The position numbers were made by a program, and so were the translations under genes. 64,000 bases of DNA, taken from positions 5,704,001-5,768,000 of the forward strand of contig NZ_JAFQ01000004.1 in NCBI RefSeq assembly GCF_000526215.1, read 5' to 3'. Shown piece after piece: positions 1 to 64,000 of the stretch (its first letter is position 1; the number at the start of each line of letters is the position of its first letter). Source of the DNA: Nocardia sp. BMG51109. Its GTDB lineage: Bacteria > Actinomycetota > Actinomycetes > Mycobacteriales > Mycobacteriaceae. The notes beneath the pieces are model-generated. The model searched no databases, was not told the origin of the DNA, and was given only the letters and a program-made list of their open reading frames with translations.

Positions 1-11482
<11,482 letters not shown>

Positions 11483-11552
11483 GTCTGTATCGGGGTGTGC
11501 CGAGCACACCCCGCGAATGCACTGCCGCCCCGATCGGGGCGGGTGCCGAAAG

Positions 11553-12779
11553 CTAGTCGGCCGACCCGTCGGGCCAGGTGACGGGCAGCCGCTCGACGCC
11601 GTAGATGGCGACCTGGTCGCGCATGCGCACTTGATCGGGCGGCACGGCGAGCGCGATACCCGGGAACCGGCGCAGCAGGGCGCCGAATCCGATGCGCAGC
11701 TCGATACGGCTCAGCTGCTTGCCGAGACACTGGTGCACGCCGTGGCCGAAGGCGAGGTGGCCGCGCGGCGCCCGGGTGACGTCCAGGGCGTCCGGCTCGT
11801 CGGCGAACTGCGCCGGATCCCGGTTGATCGACGGCAGCGACAGCGTGACCGTCTCACCCTGCCTGATCAGCACGCCGTCGACCTCGACGTCCTCCAGCGC
11901 GGTCCGGCTCGGGCCGATGTGCACGACGCTGAGGAACCGGAGCAGCTCCTCCACCGCACCCTCGATGAGCGACGGATCGGCGCGCAGCTTCACCAGCTGT
12001 TCCGGATAGGACAGCAGCGTGAGCGTGCCCAGTGCCAGCATGTCGCTGGTGGTCTGGTGGCCGGCCAGCAACAGCAGCATCCCGATATTGCCGAGTTCCA
12101 GCTCGGTGAGTTCGGCATCGGCGGCGAGGCCGCTGAGCAGGTCGTCGGTGGGCTCGGCTCGCTTGCGCACCGCGAGATCGGCGATGTACTGCACGATCTC
12201 GCCCAGCGCCGCTTCGGATTTCGTGTGATCGGAGCCGAGGCTCAGCGCGGTCTCCGTGCGGTCGAGGAAGAACTCCCGATCCGTATACGGAACCCCGAGC
12301 AGTTCGCAGATCACCAGCATCGGGATCGGCATGGCGAACATCGACACCAGATCGACCGGGGGCCGCGCCCGTGCCATCTCGTCGAGGTGGCTTTCGACGA
12401 TCTCCTCGATCCGCGCCTCGAGCTGATTGATCCGGCGCACCGTGAACTGCGCGGTGAGCAGGCGGCGGAACCGGGTGTGCTCCGGCGGATCCATTTCCAT
12501 GAAGAATCCCGGATAGGCCGGCCGGTTCGGCACGAACGGTCCGGGCATCGGAATATGGATGAGTTCGCTGCGCGAACTGAAACGGGAATCGGCGAGAATC
12601 TTACGCCCGGCCGAATATCCCGAAATCACCCATCCCAGATGTCCGTCCGGGAATCGAAATCTACTGATCGGCTCGTTCTCGCGCCGTATCTGCAATTCCT
12701 CGGCGGGATGGAACAGCTCCCGCCGAATAGTGGGAAAAGCCTCCAGGACCGATGAATCATGGGCCGGACACTGCGACAT
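11553..12779 (-). CDS. Cytochrome P450 (408 aa), probable PKS tailoring oxidase
   Basis: A bacterial class I soluble P450. The heme loop is [15 protein letters not shown] with the Cys ligand, and the ExxR pair lies in EELLRF with the downstream HIGPSRTAL region. The I-helix motif is AGHQTT, so the usual acid before the conserved Thr is Gln. Length is normal for CYP105/CYP107-like enzymes. It starts at an ATG and ends 70 bp before the PKS on the same strand, which suggests an operon and an oxidative tailoring role on the polyketide; the substrate is unknown. No ferredoxin or reductase gene is nearby, so redox partners must come from elsewhere. Confidence 0.93.
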
Positions 12780-12898
12780 CTGGCAAACCCCCCGGGTTAC
12801 TTCATGTTCTGCGTCTCGGCCACAGTCAAACAGATCCTCACGGGGTTGGCAACTGCCGTGTGACCGTTGCCTCTTTGCCGGTGGGAGCGGTTGTGAGA

Positions 12899-12944
12899 TG
12901 CCCCGAGTATTCGGGGCAGACGGGTGCCCCGAATACTCGGGGCA
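12899..12944. promoter_or_regulatory. Paired 20-bp palindromic elements between divergent P450 genes
   Basis: The 341-bp gap 12780-13120 separates two divergent P450 starts. It holds TGCCCCGAGTATTCGGGGCA at 12899-12918 and its exact reverse complement TGCCCCGAATACTCGGGGCA at 12925-12944. Each has 8-bp arms around a 4-bp AT-containing centre, and the centres are 26 bp apart (about 2.5 helical turns). This is the arrangement expected of a cooperative dimeric repressor or activator site controlling both directions. Its regulator is not obvious in the window. Nothing else was recognised in the gap. Confidence 0.65.
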
Positions 12945-13120
12945 AAGGCCGGGGAATCCCGCTCGGGCCGAATGTGTGGTTGTGCGCGGGCCGGTCCTGC
13001 GCTATGAATGTGGTGCGGTGCCGAGAAGTGCGAAAGCCACGGTGCTGTCGAGGGGGTGCCGTGCACTGAACCGGGGGCTCGGCGACCACGCATCATCGCA
13101 TGGGAGTTAGCGAGGAAAAC

Positions 13121-14380
13121 ATGGTCGAGACCGAGATCGGCGACCGTATCGAAGAAGTCGGCGACGATTTCCACGTCGATCCGCATCGATACTACCGGCG
13201 CTGGCGGGAGCGCGGCCCGATCCACCGGGTGCGGTTCTCCGACGGCACCGGCGGCTGGGTGATCATCGGCCACGCCGAGGCCCGCGAGGCGCTGACCGAG
13301 CCGCGGCTGCGCAAGAGCGCGGCCGGGTACTACCGGCTGTTCGGCGATTCCGCGAAGGCCGCCGCCGAGGCGGCGGACTCCGAGGCCGCCACCGAGGTCA
13401 ACGGCGCCGACTCCGACGCGCAGGTGCTGGCATCGCACATGCTCAACAGCGATCCGCCCGACCACACCCGGCTGCGCAAGCTCGTCACCAAGGGCTTCAC
13501 CCCGCGCCGGGTGGCGGCCCTGCGGCCGCGCATCGAGCAGATCACCGCGGACCTGCTCGACGAGATGGCCCGGCACGACGAGGTCGATCTGGTGACGGCG
13601 TTCGCGAACCCGTTGCCCATCACCGTGATCTGCGAACTGCTCGGCGTGCCGTACGACGATCGCGCCGAATTCCAGTCGTGGGCACGGACTCTGGTGAGTT
13701 CGTCCGGTGGCGCCGAGGAGATCGCCGCGGCGTTCTCCGCCATGGCGGGCTATCTGCGAGATCTGGTGGCCGCCAAGCGGGCCCGGCCCGGTGCGGATCT
13801 GCTCTCCGGCCTGCTGCAGGTCCGCGACGACGGCGATCAGCTGTCCGAGCGGGAACTGGTCGCGATGGCGTTCCTGCTGCTGGTGGCCGGCTACGAGACC
13901 ACGGCGAATCTCATCGGCAACGCCACATACGCCCTGCTGTGCAACAGATCCCAGTTCGAGGCGCTGTGCGCCGACCCGTCCCGGGTGCCCGCGGCGGTCG
14001 AGGCGCTGCTGCGCTTCGACGGCCCGGTCGGCTGGGCGACGGTGCGCTACACCGAGGAGCCGGTGCGGGTCGCCGGTGTCGAGATCCCCGGCGGCCAGCT
14101 CGTCTACGTCGCGCTCACCGCCGCCAACCACGACCCGGGTCATCACCCGGACGCCGGCCGTCTCGACATCGGCGCGGAGACCTCCGGGCACCTGGCCTTC
14201 GGCCACGGCATCCACTTCTGCCTCGGCGCCCCGCTGGCGCGGCTGGAGGCGGAGATCGCGTTCACGCAATTGGTGCGGCGTTTTCCGGGCCTCCGGCCGG
14301 CATGGTCCGGTGCACCCGAATGGCATCGGGGCGCGTTGATTCGCGGACTCGAGGAACTGCCGGTCCGCCTGCGGGCGTAG
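13121..14380 (+). CDS. Cytochrome P450 (419 aa)
   Basis: The I helix is AGYETT, ExxR lies in EALLRF, and the heme loop is [17 protein letters not shown]; all key motifs are intact. The start at 13121 (MVETEIGD) is preferred to the in-frame ATG at 13100 because GAGGAAA at 13113-13119 sits just upstream of it. The B-C loop region carries an Ala/Asp-rich stretch (roughly residues 75-100) that lengthens the substrate-recognition area. The gene is divergent from the first P450 and shares its operator-bearing gap, so it probably belongs to the same biosynthetic regulon. The substrate cannot be predicted. Confidence 0.93.
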
Positions 14381-14446
14381 AACGCCACCGCCCGGGTATT
14401 CCGGAATCTATACTCCGACAATTACATCGACACATCTGGGGGAATT

Positions 14447-14803
14447 GTGCTGGACCGATTCGGCTGGCAACTACAGGTCGGCGACGCGGTCACCGTGCGT
14501 GGCAGCTCCGACGGGGTGGCGCATCTGCACGGTTCGCAGGGAGTCATCGCGGGATTCGACGAGGATCGTGCACTCGTCGAATTGATTGCCGATGCTTCGC
14601 TCTATCGGTACGACGACCCGATCCCGCTGTACCCCCACGATCTCGAGTACGGTCGTGTCGGCGTGACGATCGATGCCGATCTGCGCGACAAGATGATCGA
14701 GGATTGCGCCAGAATCCGCATGGAATCCGTGGTCGAGGCCGGTATCGAAGAATCGCTGCTGACACCCGAACAAGGGGAATGGTTGCGCAAACGGATGAAA
14801 TAG
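14447..14803 (+). CDS. Small conserved hypothetical protein (118 aa)
   Basis: It starts at GTG 14447 behind a GGGGGAA Shine-Dalgarno. The N-terminal half (LQVGDAVTVRGSSDG ... GSQGVIAGFDEDRALVEL) has the look of a small beta-barrel (KOW/SH3-like). The C-terminal half is helical and charged, ending EWLRKRMK. It has no signal peptide or membrane segment. It lies 66 bp after the second P450 on the same strand and may be co-transcribed, but nothing ties it to polyketide chemistry. It is not recognised as a named family. Confidence 0.7.
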   Translation: MLDRFGWQLQVGDAVTVRGSSDGVAHLHGSQGVIAGFDEDRALVELIADASLYRYDDPIPLYPHDLEYGRVGVTIDADLRDKMIEDCARIRMESVVEAGIEESLLTPEQGEWLRKRMK

Positions 14804-14811
14804 GGGGTGGC

Positions 14812-16968
14812 TCAATCGATCAGCGGATCGCGCGGCATGCCGAGAATTCGTTCCGCGATCTGATTGCGGGTGACCTCGGAGGTGCCGCCGGCGATGGCCA
14901 TACCCCGCGCGCCGAGTACCACGAGGTTCGCCAGCGCCGTGGGGCCTTCCGCCAGTGCGAGATCCGGGCCCATCAGCCCGGCCAGGATCGCCGCCCGTTC
15001 GCCGACGTGCTCGGCCAGCTTCAGCTTGGTGACATTGCCCTCGGGGCCCGGCCCGGTGCCCTCGATGCTGCGCACCGCGCGGCGGAGGTTGAGCAGGCGC
15101 AGGGCGTGGTCGTCGGCGAGGAATCGGCCGACCCGGACGGGCGCGTCGGCGACCCGGCCGGGATTCTGGGCGACCAGCGGCACCAGGGTGGCCGCGGCGG
15201 ACATGGCCGCCCCGGAGCCGCCGCCGATGCTGACGCGTTCGTTGCCGAGCGTTGCCCGCGCGACGGTCCATCCGGTGCCGGGCGCGCCCACGACGTCCTC
15301 GTCGGGCACGAACACGTCGTCGAAGAACACCTCGTTGAATTCCGAACCGCCGGTGAGCATGCGCAGCGGGCGGACCTGCACGCCGGGCGCCTGCATATCG
15401 ATGATCACCGTGGTGATGCCGGCGTGTTTGGCGGCGTCGACGTCGCTGCGCACGGTGGCGAGGCCGCGGCGGCTGTAGTGCGCGCCGCTGGTCCAGACCT
15501 TCTGGCCGGTGATCTTCCAGCCGCCCTCGACGCGGGTGGCCCGCGTCTGCACCGCCGCGGCGTCGGATCCGGCGCCGGGTTCGGAGAACAGCTGGCACCA
15601 GACCTCTTCCTGGCGCAGTGCCTTGCCGACGAATCGTTCGATCTGGCCGGGCGTTCCGTGCTGGATGAGGGTGAGCACGACCCAGCCGGTGATCGAGTAG
15701 TCGGGGCGCCGCACGCCGGCCCGGGTGAACTCCTCATCGATCACCAGCTGTTCGACGGCGCCGGCGGCCCGGCCCCAGGGGCGCGGCCAGTGCGGCATGA
15801 TGTATCCGGTCGCGATCAGCTCGTCGCGTTGCGCCGTCGCGTCGAGGGCGGCGATCCGCTCGGCGGCCGCGCGGACCGAGGCGCGCAGCTCATCGGTGCC
15901 CGCGGGCAGGTCGAGGCTGTTGTCCCGGGTCACGCCCGCCGAGGTCAGGGTGAACACGTCGTGGGCCGGGCCGTCGCCGCCGAGCAGCGCCTGGGCGGTT
16001 CGCGCCCGGCGCAGATGCAGGTGCGCGTCGTGTTCCCAGGTGAAGCCGATGCCGCCGTGCACCTGGATGTTCAGTTCGGCGTTGTGCACGTATCCGGGCA
16101 GGGCGAGCGCCGCGGCGGCCGCGGCCATCAGCTCGAACTGCCGCTCGTCGGCGCCCTCGGCGCGCGCCGCGTCCCACACCGTGGCCACCGCCGATTCGGC
16201 CGTCATCAACATGGTGGCGCAGTGGTGCTTGACCGCCTGGAAGGTGGCGATGGTGCGGCCGAACTGCTTGCGCCCCTTGGCGTATTCGACGGCGGTCTCG
16301 ACGCACTCGGCCGCGCCGCCGACGGCCTCGGCGGACAGGACCGTCCGGGCGCGGGCGAGTGCGGCCGGACGCGCGCCCGCCACGACGCCGACCGCGGCAT
16401 CGGTCAGGGTCACCCGGCCGGAGCGGCGGGTGGGATCCATATTCTCCGGCACCTCGACCCGGACACCGGCGGCGTCGCGCCGCACGATCAGCATGTCGTC
16501 GCCCGCGGCGAGCAGCAGCAGATCGGCGAGCCCCGCACCGAGCACGACACCGGCCGCGCCGCTCGCCCGGCCGTCGCGCACGGTGAGATCGCCGCCGAAA
16601 CCGATACCGGCCGTGACCGATCCGTCGACCAGCCCGGGCAGCAATTCGGCCCGCTGCTCCTCCGTGCCGCGCGCCGCCAGCACGGCCGAGACGATCACGG
16701 TGGGGACGAACGGGCCCGGCGCGACGGCGCGCCCCAGCTCCTCGACGACGATCACCAGTTCGGGCAGCCCGTACCCGGAGCCGCCGTACCGGGCGCCGAT
16801 GTGCAGGCCCGGCCAGCCGAGTTCGGCCAGCTCCGGCCAGAACCCGGGCCGGCTCTCCTCGGGCGAGTCGAGCAGTTCCCGCGCCGCGCCGCGCGCCTTG
16901 TGGCTGATCAGGAACGCACGCGCCACGTCGGCGAGTTCGCGGTGGTCGTCGGTCAGTGCGATACCCAT
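14812..16968 (-). CDS. Two-domain acyl-CoA dehydrogenase (FadE34/FadE6-type fusion, 718 aa)
   Basis: Two complete acyl-CoA dehydrogenase domains lie in one chain. The N-terminal copy (about 1-330) ends with QVHGGIGFTWEHD, supplying the usual active-site Glu region. The C-terminal copy (about 370-718) carries FSEPGAGSD, ITGQKVWTSGA and the terminal GGTSEVTRNQIAERILG. Such tandem fusions are known in mycobacteria, where some act on cholesterol side-chain or branched acyl-CoAs. The start is ATG 16968 with GAGGAGG just upstream; the open frame continues to 17139 but lacks such a site. It lies convergent to and 8 bp from the 118-aa gene. The substrate is unknown and FAD dependence is inferred from the family. 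Confidence 0.92.
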   Translation of the reverse strand: MGIALTDDHRELADVARAFLISHKARGAARELLDSPEESRPGFWPELAELGWPGLHIGARYGGSGYGLPELVIVVEELGRAVAPGPFVPTVIVSAVLAARGTEEQRAELLPGLVDGSVTAGIGFGGDLTVRDGRASGAAGVVLGAGLADLLLLAAGDDMLIVRRDAAGVRVEVPENMDPTRRSGRVTLTDAAVGVVAGARPAALARARTVLSAEAVGGAAECVETAVEYAKGRKQFGRTIATFQAVKHHCATMLMTAESAVATVWDAARAEGADERQFELMAAAAAALALPGYVHNAELNIQVHGGIGFTWEHDAHLHLRRARTAQALLGGDGPAHDVFTLTSAGVTRDNSLDLPAGTDELRASVRAAAERIAALDATAQRDELIATGYIMPHWPRPWGRAAGAVEQLVIDEEFTRAGVRRPDYSITGWVVLTLIQHGTPGQIERFVGKALRQEEVWCQLFSEPGAGSDAAAVQTRATRVEGGWKITGQKVWTSGAHYSRRGLATVRSDVDAAKHAGITTVIIDMQAPGVQVRPLRMLTGGSEFNEVFFDDVFVPDEDVVGAPGTGWTVARATLGNERVSIGGGSGAAMSAAATLVPLVAQNPGRVADAPVRVGRFLADDHALRLLNLRRAVRSIEGTGPGPEGNVTKLKLAEHVGERAAILAGLMGPDLALAEGPTALANLVVLGARGMAIAGGTSEVTRNQIAERILGMPRDPLID

Positions 16969-17031
16969 CGGATCCTCCTCGGGGGCGGCGATGCCCGTGC
17001 GCCACGGGCGCCGAACCCGACTGTACGCAAT

Positions 17032-17050
17032 CCGAATCGCCCGGATTCGG
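17032..17050. promoter_or_regulatory. Inverted repeat upstream of the fadE-like gene
   Basis: CCGAATC-GCCCG-GATTCGG, with perfect 7-bp arms, lies 64-82 bp before the fadE-like start in the 373-bp gap 16969-17341. It could be an operator or the stem of an upstream attenuator. No other feature was recognised in this gap. Confidence 0.4.
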
Positions 17051-17341
17051 TCCTTCGGGCCCGGCGGCGCGCAACGTCCGTTCCGGGTCGCGCTCGCACG
17101 CCCCGTCGCAGTTACTGTACCGACGTCCACGCCTGCCACGCCGCCGATTCTCCGAATGGATTACCGGGCAGCACAGGTGATTACGCGGCAGTCGTTACCG
17201 GTCCCCGCCGGTCACGCGCGAGGGTGACCGGCGTCCGGTGCACGCGGTGGCATCATTCCGGCGCGAGCGTTGTGGTCATCTCGGCCGAAGCCCGCCGGGC
17301 TGGCGAAGTGCAGTGTCACTTCGGGAAGACGGGGCTCCGAG

Positions 17342-18274
17342 TCAGCCGAATTCCTCGTGGTGGTCCAGCCACCATCGGGCGATGTCGGCGCGGCGGGCGA
17401 ACCAGACGTCGCCGCGGGCGAGGGCGTGGTCGACGAAATCGCGGACGGCGCGGGCCCGGCCGGGCATGCCGGCCCAGCGACCGTGCAGGCCGATCGTCAT
17501 CATCCGGGGGTGCGTCGCCCCCTCATCCCACAGGTCGTCGAAACCCATTGCCAGGTAACGGAAGAACGACGTGGGGTCGGCATAGCCGGGGAAGGCGAAC
17601 CGCATGTCGTTGAAGGTCAGCGAGTACGGGACGACCAGATGCCGGCCCGCCGCGGTCTCGGTGAAGTACGGCAGATCGTCGTTGTAGGCGTCCGAATCGT
17701 AGAGGAATCCGCCCTCGGCCGCGACGAGTTCCCGGGTGTGCGCCGTGGGTGTGCAGCGGGAATGCCAGCCGACCGGCCGGGTGCCGCAGGCCGTTTCGAT
17801 GGCGGCCACCGCGCGGGCGATATCGTCGCGCTCCTCGGACTCCGACAGCCGCCACAGTTCCTCCCAGCGCCAGCCGTGTGCCATCGGCTCGTGCCCCGCC
17901 GCCGCGATGTACTCGCCGATCGCGGGATTCTCCCGCAACGCGCGCCCGCAGCAGTTGAACGTCGCGGGCAACCCGTACTCGTCCAGGATTCGGCCGAGAC
18001 GCCATGTTCCGGAACGGCTCTCGTATTCGAAGCTCGATTCGACGCACAGGTCCCGGATACCGGGCCGGGTGGGGTTGATGGCGACCCCGAATTCGCCCGC
18101 CGCCTCCCGCCGCCCGTCTCCGGCGGCGAAACTGTACTCGGCGCCGGCCTCGTAGTTGACCACGATGCTGACCGCGATCCGCGCGCCGCCCGGCCACACC
18201 ACCTGCGGCGGCACCGGGCCGTAGCCGACGAAATCGCGACGCGGGCCGGCGCCGGCGTTCCCGTGCTCAGACAT
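17342..18274 (-). CDS. PuuE-type polysaccharide deacetylase / allantoinase homologue 1 (310 aa)
   Basis: NodB-fold hydrolase of the PuuE branch. The metal-box region reads VNYEAGAE in place of TFDDG (PuuE-like), followed by FEYESRSGTWRL, GHEPMAHGWRWEE and, near the end, GLHGRWAGMPGRA. Length matches PuuE enzymes (about 308 aa), which hydrolyse allantoin or related cyclic amides. ATG 18274 overlaps the end of the NCS1 permease gene by 8 bp, indicating translational coupling as the last gene of a four-gene operon. It is about half identical by eye to the first gene of the same operon, so the pair may handle two related substrates or two steps. It has no signal peptide and is therefore cytoplasmic. 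Chitooligosaccharide deacetylation is a less likely alternative. Confidence 0.85.
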   Translation of the reverse strand: MSEHGNAGAGPRRDFVGYGPVPPQVVWPGGARIAVSIVVNYEAGAEYSFAAGDGRREAAGEFGVAINPTRPGIRDLCVESSFEYESRSGTWRLGRILDEYGLPATFNCCGRALRENPAIGEYIAAAGHEPMAHGWRWEELWRLSESEERDDIARAVAAIETACGTRPVGWHSRCTPTAHTRELVAAEGGFLYDSDAYNDDLPYFTETAAGRHLVVPYSLTFNDMRFAFPGYADPTSFFRYLAMGFDDLWDEGATHPRMMTIGLHGRWAGMPGRARAVRDFVDHALARGDVWFARRADIARWWLDHHEEFG

Positions 18275-19751
18275 GGGTGGCCTCCGGCGCGCTGCCGGCG
18301 GGTCCGGGCGCGGCGACGCGACTCGCCGCCAGGTATGTTCCCGCGGCGAGTGCCGCACCCAGCGCCCACGAGAACGGCGCGGCCGCATGCCATGCGGGCA
18401 CCAGCGCGACAGGTATCGCGACGGCGGCGCCGATCGCCGCCGACAGCATCGCCCGCGGGTTGACCCCGCGCCGGTACCAATACCTCCCGCCGCCTTCGAC
18501 ATAGAGCTCGTCGACCACGACCCGGGTGCGGCGCACCAGGTAGTAATCGGACATGATCACCCCGAACAACGGGCCCAGCAGCGCGCCCAGACCGCCGATG
18601 AAATAGTCGACGACTACCGGACTGGAGTACAACGCCCACGGGCACACCAGGATCGAGCCGACCGCGGCGATGAATCCGCCCCGCTCGAAGGTGATGTACC
18701 GGGGCGCCACATTGGCGAAATCGAATGCGGGGGACACCACGTTCGCGGCGACGTTGACACCGACGGTGGCGACGGTGAACACGAGGGTGGCGAACACCAG
18801 CACCGGAGTGTTGTCGATGCGCTGGACCAGCTCGATCGGATCGGTGATCGGCTCCCCGAACAGTGTGACGCTCGCCGTGGTGACCACCGCGACCGTCACC
18901 GCGAAGACCAGGAAATTCACCGGCAGCCCCCACAGATTCGCCCGCCGCATCGACCGCGGCGACGGGCTGGCGCGGGTGAAATCGCTGATATTGAGCAGGA
19001 ATGTGCCGAAGAACGACACGATCAGCCCGACGATGGAGGCGAACTGGAGCACCGCCGACCCGCCGTGCACCCGCTCGGGCGAGACCTCGACGCCGGGGGC
19101 GAACCCGGTGCGCACCAGCACCCAGCCCAGCAGCACGAACATCACCAGATAGACCGCCGGACCCGCCCAGTTCTGGTATTTGCGCACCGCTTCCATGCCG
19201 TGCCGCACCACCAGCAGTTGTGCCGCCCACAGCGCCAGGAACGCGCACCACCCCAGGGCGGACAGGCCGAGGAAGCCGGTCCGGTTCCACGACTCCAGTC
19301 CGGGCGCCAACCGCAACGCGAGCGCCGAAATCGCCACCGAGCCCAGATAGGTCTGCACGCCGTACCAGAACACGGCCAGCACGCCGCGCACCAGCGCGGG
19401 GACGTTGGCGCCGAAGACGCCGAAACTGATGCGCGCCACGACCGGATACGGGACGCCGGTGCGCTGCCCGATCGCGCCGCTGAGGTTCATCAGCGCGTAG
19501 ACCAGGACGAGCGCCACGAGCATCGCCGCGAGGACGGTCCAGGTGCCCAGGCCGTGGAAGAAGAATCCGATGGCGAAGGTGTAGGCACCGACGTTGTGCA
19601 GCACCGACATCCACAGCGCGAACACGCTGTAGCCGCTCCAGCTCTTCACCGTGGCCGGCGCGAGATCGGGATTGCGCAGGCGCGAGGCCGGCGGTTCGGG
19701 CATCGGACGACTCCTCGAAAAGTGGCCGGGCAGTGTGGGTTCGGTGGTCAT
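18267..19751 (-). CDS. NCS1-family nucleobase/allantoin/hydantoin permease (494 aa)
   Basis: A cytosine/purine/uracil/allantoin permease family (NCS1) protein with about 12 membrane segments. NPDLAP near the N terminus precedes the WS-GYSVFALWMSVLHN first helix, and VPYPVVARISFGVFGAN is the typical family stretch, followed by a conserved NISDFTR region. The start ATG 19751 overlaps the stop of the upstream MFS gene as ATGA. These transporters import nucleobases, allantoin or hydantoins by cation symport. Its position between two PuuE-like hydrolases supports import of a cyclic ureide or amide. The substrate is not proven. Confidence 0.9.
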   Translation of the reverse strand: MTTEPTLPGHFSRSRPMPEPPASRLRNPDLAPATVKSWSGYSVFALWMSVLHNVGAYTFAIGFFFHGLGTWTVLAAMLVALVLVYALMNLSGAIGQRTGVPYPVVARISFGVFGANVPALVRGVLAVFWYGVQTYLGSVAISALALRLAPGLESWNRTGFLGLSALGWCAFLALWAAQLLVVRHGMEAVRKYQNWAGPAVYLVMFVLLGWVLVRTGFAPGVEVSPERVHGGSAVLQFASIVGLIVSFFGTFLLNISDFTRASPSPRSMRRANLWGLPVNFLVFAVTVAVVTTASVTLFGEPITDPIELVQRIDNTPVLVFATLVFTVATVGVNVAANVVSPAFDFANVAPRYITFERGGFIAAVGSILVCPWALYSSPVVVDYFIGGLGALLGPLFGVIMSDYYLVRRTRVVVDELYVEGGGRYWYRRGVNPRAMLSAAIGAAVAIPVALVPAWHAAAPFSWALGAALAAGTYLAASRVAAPGPAGSAPEATHV

Positions 19752-21094
19752 CGGGCGCTTCCCTCCACGGCGTGGCCGGGCCGGATCCGTGGCGCGCCGA
19801 GGATCAGCACGGCGGCCACCGCGCAGGCCATGGCCCCGGAACCGGCGGCGGCCGTGGCGCTCCACCCCAGGTCCTGCAACCCGCCGTAGAGCAGCGGCCC
19901 GACGATTCCGCCGAGCGGTCCGACCGCGCCGATCAATGCCGCTCCGCTGCCGCGCACCCGGGTCGGGAACACCTCACCGAGATAGGTGAACAGCGGTGCG
20001 GCGGCGCCCTGCGCGAAAAACAGTGTGAGCGAATAGGACACGATGACGGCCGTGCTGCCGGTGGCGCCGAACAGTAGATAGACGGTCAGGGCTCCGGCGA
20101 GCAGCTGGGCGGCGGCGACGGTCTCGCGCCGCCCGATCCGGTCGCCGAGATGGCCGAGGACCAGGTAGCCGACCAGGGCAACCAGGTTGGCCACCACCAC
20201 GATCCACAGCGCACTCGTCACCGATACGCCCTTGACGTCGCCGAGCACCGTGGTCGCGAGCACGGTCAGCTGCGAGTCGGCGATCAGCTTCACGAAGAAG
20301 CCCAGCGCCAGGCACAGCGTCGGCCGCCGCAGCCGGCCGCGGAACAGTTCGGCATACGTATTGCGTTGTGCGCCGGGCTCTTCCATGCCCCAGTCCCGTG
20401 CGAGCGCGGCCGCCTCGGCCGTCGCACCCGCGGAACGCAGTTCGCGCAGCCGCCGGAGCTTCAGGAAATGCGGCGACTCGCGCAGCCGGGTCCGCAGCAC
20501 GAGCATCACCAGCAGCGGGAAGAGCGCCACCGCGAACACTCCGCGCCAGCCGATCACCGGCTCCAGCAGCGCGGCCAGCCCGGCCGACAGCATGACGCCG
20601 ACCGGCCAGCCCGCCTGCACCATCCCGTACAGCAGACCCCGGCGGCGGGGACCGTAGACCTCGTTCAGATAGGCCGCGTTCACCGATTGCTCGGCCGATC
20701 CGAAGCCGGACAGCGCCCGGGCGAGTACCAGGCTGACCGGTCCCACGGCCACGGCCGCCAGCCCGGAGCTGACCGCGGCGCCGGAGGTGGTCAGCAGCAG
20801 CGCGGGCCGCCGGCCGAGCCGGTCGATCATCGGCCCCACCGCCAGCGCCAGCACGACCGAGCCCGCGGAGACGGCGGTCGCGACGTAGGACGCCGTACTG
20901 GACGACCAGTGGAAATCGTCGCGGATCACCGGCAGCAGATTGCCGAAGGTGATCTGGTCGTAGACCGACAGCGTCCACGCCAGGAAGGCGACCACCGAGG
21001 TGTAACCGATCTGCCGCCGCGTGAACGGCGCGAACGCCGGATCGGCGTGGAGTGTCTCGATGTCGCTCACGCGGACTCGCCGGTGCGTGCTCAC
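19748..21094 (-). CDS. MFS transporter, sugar/aromatic-acid-symporter-like (448 aa)
   Basis: A 12-helix major facilitator. The loop 2-3 motif is DRLGRRPALL, and the loop 8-9 equivalent GDRIGRRE plus GEVFPTRVRGSG resemble the MHS/sugar-porter group. GTG 21094 overlaps the stop of the preceding deacetylase gene as GTGA, so it is preferred over the in-frame GTG at 21070. A long cytoplasmic central loop (RLRESPHFLKLRRLRELR ... ) separates the two halves. It is the second gene of the four-gene operon. Two unrelated importers in one operon suggest two substrates, or one importer and one product exporter. Confidence 0.9.
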   Translation of the reverse strand: MSTHRRVRVSDIETLHADPAFAPFTRRQIGYTSVVAFLAWTLSVYDQITFGNLLPVIRDDFHWSSSTASYVATAVSAGSVVLALAVGPMIDRLGRRPALLLTTSGAAVSSGLAAVAVGPVSLVLARALSGFGSAEQSVNAAYLNEVYGPRRRGLLYGMVQAGWPVGVMLSAGLAALLEPVIGWRGVFAVALFPLLVMLVLRTRLRESPHFLKLRRLRELRSAGATAEAAALARDWGMEEPGAQRNTYAELFRGRLRRPTLCLALGFFVKLIADSQLTVLATTVLGDVKGVSVTSALWIVVVANLVALVGYLVLGHLGDRIGRRETVAAAQLLAGALTVYLLFGATGSTAVIVSYSLTLFFAQGAAAPLFTYLGEVFPTRVRGSGAALIGAVGPLGGIVGPLLYGGLQDLGWSATAAAGSGAMACAVAAVLILGAPRIRPGHAVEGSAR

Positions 21095-22032
21095 GCGAAC
21101 TCCCCGGTGCGGCCGAACTCGCCGGCGTGCTCGTGGAACCACTCCGCGATATCCGCCTTGCGGGTGAACCAGACCCCGTCGTGCGCCAGGCAGTGGTCGA
21201 GGAACTCGCGCAGCGCGTGGGCGCGGCCGGGCTGTCCGATCAGCCGCGGATGGATCCCGACCGACATCATCTGCGGCCGCTGCGCGCCCTCCTCCCAGAG
21301 CAGATCGAAGGTGCGTCGGCAACTGTCCAGAAAATCGGACGGCGAAGAATACGCCTGTCCCGGATGAAACAGCGAGTCGTTCGTCACGAAGGAATACGGA
21401 ACGACCAGATGCCGCGTCTGCCCGACCCGGGTGAAATACGGCACGTCGTCGGCGAAAGAATCGCTGTCGTAACGAAATCCGCCCTCCTCGACGAGTAATT
21501 CCCGAGTATTGAGCGAGGCCGGGCACCGGCTGTACCACCCGACCGGGCGGTGCCCGCAGGTGCGCCGGATCGACTCGACGGTCCACGCGATGTGCTCGCG
21601 CTCCACGTCCCGGGCGAGCCGGCTGACCTCCTCCCATCGCCAGCCGTGCGCGCACACCTCGTGCCCGGCCTCGGCGATATAGGCGCCGACCTCGGGCACC
21701 AGCTCGAACGCCCGGGCACAGCCGTGGAAGGTGACCCGCAGCCCGTAGGCGTCGAACAGGCGCTGCAACCGCCACACCCCGGTCCGGCTGCCGTACTCGA
21801 AGATCGACTCGTTGCCCAGATCCCGGATCGGCGGCGGCGGATAGCCGAACTCCTGCGGCGGTTCGTTGCGGCCGTCACCGGCCCAGTACGACGCCTCCGC
21901 ACCCGACTCGAAATTGACGATCAGGCATACGGCTATCCGCGCGCCGTTCGGCCAGCGCACTCCCGCGCCGCCGCGACCGTATCCCGTGAAATCCCGGTCC
22001 GGTCCGTGCCGGTCCGCAATCGGTGCCGTCAT
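21091..22032 (-). CDS. PuuE-type polysaccharide deacetylase / allantoinase homologue 2 (313 aa)
   Basis: Same family as the last gene of the operon: VNFESGAE, FEYGSRTGVWRL, GHEVCAHGWRWEE, and GIHPRLIGQPGRA near the C terminus. The start ATG 22032 is chosen because GGAGG lies about 10 bp upstream and the length then matches the family; the open frame continues to 22131. It is the first gene of the operon and is divergent from the GntR gene, with two GTATAC boxes between. The duplicated hydrolase pair within a single transcript is unusual. Confidence 0.85.
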   Translation of the reverse strand: MTAPIADRHGPDRDFTGYGRGGAGVRWPNGARIAVCLIVNFESGAEASYWAGDGRNEPPQEFGYPPPPIRDLGNESIFEYGSRTGVWRLQRLFDAYGLRVTFHGCARAFELVPEVGAYIAEAGHEVCAHGWRWEEVSRLARDVEREHIAWTVESIRRTCGHRPVGWYSRCPASLNTRELLVEEGGFRYDSDSFADDVPYFTRVGQTRHLVVPYSFVTNDSLFHPGQAYSSPSDFLDSCRRTFDLLWEEGAQRPQMMSVGIHPRLIGQPGRAHALREFLDHCLAHDGVWFTRKADIAEWFHEHAGEFGRTGEFA

Positions 22033-22113
22033 GAATTGCGTTCCTCCGGCTCGTTTTCCGTAGCGTCGATTTCGACATTCTGGGAATGTGCGGCAGCCGA
22101 AGTCAACGGGTAT

Positions 22114-22137
22114 CCACGTATACTTCGCCACGTATAC
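22114..22137. promoter_or_regulatory. Tandem GTATAC operator for the GntR regulator
   Basis: CCACGTATAC occurs at 22114-22123 and again at 22128-22137, so the palindrome GTATAC is repeated at 14-bp spacing in the divergent gap 22033-22205. GTATAC cores are common in operators of FCD-type GntR proteins. The position would allow control of both the hydrolase/transporter operon and the regulator itself. Confidence 0.6.
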
Positions 22138-22205
22138 CGGGCCGGAAACACGGCCGAAACGTGAATGGCGCGAACAATTAGCATCCGGGTGATAACACTA
22201 CGATC

Positions 22206-22931
22206 ATGGCGTTACCGGCACCCGTTCCAGGGCATGCGAAACCGCGGCATGCGACACCACCCTCGGTACCGCCCGCGCTGAAGGGAATGCTGCACGCCTA
22301 CGGCCCCGGGCGGCCACCGCTGCGGGAACGGGTGCGCGACGTGCTGCGCGAGTGGATCGCCGACGGCGTCCTCGCTCCCGGAATGCGTTTGTACGAACAG
22401 GATTTGGCGGTCTCCCTGGATATGTCGCGGGTGCCGGTCCGGGAGGCCATCCGCATGCTCGAGGCCGAGGGATACGTGACCGTGCACGGCCGCCGGATCC
22501 GCGTCCGGGCCCTGGATCCGGCGTCCGTGGCGAACCTGTTCGACGTGTGCGAGACGCTCGAGGCGCTGGCCGCCCGGCAGGCCGCCGAACAGATCACCGC
22601 CGAGGGCGCGCATCGGCTGCGCACCGTGCTGGAGGTGGGCCGCACCGGGCTGGCGGCGGGCGAGTGCCCGGTCTCCAACGGCGTGAATATGTCACTCCAC
22701 GAAGAGATCTCACGCCTGGCCGCCAACGACGTCCTCGACCACACTCTCGCCCCGCTCCGCGGCCGCGTCCAATGCCTGCTGCGGCACAGCGGCGACAGCC
22801 ACCGGATCCTCGCCGAACACACCGCCATCACCGAGGCCATCGCCACCGGCCGGGCAGGCCGCGCTGCCGAACTCGCCATCGCCCACCTGCGCGCCACCCG
22901 CACGGAGATACTGGCCGCCCTGCCGGGGTGA
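22206..22931 (+). CDS. GntR-family regulator, FadR/FCD subfamily (241 aa)
   Basis: Winged-helix HTH at about residues 38-100 (LRERVRDVLREWI ... LAVSLDMSRVPVREAIRML, then the wing EGYVTVHGRRIRV). It is followed by an all-helical FCD effector domain with HEEISRLAANDVL and EHTAITEAIATG, where His and Asp/Glu residues usually bind a metal and carboxylate ligand. It is divergent from the PuuE/NCS1/MFS operon and is most likely its ligand-responsive repressor. No strong Shine-Dalgarno precedes ATG 22206, so translation may be leaderless or start slightly differently. A proline-rich N-terminal extension precedes the HTH. Confidence 0.9.
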   Translation: MALPAPVPGHAKPRHATPPSVPPALKGMLHAYGPGRPPLRERVRDVLREWIADGVLAPGMRLYEQDLAVSLDMSRVPVREAIRMLEAEGYVTVHGRRIRVRALDPASVANLFDVCETLEALAARQAAEQITAEGAHRLRTVLEVGRTGLAAGECPVSNGVNMSLHEEISRLAANDVLDHTLAPLRGRVQCLLRHSGDSHRILAEHTAITEAIATGRAGRAAELAIAHLRATRTEILAALPG

Positions 22932-23001
22932 GGGCCTGGGCCTCGCGACACGCTGGCTCGCATGGAAGATCCTGCACGACAAGGATTCTGGCGTCAGCGC
23001 A

Positions 23002-23715
23002 TCACGAGACAGCCGTTCGGCTCAGCACCCGTCCGAGGAAGCCGCGCAGGTACCCCGCGACGACGTCCAGGTGGCTCTCCAGCAGGAAGTGGCCGCCGTC
23101 GATCAGGTGCACCTCCGCGTCCTCGGCGTCGCGGGCGAAGGCCACCGCACCGGCTGGGCCGAAGATCTCGTCGTTGCGGCCCCACACGGCGAGCACCGGA
23201 ACCCCGCCGGTGCGCAGGAATTCGTGGAGCAGCGGGTAGAGCGGGCGGTTGTTCCGATGGTCGCGCAGCAGCGCCAGCTGGATCTCGTCGTTGCCCGCGC
23301 GGGAGACGAGGGCGAAGTCGTGTTCCCAGGTGTCCGGGCTGACCAGGCTCGGATCGGGCACGCCGTGCACGTACTGCCAGCGGATGGCCGCCAGGCTCAG
23401 CGCGGCGCGGACGGCGGTTTCGGTGCCGGGGCCGGGGTTCGCCGCGTAGGCCCGGACGTCGGCCCAGAACGACTCGACGAAACCGTCCTCGTCACCGTTG
23501 CCGTTCTGGGTGACGACGGCGGAGATCCGCTCGGGGTGCGCGAGCGCGAGGCGCCATCCGATGGGCCGCAGTGCCAGTGCGGTCGCGATGATCGGGACGA
23601 AGCACAAGGTGGTCGGAACCGCTTGTGGCCCTTGATGGTCGGCGATCGTCCCGAGCAGCGGCATGAACAGACCGCCCGCGCTGACCGCCAGGCCGAGCGT
23701 GACGCCCGGAGCGGC
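23002..23715 (-). pseudogene. Chimeric remnant: MFS C-terminal tail joined to the C-terminal half of an alpha/beta hydrolase
   Basis: Two unrelated pieces share one frame. At about 23715-23570 the translation is a membrane-protein tail (GLAVSAGGLFMPLLGTIAD ... ATALALRP) typical of the last helices of an MFS exporter. From about 23565 to 23002 it becomes the second half of an epoxide-hydrolase-like protein (IGWRLALAHPERI, WGRNDEIFGPAGA, GGHFLLESH), lacking the N-terminal half with the nucleophile. No start codon with a Shine-Dalgarno and no family N terminus precede it; upstream is the AraC gene on the other strand. A deletion fusing two neighbouring genes is the simplest explanation. A translated fusion is possible but unlikely to be enzymatic. 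Confidence 0.65.
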
Positions 23716-23764
23716 GGCCGTCGTTCCGGCAGCGGACCGGGGCGCCGGCGGTAGTCTGGCCGGG

Positions 23765-24622
23765 GTGGACGGTAGGCGGTTGCTGGAGGTCCGGGGCACC
23801 TTGCAGGTGGCCGCCGAACATGTCGTGTACGCGCGGCCGGCATTGTTCGAGGGGCTGCATACGCACCGCGCGTTCGGGTTCGATGTCGTCGAACCCGGAC
23901 AGGTGCGGCGCAGGAAGATTCCCGGCGGGACCGTGAAGATCGTCTTCGCGCTCGACGGCACCGTCGACGGTGTGCGGCGCGACCCGGCCGGACTGGTGGT
24001 CGGCATGTACGACCGCGGCACGACGGCCACGCACGAGGGCCGGATGTGGAGTGCGCAACTGCAATTGGGGCCGCTGGCCGCCCGCCGGTTGCTCGGTGTT
24101 CCGCTGTCGGAGTTCCGCAACACGACGCTGGACGCGGGCGATCTGTTCGGGCGGTCGGCGCGCGGGCTGGCCGAACGGCTCGCCGAGACACCCACGTGGG
24201 ACGGCCGTTTCGCGTTGATCGCCGCCTACCTGCGAGACCATTCCGCACACGCGGATTCCGACCCGGTCGTGGCGGCCGCCGTCCGCAGGCTGCACACCAC
24301 CCGCGGGTCGGTGCCGATAGCCGACCTGGCCGCCGACGCCGGATGGAGCCGGCGTCACTTCTCCCGCCGCTTCGCCGATCAGGTCGGGCTGTCGCCGAAA
24401 TCGTATGCGGCACTGAGCCGTTTCACCGCGGCACTGACCTTGCTGACCCGTGCCGACGAGACGCACACGCCCGACCTCGCCCGGATCGCCGACACCTTGG
24501 GCTACTACGACCAATCGCATCTCACCCGGGATTTCCGGCGGTTCGCCGGGACGACACCGGGCCACCTGGTGCGGAGCGATATGTCCCATTCTTCCAAGAC
24601 GGCCTCGCCGCCGCACCCATAG
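23765..24622 (+). CDS. AraC-family transcriptional regulator (285 aa)
   Basis: The N-terminal domain (about 1-170, EVRGTLQVAAEHVVYARPA ...) is a sensor of unknown ligand. The C-terminal double HTH spans about 190-280, with ADLAADAGWSRRHFSRRFAD and the second motif IADTLGYYDQSHLTRDFRRFAG. Several GTGs are in frame; 23765 (VDGRRLLEV) is favoured because the protein then begins with the domain. It overlaps only the extended frame of the degraded gene on the other strand. It precedes a small membrane protein by 46 bp on the same strand and may regulate it. Confidence 0.85.
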   Translation: MDGRRLLEVRGTLQVAAEHVVYARPALFEGLHTHRAFGFDVVEPGQVRRRKIPGGTVKIVFALDGTVDGVRRDPAGLVVGMYDRGTTATHEGRMWSAQLQLGPLAARRLLGVPLSEFRNTTLDAGDLFGRSARGLAERLAETPTWDGRFALIAAYLRDHSAHADSDPVVAAAVRRLHTTRGSVPIADLAADAGWSRRHFSRRFADQVGLSPKSYAALSRFTAALTLLTRADETHTPDLARIADTLGYYDQSHLTRDFRRFAGTTPGHLVRSDMSHSSKTASPPHP

Positions 24623-24668
24623 CCTTCTCGGTCGACAGGATGAAACCGGCTGCGAGGGGACAATTTCG

Positions 24669-25058
24669 ATGCCTGTGACACCGGCAGTCGTGCGCATCGC
24701 CGCCGCGGGTATCGCCTTCCACGCGACCAATCATGTGATCGTCCCGCTGATTCCGCCGGTGAGCTGGCACGTCGGAACCGTCTATCACCTGATCAGCGCA
24801 CCGGTGTACGCGGCGCTGATACTTCCGGTGCTGCGCGGCCGCAACTGGGCCCGCGTCGTGATCACCGTGTTGCTCGGCTGCCAGTTCGCCGGTCGTTTCG
24901 TCGTGTGGGCGTTGTTCCCCGAGGCCGGGGTGCATGTGGCCCTGGTCGCCGGGTGGGCGGTGTCGCTCACGGTGTTCGCGCTGTTGTGGATTCCCCGCCG
25001 GGCGCACCGGCACTTCCGGACTCGAACCTCGGCCGGGATTGACGGCCACCCGAACTGA
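24669..25058 (+). CDS. Small integral membrane protein (129 aa, about four TM helices)
   Basis: It starts at ATG 24669 with GAGGGG upstream. Hydrophobic segments lie near residues 5-25, 37-57, 62-82 and 88-108, separated by short loops. The C terminus is basic (PRRAHRHFRTRT). The pattern resembles small four-helix DoxX- or DUF-type proteins but no family was recognised. It probably shares a transcript with the AraC gene. The Rrf2 promoter palindrome begins inside its last codons. Confidence 0.7.
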   Translation: MPVTPAVVRIAAAGIAFHATNHVIVPLIPPVSWHVGTVYHLISAPVYAALILPVLRGRNWARVVITVLLGCQFAGRFVVWALFPEAGVHVALVAGWAVSLTVFALLWIPRRAHRHFRTRTSAGIDGHPN

Positions 25059-25078
25059 TACTAGTCTAGTTGCAGTTC
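25052..25078. promoter_or_regulatory. Candidate operator upstream of the Rrf2 gene
   Basis: GAACTG (25052-25057) and CAGTTC (25073-25078) form 6-bp arms, and the right half contains GTTGCAGT (25069-25076). That 8-mer matches one arm of the larger palindrome before the MFS gene, which suggests autoregulation by the Rrf2 protein. Confidence 0.45.
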
Positions 25079-25110
25079 AGTCGGTCCGTGACGAGTGCGA
25101 AAGGGGCGCA

Positions 25111-25554
25111 GTGGGTCTCAGTAGTAGGAGTGCGGTCGCGATTCACGCGCTCACGATGCTGGCGCGCTGGGATCGGTCGCTCACGTCCGCGGAGATCGCG
25201 GACAGCCTGGCCAGCAATCCGGTTCTGGTGCGGCGCATCCTCGGTGGCCTGCGCGATGCCGGCCTGGTGTGGTCCACCGAAGGGCGTGGCGGCGGCTGGT
25301 CGCTCGCGCGTGCCGCGCGTGAGATCTCGCTCTACGACGCGTACGCCGCCGTCGAGGAGGGACCGATCCTGTCGCGGCACGCCCATCCGGCCAGCGATGC
25401 GTGCGAGGTCGGGCGCCATATGCAAGCCCTGCTCGAGGCGGAGTTCCGGGAGGCGGAACAAGCCATGGAGCAGCGGCTCGGCCGGACCACGATCGCGGAT
25501 CTGGCCCGGCAGGTGCTGGCGAGGGAACGTGAAGTCGCACTACGGAATCGCTAG
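25111..25554 (+). CDS. Rrf2-family transcriptional regulator (147 aa)
   Basis: N-terminal winged HTH: SRSAVAIHALTMLARW, LTSAEIADSLASNPVLVRRILGGL, and the wing STEGRGGGWSLAR. Only one Cys (SDACEVG) lies where Fe-S Rrf2 members have three, so this is probably the non-cluster (YwnA/HypR-like) type that senses thiol-reactive or other stress. The start is GTG 25111 behind AAAGGGGCG. A DHA2 exporter follows 92 bp downstream with a matching palindrome between, so this is most likely the exporter's repressor. Confidence 0.85.
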   Translation: MGLSSRSAVAIHALTMLARWDRSLTSAEIADSLASNPVLVRRILGGLRDAGLVWSTEGRGGGWSLARAAREISLYDAYAAVEEGPILSRHAHPASDACEVGRHMQALLEAEFREAEQAMEQRLGRTTIADLARQVLAREREVALRNR

Positions 25555-25598
25555 CTGAACGTCGGCGGAGGCAGCCCCTCCGCCATTTTCTTCCCCTA

Positions 25599-25621
25599 AC
25601 TGCAACCAAGATGGTTGCAGT
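25599..25621. promoter_or_regulatory. Perfect 23-bp inverted repeat before the MFS exporter
   Basis: ACTGCAACCA-AGA-TGGTTGCAGT, with 10-bp perfect arms, ends 25 bp before the exporter ATG. Its half-site GTTGCAGT recurs upstream of the Rrf2 gene, so the two sites probably bind the same regulator. Confidence 0.65.
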
Positions 25622-25646
25622 AGTTTCCATACGGAGGACGCGTCAC

Positions 25647-27083
25647 ATGACAACCACGTCGACCACGCCCGCGCGGGCCACCTCGGGGCTCGCCCTGTTC
25701 GCGGTGCTGCTGCCCGCGATGCTCGCCACGGTCATCGCCAGCGACATGGTCAATCTCGTGCTGCCGTCCATCGGAGCGCAGTTCGGCGCCTCCGAGGCGC
25801 AGCTGGCGTGGGTGGTGACCGGCTTCCTGCTGATGTTCTCGATCGGTGTCCCGCTGTACGGCCGCATCTCCGACCGGGTGAGCCTGCGGCGACTGTTCGT
25901 CTTCGCCCTGGTGACCTACGCCGCCGGGAGCCTGGTCTGCGCGCTCGCCCCCGATCTGCTCGTGCTCGTGATCGGCCGGATCGTCATGGGGATGGGCGCG
26001 GCGGCGATACCCGTGCTCTCGATCATCGCCGTCACCAAGGTGCTGCCAATGACCAAGCGCGGCATGGGAATCGGCATCGTCTCCGCCGCCACGGGGATCG
26101 GGACCGCCGCGGGCCCGGCGGTCGGCGGTGGAATCGGCCAGCTCCTGGGGTGGCCCGCATTGTTCTGGCTCATGCTGGTGGTCGCGGTGGTCCTGCTCCC
26201 CGCGGCCTGGCGCGTGTTGCCGGGCGAGCCCCCGGCGGGTGCGGAACGGTTCGACCTTCTCGGCGGCATCCTGCTGGGTCTCGGCGCCGGGTCGGTGCTG
26301 TTCGGCATGACCCGGGCGCAGGCCGCCGGCTTCGGCGCCGCCTCGGCGTGGGGGAGTCTCGTGGTGGCGGTCGTGGCACTCGCGCTGTTCGGGTGGCGCA
26401 CCGTCGGCGTCGCGCAGCCGTTCGTCCCGCCCGCGTTGTTCACCAACCGGGTCTATCGCGCCGCGGTGGGCGTCGGATTTCTGGCCATGATCGTCAACCT
26501 CGGCGGCCTGGTATTCGTTCCGCTGCTCGTCGTCGACGTCAACGGTCTCGAGCCGGGGGCGGGTGCCCTGGTCATGATCCCGGCCGGCGTTGCCGTCGCG
26601 GTCCTGTCGCCGTTGATCGGCCGCCTCACCGACCGCATCGGCACCCGGTCGCTGGTACTGACGGGCCTCACGCTCATGGGCCTGTTCGCCCTGTTCCTGT
26701 CGACGTTCGCGGCAGGGGCGTCGGTGATCCCGGCCGGCGTCGGAATCTTCGGTCTCAGTGTCGGTTTCATCCTCGTGATGACCCCGATCATCAGCGCCGC
26801 GGCCACGGCGCTGCCGCCCGACCAGGTCGGCGTCGGCCTGGGAATCCTGCAGGGAGCCCAGTTCCTCGGCGCCGGCACCGGCCCGGCCCTGTTCGGCATC
26901 CTGGTGACCGCCCGGCAGCACAGCGGCAGCGTCGCCCTCAACCCCTGGCACACCGGCCACGCGGCCGCCGCCTACTCCGACGTCTTCTCGATCATGACCG
27001 TGATCGTCCTCCTCACCCTGATCGTCGCCCTCCGCATGCGTCCAGCGCCGGCACCCGCGATCGAGCCGGAGCCGTCCGTCTGA
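25647..27083 (+). CDS. DHA2-family MFS drug exporter (478 aa, 14 TM)
   Basis: The first half has DMVNLVLPSIGAQFGASEAQLAWVV-type helix 1-2 sequence, YGRISDRVSLRR (motif A) and the helix-5 antiporter motif GPAVGGGIG (motif C, G-x8-G-x3-GPxxGG-like). About 14 hydrophobic segments and the length are typical of EmrB/QacA-like proton antiporters. It starts at ATG 25647 with GGAGG at 25633-25637. It lies in tandem with the Rrf2 gene and a shared operator motif, so it is probably induced by the compound it exports. Confidence 0.92.
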   Translation: MTTTSTTPARATSGLALFAVLLPAMLATVIASDMVNLVLPSIGAQFGASEAQLAWVVTGFLLMFSIGVPLYGRISDRVSLRRLFVFALVTYAAGSLVCALAPDLLVLVIGRIVMGMGAAAIPVLSIIAVTKVLPMTKRGMGIGIVSAATGIGTAAGPAVGGGIGQLLGWPALFWLMLVVAVVLLPAAWRVLPGEPPAGAERFDLLGGILLGLGAGSVLFGMTRAQAAGFGAASAWGSLVVAVVALALFGWRTVGVAQPFVPPALFTNRVYRAAVGVGFLAMIVNLGGLVFVPLLVVDVNGLEPGAGALVMIPAGVAVAVLSPLIGRLTDRIGTRSLVLTGLTLMGLFALFLSTFAAGASVIPAGVGIFGLSVGFILVMTPIISAAATALPPDQVGVGLGILQGAQFLGAGTGPALFGILVTARQHSGSVALNPWHTGHAAAAYSDVFSIMTVIVLLTLIVALRMRPAPAPAIEPEPSV

Positions 27084-27101
27084 CAGTCCCCAACGGGGCT
27101 G
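27084..27101. terminator. Possible hairpin between convergent MFS and cupin genes
   Basis: CAGTCCCCAACGGGGCTG forms a short GC stem with a bulged T directly after the exporter stop. There is no T-tract. It is a weak candidate for a shared terminator. Confidence 0.3.
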
Positions 27102-27157
27102 TGCACGATTGATGGGGGTAGGTCATGCGGGTGGCACTCTGCGAGCTCTGATGCCCG

Positions 27158-27619
27158 TTACCGCTCTTCGTAGCGGATGTCGTACCTGGCGGCGATCGGG
27201 TTGATCTTCACCGGGTCCAGCACGCCGTCGGTCAGGACCGACGGGCCGGCCTCGAACAGATCCCGCAGGTAGCACTCCCACCCGCCGGGCGAGGAGATCT
27301 GCAGCATCCGCGGCGGCGGATCGGAGACGCACCGCAACGCGTGCGGAATCCCGTGTGGCAGTAGCACGAACATGCCCGCCGTCGCGGTGAACGTCCGGTC
27401 GTCGAAGTCCACACCGAGTTCGCCGTCCAGCACATAGATGCATTCGTCGGCGACGTGGTGGGTGTGGCGCGGAATATCGCGCGCCAGAGCCACTTCCAGC
27501 AGGGAGAACCGCCCTTCGGTGTCCTCCGTCGCGGCCTTCACCGCGAATGCCGGCGGTAGTGGAACACGACCGGGGCGGACCTCACCGGCAGACAGGCAGA
27601 GAAAACGATCATCGGACAT
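27158..27619 (-). CDS. Cupin-domain protein (153 aa)
   Basis: A single beta-barrel domain with motif 1 PRHTHHVADECIYVLDGE (metal-binding His, His and Glu) and motif 2 MFVLLPHGIPHALR with the fourth His. The short C-terminal tail ends KINPIAARYDIRYEER. Probably a metal-dependent small-molecule enzyme or sensor; cupins of this size are often hypothetical dioxygenase or isomerase-like proteins. It is divergent from the TetR gene at 27694, with a palindrome in the 74-bp gap, so it is the likely target of that regulator. Confidence 0.85.
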   Translation of the reverse strand: MSDDRFLCLSAGEVRPGRVPLPPAFAVKAATEDTEGRFSLLEVALARDIPRHTHHVADECIYVLDGELGVDFDDRTFTATAGMFVLLPHGIPHALRCVSDPPPRMLQISSPGGWECYLRDLFEAGPSVLTDGVLDPVKINPIAARYDIRYEER

Positions 27620-27644
27620 CGCGTGCTATCCTCTCGAACAAAGT

Positions 27645-27657
27645 GGAATCGGATTCC
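27645..27657. promoter_or_regulatory. GGAATC-G-GATTCC operator between cupin and tetR
   Basis: A perfect 13-bp palindrome lies mid-way in the 74-bp divergent gap, 26 bp from the cupin start and 37 bp from the TetR start. It is the natural operator candidate for the adjacent TetR protein. Confidence 0.5.
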
Positions 27658-27693
27658 GGTTCCGTTTTTAGTCTATCCCGAGAGGAACGACGC

Positions 27694-28296
27694 GTGTCAA
27701 CACCACCGGCCCCGCGCAAGGCTCGCGCCGACGCCGCACGCAACCGAGAACGCATCCTGGAGACGGCTCGAATGTTGTTCGCCGAGCGTGGATCTCAGGT
27801 ACAGCTCCCCGAGGTGGCACGCGCAGCCGGGGTCGGCATCGGCACGGTCTACCGCCACTTCCCCACACTGCCCGACCTCATCGAGGCCGCCGCCGAACAA
27901 CGCTTCCACGAGATCGAGACCTTCGCCCGCACCGAATGCCTCGAACACACCGAGCCCGGACAGGCGCTGGTTCGCTATCTGCACCACGTCGGCGAGGTGC
28001 TCGCCACCGACCGCGGGCTGTCGGCGGCCATCGAATTCACGCGGCGGTCAACGGGCAGCGAACCGCGCGGGACGGCGCGGGACCGGCTCGAATCGGTCAT
28101 CGGCGAGATCATCGCCGTCGACCGCGCCGCCGGCACACTCCGAGAGGACTGCCGCACCGCCGACATCTATCTACTCGTCGGCGCCATCTCGGCGACCATC
28201 CGAACCCGCAGCGGCGACTGGCGGCGACTGGTCGCCCTCGCCCTCGACGGCCTCCGGCCGCGAACCGCCCCGAAGCAGGACAGGCCGAAGATCTGA
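27694..28296 (+). CDS. TetR-family regulator (200 aa)
   Basis: HTH at about residues 14-60: RNRERILETARMLFAERG, LPEVARAAGVGIGTVYRHFPTLPDLIEA. The C-terminal domain is typical of the AcrR/YxaF-like group. The start is GTG 27694 with GAGAGGAACG upstream; the open frame extends to 27547 over the divergent gene and is rejected. It probably represses itself and the cupin gene. Confidence 0.9.
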   Translation: MSTPPAPRKARADAARNRERILETARMLFAERGSQVQLPEVARAAGVGIGTVYRHFPTLPDLIEAAAEQRFHEIETFARTECLEHTEPGQALVRYLHHVGEVLATDRGLSAAIEFTRRSTGSEPRGTARDRLESVIGEIIAVDRAAGTLREDCRTADIYLLVGAISATIRTRSGDWRRLVALALDGLRPRTAPKQDRPKI

Positions 28297-28397
28297 AACG
28301 GCACCGACCGGGAACTATTGTTGTGGATGTCGGCGAGCGCCATCGCGAGGATGTGAAAGTCCTACGTCCACGTCGGGAAGAGACGCATACTGTTTTT

Positions 28398-28417
28398 CAT
28401 ACGGTATGTGATACCGT
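28398..28417. promoter_or_regulatory. Overlapping palindromes upstream of the hotdog-fold gene
   Basis: CATAC-G-GTATG (28398-28408) overlaps ACGGTAT-GTG-ATACCGT (28401-28417). Both are perfect, in the 163-bp gap 28297-28459. They look like a TetR-type operator; the cognate regulator is uncertain (the TetR just upstream is one candidate). Confidence 0.5.
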
Positions 28418-28459
28418 CGATATTTGCTCGAGGCAACCCACGCCGAAGAAAGAGGGCAT

Positions 28460-29161
28460 ATGCCGCACACCGGGCAGTCGAACCCCTCGGGCGGTGGGAC
28501 CGGATTCGGCGCACCGCCGCTCGCTCAGACCCGCGCGGCCGCGGACGCGATGCGCCGGCTCACCGGACTGCTGCTGTCGCTGGAGCAGCCGCACGCGGCG
28601 GTCGACGACATGCTGGCGCGATTCACCGACTGGGAACGTGACCTGACGGCGGCGGCCCCGCCGGACAGCGCACCGCGTATAGGCCCCGCCGGCACCGACA
28701 CCCAGCGCGTCTACCTCGACCACGCCTTCGACATCGGTGCCTTCAACCCGTGCTTCCCGGAATACCGCTTCGACCACGTCGATCCCGAGAAGGCCCACGG
28801 CACTGTCACTTTCCCCCTGCCGTACGAGGGTCCACCCGGCCTGGTGCACGGCGGCTTCCTGGCGGTCTTCTTCGATTGCGTAGTGCAACACCAGAACTGC
28901 GCGGCGGGTCTCGCGGGCAAGACCCGCACCCTGACGGTGACCTACCGCCGCCCCACACCCCTGCTCACCGAGTTGCGCTTCGACATAACCCGTTCCGTCG
29001 GCGAGTCCGGTATCGATTCGACGGCCCGCCTCCTCCGCGACGACAAGGTCCTCTGCATCGGCCAGGCGAATGCGGTCGCCATGCAGCCGACTGCCTTGCC
29101 GGGAACCCGATTCGGTGCCCGCCGGACGACCGAGATCGCTGATCGGCCTCCGGTTCCCTGA
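28460..29161 (+). CDS. Hotdog-fold thioesterase-like protein (233 aa)
   Basis: The C-terminal half has the PaaI-type hotdog signature GPPGLVHGGFLAVFFDCVVQ, followed by the strands KTRTLTVTYRRPTPLLTELRFD. The N-terminal about 100 residues are helical and have no recognised domain (LLLSLEQPHAAVDDMLARF). PaaI-like proteins hydrolyse acyl-CoA thioesters, often as a rescue for stalled aromatic or fatty acyl-CoAs. It starts at ATG 28460 with AGAGGG upstream. Converges on the methyltransferase gene with a 3-bp gap. Confidence 0.8.
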   Translation: MPHTGQSNPSGGGTGFGAPPLAQTRAAADAMRRLTGLLLSLEQPHAAVDDMLARFTDWERDLTAAAPPDSAPRIGPAGTDTQRVYLDHAFDIGAFNPCFPEYRFDHVDPEKAHGTVTFPLPYEGPPGLVHGGFLAVFFDCVVQHQNCAAGLAGKTRTLTVTYRRPTPLLTELRFDITRSVGESGIDSTARLLRDDKVLCIGQANAVAMQPTALPGTRFGARRTTEIADRPPVP

Positions 29162-29164
29162 GCT

Positions 29165-29779
29165 TCACGCCGTGCGCGAGAACACCGCCACCAGAAAGTC
29201 GGACTCGTCGGTGAACGGGCGCAGGTCCCATGTCGACAGCCGCAGATCCACTGTGAGTCCGGCGTTTTCGGCGTCGGCCAGGAACTGCGGGAACTCGTAG
29301 CCGCGATCGGCGCCGAACCCCACCACCGCTCGACCGTCCGGGGCGAGGTGGCGGGCGAACCCGGCCAGCACGGCCTCCCGCGTGGACGGCGCCAGGAATG
29401 TCATGACGTTTCCCGCGCACACGATGGCGTCGAAGTCGGCGGCGATGCCGCGGCCCGGCAGATCCAGTGCGGCGAGATCGCCGACCATCCAGGTCGGGCC
29501 GGGATGGTCCTGCTCCGCGGCGGCGATCAGCACCGGGTCGACGTCGACGCCGACCACGACGTGACCGGCTCGGTGCAGGTAGCCACCCACACGCCCCGGA
29601 CCGCACCCCGCGTCCAGGATCCGGGCGCCGCGCTCGAGCATGGCATCGACCAGCCGCGCCTCCCCGACGATGTCCCGGCCTTCGGCCGCCATCGTCCGAA
29701 ACCGCTCCACATACCACGTCGAATGCGCCGGATCGGCAGCAGTGAGTTCCTCCCACTGGCTGGGGGTACGTCCGCTCAT
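29165..29779 (-). CDS. Class I SAM-dependent methyltransferase (204 aa)
   Basis: Rossmann motif I is ARILDAGCGPGRVGGYL; the acidic end of strand 2 is VVGVDVDP, then MVGDLAALDLPG and an AGNVMTFL motif IV. This is the Methyltransf_25/11 type acting on small molecules. ATG 29779 is favoured because GAGGAGTGGAG precedes it. The acceptor is unknown; neighbours give no pathway. It is 92 bp downstream of a TetR gene on the same strand. Confidence 0.85.
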   Translation of the reverse strand: MSGRTPSQWEELTAADPAHSTWYVERFRTMAAEGRDIVGEARLVDAMLERGARILDAGCGPGRVGGYLHRAGHVVVGVDVDPVLIAAAEQDHPGPTWMVGDLAALDLPGRGIAADFDAIVCAGNVMTFLAPSTREAVLAGFARHLAPDGRAVVGFGADRGYEFPQFLADAENAGLTVDLRLSTWDLRPFTDESDFLVAVFSRTA

Positions 29780-29871
29780 CGTCTCCACTCCTCAACTCGG
29801 GCCCGCCTCCGAACCACTGTGCCAAACCACCTCCGGCGACGTGCCGCCGCTCCGGCAACGGTGCACCTGGG

Positions 29872-30483
29872 CTACGAGGGTGGTCGGAGGATGGCGTCGA
29901 CGGCGGTGTACAGGGTTCGGGTTTCGGATTCGAGGATCGAGTCCTCGGCGGGGAGTGCTCGCTCCATCGAGAGTCCGTTGAGGACCGTGCACAGGAATCT
30001 GGCGCGCCGTGCGGTGTCGCCTTCGGTCAGTGCGCCTTCGGCGGTGAGGACCGTCAGCCAGTACTCGACGCGGCGCTGTCCCTGCTGCTCCATGGCCAGG
30101 TATGCGGCGCGCCGCTCGTCGGTCGGCTCGGGAGTGATGAAGGCCTCGGTGACCTTGGCCCAAGCCTCGCGCGCCTGCCGGCCCACTCCGGCGGGCGCGA
30201 TCACCTGCCGGAGACATTCGACCAGCCGGTCGCGGGCCGGTTTCGAGCGGTCGTGGATGATCTGGTTGTCGGGGAGGGCGACGTCGTAGATGGTGGTGAG
30301 CACCACGTCGCGTAGCTCGCGTTGCGTCGGGAAGTGATACCGGAGCGAGCCGGTGCTCACCCCGGCCCTCGCCGCGACCGCCCGCACGGTCAGTGCTGCG
30401 CCGGCATCCTCGCCGATCATCTCCGCGGCCGCCACGATGACCTTCTCTCGGGAGCTGAGACCGCGCTTGCCCTGGTTCGTCAT
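29872..30483 (-). CDS. TetR-family regulator (203 aa)
   Basis: HTH: SSREKVIVAAAEMIGEDAGAA, VRAVAARAGVSTGSLRYHFPTQRELRD, typical of the BetI/KstR2-like group with LRYHF. The C-terminal helical domain has REAWAKVTEAFITPEP and GLSMERALP. The start ATG 30483 follows GAGAAGG. The divergent gap to the next gene carries a 9-bp-arm inverted repeat, so autoregulation and control of the membrane protein at 30597 are likely. Confidence 0.9.
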   Translation of the reverse strand: MTNQGKRGLSSREKVIVAAAEMIGEDAGAALTVRAVAARAGVSTGSLRYHFPTQRELRDVVLTTIYDVALPDNQIIHDRSKPARDRLVECLRQVIAPAGVGRQAREAWAKVTEAFITPEPTDERRAAYLAMEQQGQRRVEYWLTVLTAEGALTEGDTARRARFLCTVLNGLSMERALPAEDSILESETRTLYTAVDAILRPPS

Positions 30484-30505
30484 CTCGACCACCTTCTCAC
30501 ATCCG

Positions 30506-30537
30506 ACTAACACAATGTACTAGCACACTGTGTTAGT
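30506..30537. promoter_or_regulatory. ACTAACACA-N14-TGTGTTAGT operator
   Basis: A perfect 9-bp-arm inverted repeat (30506-30514 and 30529-30537) lies in the TetR/membrane-protein divergent gap. A further half-site GTGTTAGT occurs at 30564-30571. The arms contain the ACAC/GTGT pattern seen in many TetR operators. Confidence 0.6.
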
Positions 30538-30596
30538 GTTGCGCCGACGCCGGTAGTACAGCGTGTTAGTCCATGTCCGGGAAATAAGGAGAAGTC

Positions 30597-31250
30597 GTGT
30601 TCGAGGAGAGGCGGCGGCGTAGGGCCGCCCAGCGCGTGAAGGGCGGGGACGGTCGGGCTCTCGAACGTTTTCGCTGGTGGCAGCTGCCGGGCCGGGCGCT
30701 GTTCCATCTGGGGCCGCAGCGAGGTGACGGCCGGCAGTGGGCGTACGCCGTCGATGTCCGGCATTGGCAGAACCAAGGGTCCGGCGACGTGAAGGCGCAC
30801 TTGTATCTCGACGGCAGGCATCACGCCGAGTCCAAGCTGCCCGCGCTCTTTCCCGTCGAGGGCGGCGCGATCGAGGTGGCGATGAGCGGCTTCGGGATCA
30901 AGCGGTGCCACTACGTCGGCGTTGACGGCACCGAGCGGCAGCTCGTCCCGGACCCTCGCTCGGCCGAGGGACGCCGCGCCAACCTCGACCGCAAGCACCC
31001 GGTGGTGAGTCGGTCGATCGGCTTCGTCTCGCTGGTCATGCTGCTGATCGGCGCGGCACTTCTCGCCGTGCAGATTATCGAACCCGTTTCCGCGATCCCG
31101 CCGATCGCCGAATCCATCGGGAGCTTCCGATCGCCGATCAGCCTGCCGGTGTGGCTCAACATCGCACTCGGGCTCGCTGCCGCGCTGGGCAGCACGGAAC
31201 GGGCGCTCCGCCTGCGTTACAACTGGCTGCTCGACGGCGCGGCGAACTGA
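30597..31250 (+). CDS. Hypothetical membrane-anchored protein (217 aa)
   Basis: It starts at GTG 30597 after AAGGAGAA. The first about 135 residues are soluble and basic, with FRWWQLPGRALFHL and a beta-rich stretch (KAHLYLDGRHHAESKLPALF). Two hydrophobic helices follow at about 140-162 and 180-197, with a basic C terminus (RALRLRYNWLLDG). The arrangement suggests a cytoplasmic domain on a membrane hairpin. No family was recognised. Probably controlled by the divergent TetR. Confidence 0.75.
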   Translation: MFEERRRRRAAQRVKGGDGRALERFRWWQLPGRALFHLGPQRGDGRQWAYAVDVRHWQNQGSGDVKAHLYLDGRHHAESKLPALFPVEGGAIEVAMSGFGIKRCHYVGVDGTERQLVPDPRSAEGRRANLDRKHPVVSRSIGFVSLVMLLIGAALLAVQIIEPVSAIPPIAESIGSFRSPISLPVWLNIALGLAAALGSTERALRLRYNWLLDGAAN

Positions 31251-31327
31251 TGACGAGACGAATTGACTGTGCCCCTGCGGCACCGGGTGGAGTTGTGGCG
31301 GTATCGGCACGAGTGCGGGAGATCGGA

Positions 31328-32824
31328 ATGATTCGAAGAAGTAGCGCGGTACTGGCGGCCGCCGCGATCGTAGCGGGGGCGTTGGTCGCGGCACCGGCCT
31401 CGGCCGAAGAGAACCCGGCGGCACAGGTGCAGTGGGGTGCGTGCCCCGCGGAGGTCGCCGCCGAATCGCCCGAATTGCAGTGTGCCACTGTGCCGGTGCC
31501 CGTGGATTACTCCGCACCGGACGGCGGCACGATCGATCTCATGATCTCGAAAATGCCCAGCACCGATCCGGCCGGGCGGCGCGGTGTGCTGCTGCTCAAT
31601 CCCGGTGGGCCGGGTGGGTCCGGGTTGACCATGGCGACGCTGCTCGCGTCGAGAGGGCTGCCGGAGAGCGTCCGGGACAGCTATGACCTGATCGGCATGG
31701 ATACCCGCGGCATCGGCCACTCCGCGGCGGTGAGCTGCGGCTTCACCATCGATGGCAAATACACCGGCAATATCCCGCCGTATGCGGTCGACGACGCGGC
31801 GGTCACCGAGCAGGCGAAGGTCGCCGAGGATGTCGCCGACCGGTGCGCGGCCAACGACAAGGACGGCCGGATGCGCACGCTGTCGACGGCGAACATGGCC
31901 CGCGACCTCGACCGGATCCGGGCGGCGCTCGGCGAGGAGAAGGCGAGCTTCTACGGCGCGTCCTACGGCTCGGCGCTCGGCGCCGCGTATGCGTCGATGT
32001 TCCCGGAGCGGTCGGACCGGATCGTGCTCGACAGCAACCTCGCGGATACCTATCTCGATCAGGACGGAATCCGCCGGTTCGCCCTCGGCGCCGAGGATAC
32101 GTTCCCGGCATTCGCGGCATGGCTCGCGGAGCGAGACGGCGAGTACCACCTGGGTTCGACGCCGGATGCGGTGCGCGAGAAGTACTTCGAACTCGCGGAG
32201 CATCTCGACAAGACCCCGATGCCCGACCTCGACGGCCGAGCCTTCCGGTTCATCACCTACTTCGGGCTCTACAGCCCGGAGAAATACGGCTCGACCGCGG
32301 ACATCTGGCGGTCGGTGCGCGACAACGACGCGGAGGGCCTCCGGCGGGCGCTGGGGGTGGACGGCGCGGCGCCGCCCGCGACGGGGCCGCACCCGGTCGA
32401 CAACTCGTGGTCGGTGTTCATCTCGGTGACGTGCAACGACGTCGCGTGGCCGAAGGGGGTCGAGCCGTACCGGCGCGCGGTCGCCGAGGATCGCGGGAAG
32501 TACCCGCTCTTCGGCGCGGCCGGTGCCAACGTGATGCCGTGCGCCTTCTGGCACAACGAGCCCGCGGAGCCGCCGGTCCGGGTCGGCAACCAGGGGCCGA
32601 ACAACGTCCTGCTCGTGCAGAACCGGCGAGATCCGGTGACGCCGTACCGGAATGCGGAACTGCTGCGCGAGAAGTTCGGTGACCGTGCGCGTTTGGTGAG
32701 TGTCGACCAGAGCGGCCACGGCGCCTATGTCCTGCACGACAACGCCTGCTCGAAGGCGACGGTCACGGCCTTCCTGGTCGACGGAACGATGCCGGCGGAC
32801 GACCTGTCCTGCCCGGCAGGCTGA
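31328..32824 (+). CDS. Secreted alpha/beta hydrolase, tripeptidyl aminopeptidase-like (498 aa)
   Basis: A Sec signal peptide is clear (MIRRSSAVLAAAAIVAGALV ... APASAEE). The catalytic parts are the oxyanion NPGGPGGSG, the nucleophile elbow GASYGSALG, Asp in LLVQNRRDPVTP and His in QSGHGAYV, with the TAP-like C-terminal domain. The order and length match Streptomyces secreted tripeptidyl aminopeptidases and mycobacterial exported esterase/proteases of the same fold. ATG 31328 is used because the signal peptide begins there; longer frames to 31151 overlap the previous gene. Two Cys pairs (CAFWH, DNACS, LSCPAG) suggest extracellular disulfides. Confidence 0.9.
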   Translation: MIRRSSAVLAAAAIVAGALVAAPASAEENPAAQVQWGACPAEVAAESPELQCATVPVPVDYSAPDGGTIDLMISKMPSTDPAGRRGVLLLNPGGPGGSGLTMATLLASRGLPESVRDSYDLIGMDTRGIGHSAAVSCGFTIDGKYTGNIPPYAVDDAAVTEQAKVAEDVADRCAANDKDGRMRTLSTANMARDLDRIRAALGEEKASFYGASYGSALGAAYASMFPERSDRIVLDSNLADTYLDQDGIRRFALGAEDTFPAFAAWLAERDGEYHLGSTPDAVREKYFELAEHLDKTPMPDLDGRAFRFITYFGLYSPEKYGSTADIWRSVRDNDAEGLRRALGVDGAAPPATGPHPVDNSWSVFISVTCNDVAWPKGVEPYRRAVAEDRGKYPLFGAAGANVMPCAFWHNEPAEPPVRVGNQGPNNVLLVQNRRDPVTPYRNAELLREKFGDRARLVSVDQSGHGAYVLHDNACSKATVTAFLVDGTMPADDLSCPAG

Positions 32825-32831
32825 TCCGGGC

Positions 32832-33557
32832 TCACCAGGGGACGACGCCCTCGTCGTCGAAGAAGCCGCCGCGCGGTCCGTCGTCCGGCAGGGTGGCGAG
32901 CCGGATCGCGATGGCGGCGCCTTGCGCGGGTGTCCTGGGTGCGTCGAAGCCGGTGAAATCGGTGGCGACGTAACCGGGACAGCCGGCGTTCACGATGATG
33001 TTCGTGTCGGCGAGGCGGCGGGCGTACTGCGCCGTGACGCTGTTGAGCATCGACTTCGACGGTGCGTACGCGGCCAGGATCGGGCCGGTCCGCAGTGTCA
33101 GGGAGCCCATGTTGCTCGACATGTTGACGATGCGCGGCGAGTCGGCACGGGCGAGCAGCGGGAGCATCGCGTTGGTCACCCGAACGACCCCGAACACGTT
33201 CGTGTCGAGGACGGAGCGGACGACGTCGAGATCGAGCGTCGTCGGGTCCTGCGCGCCACCGTCGGTCCGGCCGCCGATGCCCGCATTGTTGACCAGCACA
33301 TCCAGCCGTCCTGCCGTCTGCTCGACGGTCGCCGCCGCCGCGGTGACGCTGTCGTCGGAGGTGACGTCGAGGGCGACCCCGAACGCGTCGGCGCCCGCGG
33401 CACGCAGCCGCCGGACGGCCTCCTCGCGCCTGGCGTCGTCGCGGGCTCCCACCGCGACCGTGAAGCCGATCGCTCCGAGGCCCTGGGCGATGGCGAAGCC
33501 GATTCCCTTGTTCGCGCCGGTGACCAGCGCGGTCTTCGTGTCGTTCACGCGGTCCAT
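32832..33557 (-). CDS. Short-chain dehydrogenase/reductase (241 aa)
   Basis: Classical SDR: the cofactor motif is TGANKGIGFAIA, then LVNNAGIG, Ser in NMSSNMGS, and Tyr/Lys in YAPSKSML. Asp/Arg after strand 2 (GARDD) points to NADP(H). Resembles the carbonyl-reductase-like group annotated near LysR genes. It is divergent from a LysR regulator with a palindromic gap, which is the usual arrangement for a LysR target. It converges with the secreted hydrolase. Confidence 0.9.
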   Translation of the reverse strand: MDRVNDTKTALVTGANKGIGFAIAQGLGAIGFTVAVGARDDARREEAVRRLRAAGADAFGVALDVTSDDSVTAAAATVEQTAGRLDVLVNNAGIGGRTDGGAQDPTTLDLDVVRSVLDTNVFGVVRVTNAMLPLLARADSPRIVNMSSNMGSLTLRTGPILAAYAPSKSMLNSVTAQYARRLADTNIIVNAGCPGYVATDFTGFDAPRTPAQGAAIAIRLATLPDDGPRGGFFDDEGVVPW

Positions 33558-33605
33558 GGTCGGCGGGCCGCGCGCTTGCGGTCCAAGACCGATCCGGTTC
33601 GGTGC

Positions 33606-33622
33606 GATACCCGCCAGGTATC
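33606..33622. promoter_or_regulatory. GATACC-CGCCA-GGTATC, LysR-type box
   Basis: A perfect 6-bp-arm palindrome lies 20 bp before the LysR start in the 84-bp divergent gap. It fits a LysR recognition site controlling the SDR and lysR genes. Confidence 0.5.
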
Positions 33623-33641
33623 AGCCGGGTAGGCTTCTCGT

Positions 33642-34523
33642 GTGGACGACCTCGAGACCCGCGAGCTCCGGTACTTCGTCGCCGTCGCCGAGGAATTGCA
33701 CTTCGGTCGCGCCGCCGACCGGCTCGGGATCGCGCAACCGCCGCTCTCCCGGGCGATCCGGCAGCTGGAGCACCGGCTCGGCGTCCGGCTCTTCGACCGC
33801 GATCGCCGCGGCGTGGCGCTCACCGAGGCCGGCCGGGCGCTCCTGCGGGAGGCCCGAGCGGCCCTCGATGCGGTCGCGGCCGCCGCGCGCCGGACGCGGC
33901 GTGCCGGAAATCCGGAGCGGCCGCTGGTGCTCGCGACGAAGGCCGGGGCGTCGCACGAGCTGCTGAGCCGGCTTCTCGACGTGTGTGCGGGCGAACCCGG
34001 CGTGCCACCCGTCGAGGTCCTCCTGTGCGAGGTCGGCGAGCAGGCGGGGCTGCTGCGCGACGGGCACGCCGACGTGGCGCTCATGCATCGCCCGTTCGAC
34101 GACCTCGCCGGGTTCGATACCGAAAACCTCTGCGTCGAAGGCCAAGTCGCGATCCTTCCCGCGAAGCATCCGCTCGCGTCGCGCGAGCGGCTCACGCTGG
34201 CGGATGTCCGCGATGTGCCGGACCTGCCGATCGCTCGATGGCCGCGGCTGGACGGGACCTACCCGGACGGGCCCGGACCGGAGGTGCACACCCAGTCGAA
34301 ACTCGCTCAGCTCGTGGCGCTCGGTAGGACGCTGCTCGTCATCCCCGCCTCCAGCCGGGCCTGGCAGTGGCCCGAACACGTCGCGGTACCCGTCGTCGAC
34401 GCGCCGGACGTCACGACGGTGATCGCGTGGCCGCCGCACAGTCGATCCGCGGCGGTTGCCGCGGTCGTCCGGGCGGCGGCCGGGATCGGCGACGCCGAAC
34501 TGTCTTCGCCCGCAGCGATATAA
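33642..34523 (+). CDS. LysR-family regulator (293 aa)
   Basis: N-terminal winged HTH: LRYFVAVAEELHFGRAADRLGIAQPPLSRAIRQLEHRLGVRLFDRD. The C-terminal periplasmic-binding-like effector domain includes the DGHADVALMHRP region. The start is GTG 33642. It is divergent from the SDR gene, its probable target. The stop abuts the stop of the convergent TetR gene with no spacer. Confidence 0.92.
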   Translation: MDDLETRELRYFVAVAEELHFGRAADRLGIAQPPLSRAIRQLEHRLGVRLFDRDRRGVALTEAGRALLREARAALDAVAAAARRTRRAGNPERPLVLATKAGASHELLSRLLDVCAGEPGVPPVEVLLCEVGEQAGLLRDGHADVALMHRPFDDLAGFDTENLCVEGQVAILPAKHPLASRERLTLADVRDVPDLPIARWPRLDGTYPDGPGPEVHTQSKLAQLVALGRTLLVIPASSRAWQWPEHVAVPVVDAPDVTTVIAWPPHSRSAAVAAVVRAAAGIGDAELSSPAAI

Positions 34524-35423
34524 CTACTTTCGCGCGGCCGCCTTGGCGGGACGGCGGGGTGATGTCTTGGCCGTCGTGGTCCGCTTGGCCGTCGTCTTCT
34601 TGGCGGGTGCCTTCGCGGCCGTCGTCGTCTTCTTGGCTGTCGTCTTCGTGGTCGCGGCCTTCGTGGTCGCGGCCTTCGCCGGGGCCTTCTTGGCGGCGGA
34701 CCTCTTCGGCTTGGTGGCCGAGCCGGATTCGATCAGCCGGGCGGCGTGCTCCAGGACGCAGTCGAGGCCGTACTCGAAGTTGCGGTCGTCGGGGGCGCCG
34801 CTGTGCAAGCCCTTCGAACTCGCTTCCGCCAGTAGGGGAGTGGTGTCGGGGGAGATGGTGAGGTTTTCGTAGTAGGCGCTCGGGCCGGCCTCGGATTCCT
34901 TGTTCTTATCGTAAAGGCGTTGCAGCACAACGGTTCCGTGGACATGCAGCTGGACCGCCGAGTAGGTGTCGACGGCGTCGTCCAGCGACAGCCCGGCCTC
35001 GACGAGGTTGGCGATCACCTGCTCGGTCTGGCGGGCGCCGAGCTGCGCGGCCTCGGGGCTCAGCGCCGACCTGATCAGGATGAGATCGCAGAGGATCGGG
35101 TTGCCCCGGAACGTATCCCGCATCGTGCGAGCGTGCCTGCGCAGCGACTCCTGCCAGCCGCGGGCCTCGACGAACGGGGTGACGAAGTCGACGTACTGGC
35201 GCAGGGCGCGGTCGGTCATCGCGTTGAGCAGGTCGTCCTTCTTGCGGAAGTACCAGTAGATGCTCGTGACGCCGACGTCGAGATGCTTGCCCAGCATCGG
35301 CATGCTCAGGTTGTCCAGCGACACCTGCTCGGCCAGCTCGAACGCACCGTCGAGAATATCCTCGGGATTGAGGGAACCGCGCTCGCGCCGCGGTCGTTTC
35401 TCCGCGGTTGCCCGCTTAGCCAT
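34524..35423 (-). CDS. TetR-family regulator with a lysine/alanine-rich, histone-H1-like C-terminal tail (299 aa)
   Basis: Residues about 1-235 are a TetR: LNPEDILDGAFELAEQ, MPMLGKHLDVGVTSIYWYFRKKDDLLNAM, then a TetR_C ligand domain (FRGNPILCDLILIRSALSPEAA). The last about 62 residues are low-complexity Lys/Ala/Thr/Pro with 16 Lys and 5 Arg and no acidic residue (for example AKKAPAKAATTKAATTK). Such tails are known in mycobacterial HupB and in histone H1 but are rare on TetR proteins. The tail should be disordered and may add non-specific DNA binding. The start is ATG 35423. It is divergent from an SDR gene, its likely target. Confidence 0.88.
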   Translation of the reverse strand: MAKRATAEKRPRRERGSLNPEDILDGAFELAEQVSLDNLSMPMLGKHLDVGVTSIYWYFRKKDDLLNAMTDRALRQYVDFVTPFVEARGWQESLRRHARTMRDTFRGNPILCDLILIRSALSPEAAQLGARQTEQVIANLVEAGLSLDDAVDTYSAVQLHVHGTVVLQRLYDKNKESEAGPSAYYENLTISPDTTPLLAEASSKGLHSGAPDDRNFEYGLDCVLEHAARLIESGSATKPKRSAAKKAPAKAATTKAATTKTTAKKTTTAAKAPAKKTTAKRTTTAKTSPRRPAKAAARK

Positions 35424-35613
35424 GTTCGTGACCACCTCCGTGAAGTCCGCTCCGATGCAGCTGTTTCCGGTCCGGGGGACCGGCGGGGAACACCGATCGT
35501 ACACGTAACCGTAACGCATACCGCTAGGTCTTCTACCGGCGCGTTGCCGGCGCCGGGGCGGTGTAGCCGCGGGTGTGCCGAGGCGAACGCTCCGCGGATT
35601 GCTACGGAATATA

Positions 35614-35628
35614 ATACAGTAAGTGTAT
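35614..35628. promoter_or_regulatory. ATACA-GTAAG-TGTAT operator-like palindrome
   Basis: The 313-bp divergent gap 35424-35736 between the tailed TetR and the SDR holds this 5-bp-arm palindrome in an AT-rich patch (GGAATATAATACAG). It also holds a direct repeat, CGTAACCGTAAC, near 35504-35515. The 8-mer ATACAGTA recurs in the crotonase operator at 47089-47096. Nothing else was recognised in the gap. Confidence 0.45.
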
Positions 35629-35736
35629 CGGTCACTGTGCCGGCCGACGGCAGGAGAACGCGTTCGCTGCATGCCGGAGGCCCTGTCGGCAGTTGCCGCA
35701 GCGGAACTCGAGAACAACGGAAGAAGCGGTAGTGCA

Positions 35737-36534
35737 ATGGATTTGGGGTTGAAGGACGCCGCCGCGGTGGTGGTCGGCGGCAGCCGGGGAATGGGCCTGG
35801 CCACGGCGCGCTGCCTGGCCGACGAGGGCGCCCGGGTGGCCGTGGTCGGCCGCTCCCGCGCCGACCTCGACAACGCGGTCGGTGATCTTGCTCACCGAGG
35901 CAGTCCGGACGCCCTCGGCCTGGTCGCGGACGTGCGCGACACCGCCGGGATCGATGCCGCGTTCGCCGAACTCGGAAGTCGCTGGGACGGCCGGCTCAAC
36001 GTACTGATCAATACCGTCGGGCCGACGGTGCAGGGCCGCTTCGACATGCTGACCGACGAGCAGTGGCACGAGGCCGTCGACGACGGCGTGCTGTCGATGA
36101 CCCGTTGCGTGCGCGCGGCACTGCCGCTGCTCCGCGCCGCCGACTGGGCCCGGATCGTCAACTTCTCGGCGCATTCGACTCAGCGCCAGAGCATTCCGCT
36201 GGCGGCCTACACGGCCGCGAAGGCGATGCTGACGAGCGCGTCGAAGAATCTGTCGCTGCTGCTCGCCCCGGACGAGATCCTCGTGAACGTGGTGTCGCCC
36301 GGCACGTTCGTCACCCCGTCGCTGATCGGCTGGGCTCGCTCGGTCGGTGTCGAGAGCGACGACCCCTACGAGCTGATGTCCGCGATCGCCGGCCACTACG
36401 GCCATCCGGCCCAGCTGCCCCGCGCGGGCCGCCCCGAGGAGATCGGACCGGTCGTCGCATTCCTCGCCTCGCGACGGAACTCCTACATGACCGGAGCGGA
36501 CGTCAACGTCGACGGCGGCTCCGACTTCACCTGA
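35737..36534 (+). CDS. Short-chain dehydrogenase/reductase (265 aa)
   Basis: Glycine motif VVGGSRGMGLATA, VVGRSR after strand 2, LINTVGP in place of NNAG, and Ser/Tyr/Lys in NFSAHSTQRQ and YTAAKAML. The C-terminal GADVNVDGGSDFT is typical of fatty-acid or steroid-type SDRs. The start is ATG 35737 with GGAAGAAG upstream. It is divergent from the tailed TetR. The GGSRGMG and NTVGP variants set it apart from ordinary FabG. Confidence 0.9.
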   Translation: MDLGLKDAAAVVVGGSRGMGLATARCLADEGARVAVVGRSRADLDNAVGDLAHRGSPDALGLVADVRDTAGIDAAFAELGSRWDGRLNVLINTVGPTVQGRFDMLTDEQWHEAVDDGVLSMTRCVRAALPLLRAADWARIVNFSAHSTQRQSIPLAAYTAAKAMLTSASKNLSLLLAPDEILVNVVSPGTFVTPSLIGWARSVGVESDDPYELMSAIAGHYGHPAQLPRAGRPEEIGPVVAFLASRRNSYMTGADVNVDGGSDFT

Positions 36535-36540
36535 GCCCCG

Positions 36541-37722
36541 TCACACCTGCTTGCCGTCGATCAGTGCCGCCAGTACGTCGAAGCTGTCGTGCGCCGCGAC
36601 CCCGGCGACCGCGCGCTCGACACCGACCCGCGACACCTCGAACGGCTGCATGCGCTCCCCGGCCTCGGCGGTGCAGACGGCGGCGAGGAACAGTTCGGTG
36701 ATCGCCGCCCGATACAGCGTCCACATCCGCTCGGCGTCGACACCGATACCGGCGGCGTCGAGCCGGGCGGTGTAGCGCTCGACGAGAGCGCGTTCGATCC
36801 GTCGCAGCAGCACCGGCTCGACCGAGGCATTCGCGAAGTAGGCGATATCGCGGATACCCGCACCGGCCGTCGCGATCTGCCAGTCCAGCAGTCCCGGCCC
36901 GCCCTCGGTGAAGAAGAGGTTGCCCAGGTGCGGGTCGGCGTGGATGAGCGTCCGCGGTTGCGCGGCCCAGAAGGTATCGATAGCGGCGCTGCGCCGGTAG
37001 AAGATTCGGCACCGTTGCTTCATCGCGTCGGGGACGAGATCGGCGGCATGCCCGGTGATCTGCCCCAGGAACTGCCGGCGGATGAGATCGCCGAGGCGGA
37101 TATCGGCCGCCGTCCGCACGGCGAGCGGACGGAGATCACCGGCGAACCGGCCGGTCCCCCAGAACGCGGCATGCAGATCGGCCATGGCGTCGACGACGGC
37201 CTCCGCCTCGTCCCGCGTCACCGTGTCGACAACGGTGCGGAACTGCGCCACCTCCGAGAGATCCTCCAGGACCAGAATGTTCCGCCGCCGAATCCGATCA
37301 TGCTGCGCCACATGGCATCGCGGCACCCGGACCGGCGGATTCGGACCCAGCGCGCGGTAGGCGTGCACCTCCCGGGTCCCCAGCCGGAAGACGTTCATCA
37401 AGACGTGCTGAAGATAATCCCGCGGCGGCAGTTTCACGAACAACTGCTCCGGAATATCGCCGCGATCGGATTTCACGGCCATGCGAGCGCGCGCCGCCGT
37501 GCCGGAGCCGGACTCCAGCACGCGCACCGAGTCGATCGCGCCCGGCGGAGCACCGAGCGCGGTCGCGAGCCAGCGTGCGGTGATCTCCTCGGCTCGCCGC
37601 GGAATAGCTGCCGGGCCGGGCACGACGCGATCGAGCCCGGCCCGAAGCCCTTCTCGCGCAGCCAGTCCCACAGCGAGACCCGTCGTGAACCATCGCACGC
37701 TCATGAGCGCGCCCACCGGCAC
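36541..37722 (-). CDS. Aminoglycoside/ecdysteroid-kinase-like phosphotransferase (393 aa)
   Basis: APH/choline-kinase fold: N-lobe SGSGTAARARMAVKS and LFVKLPP (ATP Lys), the catalytic loop LIHADPHLGNLFF (Brenner motif), and the metal motif LLDWQIATAGAGIRDIAYF. It most resembles the EcKinase/DUF1679-like phosphotransferases common in mycobacteria and Nocardia, whose substrates are mostly unknown. It is the last gene of the NorQD-type operon, starting 10 bp after the 141-aa gene. GTG 37722 has GAGG upstream; ATG 37704 is the alternative. Role in the operon: perhaps phosphorylation of a small substrate or product. Confidence 0.85.
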   Translation of the reverse strand: MPVGALMSVRWFTTGLAVGLAAREGLRAGLDRVVPGPAAIPRRAEEITARWLATALGAPPGAIDSVRVLESGSGTAARARMAVKSDRGDIPEQLFVKLPPRDYLQHVLMNVFRLGTREVHAYRALGPNPPVRVPRCHVAQHDRIRRRNILVLEDLSEVAQFRTVVDTVTRDEAEAVVDAMADLHAAFWGTGRFAGDLRPLAVRTAADIRLGDLIRRQFLGQITGHAADLVPDAMKQRCRIFYRRSAAIDTFWAAQPRTLIHADPHLGNLFFTEGGPGLLDWQIATAGAGIRDIAYFANASVEPVLLRRIERALVERYTARLDAAGIGVDAERMWTLYRAAITELFLAAVCTAEAGERMQPFEVSRVGVERAVAGVAAHDSFDVLAALIDGKQV

Positions 37723-37731
37723 GACGCTGCC

Positions 37732-38157
37732 TCAGGGGTGCCCGGCCTGCTGCCGGGCGATCCGCTCGTCGTGGTTGCGGACGAGCTCGCGATAGCCGAT
37801 CCGCTTCCATTCCGGCTTGGGCTGGACGCCCCACTGGTCCCGGGCCGTGGTCTGGCCCTCGGCCTCCGGCTTACCACCGAGCGGCGGCGCGTTGAACGCA
37901 CCCTGCTCGCATTCCAGGGTGTCGTCGGAATAGCGGACCTTCATCATCTCGTCGCAGATCTCGGTGAGCGACAAGGTGGGCCAGCCGTACCAGAGCGCGA
38001 GCGCGGGCACGGTCAGCGATCCCTCGACGACCAGGGCGACCAGGCAGACGAGAATGCCCCGCTTGAGCCACCTGTGCATTCTCGCGAACGGCGCGGTGGT
38101 GCCGAGCGGTAGTTCCGGCTCCGGCGAGGTCTCGGCGGCAGATGGTTGAGTGCTCAT
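37732..38157 (-). CDS. Single-pass membrane protein of unknown function (141 aa)
   Basis: A Pro/Glu-rich N terminus is followed by a basic patch (RMHRWLKR) and one hydrophobic helix at about 34-56. A soluble C-terminal domain follows with two Cys (68 and 83, in TEICDEMMK and TLECEQG) and [31 protein letters not shown]. By the positive-inside rule the C-terminal domain is outside, where the Cys pair could form a disulfide or bind metal. It is in an operon after the 244-aa membrane protein (31-bp gap). No family was recognised. Confidence 0.75.
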
Positions 38158-38188
38158 GATGTTCTCCTGGCGCACAGGGTGATTCGGA

Positions 38189-38923
38189 TCAGTCGGAGAA
38201 GATTTCCCGGTTGACCGTGTGGAGGTAGGGGATGGCGAGGAACGGTGTGATGTAGAAGATGTCGTACAACCACCATCCGGTCACCGGCAGTACGACGCCG
38301 TCGAAGCGCACGTCGGCGTACATGGTCATGTTCACGACGTAGCCGATCCAGATCACCACCCCGAACCAGCAGGTGACGATCAGCCACTGGTGGCCCCAGC
38401 GCTTCATCTGCAGGAAGGCGATCGCGGCGGCGACCCGCATCGGGAAGACGGTGAGGATCAGCGCGACCTCCCAGCCCTTCTCACCGGGCGCCCCGGCGCC
38501 GCCGATGCCCAGCTCGTTGTAGTGCCAGAAGTAGCCGGCGTCGACGAAATTCCCCCAGGCCGTGAAGAATACGCGGGTGACCAGGGTGTGGCTGGCGAAC
38601 AGGTCCAGCACCCAGCCGATGCTGTTGAGGAAGGCGTCGAGGATCACCAGGTAACCGATCAGCGTGACGATGATCGGCCGTACCGACAGGCCGTCGCGTT
38701 GTGCCTTGCGCTGCAACCACACTCCGCGCAGGAAGAACGGGAGGCCGATGAATCCGAAGATGAAGGTGCCCATCAGTGCGGTGCCGGTGGTGAGCCAGCG
38801 GTCGGCCCGGCGCTGCGCCCGGCGGCTCTCGTCGTGGTGCTCGTCGTAGGTGACCGAGGCATTCCCGTTGGCCCCCGGTGCTTTTCCGGCACCGCGGCGC
38901 CGGGTGAAGGTCGGCATGTTCAT
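38189..38923 (-). CDS. Polytopic membrane protein with conserved-looking His/acidic residues (244 aa)
   Basis: Roughly five hydrophobic segments (about 43-68, 82-108, 151-170, 179-200, 211-233) follow a 40-residue charged N terminus containing [10 protein letters not shown]. His residues lie at 29, 30, 112, 134, 178 and 235, and [13 protein letters not shown] (about 127-139) combines Asp, His and Glu in a likely loop. It starts 8 bp after the 39-aa gene and two genes after NorQ. The size and position make it the best in-operon candidate for a metalloenzyme or its membrane subunit served by NorQ/NorD. No similarity to NorB, NorC or copper monooxygenase subunits could be recognised. The function is unknown. 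Confidence 0.8.
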
Positions 38924-38931
38924 GAGCGCAC

Positions 38932-39051
38932 CTACCAGTCCCTGGTCATGTACATCTGTAACTGGATGAGAAACATCGCCAGCAGGAATCCGTAGATGGC
39001 GATCTGGAAGACGATCAGCGCCCGGCGGCGCTTGCGGTCCTGTTCGTTCAT
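38932..39051 (-). CDS. 39-aa single-helix membrane peptide
   Basis: ATG 39051 has AGGAGGA upstream. The peptide starts MNEQDRKRRR, then one hydrophobic helix (ALIVFQIAIYGFLLAMFLIQ) and ends MTRDW. The strong Shine-Dalgarno, location between NorQ (19-bp gap) and the 244-aa gene (8-bp gap), and clear membrane topology argue it is real. Small single-helix peptides are often accessory subunits of membrane enzymes. Confidence 0.75.
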   Translation of the reverse strand: MNEQDRKRRRALIVFQIAIYGFLLAMFLIQLQMYMTRDW

Positions 39052-39070
39052 AAAGGTGTCCTCCTGGTGA

Positions 39071-39898
39071 TCACACCGGTGAGTCGTCCGCGGCGAGCAG
39101 GCTTGCCGCCGCTATCTCACGCAGACCTTCGTGAATGGCGCCGTCGCCGCTCAGCGGCGCCAGCACGCATGCCTCGGCGGCCTCGAGCTCGTCGGCGCCC
39201 GCGGCGACCAGCCGCGCCGCGGCCACCAGCACGCGGGTCGACGGCGGCTCGAAGTGGAAGACGTCGTCGGCATGGCGAATGGTGTTGGCGCAGTGGACGA
39301 GTCGCCGGGCAACCGGCAACGCGACACCGGACTCCTCGACCAGCACCTCGGTTTCGCGCTCGGCCGGCAGGTAGTCCATGGCGAGGGTGACGAAGCGCTG
39401 CCGGAACGACGGCTTCAGCTCCTTGAGGGAGCTGCGATACGCCGGGTTGTACGAGCAGACCAGCATGAACGACGCCGGCGCCGCGACCACCTCGTCCGCG
39501 CGGTCGAGAAACAGCGTGCGCCGGTGGTCGGTGAGCGAATGCAGTACGGCCAGCGAATCGTGCCGGGCCTCGACCACCTCGTCCAGATAGCACAGCGCAC
39601 CGGACTTGACCGCCCTGGTCAGCGGGCCGTCGGTCCAGGTGACGTCGCCGCCGGACACCAGGAACCGGCCGACGAGATCCGAACTGGTGAGATCGTCGTG
39701 ACAGCTGATCGTGACCACGGGCCGGCCGAGCAGATGGCCCATGTGCTCGACCAGGCGGGTCTTCCCGCACCCGGTCGGTCCGGTGAGCATGACCGGCATC
39801 CGCTGGTGGAAGGCGCGCTCGAACAGCTGCACCTCGGTGCCCGTGGCAAGGTAGAAATCGGTATTCACCGGAGAACCTCCCGAGGATTGATTCGTCAT
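39071..39898 (-). CDS. NorQ/CbbQ/NirQ-type AAA+ ATPase (MoxR group, 275 aa)
   Basis: Walker A GPTGCGKTRLVEHM, Walker B LCYLDEVVEA, sensor-1 region LVCSYNPAYRS, and the family stretch LKPSFRQRFVTL. CbbQ/NorQ proteins form hexamers that work with a VWA partner to load or activate metal centres (NO reductase, Rubisco, others). ATG 39898 overlaps the stop of the NorD-like gene as ATGA, so the two are translationally coupled. The gene context is an orphan: no norB, norC or cbbL is seen in the window. Confidence 0.92.
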   Translation of the reverse strand: MTNQSSGGSPVNTDFYLATGTEVQLFERAFHQRMPVMLTGPTGCGKTRLVEHMGHLLGRPVVTISCHDDLTSSDLVGRFLVSGGDVTWTDGPLTRAVKSGALCYLDEVVEARHDSLAVLHSLTDHRRTLFLDRADEVVAAPASFMLVCSYNPAYRSSLKELKPSFRQRFVTLAMDYLPAERETEVLVEESGVALPVARRLVHCANTIRHADDVFHFEPPSTRVLVAAARLVAAGADELEAAEACVLAPLSGDGAIHEGLREIAAASLLAADDSPV

Positions 39899-41424
39899 GG
39901 GGCGACCAACTCTCGGTGCACCCGGGCCAGCACCCGGGGCAGCTCGTCCACCCGCCGGATCCGGTGGGATCGGCGCGCCCCGAACACCTCCGGAAGCGGA
40001 TCGACCCGAGTCGGGCCCACGCCGAGGTAGTAGATCGAGACGCCGGCCTCGTCGGCCTCCTCGACGGCATGCGCGACATCCGCCCAGGCGTAACGCCCTT
40101 CGTAGCCCTCGTCGGACATCAGCCCGTCCCCGATCACGAGCAGCAGCCGTCGCTCGGACGGCTGCGCGAGCAGGCGCCGGGTCAGGTGCCGCAGTGGCGC
40201 CCCGAGCCGGGTGTAGCCGCCGGTGCCGAGCCCGAGACCGCCCGGATCCACGAAACGCGGATCGCCGAAGTCCTTCAGGCACCGAACCTCGACCCGATGC
40301 CGGGTGTTGCCGGTGAAGACGAACAGGCCGTGCCGTTCCCGGGCCAGCGCCATGGCACGCGAGAGCGCGTCGGCGCAGTCCAGCTCCAGCCGGAAGATCC
40401 GCCCGCCGTGCACGCCGAGCGAGGAACTGCCGTCCAGCAGCACCGCCGTGGTGACGTCGCGGGACGCGGGCAGCAGCTCCCGGAACACCCGCGGCTCGGA
40501 GGCCGCGCTCGACAGCGCGTCCACGTAATGACCGACGTACCGGTCGATGTCGAGATCCGACCCGTCCTCCAGGCCGCCGCGGAGGGCGCGATGCGTGTGT
40601 GCCTCGAACCACCGCCGGATGTCGGGGGAGACCGGGGCGACCGGGCGCGGCCGTGTCGGGTGGCCCAGCTCCAGCACCGCGACGTGGTCGCGCAGAAAGC
40701 CTTTCGTCCAGAGGTTCCACTCCGGATAGGGCAGTCCCGCCCGCCGATCGGCCCGAATCTCGGGCTCCTCGTTCTCCGGCCGGCTCGGCGGGGGCAGGTT
40801 CGTCGTCCGGTTGCCGCCGTCCCCGCCGATGGGGACCGACCACACGCGATAGCTGTCGCTGCGCTTCGACGTCCAGGGCATCCGGGCGTACGCCCGGCGC
40901 GCGGCCACGGCCAGGCTGCCTCGCGCGGGTGCCGCGAGCGGCAGCGTGCCCAGCAGCGGATGGCCGGAGAACTCCCGTCTGGACCGTGCCAAAACCAGTG
41001 CGCGGTCCAGCATCTCGTCTCCGTCGAGAGCGGGATCGGTGAGTTCCAGCTCGGGCAGCAGCCGCCGCAGTTCGGGCAGCAGGCCGGGCAGCTGTTCGGC
41101 GATCCATCCCGCGGCCACGCCGCCCTCGACGAGCGACAGGGCACCCAGCTCGCGCGGGGACAACTCGTGCAGCGGGTATCCCGCCATACGGTCTTTCGAG
41201 GGCGAACATTGCAGCGCCACACCGCATGTCAGCGTCCTGCGGGTCCACTCCGGGGACAGCGGCGGGTACGGGACGTGCACCACATCGCGGGCGGCGTTCA
41301 GGCCGAAGCCGCGGCGTTCACCGGTCACCAGCCGGACCCCGTCGCGGCGGCGACCGGAGAAGGCGACAGCCGTGACCGCACAACTGCGCTCGACGAACAG
41401 GCCGGGCGCACCGCGGGCGTTCAC
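39895..41424 (-). CDS. NorD/CbbO-like VWA-domain protein (509 aa)
   Basis: The C-terminal VWA domain (about 320-500) has the MIDAS motif LDGSSSLG, then FTGNTRH, GTGGYTRLGAPLRH and VIGDGLMSDEGYEG. The N-terminal part is helical with no recognised domain. Family partners of NorQ/CbbQ tether the AAA+ ring to its client through the MIDAS metal. The start is GTG 41424, 40 bp after the 32-aa gene. With the downstream ATPase it forms the standard chaperone pair, here without a known client. Confidence 0.9.
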   Translation of the reverse strand: MNARGAPGLFVERSCAVTAVAFSGRRRDGVRLVTGERRGFGLNAARDVVHVPYPPLSPEWTRRTLTCGVALQCSPSKDRMAGYPLHELSPRELGALSLVEGGVAAGWIAEQLPGLLPELRRLLPELELTDPALDGDEMLDRALVLARSRREFSGHPLLGTLPLAAPARGSLAVAARRAYARMPWTSKRSDSYRVWSVPIGGDGGNRTTNLPPPSRPENEEPEIRADRRAGLPYPEWNLWTKGFLRDHVAVLELGHPTRPRPVAPVSPDIRRWFEAHTHRALRGGLEDGSDLDIDRYVGHYVDALSSAASEPRVFRELLPASRDVTTAVLLDGSSSLGVHGGRIFRLELDCADALSRAMALARERHGLFVFTGNTRHRVEVRCLKDFGDPRFVDPGGLGLGTGGYTRLGAPLRHLTRRLLAQPSERRLLLVIGDGLMSDEGYEGRYAWADVAHAVEEADEAGVSIYYLGVGPTRVDPLPEVFGARRSHRIRRVDELPRVLARVHRELVAP

Positions 41425-41464
41425 GGCGAACCTCGCAGCGCGAGACTTGCCGTGCCGGGGCGCC

Positions 41465-41563
41465 TCAGAAGGTGCCGATGTTCTTCATGATCCAGTACCA
41501 GAAGGCGATGATCAGCAGTACCGCTCCCCAGGCGAGGGCGATCCGTACGAGGTCCAGCAGCAT
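41465..41563 (-). CDS. 32-aa single-helix membrane peptide
   Basis: ATG 41563 with GGAGAGAAG upstream; the peptide MLLDLVRIALAWGAVLL continues IIAFWYWIMKNIGTF. One hydrophobic helix spans nearly the whole chain, with an aromatic-rich end. It is the first gene after the TetR and precedes NorD. Too short for many gene callers but with convincing signals. Confidence 0.7.
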   Translation of the reverse strand: MLLDLVRIALAWGAVLLIIAFWYWIMKNIGTF

Positions 41564-41632
41564 TGTCTTCTCTCCGTCCGTGCGGGTTCGAGTCGGCGGG
41601 ATGCGTGTCGAACGTGGTTCGTGGTGCGCCGT

Positions 41633-42241
41633 TCATCGCGGCTCCAGGCTGCGCAGGATGGTGACGAGGTAGTTGTCGAGGACGCTGTCGCGCAGCGCTT
41701 TCGACCCCGACGTCGTGGTCAGCAGCGCGTAGAGCCCGATCAGGAAGAACACCGCGCTGTGGTAGGGATCCACGGCGATCTCGGCCTCGCCGTTCTCGCG
41801 GGCGCGCCGGATCTCGTCGACCACCAGCACGATCACGGGATGTTCCCGCCACTCGTCGTCCAGCGGGCGGGCCGGCGAGAAGTGAATGGCGAGCATCTCC
41901 TTGAACAGGAGGTTGCCCAGCCGTCCTTCCAGATTGGCCACCAGCCGGATGGTCTTGCGCAATGCGGACGGCAGATCATGGGGTTTGTCGAGGAACCGGG
42001 ACAGCTCCTTGGCTATCCGGGCCTCCTCGCGGGTCTCCAGCTCCAGCAGCGCATGCTCTTTCGAGGGGAAGTGGAAGTAGAAGGTGCCCCGCGCCACGCC
42101 CGCGGCCTCGGCGATCGTGCCGATATCGGCATCGGCCATGCCGACGTTCATGAACTCGGCGATGGCCGCGTCGAGGACCCGCTGCCGCGTCCGCAGCCGC
42201 TGGGCCTCCCGCCCGCCGGGCTTGTCCTGCACTTCGCTCAT
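41633..42241 (-). CDS. TetR-family regulator heading the NorQD operon (202 aa)
   Basis: HTH: RLRTRQRVLDAAIAEFMNVGMA, IGTIAEAAGVARGTFYFHFPSKEHALLEL. The C-terminal domain has FFLIGLYALLTTTS. ATG 42241 (MSEVQDKPGG) gives a normal family length; the frame stays open to 42388. It lies on the same strand as, and 69 bp before, the 32-aa gene, so it is probably the first gene and autoregulator of the operon. A TGACA-GA-TGTCA palindrome lies upstream. Confidence 0.88.
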   Translation of the reverse strand: MSEVQDKPGGREAQRLRTRQRVLDAAIAEFMNVGMADADIGTIAEAAGVARGTFYFHFPSKEHALLELETREEARIAKELSRFLDKPHDLPSALRKTIRLVANLEGRLGNLLFKEMLAIHFSPARPLDDEWREHPVIVLVVDEIRRARENGEAEIAVDPYHSAVFFLIGLYALLTTTSGSKALRDSVLDNYLVTILRSLEPR

Positions 42242-42375
42242 GGGCGATTCCACATTTCCGCTGCCGACGTGCGCGGGGGTGGAGTCGCACGCGGCGCTGA
42301 CGATGCCGAGATGATCTCTCCGGCAGATGATTTCGACTTCCCGGGACGTAGCTCGCGTCTCGGTGTCGTTAATAC

Positions 42376-42387
42376 TGACAGATGTCA
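42376..42387. promoter_or_regulatory. TGACA-GA-TGTCA palindrome upstream of the operon's tetR
   Basis: A perfect 12-bp palindrome in an AT-richer patch (GTTAATACTGACAG) about 135 bp before the chosen TetR start. A candidate autoregulatory operator and promoter region. If translation begins at 42388 instead, the palindrome would lie inside the coding sequence. Confidence 0.4.
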
Positions 42388-42515
42388 CTGAATCGCGTCA
42401 ATGGAATCGGGAAATCTTCCCCGAGAGAGGGATGTATTCCGGGAGAACGGCATTCAGCACCGAACCCGTGTGGCGCACGGGGCGCCAGAAGGGTTCGGGG
42501 GGAGCGGAAGGACCG

Positions 42516-42962
42516 TCAGGCCACCAGGTCGTCCGGTTCGACGGGGGCGAAGAACGCGTTCATGCCGCCCGGCGTCAGTGCGTCGCCGAGCGCGACGAAG
42601 TCGTAGGACAGCCGCGGACTCCACGCGATCCGGCCGACCTCGGCGAGCGTCTGGTGCCGGCGGCCGGGAAGCAGTACCCGGTGCAGCCGGATGAGGTCGG
42701 CGTCCAGCGAACCCGCCCGCTGCTGCGCATAGCTGATCATCAGATGCAGGCACAACTGTTCGGCAGGGGTGCCGGGATGCGGATCGAGCCCGAGCGACAA
42801 CCTCTGGTGCAGGGTGTCGAAGGTCTGCTCGATGTAGTACAGGAAGACCGGCCGCGGGCTGTGCAGCAGCTTCGCCCGCACCTGCTCGGCCAGCGCGTCG
42901 CCGGCGCCGAGCAGTATCCGGACGGTGCGCGGTGTGAGACCGGGAATAGTGTTGTCGCTCAT
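42516..42962 (-). CDS. Hypothetical helical protein (148 aa)
   Basis: ATG 42962 with GAGGAGAGA upstream. Mostly alpha-helical, soluble, no signal peptide: LTPRTVRILLGAGDALAEQVRAKLL, YYIEQTFDTLHQRL, EQLCLHLMISYAQQRAG, then an Arg/His-rich stretch (LPGRRHQTLAEVGRIAW). No family was recognised. It lies upstream of the TetR/NorQD operon on the same strand with a 274-bp gap, and divergent from the aldehyde dehydrogenase. Confidence 0.7.
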   Translation of the reverse strand: MSDNTIPGLTPRTVRILLGAGDALAEQVRAKLLHSPRPVFLYYIEQTFDTLHQRLSLGLDPHPGTPAEQLCLHLMISYAQQRAGSLDADLIRLHRVLLPGRRHQTLAEVGRIAWSPRLSYDFVALGDALTPGGMNAFFAPVEPDDLVA

Positions 42963-43216
42963 CGTCTCTCCTCGCAACGCCACACCGCACCCGGTGCGCA
43001 CCGGAACCGCGTCATCGCGCGGCTACCGGCTCGGCCACTGTGCCACCTTGGACTGTAAGGCATTCAGTATCTTGTTCGCAAGGAAACGGGTGGATCGGAG
43101 GCGGTGATCGCGTCTCCCGGCGGCGGTGTGCCGGTGGTTGCCTCGCTGTCCGGGGCGATCCGCGACCGGAGAAGGGGGCGCCGCGCATTCCGATTCGGCG
43201 GAGCGCGACTGCTGTT

Positions 43217-43245
43217 ACAGTTTCCATTACTGGAGTATCAACTGT
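43217..43245. promoter_or_regulatory. ACAGTT-N17-AACTGT repeat before the aldehyde dehydrogenase
   Basis: The 352-bp divergent gap 42963-43314 holds this 6-bp-arm inverted repeat in a locally AT-rich segment about 70 bp before the ALDH start. It could be a promoter/operator. No other feature was recognised in the gap. Confidence 0.35.
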
Positions 43246-43314
43246 CTGGGGGTCCTCACCCGCTGTGGCGCACGGGCCGGCCGACCTGAGTTTCTCGATC
43301 GAAAGATTTCCCGC

Positions 43315-44844
43315 ATGACCACGAATACCGGGCAACGGCGCGATGGCCACGAAAAGAACTGTTCGGCAGAGGAACTCGCGGAACCGGCCGAGATCCTGGC
43401 GCTGCAACGACGGGCCTACCGGCAGGAGGGCCCGCCCTCGGCCGCCGTCCGCCGGCACCGGATCGACCGCCTGCTCGCCCTGGTTCTGGACAACCTCGAC
43501 GCGTATGTCGATGCGCTGTCCCGCGATTTCGGCACCAGGTCCCGCACCGGAATCCTGTTCGCGGAGATCATGGGCATGCTCTCGACCATCGAGCACACCC
43601 GCTCGCATATCGGCGCGTGGATGCGGCCCCGCAATCCCAAGCCGGTGGCCCGGCTGTACGGGATTCGTGCCCGGGTGCAGCCCACGCCGCTCGGCGCGGT
43701 CGGCATCATCGGGCCCTGGAACTTTCCCCTGCAGCTGGTCGTCGTGCCGGCGGCGGCCGCGTTCGCCGCGGGGAATCGGGTCATGATCAAGATGTCCGAG
43801 ATCACCGCGCACACAGCGGAACTCACCCGATCGCTGGTTCCCGAATATTTCGATCCGGCGGAGCTCGCGGTGGTGACCGGCGGCCCGGACGTGGCCGCCG
43901 CCTTCGCCGAGCTGCCGTTCGACCATCTGTTCTTCACCGGGTCGACGCGGGTCGGCCGGCTGGTGCAGCGGGCCGCCGCGGCGAATCTGGTCCCCGTGAC
44001 ACTGGAACTCGGCGGGAAGAATCCGGTGGTCGTCGCGCCCGATGCCGATATCGCCCGGGCGGGCGCCCGGATCGCGCGGGCCCGGATGGTCAACGGCGGG
44101 CAGGTCTGCGTGAGCCCCGACTGTGTCTTCGTTCCCGAGAGCCGCATGGACGCCTTCGCCACTGTGGTGCGCTCGGCGTTCCGCGACACCTTCCCGGTCA
44201 TCGCCGCCAACGACGACTACACGGCCTGCGTCGATGCCGCGAACTACGACCGCGTGCTGTCCCTCCTCGACGAAGCGCGGCGCCTGGGCGCGCGGGTGGA
44301 CCACATCGCCCCGCCCGGCGAGGCACTGCCCGACCCGGTTTCGCGGAAGATCCCGCCGACCATCGTCCGTGACGTCACTCCCGGCATGCGGATCGCCACC
44401 GAGGAGATCTTCGGCCCGGTCCTGGTCCTGCGCCCGTACACATCCCTCGCCGACGTCATCGACCACCTCGGCGACCAACCGTCCCCGCTGGTCGCCTACT
44501 GGTACGGCCCCGGCGGCCCCGACTTCCGCGCCTTCATCCGGAACACCCGCAGCGGTGGCGTCTCCCGAAACGACTTCGCCCTCACCATGTTCCCCGAGGC
44601 CGCCCCCTTCGGCGGCGTAGGCCACAGCGGCATGGGCGCCTACCGCGGCAAGGCGGGCTTCGACACCTTCACCCACTACCGCACGGTCGTAGCCACCGAC
44701 CTCCCCTTCGTCATCACCGCCCGCGCCGCCCCACCGTTCGGCCCGCTGCTCCAGCGCCTCATCGCGATCGCCCTGCGCACCGCCCACCGCCGCACCCGCC
44801 GCCGCCTTGCGACCGGGCCGCCCACCCGAACGCCCCAGCAGTGA
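43315..44844 (+). CDS. Aldehyde dehydrogenase, coniferyl-aldehyde-dehydrogenase-like (509 aa)
   Basis: ALDH superfamily motifs: IGPWNFPLQL, FFTGSTRVG, LELGGKNPVVV (general base Glu), GGQVCVSPDCVFV (nucleophile Cys) and EEIFGPVLVLRPY. The group resembles CalB and fatty-aldehyde-type ALDHs, which end with a hydrophobic, basic C-terminal segment as here (LLQRLIAIALRTAHRRTRRR), suggesting membrane association. ATG 43315 is chosen over the earlier in-frame start at 43126 because it fits the family. Probably oxidises a lipophilic aldehyde made by neighbouring SDR- or P450-type enzymes. Confidence 0.92.
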   Translation: MTTNTGQRRDGHEKNCSAEELAEPAEILALQRRAYRQEGPPSAAVRRHRIDRLLALVLDNLDAYVDALSRDFGTRSRTGILFAEIMGMLSTIEHTRSHIGAWMRPRNPKPVARLYGIRARVQPTPLGAVGIIGPWNFPLQLVVVPAAAAFAAGNRVMIKMSEITAHTAELTRSLVPEYFDPAELAVVTGGPDVAAAFAELPFDHLFFTGSTRVGRLVQRAAAANLVPVTLELGGKNPVVVAPDADIARAGARIARARMVNGGQVCVSPDCVFVPESRMDAFATVVRSAFRDTFPVIAANDDYTACVDAANYDRVLSLLDEARRLGARVDHIAPPGEALPDPVSRKIPPTIVRDVTPGMRIATEEIFGPVLVLRPYTSLADVIDHLGDQPSPLVAYWYGPGGPDFRAFIRNTRSGGVSRNDFALTMFPEAAPFGGVGHSGMGAYRGKAGFDTFTHYRTVVATDLPFVITARAAPPFGPLLQRLIAIALRTAHRRTRRRLATGPPTRTPQQ

Positions 44845-44954
44845 GACTCGCGTCCGTTCGAGAGAACGATTCCCGTGTCACCTCGAGTGTGCAGGAGTGA
44901 CGGGGATCCGCGTGTCGCCCGCAACTTGTGCGCGTTCGGGGCTGTGCGGGCGGG

Positions 44955-45986
44955 TCAGGCGGGTGGGGGAGGGGTGGACCGCAGGGCTGAGACCAGGGCG
45001 GTGACGTCGGCGGGGGCGGGGGTGTAGCCGGGGAAGTAGCAGCAGATCTCGGATGCGTGCGCGCCGTAGCGTTCCCGGATACCGGCGGCGCATTCGTCCG
45101 GGGTTCCGGCCACGGCGCAGGTGCGGACCATCGGTTCGGTGATCAGGGCGCGCATTTCGGCGTACTTCCCCCGCTTGGACAGGTCGTTGAGTTCGGGCTG
45201 TAGGTCGCCCCAGCCCTCGGCGTCGAGGACGGGGCGGTACGCCGGGGTGGATCCGTAGAAGGCGATCAGGGTGGCGACACCGTCGATGGCCGCGGCGAGA
45301 TCGGCCCGGGTGCGCCCGACCGCCACCATGGCTTGCGCGACGACCCGGAACTCGCTCCGCTGCCGATTCGACCGTCGCAGGCCCTCATCGATGGCGGGCA
45401 CGGTGCGTTCCGCGAAGTGGCGAGTGCTGTTGAACGGCATGGCAAGCAGGCCGTCGGCGACTTCGGCGGCCTTGCGCGTCATGACCGGGCCCAGCGCGCC
45501 CATCAGCACCGGCGGCGGGCCGAACGGATTGGGCCCGGGGCTGAAGGTGGGCGGCATCAGCGTGTGGGTGTAGTAGTCGCCGCGAAAGTTCAACGGCGCC
45601 CGGCCCTCCCACGCCGCGAAGACGGCCTTGACGGCGGCCACCGATTCCGCCGTCCGCGCGGCGGGCTTGCCCCACCGGCTGCCGTAGCGCTTCTCGATAT
45701 GCGGCCGGATCTGCGAGCCGAGTCCGAGCCGGAACCGCCCGCCGCTGTACATCTGCAGGTCGTAGGCCGAATGTGCCAGGTGCACCGGGCTTCTGGGGCC
45801 CGCGATCGCGACGTTGGTCATCAGCTCGAGGTCGCAGGCACCGGCGGCGGCGACGAGCGGAAAGAATACGTCGTGCGGCCCCTCGAACGAGAACATGCCG
45901 TCCGCCCCGGCGGCCGCGATCTCTCGCACGCTGTCGTGGACGCGGCTCGGCGAACCCTCCACCTGCAAATGCACCTTCACCAGCAT
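44955..45986 (-). CDS. LLM-class F420-dependent oxidoreductase (343 aa)
   Basis: Luciferase-like (beta/alpha)8 barrel with VREIAAAGADGMFSFEGPHDVFFPL, LMTNVAIAGPRSPVHLAHSAYDLQMYSGGRFRLGLG and PPVLMGALGPVMTRKAAEVADG. It matches the actinobacterial LLM group modelled as TIGR03617. F420 is the usual cofactor; the substrate is unknown. The start ATG 45986 removes a 19-codon unsupported extension. It lies downstream of the crotonase and a truncated acyl-CoA-synthetase-like reading frame. Confidence 0.88.
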   Translation of the reverse strand: MLVKVHLQVEGSPSRVHDSVREIAAAGADGMFSFEGPHDVFFPLVAAAGACDLELMTNVAIAGPRSPVHLAHSAYDLQMYSGGRFRLGLGSQIRPHIEKRYGSRWGKPAARTAESVAAVKAVFAAWEGRAPLNFRGDYYTHTLMPPTFSPGPNPFGPPPVLMGALGPVMTRKAAEVADGLLAMPFNSTRHFAERTVPAIDEGLRRSNRQRSEFRVVAQAMVAVGRTRADLAAAIDGVATLIAFYGSTPAYRPVLDAEGWGDLQPELNDLSKRGKYAEMRALITEPMVRTCAVAGTPDECAAGIRERYGAHASEICCYFPGYTPAPADVTALVSALRSTPPPPA

Positions 45987-46060
45987 CCCGTCCTTCCGGC
46001 GAGCCGCGACCGTCGGCCGCGAAGATCGTCCTGGACGATTCACGGCACGGCGAATGCAGC

Positions 46061-46198
46061 TTACCGGCCGCGCCGGGCGAGATCGCTCAGCTCATGCCAC
46101 GTGTGCCGGCGCTCGTCGAACTCGGTCGCCCGGGAATCCGGTTGCAGGGCAAGCGTATCGGTGACTCGTAGGCTCGGTGCACGGGCGGTGCGGCTCAT
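46061..46198 (-). pseudogene. Truncated acyl-CoA synthetase (FadD-like) N-terminus, 45 codons
   Basis: ATG 46198 overlaps the crotonase stop as ATGA. The frame reads MSRTARAPSLRVTDT then LALQPDSRATEFDERRHTW, then HELSDLARRGR and TAA at 46061-46063. The pattern PDSxAxEFDxRRxTWxELxxLARR is typical of the first strands of AMP-forming acyl-CoA ligases. All downstream domains (AMP-binding loop and so on) are missing, and the next gene is unrelated. It looks like a coupled fadD gene lost by deletion, with the junction at about 46060. A genuine 45-aa peptide is a less likely alternative. Confidence 0.55.
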
Positions 46199-46998
46199 CG
46201 GCACTGCCATTGTGGTGTCCTCTTCTCGACGAAGGCGCGCGGTCCTTCCAGTGCGTCCTCGGTGCGGGTGACGCGTTCGCGGAAGGATTCGGCGAGCATT
46301 TCGGCCTCATGGAGCGGCAGGTCGAGGCCCTTGAGGATGGCCAGCCGGGTGCCGCGCACGGCCAGGGGCGCATTGGAGTTGACGGTGTCGGCGATTTCGT
46401 GTGCGCGCTCGAGCAGCCGGTCGTGCTCGACGATCTCGGTGATCATGCCCAGGTCGTAGGCGCGTTGCGCGCTCATCCGCTCGTGTTTGCCCAGTAGTGC
46501 CATGCGCAGCGCCACCGGCCGCGGCAGCACCCGGGCCAGGCGGACCACCTCGCGGCCGGCCACCAGGCCGATGCTGACGTGCGGGTCGAAGAACGTGGCG
46601 CGGTCGGAGGCGATGACGATGTCTCCGGTGGTGACCCAGTCGAGTCCTGCGCCGCAGCACAGTCCGTTGACCGCGGTGAGGACGGGCTTGGCCATGCTGC
46701 GGAACGGTGGGGTGCCTTCCTGGGGTGCCTCCCACTGTTCGTAGGTGGACAGGTAGGGCCGTTCGTTGAGTACCTTGCCGTCGCCGGGGATGGCCTTGAC
46801 GTCGGCGCCGGTGCAGAAGGCGCGGCCGGTGCCGGTGACGACGAGGGTCCAGACCTCGTCGTCGTTCTCGGCCTCGGTGTAGGCGGCCCGCAGTTCGGTG
46901 ATCATGTGCGGGCTCAGCGCATTCAGCGCGTCGGGGCGGTTCAGCGTGATCGTGGCCGTGTGCCCGTCGACGCGGTAGGAGATGGAGTCGAACGGCAT
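46195..46998 (-). CDS. Enoyl-CoA hydratase/isomerase family protein (267 aa)
   Basis: Crotonase fold: ATITLNRPDALNALS, GTGRAFCTGADVKAI (oxyanion loop), AVNGLCCGAGLDWVTTGDIVIAS, and VSIGLVAGREVVRL. A Glu is not seen at the usual first catalytic position (GLDWV instead of GxEL), while the second-Glu region is VSIGLVAG; so the exact reaction (hydratase, isomerase or other) is uncertain. The start is ATG 46998 with AAGGAAAC upstream. It is divergent from a second crotonase and shares its operator. Confidence 0.88.
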   Translation of the reverse strand: MPFDSISYRVDGHTATITLNRPDALNALSPHMITELRAAYTEAENDDEVWTLVVTGTGRAFCTGADVKAIPGDGKVLNERPYLSTYEQWEAPQEGTPPFRSMAKPVLTAVNGLCCGAGLDWVTTGDIVIASDRATFFDPHVSIGLVAGREVVRLARVLPRPVALRMALLGKHERMSAQRAYDLGMITEIVEHDRLLERAHEIADTVNSNAPLAVRGTRLAILKGLDLPLHEAEMLAESFRERVTRTEDALEGPRAFVEKRTPQWQCR

Positions 46999-47074
46999 GG
47001 GGTTTCCTTCGGGGGCGGTCGTCGGAATGGCAGGGGCCGGGCCTCGCACCGGCCGAGGCGTGCCGCTGTGAACA

Positions 47075-47099
47075 CTATACTGATATAGATACAGTATAG
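47075..47099. promoter_or_regulatory. CTATACTG-N9-CAGTATAG operator between divergent crotonases
   Basis: Perfect 8-bp arms in an AT-rich island of the 136-bp gap 46999-47134, equidistant enough to serve both promoters. It contains ATACAGTA, also found in the SDR promoter at 35614-35621. A TetR-type operator is likely; the regulator may be one of the TetR proteins in the 34-42 kb region. Confidence 0.6.
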
Positions 47100-47134
47100 A
47101 GTACCGTTAGTTCGAACGAAGAAAGGTCACGCCG

Positions 47135-48040
47135 ATGACCAGCTCCAGTGCCGCCGACGGACGCGTTCGCTACGACGAGGATCCGGGTCGCCGGATCGTC
47201 ACCCTCACCCTGAACAACCCCCGGCAGCGCAATTCCTACGACGCCGAGATGCGCGACGGCCTGGCCCGCTACCTCGATCGCATCGCCGAGGACGACGACA
47301 TCACGGTCGTGCTGTTGCGCGGCGCCGAGGGCGTATTCAGCACCGGTGCGGACATGAACAACGCGTACGGCTGGTACGGCGAGCGCGCGAACGGCGACCG
47401 GCCCGCGAAAAGCCGTCCGAGCCAGCGGAGGCGGCTGACGGTGGACCGCAAGTCGTTCGGCTTCTACCACGATCTGCTCGGCTTCCCCAAGGTCACGGTC
47501 GGCGAGATCAGTGGTTACGCGCTGGGCGGCGGGTTCGAGATGGCGTTGATGACCGATATCTCGGTGATCGCCCGCGACACCCGGATCGGCATGCCCGCCA
47601 CGCGTTTCCTCGGCCCGGCACTCGGCAGCCTGCACATGTTCTTCCACCGCCTCGGCCCGGTGCTCGCGCGCCGGCTGCTGCTGACCGGCGACATCATCGA
47701 GGCGGGCGCCGTGGAACAGCTCGGCGTCTTCACCGAGACCTGCGCGGCCGCCGCGGTATCCGCGCGGGCGCGGTACTGGGCGGAGAAGGCCGCGAAGATG
47801 CCGGCCGACGGCGTCGTCATCGCGAAGGAGGCGTTCCGGCTCGTCGAGCAGAGCCAGGCGTACCAGGGCGAGGAGGTGGCGAGCTACCTGTTCCACGCGT
47901 TCGGGACGAACCTGCAGTTCGCGCCGGGCGAGTTCAACTTCGTCAAGACCCGCGCCGAACACGGCACCAAGGAAGCATTCCGGCTGCGCGACGAGCATTT
48001 CCATGTACCGGAACCGGCCCCGGAGCCGGAGACGCGGTAA
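47135..48040 (+). CDS. Enoyl-CoA hydratase/isomerase family protein (301 aa)
   Basis: Crotonase fold: RIVTLTLNNPRQRNSYDAEM, GAEGVFSTGADMNNAYGW, EISGYALGGGFEMALMTDISVIA and TRIGMPATRFLGPALGSLHMF. The active-site region has GFEMAL with Glu, unlike its divergent neighbour. The N-terminal insertion around residues 75-110 (GERANGDRPAKSRPSQRRR) is longer than usual. Expected to act on an acyl-CoA in beta-oxidation or ring degradation; with the FadD remnant, ALDH and LLM enzyme it suggests lipid or sterol catabolism. Confidence 0.9.
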   Translation: MTSSSAADGRVRYDEDPGRRIVTLTLNNPRQRNSYDAEMRDGLARYLDRIAEDDDITVVLLRGAEGVFSTGADMNNAYGWYGERANGDRPAKSRPSQRRRLTVDRKSFGFYHDLLGFPKVTVGEISGYALGGGFEMALMTDISVIARDTRIGMPATRFLGPALGSLHMFFHRLGPVLARRLLLTGDIIEAGAVEQLGVFTETCAAAAVSARARYWAEKAAKMPADGVVIAKEAFRLVEQSQAYQGEEVASYLFHAFGTNLQFAPGEFNFVKTRAEHGTKEAFRLRDEHFHVPEPAPEPETR

Positions 48041-48048
48041 CGCGGCCG

Positions 48049-48065
48049 GGCCGGCGCAACCGGCC
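48049..48065. terminator. GC hairpin between convergent crotonase and serine-hydrolase genes
   Basis: GGCCGG-CGCAA-CCGGCC forms a 6-bp stem and 5-nt loop nine bases after the crotonase stop. It has no T-tract, as is common in high-GC actinobacteria. A plausible bidirectional terminator. Confidence 0.4.
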
Positions 48066-48100
48066 GGTCGTCGAGCGTTTGGGCGCCGGCCGATGCCGGA

Positions 48101-49219
48101 TCACCCGCACCACACCAGCCGGGTGAGCGCCTGGAGCGCGCCGTCGATGGGGTGGGGCTGCGGCTTCCCCGCGGAGTCGAGTTTGTTCCAGCGCTGGAGG
48201 TTCACCGCGACGGACATCTGTCGTGTGCCGTCGGCCCTCGTCATGGACACCGCTCCGCCGCCCCACACGGAACCGTCGTGGCCCCAGTAGGTGCCGTGCC
48301 CGGGCACCTCCGTCCGGTGCAGGCCGAGGCCGTAGTCGAGTGTCTTCCCCTCGAACGAGATGACCGGAACGGTGCGCTGCATCTGTGCCAGCGAGGACCG
48401 GCTGACGACCTCGCCCGCGAGCAGCAGGCCGTAGAAGCGGTTCAGGTCCGCGACGGTCGATATCAGCGACGCCGCCGGCCCCACCCACGACATGTCGTAG
48501 ACGCTGTAGTCGCGCGGCGGGTCGATCATGCCGAACCACGCCTCGTAGTGCAGTGCGTGCGGTCCGTCGACATGCGGTCCGGCCGGAAGTTCGGTGTCCC
48601 GCAGCCCGATTCGCTCGATGACGTTGCGGGTGACGTATTTCTCCGCCGAGGTGCCGGTCACCGACTCCAGGAGCTGGCACAGGAGAAGATAATTGGTGTT
48701 CGAGTAGATCCCCGGCGTGCCGCCCGGTTTACCGGAGGCCGGCGCCGAGACGCCCATCTCGATCAGCTCGGTCGGGTGGAATCGGGTGAATCGGTGGGCG
48801 TCCAGGCTTTCCGGTGTCGTATCCGCCAGGGCGGGGAAGGCCGCGAGCGACGGGTAGGCGTGCGGAAGGTATTCGGCGAGGCCGCTGGTGTGGTTGATGA
48901 GCATCCGGACGGTGATCGCCGCGCCGCGTTCGCCGGGAACCAGCCGGGGCAGGTAGCGGCCGATCGGTGTGTCGAGCTCGATTTCCCCGGCGTCGACCAG
49001 TTGCAGGACGGCGGCGGCGGTGAACGTCTTGGTGATGCTGCCGACCCGGTGGCGCATATCGGCCGTGACGGGGCGGCCGGTGGCGACATCGGCGAATCCG
49101 GCGGCGCCGCGCCAGACTTCGCCCTTGTCGCGCACCTCGGCGAAGAGGCCGGGCATGCCCGCGTGATGTACGGCCGCCAAGGCGGTCTGTAGCGCTGCGC
49201 GGTCGAGGGTGTCGGTCAC
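48101..49219 (-). CDS. Serine hydrolase, beta-lactamase/D-Ala-D-Ala carboxypeptidase class C type (372 aa)
   Basis: The SxxK nucleophile is in HRVGSITKTFTA, the YxN is in GIYSNTNYLLL, and the third motif lies in the WGHDGSVWGGG region (HxG type). No signal peptide is visible at the N terminus (MTDTLDRAALQTAL), so it is probably cytoplasmic, like EstB-type esterases of this fold rather than a periplasmic PBP. The start is GTG 49219 with GAGAGGAC upstream. Substrate unknown; esterase or amidase activity is likely. Confidence 0.88.
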   Translation of the reverse strand: MTDTLDRAALQTALAAVHHAGMPGLFAEVRDKGEVWRGAAGFADVATGRPVTADMRHRVGSITKTFTAAAVLQLVDAGEIELDTPIGRYLPRLVPGERGAAITVRMLINHTSGLAEYLPHAYPSLAAFPALADTTPESLDAHRFTRFHPTELIEMGVSAPASGKPGGTPGIYSNTNYLLLCQLLESVTGTSAEKYVTRNVIERIGLRDTELPAGPHVDGPHALHYEAWFGMIDPPRDYSVYDMSWVGPAASLISTVADLNRFYGLLLAGEVVSRSSLAQMQRTVPVISFEGKTLDYGLGLHRTEVPGHGTYWGHDGSVWGGGAVSMTRADGTRQMSVAVNLQRWNKLDSAGKPQPHPIDGALQALTRLVWCG

Positions 49220-49291
49220 GGCGCGTGTCCTCTCGTCGATAGGGTGCGGGCCTCGGCTGCCCCGCGCTGAACACCACTATCGACGGGCAGG

Positions 49292-50134
49292 TCAGGCGCG
49301 GTATTGGAAGAATTTTCCCCAGGCCCCGTACCGCTGCCGGGCGATGGCGGGCCGGTAGTGGCCCGCGAGCGCGCCCGGCGTGTGGTCGGTGAAGATCGAC
49401 ACGTCCCGGCACAGGTGCGCCTGATCGGCGTACCCGCAGTCCGCCGCGACATCGGCGGCGGGCCGGCCCGCGAGCAGGCCGTCGACCGCGTGCCGGAACC
49501 GCACCAGCATCGCCGTGCGCTTGGGCGTCAGGCCGATCTGCGATTCGAACCGCGCCCCCAGCCGTTTACGGCTCCATCCGACGGATTCGGCGACCTCGCC
49601 GATCCGGACTCGGCCGCGGGAACCGAGTATGCGGTCCCAGCCGGCGAGCACCTCCGGGTCCGGGGACCGCATCACCCTGTCGCACTGCGCCAGAAACGAT
49701 GTCGTCACTGCGAAGCGTTCGTCCCAGGTGCCCGCGGCGGCGAGTCGCTCACGCAGCCGCCGGGCCCGCGAGCCCCACAGGTCCTCCAGGGCGACGGCGC
49801 CCCGGCCCAGATCCGTTGGGGGAACGCCCAGCAGTGAATACGCCCGGAGCGGTGACAAGCGCACCTCGATGCATTCGGTCCGCTCGCTGCGGATGCGCAT
49901 GGCCTCGAGGGGAAGCCCGACGACGAATCCGCCCAGCGCCCGCCGGCCGGTGGCATCGTCGATGATCAGCTCACGATCCCCGAACCCGATCAGCACGGTG
50001 ACCGCCGGCGCCCCCGCAACCCGGAGGTCCAGCCCGCCGCCGCGGTATCCGATCATCGCGGTGCCCGGCGGCGCGGCATCGGCCGGCCCCGCGAAATCCC
50101 ACGCGGTGTCACCGCTGACGTCCACAGGTCCCAC
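49292..50134 (-). CDS. AraC-family transcriptional regulator (280 aa)
   Basis: The C-terminal HTH pair is RIGEVAESVGWSRKRLGARFESQIGLTPKR and DVAADCGYADQAHLCRDVSIFT. The N-terminal sensor part (about 1-160) resembles the DUF6597-type domain of small-molecule-responsive AraC proteins. The start is GTG 50134. It sits between the serine hydrolase and the VOC protein on the same strand, 18 bp from the latter, so regulation of either is possible. Confidence 0.87.
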   Translation of the reverse strand: MGPVDVSGDTAWDFAGPADAAPPGTAMIGYRGGGLDLRVAGAPAVTVLIGFGDRELIIDDATGRRALGGFVVGLPLEAMRIRSERTECIEVRLSPLRAYSLLGVPPTDLGRGAVALEDLWGSRARRLRERLAAAGTWDERFAVTTSFLAQCDRVMRSPDPEVLAGWDRILGSRGRVRIGEVAESVGWSRKRLGARFESQIGLTPKRTAMLVRFRHAVDGLLAGRPAADVAADCGYADQAHLCRDVSIFTDHTPGALAGHYRPAIARQRYGAWGKFFQYRA

Positions 50135-50152
50135 CCGTTCAGGCTACGGAAC

Positions 50153-50578
50153 TCACGCGCTGGTCCCGGAGCGCGGCGTCCGGTCGGCGAACTTCTCGAT
50201 GGCCTGCGCGGTGACGGGCGTGAAGAGGTTGACCAGGTTGCCGTCGGGATCGCGCAGCAGCAGCGACCGGTTGCCCCAGGGCATGGTGGTGGGCTCGTTG
50301 ACGAAGCCGTCGACCACGGTCCGCAGCCGCCGGTATTCGGCGTCCACGTCGGGGACCAGGAACTCGAGGATGGCGGTGTGGTTGTCGGCCGGACGCGCAC
50401 TGCCCTCCGCGAACAGTGCCACCGTCCGGGTGCTGCCGATCGCGAGCGTGCCGGCCGGGGTGGAGACTTCGGCGAAATCCGGTGTCGCCCAGTCTGCTTC
50501 GATCTCCGTCACCTGCTCGTAGAAGCCGACCAGGCGCTGGATGTCGCCGGTGATGAGGCGGATCGATACGAGGTTCAT
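50153..50578 (-). CDS. VOC/glyoxalase-family protein (141 aa)
   Basis: Two beta-alpha-beta-beta-beta units: VSIRLITGDIQRLVGFYEQVTE and the second half ending SLLLRDPDGNLVNLFTPV, the standard VOC ending. The putative metal ligands are partial (Glu in AILEFLVPD), so it could be a dioxygenase, a glyoxalase or a binding protein. ATG 50578 with GAAGGAG upstream is well supported. It is followed closely by the AraC gene. Confidence 0.88.
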   Translation of the reverse strand: MNLVSIRLITGDIQRLVGFYEQVTEIEADWATPDFAEVSTPAGTLAIGSTRTVALFAEGSARPADNHTAILEFLVPDVDAEYRRLRTVVDGFVNEPTTMPWGNRSLLLRDPDGNLVNLFTPVTAQAIEKFADRTPRSGTSA

Positions 50579-50692
50579 ACGGCTGCTCCTTCTGTCGTAT
50601 GCGACGGACACGTTCCGTCGGCTCCCGCCACGGTAGAGCCGATACCGGACAGATTCCGCCCGGTATGGATGCGAGAATTTCCCCATGACGCG

Positions 50693-51463
50693 TCAGTTCT
50701 GACGGGTCGGCCGGATGGTCAGGTCCCCGATTTCGACGCCGTCGGGCTGGTCGATCGCGAAGGCGATCGCCCGCGCCACCGCGGCGGGGTCGATACCGAG
50801 TTCGGCCATGGTGCGCTGGGTCTGTTCGCGCACGGCGGGATCGTCGACGGCGTTATCGATGAGTTCGGTGCGGACGTAGCCGGGGGAGATCGATGTCGTC
50901 CGCAGGACACCGTCGGTGCTCTCCTGTCGCAGGCCCTCCAGGAGGGTGCGCACCGCGTTCTTCGTCCCGGCGTAGACCGCTTGGGTGGGAACGATTTTCA
51001 GGCCGGCGGTCGAGACGACGGTGACGAGATGGCCGCTGCCCTGGCGGCGGAACACCGGCAGGGCGGCGGCGATACCGTGCAGGATCCCCTTGACGTTCAC
51101 GTCGACCATGGCCGACCAGCCCTCGACGTCCAGGTCGGCCACGGTGCTGATCCTGGTGAATCCGGCGTTGCCGACCAGGACGTCCAGCCGGCCGAACCGC
51201 TCGACCGCGACGTCGACGAGCGACCGGAGGTCGCCGGGGTCGGTGACGTCCACGCGCACGGCGGCGGCTCGCCCACCGGCGGCCTCGATCTCGGCGACCA
51301 GCCGGTCCAGCCGGTCGGCGCGGCGCGCGCCGAGCACGACGGCCGCACCGAGCGCGGCGAGGTGGCGAGCCGTCGCCGCACCGATTCCGCTGCTGGCGCC
51401 GGTGATCGCCACGACCTTGCCCTCGATGCCCTCGATACCTGACATGCCCGCGATACCTGACAT
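50693..51463 (-). CDS. Short-chain dehydrogenase/reductase (256 aa)
   Basis: Classical SDR: VVAITGASSGIGAATAR, GARRADR (NADP-preferring Arg), LVGNAGF, VVSTAGLK (Ser in the equivalent strand), YAGTKNAV (Tyr/Lys). The N terminus has an odd short repeat (MSGIAGMSGIEGIEGK), coming from near-duplicate codon runs. The start is ATG 51463 with GAAAGGA upstream. It is divergent from a TetR gene with a palindrome between, so it is the probable target. Confidence 0.9.
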   Translation of the reverse strand: MSGIAGMSGIEGIEGKVVAITGASSGIGAATARHLAALGAAVVLGARRADRLDRLVAEIEAAGGRAAAVRVDVTDPGDLRSLVDVAVERFGRLDVLVGNAGFTRISTVADLDVEGWSAMVDVNVKGILHGIAAALPVFRRQGSGHLVTVVSTAGLKIVPTQAVYAGTKNAVRTLLEGLRQESTDGVLRTTSISPGYVRTELIDNAVDDPAVREQTQRTMAELGIDPAAVARAIAFAIDQPDGVEIGDLTIRPTRQN

Positions 51464-51516
51464 GATCGATGTCCTTTCCGGAGTGGATATGCGCAGGTCG
51501 GTCCCCGGCCTACAGT

Positions 51517-51568
51517 AAAGTGGGGGCGCCACCACTTACCTCAGGCTAAGTGGGGGTGCCTCCGTTTA
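51517..51568. promoter_or_regulatory. Duplicated AAGTGG/CCACTT operator
   Basis: GTAAAGTGG (51515-51523) pairs with CCACTTAC (51532-51539) as an imperfect inverted repeat. A second copy of the left half, TAAGTGGGGGTGCC, begins at 51547. This lies between the divergent SDR and TetR genes and fits a tandem TetR operator. Confidence 0.5.
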
Positions 51569-51606
51569 GCAAGTCGAGGGACCGGAGAGGGGAATGGCGA
51601 CCGCCG

Positions 51607-52179
51607 ATGGCCGGCAGTACACAGCGCCCGTTGCGGGCTGACGCACGGCGCAACAGAGACAACATCCTCGCGGCCGCGGTGCGCGTGTTCGCCGACGCGG
51701 GGCTGGACGCGCACCTGGAACGCATCGCCAAGGAGGCGGGCGTGGGCAGCGCCACCCTGTACCGGAACTTCCCCACCCGGGAGGATCTGATCGAGGCGGT
51801 CTACCGCAACGAGGTGGCCCAGCTGTGCGACGCCGTCGCCGGCCTGCTCGAGTCGAAGCCGCCCTTCGAGGCCCTGCGCGCGTGGACGCGACTCTTCCTG
51901 GACTACGTGACCGCCAAATTCGGCATGGCCGACGCCTTGCGGGCCATCGCCGCCGCGGGGAACAACCCCTACGGCCACAGCCGGGAGATGATCCAGGCCG
52001 CCATCACCACCCTGATGGACGCGTGCGCGGCCGCCGGGGCGATCCGTGCCGACATCGGCCCCGCCGACCTGGGCGCCGCCCTCGAAGGCATCGCCCTCAC
52101 CTCGGCCGGGGCCGAACACAGGGAACGGGCCGAACGACTGCTCGACCTCACCCTGGACGGGCTGAAGTCCCGCCCGTGA
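51607..52179 (+). CDS. TetR-family regulator (190 aa)
   Basis: HTH: RADARRNRDNILAAAVRVFADAGL, IAKEAGVGSATLYRNFPTREDLIEAVY. The C-terminal domain includes LFLDYVTAKFGMADALRAIAAAG. ATG 51607 (MAGSTQRP) is preferred; upstream in-frame GTG 51550 lies inside the operator. It is divergent from the SDR and presumably represses it. The 3' end is 12 bp from the convergent methyltransferase gene. Confidence 0.9.
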   Translation: MAGSTQRPLRADARRNRDNILAAAVRVFADAGLDAHLERIAKEAGVGSATLYRNFPTREDLIEAVYRNEVAQLCDAVAGLLESKPPFEALRAWTRLFLDYVTAKFGMADALRAIAAAGNNPYGHSREMIQAAITTLMDACAAAGAIRADIGPADLGAALEGIALTSAGAEHRERAERLLDLTLDGLKSRP

Positions 52180-52191
52180 GGTCGTCCCCGC

Positions 52192-53013
52192 TCAGAATTC
52201 GAAGCGGTTCAGGACGTCGTAGTTTCCGGCCGGTGTCGCATGCATCAGCCGATACATCCAGCGCAGCGGGGTGGCGGGAATTTTCTCGTAGCCGGCCAGC
52301 GCCGAGGCCCGTTCGAGGAAGCGCAGCCGCGCGTCCCAGCGCTCCAGCTCGCGTGCGTCGCGGGGGCCCCACTTGACGATGCCCTTGCTGAAGACCTTCG
52401 ACAGGCGCGGCCCCACCGGCGACAACGTGTCGAACAGAAGTTCTCCGTGTGGGAATCGTTCCGTCAGGCGGTGCAGCAGTGCGCGGACCTCCGGCTCGGG
52501 GAGGTACATGAGCAGGCCCTCGGCGACGATCAGCGTGGGCCGGTCGGTCGGGGTCCGGTCCAGCCAGGCCGGGTCGGTCACCGACGAGCCGATCATGCGG
52601 TAGCCGTCGCGATCGCTGTACAGCTTGCGGCGCAGCTCGATCACGTTCGGCTGGTCCACGTCGAACCACTGCACACCGGGTGGTGGAGCCAGCCGGAAGG
52701 CCCGGGTGTCCATGCCGCATCCGAGATGCAGCACAACGGCATTCGGATGGCGGCTCAGGAATTCGGCGCTCCACTCGTCGAGGCGTGCGGCCCGCAGGGC
52801 GACCAGCCACTGGTTCGCCGCCGGCTGCATGTAGCGGTGCATCCGGCGCCAGTCGTAGTCGATCCGGTCCACCGCGTCCGCCGCCGCGTGGTCGCCGAGA
52901 ACCGGTTGCGGCGAACGGCTTTCGCAGGCCCGCAGGTACAGCGTGCCGAGGTTCGTCCACTCCACCGAACCCCACCGCACGTCGCTGAAATCGACCGTGT
53001 TCGTCTGCGTCAT
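52192..53013 (-). CDS. Leucine-carboxyl-methyltransferase-type SAM methyltransferase (273 aa)
   Basis: PPM1/Tcm-like fold: AVVLHLGCGMDTRAFRL (motif I with GCGxDTR), WFDVDQPNVIELRRKL, VAEGLLMYLPEPEVRALL. This signature belongs to TIGR00027-type methyltransferases expanded in mycobacteria and Nocardia, usually O-methylating small carboxylates or phenols. ATG 53013 overlaps the MarR stop as ATGA, so the two genes are coupled. Likely controlled by that MarR protein. Confidence 0.9.
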   Translation of the reverse strand: MTQTNTVDFSDVRWGSVEWTNLGTLYLRACESRSPQPVLGDHAAADAVDRIDYDWRRMHRYMQPAANQWLVALRAARLDEWSAEFLSRHPNAVVLHLGCGMDTRAFRLAPPPGVQWFDVDQPNVIELRRKLYSDRDGYRMIGSSVTDPAWLDRTPTDRPTLIVAEGLLMYLPEPEVRALLHRLTERFPHGELLFDTLSPVGPRLSKVFSKGIVKWGPRDARELERWDARLRFLERASALAGYEKIPATPLRWMYRLMHATPAGNYDVLNRFEF

Positions 53014-53486
53014 GTCTGCCTCCTGGACTCGCGGTAGGTCGTCCACCGCCGCATGAACTCGTCCTGAAAGTCCTGTACGAGGAACTGGTAGAAGTCGCGC
53101 AGATCCCGGAGTCGTTCGCGCTGTTCCGGGCGCTCCTCGCCCAGCACGGACAGCCCGAACTCCGCGGCGTCGATACCGATCTGCATCCGGGCCAGCTGGG
53201 CATTCATCACGCTGGTGAACCCGCCCGGTGCGACCCGATAGGTGTGCTGACGGTTCGTGCTCGGCAGCCGCTCGACCAGGCCGCCGTCGTGCAGCTGGCG
53301 CGCCACGGTGCTGACCGAGGCCTTGCTCACCGACAGTGCGTCGGCCAGCTCGGTCAGCGACTGCTGCGGCGGATCGCAGATCAGCAGCCATCCGTAGACC
53401 CGGCCCATCGTCCGCGACCCGCCCGTCATCTGGAAGAACAGGCCGAGACGGTCGACGAACTCGGACTCCTCCGGCGACACCGGCAC
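53010..53486 (-). CDS. MarR/GbsR-type transcriptional regulator (158 aa)
   Basis: Winged HTH: QSLTELADALSVSKASVSTVARQLHDGGLVERLPSTNRQHTYRV. The N-terminal region FVDRLGLFFQMTGGSRTMGRVYGWLLI is typical of the GbsR/MmpR5-like branch of MarR. The start is GTG 53486, only 5 bp from a 36-bp nested palindrome that must overlap its promoter. It is coupled to the methyltransferase gene. Confidence 0.88.
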   Translation of the reverse strand: MPVSPEESEFVDRLGLFFQMTGGSRTMGRVYGWLLICDPPQQSLTELADALSVSKASVSTVARQLHDGGLVERLPSTNRQHTYRVAPGGFTSVMNAQLARMQIGIDAAEFGLSVLGEERPEQRERLRDLRDFYQFLVQDFQDEFMRRWTTYRESRRQT

Positions 53487-53490
53487 CTCC

Positions 53491-53526
53491 GTATAGAACG
53501 TTCAGTATGAACTGAACGAACTATAC
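53491..53526. promoter_or_regulatory. Nested 36-bp palindrome before the marR start
   Basis: GTATAG (53491-53496) pairs with CTATAC (53521-53526), and GTTCAGT (53500-53506) with ACTGAAC (53511-53517), around the centre ATGA. Both arm pairs are perfect. This is a strong autoregulatory operator candidate for the MarR protein. Confidence 0.7.
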
Positions 53527-54369
53527 ATCGATCGGAGCCCGGCCGGCGCCGCACTCGATGCTGCGCTTCGGGCGTCCGAGGAGGTCGCCGCGGCGGTGGA
53601 GTTGCTGGCGTTCGGCTACCCTCGCCCGATCAGGCGGTCCCACACCGCTGCGGCGGTCTTGCGTTGTCTGCCAGCGGATTTCGTGGATTCTGGGTCGGTG
53701 ATCATGGTGTTCGCCGATGGCCGGGTATCGGGGCGTCTCATTTCGGCGCGGCCCGGGGCGGCGACCGCCGGCCACGCCGCCTGGCCCGAGCGGTGCTCGG
53801 TGACGATCGGTAACCGGAGGGTCGGTTCGTCGTCGGTGCGATCCAGGTCGGCGCGCAGGTGCGCGAAGAACGCGTCCAGCGACCCGTAGCGGGCGGTCAC
53901 CTCGTCCATGAAACCCAGCGCATCCGATCGTGAACCCCGCACCACAACTCCCTCATCCGATTCCGCCCGCACACAACGACTTCCGCACCCACAAGCGCCG
54001 CGGCGCCGGTGGGAGAGCCACCTTCCTCGGGCGGCCCTCCCACTCGTATCCGCCGCCACCGTCCCGGGCGGACACTGCGGCTCCGGTTCCGGGACCATTC
54101 GTGCCCGGTGGCGCACAGGCACTCTAAAGCCACTGCGGTCCCATACAGCAAATCACTGGCGAGTCGCCCGGCGTGTCCGTCTTCGGACGGGAGATGCCGA
54201 CCTACGGCGAATGAATTCGCTGTGAAAAGGGCTGGAAGAACGCCTCTTCCGAGTCGAACCGCGGATCGACCGGATAATGCCGTGGTGGCGGACCGCGATC
54301 ACCCAGCTACCGTAAGAACGGAAGCCTGTGGATGCTCGGCAGTGCGCGCTCAGGGGTTGCCGCGCGGGC
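53527..54369. other. About 840 bp without a convincing gene; possible remnants
   Basis: No frame in this stretch has a good start, Shine-Dalgarno and recognisable domain together. A minus-strand frame around 53780-53935 reads FMDEVTARYGSLDAFFAHL, which faintly resembles the C-terminal helix of tyrosine-phosphatase-like proteins, without catalytic motifs. Codon bias is mixed in all frames. Best read as decayed coding DNA. Confidence 0.4.
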
Positions 54370-54951
54370 TCACCGGACGGCGATGAGCCCGAGGACGCCG
54401 ACGATCGTCGTCACCAGCAGGACGGCGGACACCGTCGTCCCGAACCGGCCGAGCTTCCGTGCGATCCCGCGTGCCGCGCGCCCGACGCCGACCAGCACCG
54501 CGGCGATCACGGCGGCGCCGAGGAACCACCGGAACCAGTGCTCCGGGCCCGCCGGGGCCGCGCCCATCGCCGCGTGCAGGCTGTCCTGCCGGTGCGTGGC
54601 GTTGGTGACCGCGGCGGTGACGGCGAGCCCGCCCAGCAGCACCAGCGGCCTGCGGTGATGTCCGAACCGCTGGTCGACATCGATCCGCCAGCGCCCGAGC
54701 AGGCTGCGCAGCATCCCGCCGACGCCGATGGCGAACGCCGCGAGGACGCCGGTCAGAATGGCCTGCGAGGCGGAGGTGCGCGACAGCGCGAACGGCAGCA
54801 ACGAGATCACGACGGCCGCGGTGACCGCCACGACCGTGCCGACCCGCGGCCGGGCCCAGGCCAGTAAGGACCACCGGCGAGTCGGGGGCTGCGGCTCCGC
54901 GTCCCGCCCGTCGGAAGCGGCGTGCGGGGACTGCGCTGTCGTGGCACTCAT
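54370..54951 (-). CDS. Membrane protein resembling only the N-terminal domain of Abhydrolase_9 proteins (193 aa)
   Basis: About four hydrophobic segments (roughly 38-55, 65-80, 100-115, 135-160) and a final one near 170-190. GRWRIDVDQRFGHHRRP and HAAMGAAPAGPEHWFRWFLGAA are like the N-terminal membrane half of the actinobacterial PF10081/PF15420 protein family. The alpha/beta-hydrolase C-terminal half is absent: the frame stops at 54370. It may be a truncated gene or a stand-alone membrane unit. The start is ATG 54951. Confidence 0.6.
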   Translation of the reverse strand: MSATTAQSPHAASDGRDAEPQPPTRRWSLLAWARPRVGTVVAVTAAVVISLLPFALSRTSASQAILTGVLAAFAIGVGGMLRSLLGRWRIDVDQRFGHHRRPLVLLGGLAVTAAVTNATHRQDSLHAAMGAAPAGPEHWFRWFLGAAVIAAVLVGVGRAARGIARKLGRFGTTVSAVLLVTTIVGVLGLIAVR

Positions 54952-55099
54952 CCGGTAACTCCTCGTCCCGGTGTCGGTGGCACCGCCCGGGTTCGCCGCA
55001 CACTCCGCCACGGGGCGGTGGTGCGCGGTATTGCATTTGTCACGGACGACGAAGGTAGACCATCGTCGCCGTCTTGTCTTATCGGCCGTTCCGGCCTTG

Positions 55100-56035
55100 T
55101 CAGCCGTCGACTCCGTCGAGGACGGCAGCGCGGACGTGCTGTCGTAGCCACCGGTGCGCGCCGTCCGCATCGTGGCGCGGGTGCCACGCCATGCTCAGGT
55201 CCACGGTGGGCAGGGGCAGCGGAATCTCGAACGCGCGCAACCCCAGCGACTCGATCGTACCGCGGCCGAACCGGCCGGCGATCGTGCCGACGAGGTCGCT
55301 GTCCCGCAGCAGGAACAGCGCACTCGCCGGACTCGGCGCGCACGAGACGACCCGGCGGGTCAGCCCGTGCTCGGCGAGCAAGTTGTCGATCGGTCCGGTC
55401 AGGAGGCCGCGGCGGGAGAACACCACATGCTCGGTGGCGGCGTACCGGGCCGGGGTGACCGGCGCGCTCAGCAGCGGATGACCGGCACGCGCCACGCCGA
55501 CCATCCGCTCGCGCAGCAACGGCTCGATATGGGTCTCCGGTTCGGCCCGCCGGATGCTGCCCAGCTCGAGGTCGACGCCGCCGTCCCGCAGCGAATGGGT
55601 GTCCTCGTGACTTTCCGCGGCGAAATGCAGTGTGACGGCCGGCGCCTCCGCATGGACCCGATGCAGCAACCGGTGCCCGACGCCGCCGAACATCAGGTCG
55701 CCGATCTGCACCGAGAACGTGCGGCGCAGCGTCGCCGGGTCGGGCTGCTCGGGCGGCGTGAACAGCCGGCGCGCCTGCTCGACGAGGTCGTGCACCTGGC
55801 TCTGCATGGTGAGCGCCCGCGGCGTCGGCACCATGGTGCGGCCCGCCCGCACCAGGATCGGGTCGTCCAGGAGGCGCCGCAGCCTGGCGAGCGTGCGGCT
55901 CATCGCGGGCGGCGAGGTGTGCAGCCGGAGGGCCGCACCGCCGACGCTGCGCTCGTCGAGCAGTGCGTCGAGGGCTAGCAGCAGATTGAGGTCGAGGCTG
56001 GATTCCACTTCTGATAACTCTTCCTTACCGAACAT
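55100..56035 (-). CDS. LysR-family regulator (311 aa)
   Basis: HTH: LNLLLALDALLDERSVGGAALRLHTSPPAMSRTLARLRRLLDDPILVRAG, followed by a NodD/PcpR-type effector domain (FSVQIGDLMFGGVGHRLL, LRDGGVDLELGSI). ATG 56035 gives the standard length; the frame continues upstream over the divergent promoter. A TGCACT-GG-AGTGCA palindrome overlaps its start codon. The divergent O-methyltransferase is the expected target. Confidence 0.92.
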   Translation of the reverse strand: MFGKEELSEVESSLDLNLLLALDALLDERSVGGAALRLHTSPPAMSRTLARLRRLLDDPILVRAGRTMVPTPRALTMQSQVHDLVEQARRLFTPPEQPDPATLRRTFSVQIGDLMFGGVGHRLLHRVHAEAPAVTLHFAAESHEDTHSLRDGGVDLELGSIRRAEPETHIEPLLRERMVGVARAGHPLLSAPVTPARYAATEHVVFSRRGLLTGPIDNLLAEHGLTRRVVSCAPSPASALFLLRDSDLVGTIAGRFGRGTIESLGLRAFEIPLPLPTVDLSMAWHPRHDADGAHRWLRQHVRAAVLDGVDG

Positions 56036-56048
56036 GCACTGGAGTGCA
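56035..56048. promoter_or_regulatory. TGCACT-GG-AGTGCA LysR box at the lysR start
   Basis: A perfect 14-bp palindrome whose first base pair is the first base of the LysR start codon, in the 66-bp divergent gap. Binding there would block lysR translation-proximal transcription and sit upstream of the methyltransferase promoter. Confidence 0.5.
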
Positions 56049-56101
56049 ATTCGGTTCGAGCATACGGTGAACTCGTCAGCGAATCGACGGAAGGAACAAC
56101 C

Positions 56102-56767
56102 ATGACATCGACCCTGCGCTCCGAACCGATTTCCGGTGTGCTGCAACGGTTGCTGGCCGCCGAGCGGGAGCAGGACGGGCGCGTGGCCGCCCCCCTGGGA
56201 CCGGCCGCGGACATCTTCGATCTGGACATCGCCGCGCGGGCGGAGACGTTCCGGGACGTCTACATGTCGGTGTCCGAGACCGGTGGCGAACTGCTGTATC
56301 TGCTGGCCCGGGCGACCGGCGCGCGCACGGTGGTCGAGTACGGCACCTCGTTCGGGGTGTCCGCGATCTACCTGGCGAGTGCGGTCCGGGACAACGGTGG
56401 CGGGCTGGTGATCGGCACCGAACTACAGGCGGACAAGGCGTCCGCGGCGCGGGAGAACTTCGCCGCGGCCGGTGTGGCCGACCTGATCGAGCTGCGGGAG
56501 GGTGACGCGCTCTCGACCCTGGCGGATGTGGCCGGCCCGGTGGATCTCGTGCTGCTCGACGGCTGGCCCGACCTGGCCCTCCCCGTCCTGCGCGTGCTCG
56601 AGCCGGCGCTGCGTCCCGGCACGCTGATCCTGGTGGACGACGTGGACGTGGACTTCGGCCGCGACATGCACGGTGCGGTCCTGGCCTATCTGGCCGATCC
56701 GGCGAACGGCTACCAGTCGATGAAGCTGCCGGTGGGGGACGGCGTTCAGGTGGCCGTGCGCCTCTGA
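56102..56767 (+). CDS. O-methyltransferase-type SAM-dependent methyltransferase (221 aa)
   Basis: Rossmann motif I is TVVEYGTSFGVSAIYLA, then IGTELQADKASAARENF, LREGDALSTL, and the metal-motif equivalent LVLLDGWPDLALPVLRVLEPAL with DDVDVDF. The pattern is Methyltransf_24 / catechol-type family 3. Gly-rich motif I has an unusual EYGTSFG. It is divergent from the LysR gene. Acceptor unknown. Confidence 0.87.
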   Translation: MTSTLRSEPISGVLQRLLAAEREQDGRVAAPLGPAADIFDLDIAARAETFRDVYMSVSETGGELLYLLARATGARTVVEYGTSFGVSAIYLASAVRDNGGGLVIGTELQADKASAARENFAAAGVADLIELREGDALSTLADVAGPVDLVLLDGWPDLALPVLRVLEPALRPGTLILVDDVDVDFGRDMHGAVLAYLADPANGYQSMKLPVGDGVQVAVRL

Positions 56768-56800
56768 CGCCGCTGTCATCCGCCGTGTACCCGGGGGGAT

Positions 56801-57490
56801 TCAGTGGGGTGCGGGCGGGCCGGGCCGTTCGGTCCAGTAGTCGGGGTTTCGGCCGTAGTCGGGGGTGGTGTAGGCGCGGTCCCAGGATGCGTTGCCGGAC
56901 AGGAGTTCTCGCCAGCCCGCCACCTCGACGTAGAGGACGCGCATCGAGTTCAGGGCGCCGTGGTGCAGGTCCGGGCCGTCGGTGGTGACGGCGTCCTCGG
57001 CGACGGCGACCTCGTAGTTGCGTTCCAGGGCGCCGCGGACGGTGGCCTCGACACACACGTTGGTCTGCAGACCGGCCACCAGCAGCCGTTGGGCGCCGAG
57101 GGATCTCAGTACGGGATCGAGTTCGGTGTAGGCGAAGAAGCTGTGCCGCGTCTTGTCCAGCACGAGGTCGCCGGGGCGGGGCGCGACGGCGTCCATGATC
57201 TCGGTGCGCCATTGCCGCTGCTCCGGCGACAGCGCGGGCAGCCGGTCGCGGCGGGCGTGCAGGTGGCGGGCGGCGCGCGGATTGGTGGCCAATTCGCGGG
57301 CGGGACTGGAGGTTTGACGCGAATACAAGACGGGAATTCGCGCCGTGCGTGCGGTGGCGAGCAGGCCGGCGCATTCGACGACCACCTCGTCGAGCCGCCA
57401 GATCGGCGGCCAGCCGAGCGCATCGCGGAGCCCGTCGTCGGCGATGTAGCCGTTTTGCATATCGATCATCAGGACAGCGAGATCGGGCAT
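56801..57490 (-). CDS. Isochorismatase-family cysteine hydrolase (229 aa)
   Basis: The catalytic triad is visible: Asp in AVLMIDMQNGY, Lys in VLDKTRHSFF and Cys in AGLQTNVCVEATVRGA. The N-terminal MPDLAVLMIDMQN is characteristic of nicotinamidase/isochorismatase-like hydrolases. The C-terminal extension past about 200 is short. Substrate unknown (nicotinamide-like, biuret-like or N-carbamoyl amide). The start is ATG 57490 with GAGGAGA upstream. Confidence 0.9.
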   Translation of the reverse strand: MPDLAVLMIDMQNGYIADDGLRDALGWPPIWRLDEVVVECAGLLATARTARIPVLYSRQTSSPARELATNPRAARHLHARRDRLPALSPEQRQWRTEIMDAVAPRPGDLVLDKTRHSFFAYTELDPVLRSLGAQRLLVAGLQTNVCVEATVRGALERNYEVAVAEDAVTTDGPDLHHGALNSMRVLYVEVAGWRELLSGNASWDRAYTTPDYGRNPDYWTERPGPPAPH

Positions 57491-57680
57491 GGTGATCGTC
57501 TCCTCGCAACCGCCGGTGTCGGTTCCATGGTGACGCGTTCTCGGCGTCCGTGGTGCGGCTCGTGCGCCGGCCGCTGTGGCTGATGCTGTGGCGCCGGCCT
57601 TCGCGCCGTTGCCGGTGGTGCAGCCGCCGCCGATCGGCGGTGTGCCGGCCCCGGTGACGGTTGCCGGCGCCCGCCGCGGA

Positions 57681-58490
57681 TCAGGATTCCTTTATTCCCA
57701 CGGCGCCAACGTAATTGGCCCGCTTCGCCGCGTCCTCGTCGACGGGGTCGATCGGCCGCCACGCCCCGACCGGCACGATCCCCGGCTCCAGCAGCGTGTA
57801 GCCCGCCATCAGGGCGGCCACGTCGTCGATCGTGCCGAAACCCGCTCCGGGAGTGTTGGTCGTCCGCATCACCGACAGGACCCGCTCCTGCTCCGCCAGG
57901 CTCAGCGTCAGACCGACCGCGTGCGAGATGCCCAGTGCGCTGCCCGGACAGCAGGCGTCGCGGTAGGCGGCCGTCAGCTCGACCGGGTCGACGTCTTCCA
58001 GCAGGTCCAGTACGGCCATGGCGAGAATGCCGACCGGCCGGGAGAAATCCAGCAGGTCCGCCACGCCCGGAGCCTCCAGCACGCTGCCGACGTCACGGAA
58101 GTCCGCCCAGGTCATCGTCACTCCCGGCAGATCCGCGAGCATCTTGTTGGCGTACTCGACGGCGACGGGCTCCCGCTCCACGTACGCGATCCGGGCTTCG
58201 GGGTAGTGGCGCAACGCGATCTCGTGCGGGTTGCCCACCGTCGGTGCTCCGGATCCCAGATCGAGGAACTGGTCGATGCCCCTCTCGCACAGGACTGTTA
58301 CGGCACGTCCGATGAACCCGCGGTTGGCGCGCGCCCAGGCGCGGCTGCCGGGCATGCCGTCCGGGATCGCCTCCGCGGCGTTGCGGTCGATCTCGAAATT
58401 GGCGCCGCCGCCCAGCACATAGTCGTACATCCGGGCGATGCTGGGCGTCTCCATGTCGATGGTCTCGTCCAGCTCATACCGGTGATCCAT
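57681..58490 (-). CDS. DUF574-family SAM-dependent methyltransferase (269 aa)
   Basis: The actinobacterial signature is SIARMYDYVLGGGANFEIDRNAAE near the N terminus, then FLDLGSGAPTVGNPHE (motif I), YVEREPVAVEYA and LLDFSRPVGILAMAVLDLL. This family (PF04672) is widespread in Streptomyces and Nocardia; biochemical roles are mostly unknown. ATG 58490 with AGGAGA upstream. It is followed 190 bp later by the isochorismatase-like gene on the same strand. Confidence 0.9.
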   Translation of the reverse strand: MDHRYELDETIDMETPSIARMYDYVLGGGANFEIDRNAAEAIPDGMPGSRAWARANRGFIGRAVTVLCERGIDQFLDLGSGAPTVGNPHEIALRHYPEARIAYVEREPVAVEYANKMLADLPGVTMTWADFRDVGSVLEAPGVADLLDFSRPVGILAMAVLDLLEDVDPVELTAAYRDACCPGSALGISHAVGLTLSLAEQERVLSVMRTTNTPGAGFGTIDDVAALMAGYTLLEPGIVPVGAWRPIDPVDEDAAKRANYVGAVGIKES

Positions 58491-58878
58491 GCCGTCTCCT
58501 TCGAATTCACCTGTCGGCCATCCGCTCTCGACCGGCTCGCCTGCCGGCGTGGTCATCCCGGCCGGTGCGCCCGGTCGGTATTCGGGCATGGCCCGCGTGC
58601 GTGCCGGTCCCGAGGAACGCTACCCGGCAACGACTCGGCACGGGAAGTTCGGGAACTGCCGCACGGCGGTGCCTCAGCGGCCGCCGACCCGTAGGTGCGG
58701 CGCGAATCGTGGAATCGTCGAGGGGCTGGCACGAGCGCTCCCGAACCGGAAGTATGCGGCACGTCCGCGTATCCGGTCCGCCGCGCCGGCGGCCTCGGTG
58801 GGCAACCCGCGCGTTCGGAGGCGGAGTACTCGTTCACCGCCGCAGTGCGCGAGGTTCGTCCGGCGCCGCTCCGCTGAT
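58491..58878. other. 388-bp gap with no recognised feature
   Basis: Between the DUF574 methyltransferase start and the ABC ATPase stop. No supported ORF, RNA or clear palindrome was seen. It presumably contains the methyltransferase promoter and the end of the ABC operon transcript. Confidence 0.5.
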
Positions 58879-60498
58879 CTACGCGGCGGGCGCCCGGGCC
58901 GCCGTGCGGGGGATGGCATCGAGCAGGGTGCGGGTGTAGGGGTGCTCCGGGCGGTCGAAGACCCGGTCGGCGTCGCCGCGCTCGACGACGACACCGTCCT
59001 TCATGACCAGGATCTGGTCGCTCATGTGGTGGATGACGCCGAGGTCGTGGGAGATGAAGACCAGGGCGACGCCCGTCCGGGCCTGCAGGGTGGTCAGCAG
59101 GTCCAGGACGCGGGCCTGGACGGAGACGTCGAGGGCCGAGACCGGTTCGTCGCAGACGATCACCGAGGGGCGGCCCGCGAGGGCGCGGGCGATGGCGACG
59201 CGCTGGCGCTGGCCGCCGGACAGTCGCAGCGGCCTGCGGTCGCGGACCGAGGGGTCCAGCTGCACCTGGGCGAGCAGTTCGTCGATGCGTTCGTCGCGTT
59301 CGGCGCGGGGCACCCCGGCCGCCTCGACGGCGTCGCGGAGGATGCGCCACACGGTCCAGCGGGGATCGAACGAGCTGAGCGCGTCCTGGTAGATCACCGA
59401 GATCTCGTGTCGGCGCGCCCGTTTGGCCCTGTCCGGCAGCTCCGACCACGGCGAGCCGTTCAGTTCCACCGTCCCGGAGTCGGGGCGCAGCAGGCCGAGC
59501 ACCATGCGGGCCGTGGTGGTCTTGCCCGAGCCGGATTCGCCCACGATGCCCAGGGTGGATCCGGCGGCGAGTTCGAAGCCGACATCCTGCACGCCCGTGG
59601 GCTGTTCGTGGCCGTGAGCGGGGAAGATCTTGCGCAGGCCGCGGGCCACGAGCGCGGGCGGGGCGCCGGGGGCCGGGGCAGCCGCGGGGGCCGGGCGTGA
59701 ACGATCCACCAGCAGTGTGCCTTTGGAGATCCCGGACGGGATCGCATCCAGCAGCGACCGGGTGTACTCGTGCCGCGGCCGGTCCAGAACCTCGGCGGCA
59801 CTGCCCGTTTCGACGAACTCGCCGCCCCGCATCACCGCGACCCGGTCGGCGAGCCGGGCGACCACCGACAGATCGTGGCTGATCAGGACGATGGCCTTGC
59901 CGCGCCGCTTGGCGTCGGCGAGCACATCGAGGATGCGGGCGGCCACGGTCGCGTCCAGCGCGGTGGTCGGCTCGTCGGCGATCAGCAGCGGCGGATCCAT
60001 GGCCAGCGCCGCGGCGATGAGTGCGCGCTGGCGCAGCCCGCCGGACAGTTCGTCCGCCCGCTGCCGGGCCCGCAGCTCGGGCTGCGGCACGCCGGCCAGC
60101 CGCAGCAGCTCGATCACCCGGGCCCGGCGGGTGGCGCGGGTGCCGTAGCCGTGTGCCGACAGCGCCTCCTCGATCTCCCGGCCGACCGGCCGCAGCGGGT
60201 CCAGGGATACCAGGGCGTCCTGGAGAATGAACCCGATATTCTTGCCGCGCAGTCGTTTCCACTCGCTCTCGCGGCTCGGCAACGCGGTGCCGCGGAACTC
60301 CAGCGCCTCGGCGCGCACGGTGGAGCCGGGGCCGGTGAGGCCGATGAGCGTGCGTGCGGTCACCGACTTCCCGGACCCGGATTCGCCGACGATCGCCAGG
60401 CACTCGCCGGGATCGACGGTGAACGAGATCCCGTGTACCACCTGCCGATCCCCGAATCCGATGCGGAGATCCCGTGCGCGCAGCAGCGGTTCGGTCAT
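58879..60498 (-). CDS. Peptide ABC transporter fused ATPase, DppDF type (539 aa)
   Basis: Two full nucleotide-binding domains in one chain. N-terminal: Walker A GESGSGKSVTAR, signature ELSGGLRQRALIA, Walker B LLIADEPTTALD. C-terminal: GESGSGKTTTARMV, RLSGGQRQRVAIA, VIVCDEPVSALD. Each is followed by the oligopeptide-ATPase tail (ADEVL-like DRPxHxYTRSLLDAIP). A cytoplasmic ATPase dimer energises dipeptide/oligopeptide or nickel import. ATG 60498 overlaps the permease stop as ATGA. Confidence 0.95.
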   Translation of the reverse strand: MTEPLLRARDLRIGFGDRQVVHGISFTVDPGECLAIVGESGSGKSVTARTLIGLTGPGSTVRAEALEFRGTALPSRESEWKRLRGKNIGFILQDALVSLDPLRPVGREIEEALSAHGYGTRATRRARVIELLRLAGVPQPELRARQRADELSGGLRQRALIAAALAMDPPLLIADEPTTALDATVAARILDVLADAKRRGKAIVLISHDLSVVARLADRVAVMRGGEFVETGSAAEVLDRPRHEYTRSLLDAIPSGISKGTLLVDRSRPAPAAAPAPGAPPALVARGLRKIFPAHGHEQPTGVQDVGFELAAGSTLGIVGESGSGKTTTARMVLGLLRPDSGTVELNGSPWSELPDRAKRARRHEISVIYQDALSSFDPRWTVWRILRDAVEAAGVPRAERDERIDELLAQVQLDPSVRDRRPLRLSGGQRQRVAIARALAGRPSVIVCDEPVSALDVSVQARVLDLLTTLQARTGVALVFISHDLGVIHHMSDQILVMKDGVVVERGDADRVFDRPEHPYTRTLLDAIPRTAARAPAA

Positions 60499-61367
60499 GC
60501 TCGTCCTTCTCCTCGTCGTTCGGCGTGGCGGCCCAGGGTCGTGGCCGCCAGGGCGATCACCACGATCACCAGGCCGGGGAACACCTCGAGCCACGGGGCG
60601 CGGGTGAGGTACGTGCGACCGGCGTCGAGCAGCGCGCCCCATTCCGGTGCGGGCGGTGGCACGCCGAGCCCCAGAAACGCCAGCCCCGACGCCCACACGA
60701 TGGTCTGGCCGACGCCCAGCGTCGCGATGATCGCCATGGGCCGCAACGCGTTCGGGACGATGTGCCGGCGGAACACCCGGAACCGGGAATGCCCGAGCGC
60801 ACCGGCCGCCTCGACGTACGGCGAGCCGCGCACGGTGAGCACCTGCCCGCGGATGATGCGCGCGTACCCCGGCGAGACACCGATCCCGACGGCCACGATC
60901 AGGGTGGTTCGACCGGGGCCGAACACGCTGACCAGCAGCAGCGCCAACAGAATCGCGGGGAAGGCGAACAGCACCTCGACGACCCGGTTCACGACGGCGG
61001 CAACGGGTTTCGGCGAGAGTCCGGCGGTGAACCCGAGGAGCGAGGCGAGGGCGAGTGCCACGGCGGTGGCGCCGAGCCCGATCAGCAGCGACTCCCGGGT
61101 GCCGTGCACGATCCGCGCGTAGAGGTCGCGGCCGGACAGGTCGGTGCCGAACGGGTGCGACCACGACGGTGGCGACAGCACATTGCCGAGATCGACGGTG
61201 AACGGGTCGCTCGCCAGCACGCCGGGCGCGATCGCGGCGACGGCCGCCACGAACAGGACCGCGGAGGCCGCCACGACCGTCGGCGGCGGAAGCCGGCGGG
61301 TCCGCGTGGCAGGGCCCTTCGCACCAGGTGCGTTCGTGACATCCGGACGTGTCGCGGCGGTACTCAT
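60495..61367 (-). CDS. Peptide ABC transporter permease, DppC type (290 aa)
   Basis: An N-terminal cytoplasmic segment and first helix (TVVAASAVLFVAAVAAIAPG) precede DPFTVDLGNVLSPPS and HPFGTDLSGRDLYARIVHGTRESL, the standard DppC stretch. The EAA-type loop is EAAGALGHSRFRVFRRHIVPNAL. About six membrane segments. ATG 61367 overlaps the upstream permease stop as ATGA. Pairs with the adjacent DppB-type permease. Confidence 0.95.
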   Translation of the reverse strand: MSTAATRPDVTNAPGAKGPATRTRRLPPPTVVAASAVLFVAAVAAIAPGVLASDPFTVDLGNVLSPPSWSHPFGTDLSGRDLYARIVHGTRESLLIGLGATAVALALASLLGFTAGLSPKPVAAVVNRVVEVLFAFPAILLALLLVSVFGPGRTTLIVAVGIGVSPGYARIIRGQVLTVRGSPYVEAAGALGHSRFRVFRRHIVPNALRPMAIIATLGVGQTIVWASGLAFLGLGVPPPAPEWGALLDAGRTYLTRAPWLEVFPGLVIVVIALAATTLGRHAERRGEGRA

Positions 61368-62383
61368 GCGGCCGAAATCCTCGGGTCGACAACGGTATAC
61401 AGGAAGTCCACCACCAGGTTCGCCAGCACGTACACCGTGGCGATCGCGACGACTATGCCGCTGACGAGCGGCACGTCCCGCGACTCCGCGGCGGCGACGA
61501 GAGTCTGCCCGATACCGGCCCGCGCGAATACCGTCTCGGCGATGACGGCGCCGCCGAACAGCGCGCCCATCGCCCATCCGGAGATGCTGAGCGCGGGAAT
61601 CAGGGAGTGGCGCAACACATGCCGGAACCGGGTCGCGGTGTCGCCGAGCCCGCGTGCCCGCGCCGACAGCACGTGCGGCTGGTCCAGCGCGCGGGCGAAC
61701 TCGGCCCGCGTGACCTGTCCGAGGAATCCGGACAGCGGGACGGCGAGGGTGAGCGCGGGCAGCACCAGACCGCGCGGGCCGGAGCCGCTCTCCACCGGGA
61801 ACCAGCTCAGCTCGATCGCGAACACCACCAGCAGGATGACGCCGAGCCAGTAGTGCGGCAGCCCGGCCGCGACGGTCTCCAGCAGGTTGGCCGGCCCGGC
61901 GAGGGGACCCCGGCGGCCGGCGCCGAGCATGGTCGCGGTGATCACGATGAGCCAGGCCAGCGCCAGCGCGGTGGCGGTGAGCACGAGGGTGGGCGCGATC
62001 TGGTCGAGGATCACCGACAGCACCGGCTCCTGGAGTTGGTAGGACGTGCCCAGGTCGCCGCGCAGCAGCCCGCCGAGATAGTCGAGATACTGCTGACCGA
62101 GCGGATCGGTGAAGCCGTATTTCGCGTTGACCGGCGCGAGCTCGTCGGGCGTGCGGTCGCGGCTCTGTCCGGCGGCGAGGTTCAGCAGCAGCGTCGCGCG
62201 GTCGCCGGGCGCCAGGGCCTGGAGCAGGAAGGTGGTGGTGGCCGCCGCCCACAGCACCAGCGCGGCCCCGGCGATCCTGCCGGCCCACGCTGTCGCGGTG
62301 CGCCGGCCCGGCCGCCGTCGCGCGGGTTGTCCGAACTCGCTGGAAATGTCTCCATCGCTGGAAATGTCGGCAGTGGTGGTCAT
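61364..62383 (-). CDS. Peptide ABC transporter permease, DppB type (339 aa)
   Basis: Long N-terminal helix then LLQALAPGDRATLLL, PVNAKYGFTDPLGQQYLDYLGGLLRGDLGTSYQ (the DppB signature region) and the EAA-type loop ARGLGDTATRFRHVLRHSLIPAL. Six membrane segments. An in-frame near-repeat in the N terminus (DISSDGDISSE) comes from a roughly 15-bp direct duplication. ATG 62383 overlaps the binding-protein stop as ATGA. Confidence 0.95.
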   Translation of the reverse strand: MTTTADISSDGDISSEFGQPARRRPGRRTATAWAGRIAGAALVLWAAATTTFLLQALAPGDRATLLLNLAAGQSRDRTPDELAPVNAKYGFTDPLGQQYLDYLGGLLRGDLGTSYQLQEPVLSVILDQIAPTLVLTATALALAWLIVITATMLGAGRRGPLAGPANLLETVAAGLPHYWLGVILLVVFAIELSWFPVESGSGPRGLVLPALTLAVPLSGFLGQVTRAEFARALDQPHVLSARARGLGDTATRFRHVLRHSLIPALSISGWAMGALFGGAVIAETVFARAGIGQTLVAAAESRDVPLVSGIVVAIATVYVLANLVVDFLYTVVDPRISAA

Positions 62384-64000
62384 TCGACGAACCTCGCATC
62401 GGAGAAGACCGGCTCGCCCTGGGACTTCTCGATCCACACGTCCCGCAGCCGGGGCGCCACCGCGATCGACGTGGTCTGGGTGTAGAGGCCGATGGCGGCT
62501 GCCTGGTCGGAGATGATCCGTTGGGCCGCCGAGTAATAGCGCTGCCGCTGCGCCGGATCCGTTGCGGCGTTGCCCTGTTCGATCGTCCGCTGGAGTTCCG
62601 GATCATTGTAGTATGCGGTGTTGTTGGGGTTCGGGCTGTTCGGGAGGCGCTGCCGCCAGTTGATGTGGAGCAGGCCCGGGGTCGGGCTGGTCCAGTAGCC
62701 GACGTAGCCGTGGTAGGTGTCGGCGGGAGCGTACTTGCCGCCGAAATGCTCGCTCTGGGTGGCGGGGACCAGGCGCACGTCGAAACCGACCTCCCGCGCC
62801 TGTTGCGCCATATCCTGCAGGACCGCCGCGCCCTCCGGGCCCACGATCGCGCCGGCCGCGTAGATCAGCGAGATCTCCAGCGGCTTACCGTCTTTCAGCC
62901 GGATTCCTCGATCGTCGCGCCGGGTCCACCCGGCGTCGTCGAGCAACCGGTTCGCCCGGGCGGGATCGTAGCGGTAGGCGTCGTCGAGGGCCGGGTCGTA
63001 GTCGGGGGTGCTCCGGCTGAGCGACCCGTTGCCGTTGTAGGGCACCACGCCGAGGAACGCTCCGCGCACCGCGGCGCGGCGGTCGGCCGACCAGGCGAAG
63101 GCCCTCCGCACCCGCACGTCGTCGAACGGCGCGCGGGTGACGTTGAGGCTCACGGCGTTCGGGCGTCCGCCCGTAATGTACTGGCGCAGCTGGAACCTGG
63201 TGCTCGCATCCGCCCAGTCGACCACCGGGACGTTGTAGATGACATCGGAGGATCCGCTGGTCAGCGAGCCGTACCGGAGTACCGGATCCTTCAGGAATTT
63301 CCAGATCACCTTCTCGACATACGGTGGCCCCTGGTGCCGTGCGTTCGCGGGCGCGGAATTGTAGTTCGGATTGCGGACGAAGGTGATCGCCCGGTTCCTT
63401 TCCCATTTCTCCAGAACGAACGGCCCCGACCCGACCGGCGCCGTGCAATTCGCCTCCGGACCACGGGCCAGCGCCGTGGGCGACTGGATTCCGAAATAGC
63501 CCTGGCTGAGGACGGTCAGCAGCGGCTCGTAGGGCGACTTCAACTCCAGCCGATAGGTGAAGTCGTCGAGAACCCGGCCGGCGGAGAAATACGGACCCAG
63601 ATAGGCGGTCACCGTGGAATTCTGGGTCTTGGTATCGAGGTAGGTGTCGAAGTTGGTTTTCACCGCGGCGGCGTCGAGTCGGGTGCCGTCGGTGAACCGC
63701 ACATCGCGGCGCAGGTGAAAGGTGTAGGCGAGACGATCGGGGGAGACGTCCCAACCGGTGGCCAGCCAGGGCACGACCGTGCCCTCGTCGGTGAGCGACA
63801 CCAGGTTGTCGAGGTATTGCCGTGCCAGATAGGCGTTCTGGACCCAGCCCGCATGGGCACACGGCGGTTCCTGTTCGTGCCCGTACTCGATCACGCCGCC
63901 GTCGACCGGACGGCCGGTTGCCGCAGGCACGCCGGTGGCCCGCCCGTCGCCGGTGCGCGGCGCGGCACAGGCCGAACTCGCGACCAGTACACCTATCGCC
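62380..64000 (-). CDS. Peptide ABC transporter substrate-binding lipoprotein, SBP_bac_5 family (5' end outside window)
   Basis: The mature part has GGVIEYGHEQEPPC, the NLVSLTDEGTVVPWLATGWDVSPD region, FTYRLELKSPYEPLLT and a typical family C-terminal half (DDVRVRRAFAWSADRRAAVRG). Upstream of the longest in-window start, the frame stays open to the edge and reads VLVASSACAAP, a lipobox with the Cys codon at 63967-63969. So this is a lipoprotein whose signal peptide starts beyond 64000. It is the first gene of the four-gene operon and supplies substrate specificity (peptide or similar). Confidence 0.93.
   Translation of the reverse strand, partial: AIGVLVASSACAAPRTGDGRATGVPAATGRPVDGGVIEYGHEQEPPCAHAGWVQNAYLARQYLDNLVSLTDEGTVVPWLATGWDVSPDRLAYTFHLRRDVRFTDGTRLDAAAVKTNFDTYLDTKTQNSTVTAYLGPYFSAGRVLDDFTYRLELKSPYEPLLTVLSQGYFGIQSPTALARGPEANCTAPVGSGPFVLEKWERNRAITFVRNPNYNSAPANARHQGPPYVEKVIWKFLKDPVLRYGSLTSGSSDVIYNVPVVDWADASTRFQLRQYITGGRPNAVSLNVTRAPFDDVRVRRAFAWSADRRAAVRGAFLGVVPYNGNGSLSRSTPDYDPALDDAYRYDPARANRLLDDAGWTRRDDRGIRLKDGKPLEISLIYAAGAIVGPEGAAVLQDMAQQAREVGFDVRLVPATQSEHFGGKYAPADTYHGYVGYWTSPTPGLLHINWRQRLPNSPNPNNTAYYNDPELQRTIEQGNAATDPAQRQRYYSAAQRIISDQAAAIGLYTQTTSIAVAPRLRDVWIEKSQGEPVFSDARFVE

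Follow-up and report, generated by a model that had tools for sequence, protein, structure and literature searches.

Which membrane protein is served by a NorQ/NorD pair whose genes lie among those of small proteins of no recognizable family? To our knowledge, MoxR-VWA pairs are widespread and few of their clients are known. The question is raised by an operon in a 64,000-nt stretch of Nocardia sp. BMG51109 (NZ_JAFQ01000004.1), hereafter the window, within which all positions are counted. The eight tightly spaced genes on a single strand that the sequence-only reading had described were all found in place, on the minus strand (Table 1). The intergenic gaps are 69 bp (TetR-P32), 40 bp (P32-norD), 19 bp (norQ-P39), 8 bp (P39-P244), 31 bp (P244-P141) and 9 bp (P141-phosphotransferase); norD and norQ overlap by 4 bp. 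Pfam holds no family for P32, P39, P244 or P141, the sole match of P244 being sub-threshold (E 0.053), and we found no paper on the P32-norD-norQ-P39-P244-P141 operon among open-licence PMC papers.

Table 1. Genes of the operon and adjacent genes, with positions in the window
Feature	Position	Strand	Evidence
TetR-family regulator, gene 1 of the operon	41633..42241	-	TetR_N E 4.6e-12
P32, 32-aa single-TM peptide, C-terminal end FWYWxxxNxGTF	41465..41563	-	76 relatives
NorD, VWA adaptor	39895..41424	-	solved NorD E 9.6e-33 over residues 223-507
NorQ, MoxR AAA+ ATPase, 275 residues	39071..39898	-	AAA_5 1.1e-36, CbbQ_C 1e-21
P39, 39-aa single-TM peptide	38932..39051	-	residues invariant across 78 sequences
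P244, 244-aa polytopic core protein, EXPERA-like predicted fold	38189..38923	-	homologues, AF2 model
P141, 141 aa, one TM helix and a tail bearing two invariant Cys	37732..38157	-	
APH/ecdysteroid-kinase-like phosphotransferase	36541..37722	-	APH 2.8e-13, EcKL 2.2e-11
SDR in convergent orientation, an optional neighbour	35737..36534	+	adh_short_C2 3.5e-44
Aldehyde dehydrogenase near the operon start, context only	43228..44844	+	Aldedh 8e-77

The ATPase combines Walker A, the AAA core and the CbbQ C-terminal domain with near full-length similarity to proven NorQ (E 1.5e-78 to the solved NorQ over residues 5-265). In NorD, the MIDAS motif DxSxS is present as DGSSS at position 331 and the VWA half is similar to proven NorD; the Pfam match to VWA is weak and below its cut-off, and the match to the solved NorD is confined to residues 223-507, with none for the first ~220 residues. 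NorQD inserts FeB into cNOR, with NorD touching the target (PMC9976466, PMC13036017), and CbbQ/CbbO are thought to remodel their target rather than to insert metal (PMC12657314). A COX1-family search of the Nocardia genome yielded three matches, all with E <= 2.6e-160, which we read as aa3-type cytochrome oxidases, and no NorB candidate. This agrees with the earlier observation that NorB is missing, and maturation of cNOR was rejected as the role of this norQD.

The smallest proteins encoded in the operon are not chance open reading frames because they have relatives in dozens of related loci (76 for P32 and 77 for P39, the window copy excluded) and codon position 3 is the one that changes most. 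Residues W12, Y23, T31 and F32 of P32 are identical in 76 of 76 sequences; with the window copy included, R8, I13, Q16, Y20, L23, F27, Q30 and W39 of P39 and H28, C38, E45, C68, E70, C83 and W109 of P141 are identical in 78 of 78. A P32 profile run against the 924 ORFs of the distant loci L083 and L100 gave as its top match a candidate adjoining P244 in L100 (E 0.088), and a P39 profile found no match at the expected places in these two loci. In M. branderi, a P141-like TM part appears to be fused to a P32-like helix in a single 82-aa protein that adjoins a P244 relative of 35% identity.

The sequence-only reading had made its case depend on gene order being conserved beyond norQD and on P244 having no homologues with a known non-metal role. 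Gene order is conserved well past the pair across 78 loci, and among the 120 listed homologues not one is named after a protein with a proven role of this kind. Carriers of the operon include Gordonia hankookensis and Rhodococcus phenolicus (L017 and L015). Given that the 78 loci were taken from the top 80 among 338 relatives, the layouts of distant members are undersampled. The loci contain 109 P244 copies of at least 150 aa (shorter copies uncounted), of which 54 are accompanied by P32, NorQ, P39 and P141, and 19 by P32, P39 and P141 (order P32-P39-P244-P141) without NorQ; another 30 have no direct partners, 25 of these preceding a norQ operon that shares their strand, and six are of mixed layout. 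In many of the 78 loci, the core has TetR relatives of 46-87% identity beside it. The distant L100 operon (P244 E 1.1e-52) consists of a single row of genes for P32-like, P141-like, P244, NorD, NorQ and APH proteins, with TetR convergent to it (TetR_N E 5.4e-16).

Comparison of the sequences further reveals near-perfect co-occurrence with one type of NorQ. In surveys of 301 evenly drawn genomes each, which we take as the same draw and in which the negatives are mostly unlisted, this dedicated NorQ is found in 31 of 32 genomes with P244 and in 0 of 269 without it (Fisher 1.9e-41). In the sole exception, G412, a TetR-P244-P32-NorD row runs off the contig end. As judged from the same comparisons, some cores are accompanied by a NorQ encoded elsewhere in the genome: nine of the 19 loci without norDQ sit in eight strains that also bear a norDQ-containing locus, and nine of the remaining 10 genomes carry a NorQ of 77-81% identity. 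In the draft genome of M. gordonae (L069/G688), P32-P39-P244-P141 is present and the dedicated NorQ is absent. The label 'orphan', originally attached to this norQD, is not apt because the pair has a presumed client, P244. Origins as mobile cargo were rejected: no relative was confirmed in viral contigs (13 pattern matches), and a single plasmid record occurs among the relatives.

P244 has 537 homologues at E <= 1e-3 (the best 120 listed) and a second subfamily of 48. We aligned the window protein with 119 of the 120 listed homologues (alignment A2; P0111 left out), and combined 77 of these with 33 of the 48 second-subfamily proteins, leaving out fragments and close duplicates (A4). Across 111 sequences of both subfamilies, the invariant positions are D41, R82, D96, N100, D128, N136, E148, R163, Y195, R206, P232, plus several W and G residues. 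The AF2 model (pLDDT 85.1, pTM 0.81) predicts an EXPERA-like helical fold, and in the structure comparison VIA rows 1-7 are EBP and the sigma-2 receptor; an earlier model built from one subfamily only also placed EBP first, yet unrelated bundles scored practically the same (10.7 vs 10.5). The predicted fold of P244 thus resembles that of acid-base sterol isomerases. At the sequence level, PF05241 was not above its cut-off, hhalign gave no significant profile-profile match to EXPERA (alignment A5, 43 of the 120 listed EXPERA proteins; one test used only 2 or 4), and PDB searches gave no useful match. Some P244 homologues are automatically annotated as 'Emopamil-binding protein' or 'EXPERA domain-containing'. 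Counted by offset, the acidic positions 80 and 108 of EBP would correspond to N100 and D128 of P244.

Taken together, the four small membrane proteins and the activator pair suggest a membrane enzyme that has not been described before; it would probably have the shape of a sterol isomerase and act on hydrophobic ring-like molecules. With moderate confidence, we favour a heteromeric enzyme of P244, P141, P39 and P32 that acts on a steroid- or isoprenoid-like substrate and has NorQ/NorD as its dedicated activator; the physical complex, its activation (also in trans), the chemistry, the substrate and the role of the kinase are what we infer. P244 would be the catalytic, substrate-binding subunit, a helical bundle with the predicted fold of EBP (sterol delta8-delta7 isomerase) and the sigma-2 receptor, in which D96, N100, D128 and E148 are candidate acid/base or ligand residues, and around which the single-helix subunits P141, P39 and P32 would pack. 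The hexameric ATPase NorQ and the VWA adaptor NorD would work from the cytosol, as on NO reductase, opening the immature complex into its active form by metal loading or remodelling, and one NorQD pair may serve several complex copies per cell. The enzyme could act within acyl-CoA catabolic pathways, taking a hydrophobic compound that resembles an isoprenoid or steroid through a double-bond, hydration or ring-forming/opening reaction. The surroundings include lipid/CoA genes (acyl-CoA dehydrogenases, enoyl-CoA hydratases, AMP-ligases, amidohydrolases, SDRs and P450s), and the M. branderi plasmid carries Rieske and mycofactocin-SDR genes. The APH kinase, where present, might phosphorylate a hydroxyl of the product. 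The gene itself is as originally described; as a regular partner it does not hold up, occurring in 12 of 78 loci, though it recurs in L100. An SDR of 76-86% identity is convergent directly past the kinase in four Nocardia loci (L004, L005, L009 and L012) and lies farther from it in L011.

The original proposal is supported as far as it concerns an undescribed membrane protein set that has tiny subunits and a NorQ/NorD pair of its own. Its metalloenzyme part is conjectural; no His is invariant in P244 across the 111 sequences of both subfamilies, and the predicted fold is like that of an acid-base isomerase. We consider it unlikely that the set is a redox-active membrane metalloenzyme, an oxygenase or hydroxylase similar to the copper membrane monooxygenases, loaded with iron or copper by NorQD and feeding its hydroxylated product to the ALDH, SDR and kinase. 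FeB insertion into a membrane protein is the best-known job of NorQD, and the remodelling attributed to CbbQ/CbbO argues against metal loading. Oxidative neighbours are plentiful (P450, flavin monooxygenase-like, Rieske), P244 has several invariant carboxylates, and H28, C38, C68 and C83 of P141 could supply further ligands. Archaeal ammonia monooxygenase reportedly also has small single-TM subunits. Nevertheless, no redox partner is seen in the core, and AMO/PMO are absent from the 12 Pfam families matched by any of 120 P244 members, up to E 10, so that a copper membrane monooxygenase was rejected.

It is rather doubtful that P244 is related, as a compact form, to the AveC-like spirocyclases (PF17198), which neighbour the second NorQD class in these genomes, both being membrane cyclases or dehydratases activated by NorQD. 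This reading is not exclusive of the heteromeric enzyme, and therefore the probabilities that we assign to the favoured explanation and its rivals sum to more than one. In the seven f1 genomes that appear in both search lists, each of the 10 NorQ paralogues with 47-50% identity has an AveC-like gene no more than 1.6 kb away, and four such neighbours matched as AveC-like (E 3e-101 to 3.7e-46). With all 30 AveC-like proteins, of which the longer were trimmed to the C-terminal 430 residues, hhalign aligned P244 at a score of 30.0 (E 0.0027); the controls scored lower, with at most 25.9 in 100 column shuffles, 15.9 for the reversed profile and at most 22.4 among 87 other gene families, although the latter are mostly soluble proteins. 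However, the hhalign probability is 11%, the match spans 53 columns with a register that shifts between runs (in another, a motif filter left 8 of the 30 proteins), the score is 26.0 with a trimmed alignment, and a global one gives no match (5.3). PF17198 is likewise absent from the 12 Pfam families. A broader notion, that actinobacterial NorQ/NorD are general activators of intramembrane sterol-isomerase-like enzymes, including P244 complexes and AveC-like spirocyclases, we put forward tentatively. A non-enzymatic lipid transporter, sensor or stability factor that NorQD merely assembles appears improbable: EXPERA includes the ligand-binding TMEM97 (sigma-2 receptor), no product is known for the P244 set and small TM subunits are said to be common in transporters, but the invariant acids, and repeated duplications that placed copies in distinct acyl-CoA catabolic clusters, suit catalysis better, and Pfam identifies no transporter ATPase or carrier family among the operon genes. 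One set of gene calls behind these duplications was made heuristically and has shadow ORFs among its clusters.

The near-perfect co-occurrence pins the NorQD client here, and the role of norQD without NO reductase is therefore open to direct testing. Should the client prove to be an EXPERA-fold enzyme, it would tie a eukaryotic fold of medical importance (EBP, sigma-2 receptor, TM6SF2) to a bacterial lipid-catabolic complex that has accessory subunits and an activator driven by ATP, and it would offer a genetically tractable model of NorQD action beyond NO reductase. P244 would then be the first EXPERA-fold enzyme that is both heteromeric and dependent on an ATP-driven, possibly metal-loading chaperone, and soil actinobacteria would gain an unrecognised step in isoprenoid/steroid breakdown.

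Among known systems, NorQ/NorD of cNOR share with the pair described here a NorQ homologous over nearly its whole length, a NorD with a common MIDAS-bearing VWA half and a presumed client that comprises a polytopic membrane protein and a single-TM partner; here, in contrast, the genome has no NorB candidate, the N-terminal ~220 residues of NorD are unmatched and the client is a four-protein set with no match to the NorB/NorC families. For the mycobacterial MoxR-VWA pair MSMEG_0748/0751, too, a role in maturing an enzyme encoded nearby has been proposed; the proposed client differs, being CO dehydrogenase, a molybdenum/FAD/Fe-S enzyme. The AveC-like proteins with class-B NorQD likewise are polytopic membrane proteins adjoining their own NorQ/NorD, in the same genomes and in lipid-catabolic surroundings, but they are larger and class-B NorQ is only 46-51% identical to the NorQ of this operon, and tblastn detected none of P32, P39 and P141 in L002 (3.8 kb) or L112 (18 kb). 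Compared with the EXPERA superfamily (EBP sterol isomerase, TMEM97, TM6SF2), P244 lacks profile similarity, would read D-x3-N in place of the H-x3-E motif and carries an extra N-terminal helix beyond the matched part, and it comes with an AAA+ pair and three small partners.

All eight genes proposed in the sequence-only reading are present in the window, with the same order and strand: TetR, P32, norD, norQ, P39, P244, P141 and an APH/EcKL-type phosphotransferase (kinase), where P244 is a polytopic membrane protein of 244 aa and P32, P39 and P141 are single-TM proteins likewise named by length. From P32 to the kinase the spacing is at most 40 bp throughout, with a 4-bp norD/norQ overlap, and 69 bp separate TetR from P32. 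Pfam matches in the operon are confined to TetR, NorQ, the VWA of NorD (weak) and the phosphotransferase, which resembles ecdysteroid kinases (EcKL, E 2.2e-11); in Pfam and NCBIfam scans, P244, P141, P39 and P32 have no above-threshold family. One F420 oxidoreductase and two crotonases are encoded nearby.

The gene order, on whose conservation the earlier interpretation had been made to depend, is kept beyond norQD. We mapped by tblastn 78 loci in named genomes, drawn from the best 80 of 338 P244 relatives (among which the best are from Nocardia), and counted those P244 copies that reach 150 aa (n=109). The arrangement P32-NorD-NorQ-P39-P244-P141 accounts for 54 of the 109 copies and P32-P39-P244-P141 without norDQ for 19, so that the actual unit is a core of four genes, into which norDQ is inserted; 6 copies show mixed layouts and 30 have no directly adjoining partner, 25 of the latter preceding a norQ operon on the same strand. 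The small proteins are strongly constrained: the C-terminus of P32 is an aromatic-rich helix followed by GTF, with T31 and F32 in 76/76 sequences, and R8, Q16, Y20, Q30 and W39 of P39 and H28, C38, E45, C68, E70, C83 and W109 of P141 are kept in 78/78, the copies in the window included. In each of the three, differences are commonest at third codon positions. Among the 78 loci, 25 (L040-L045, L050, L054 and L062 are examples) have double operons, in which a second, partnerless P244 precedes P32-NorD-NorQ-P39-P244-P141; this layout suggests a hetero-pair or alternative substrate subunits.

The co-occurrence of P244 with NorQ is nearly perfect. Among 301 genomes of the family, 32 encode P244, and NorQ (E <= 1e-90) was detected in 31 of these vs 0 of the 269 others (Fisher 1.9e-41); in the single miss, G412, TetR-P244-P32-NorD runs off the contig end. 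In an earlier family panel, NorQ of at least 75% identity was present in 8/8 P244-positive and 0/7 P244-negative genomes, one of the latter (G377) carrying a paralogue of 49% identity. Nine of the 19 norDQ-less cores (L014, L022, L023, L028, L048, L053, L059, L064, L077) belong to 8 strains in which a locus with norDQ was mapped as well, and a search of the other 10 genomes yielded a 77-81% identical NorQ elsewhere in 9, all but a draft M. gordonae genome; thus, 18 of the 19 are accompanied by a dedicated NorQ. Judging from these genomic patterns, the core is almost certainly a conserved unit with a dedicated NorQD, and one activator pair appears to serve several core sets. Very probably, P244, P141, P39 and P32 form a physical complex in which P244 is activated by NorQD.

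The identification of a true NorQ/NorD pair is borne out by matches to solved proteins. Residues 5-265 of NorQ align with solved NorQ proteins (E 1.5e-78 and 3e-75), and CbbQ is also matched; NorD matches solved NorD (E 9.6e-33) over residues 223-507 only, the VWA half, where the MIDAS motif DGSSS is retained, and its first ~220 residues give no match to solved NorD. Target binding by NorD has been proposed to occur partly via the N-terminal domain (PMC13036017), so an altered N-terminus joined to a retained motor-binding half would be expected of a new client. According to PMC9976466, FeB insertion into cNOR requires both NorQ and NorD, and VWA MIDAS exchanges inactivate cNOR.

A second P244 subfamily, of which 48 proteins were found (28-37% identity in the 22 aligned), occurs on an M. 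branderi plasmid, where an 82-aa protein before P244 resembles a fusion of P32-like and P141-like helices (P141 profile rank 1 of 924 ORFs, E 0.0065; P32 profile rank 4 only, E 5.4); NorQ was not found on the plasmid record. A single operon of G121, which belongs to a different actinobacterial family, encodes P32-like (P32 profile rank 1/924 ORFs, E 0.088) and P141-like (P141 profile rank 2/924, E 0.12) peptides, P244, NorD, NorQ and an APH kinase. A TetR gene lies convergent to it, and P450 and flavin monooxygenase genes are close by. Thus, seven of the eight parts are kept together, in a different order, across a large distance; the P39 counterpart may be the 86-aa ORF heading the operon, for which the P39 profile gives no support.

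Positions of additional features in the window and at loci (L numbers) with P244 relatives or NorQ/AveC-like sets
Location	Position	Strand	Feature
Window	42516-43001	minus	161-aa protein without Pfam match, just upstream of operon; similar proteins in 6 loci (by eye)
Window	34524-35486	minus	TetR regulator; long Ala/Lys/Thr-rich C-terminal tail, histone-like by eye
L042	15223		DAP_DH_C directly after P141
L057	11203 and 13358		DAP_DH_C directly after P141
L060	7504-8592		363-aa protein, membrane-like by eye, near norDQ-less cores; no above-threshold Pfam or NCBIfam family; relatives in L048, L081
L083 (M. branderi pJCM12687)	173-204 kb		Large acyl-CoA catabolic island bearing distant P244 set
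L083 (M. branderi pJCM12687)	673,757		AveC-like gene
L107	G038:C1:5877399		EXPERA-like protein (sub-threshold PF05241, E 0.008), N-terminal extension; P244 in same genome
L002 (own genome)	G000:C3:39125-43464		Class-B NorQ/NorD beside AveC-like (PF17198) gene
L054	15.4-19.0 kb		Same set, within a few kb of P244 operon
L057	16.1-20.7 kb		Same set, within a few kb of P244 operon
L112			Class-B NorQ/NorD beside AveC-like gene

Ten mycobacterial loci (L038, L046, L049, L053, L058, L064, L069, L071, L072, L077) share one conserved cluster around the norDQ-less core; representatives of the cluster genes encode acyl-CoA dehydrogenases, enoyl-CoA hydratases, AMP-ligases, amidohydrolases, SDRs and a luciferase-like monooxygenase. 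At other loci, the neighbors include P450, Rieske, GMC, mycofactocin-SDR and flavin monooxygenase genes. Proteins of the 2,4-diaminopentanoate-dehydrogenase-like family DAP_DH_C are repeatedly encoded close to the core (27 loci, 63 cluster members; family from one representative scanned). The core is probably an enzyme of hydrophobic-compound catabolism, and P244 probably has the EXPERA-like fold, akin to sterol isomerase, that structure prediction gives. The predicted fold, the steroid-kinase-like enzyme and CoA-based catabolism, each weak alone, combine to point, tentatively, to isoprenoid or steroid substrates. Alignment of both P244 subfamilies reveals no His invariant across them, and the core showed no partner for electron transfer; hence, acid-base chemistry (isomerization, hydration/dehydration or cyclization) is more likely than redox. 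The subfamily of the window keeps H112, H134, H178 and H235 in all or nearly all members, and the second one varies at these positions; given this set and the His at 112 retained in G121 (by eye), a partial metal site is possible in NorQD-linked forms. Metal loading by NorQD is possible, a bound metal being somewhat less likely than not, and remodeling without metal, of the kind proposed for CbbQO (PMC12657314), is an equally open alternative.

A parallel comes from the second NorQ class of these genomes, 47-50% identical in seven of them: an AveC-like spirocyclase gene lies within 1.6 kb of 10/10 second-class NorQ genes (seven f1 genomes listed in both searches; family assignment checked on four example neighbors). 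P244 itself scores 30.0 against the AveC-like profile vs maxima of 25.9 for shuffles, 15.9 for the reversal and 22.4 for 87 other families, with a match probability of 11% and an unstable register; global alignment of the two gives no match. The linkage and the profile score together suggest, short of proof, that NorQD pairs of actinobacteria as a rule act on a single type of intramembrane enzyme.
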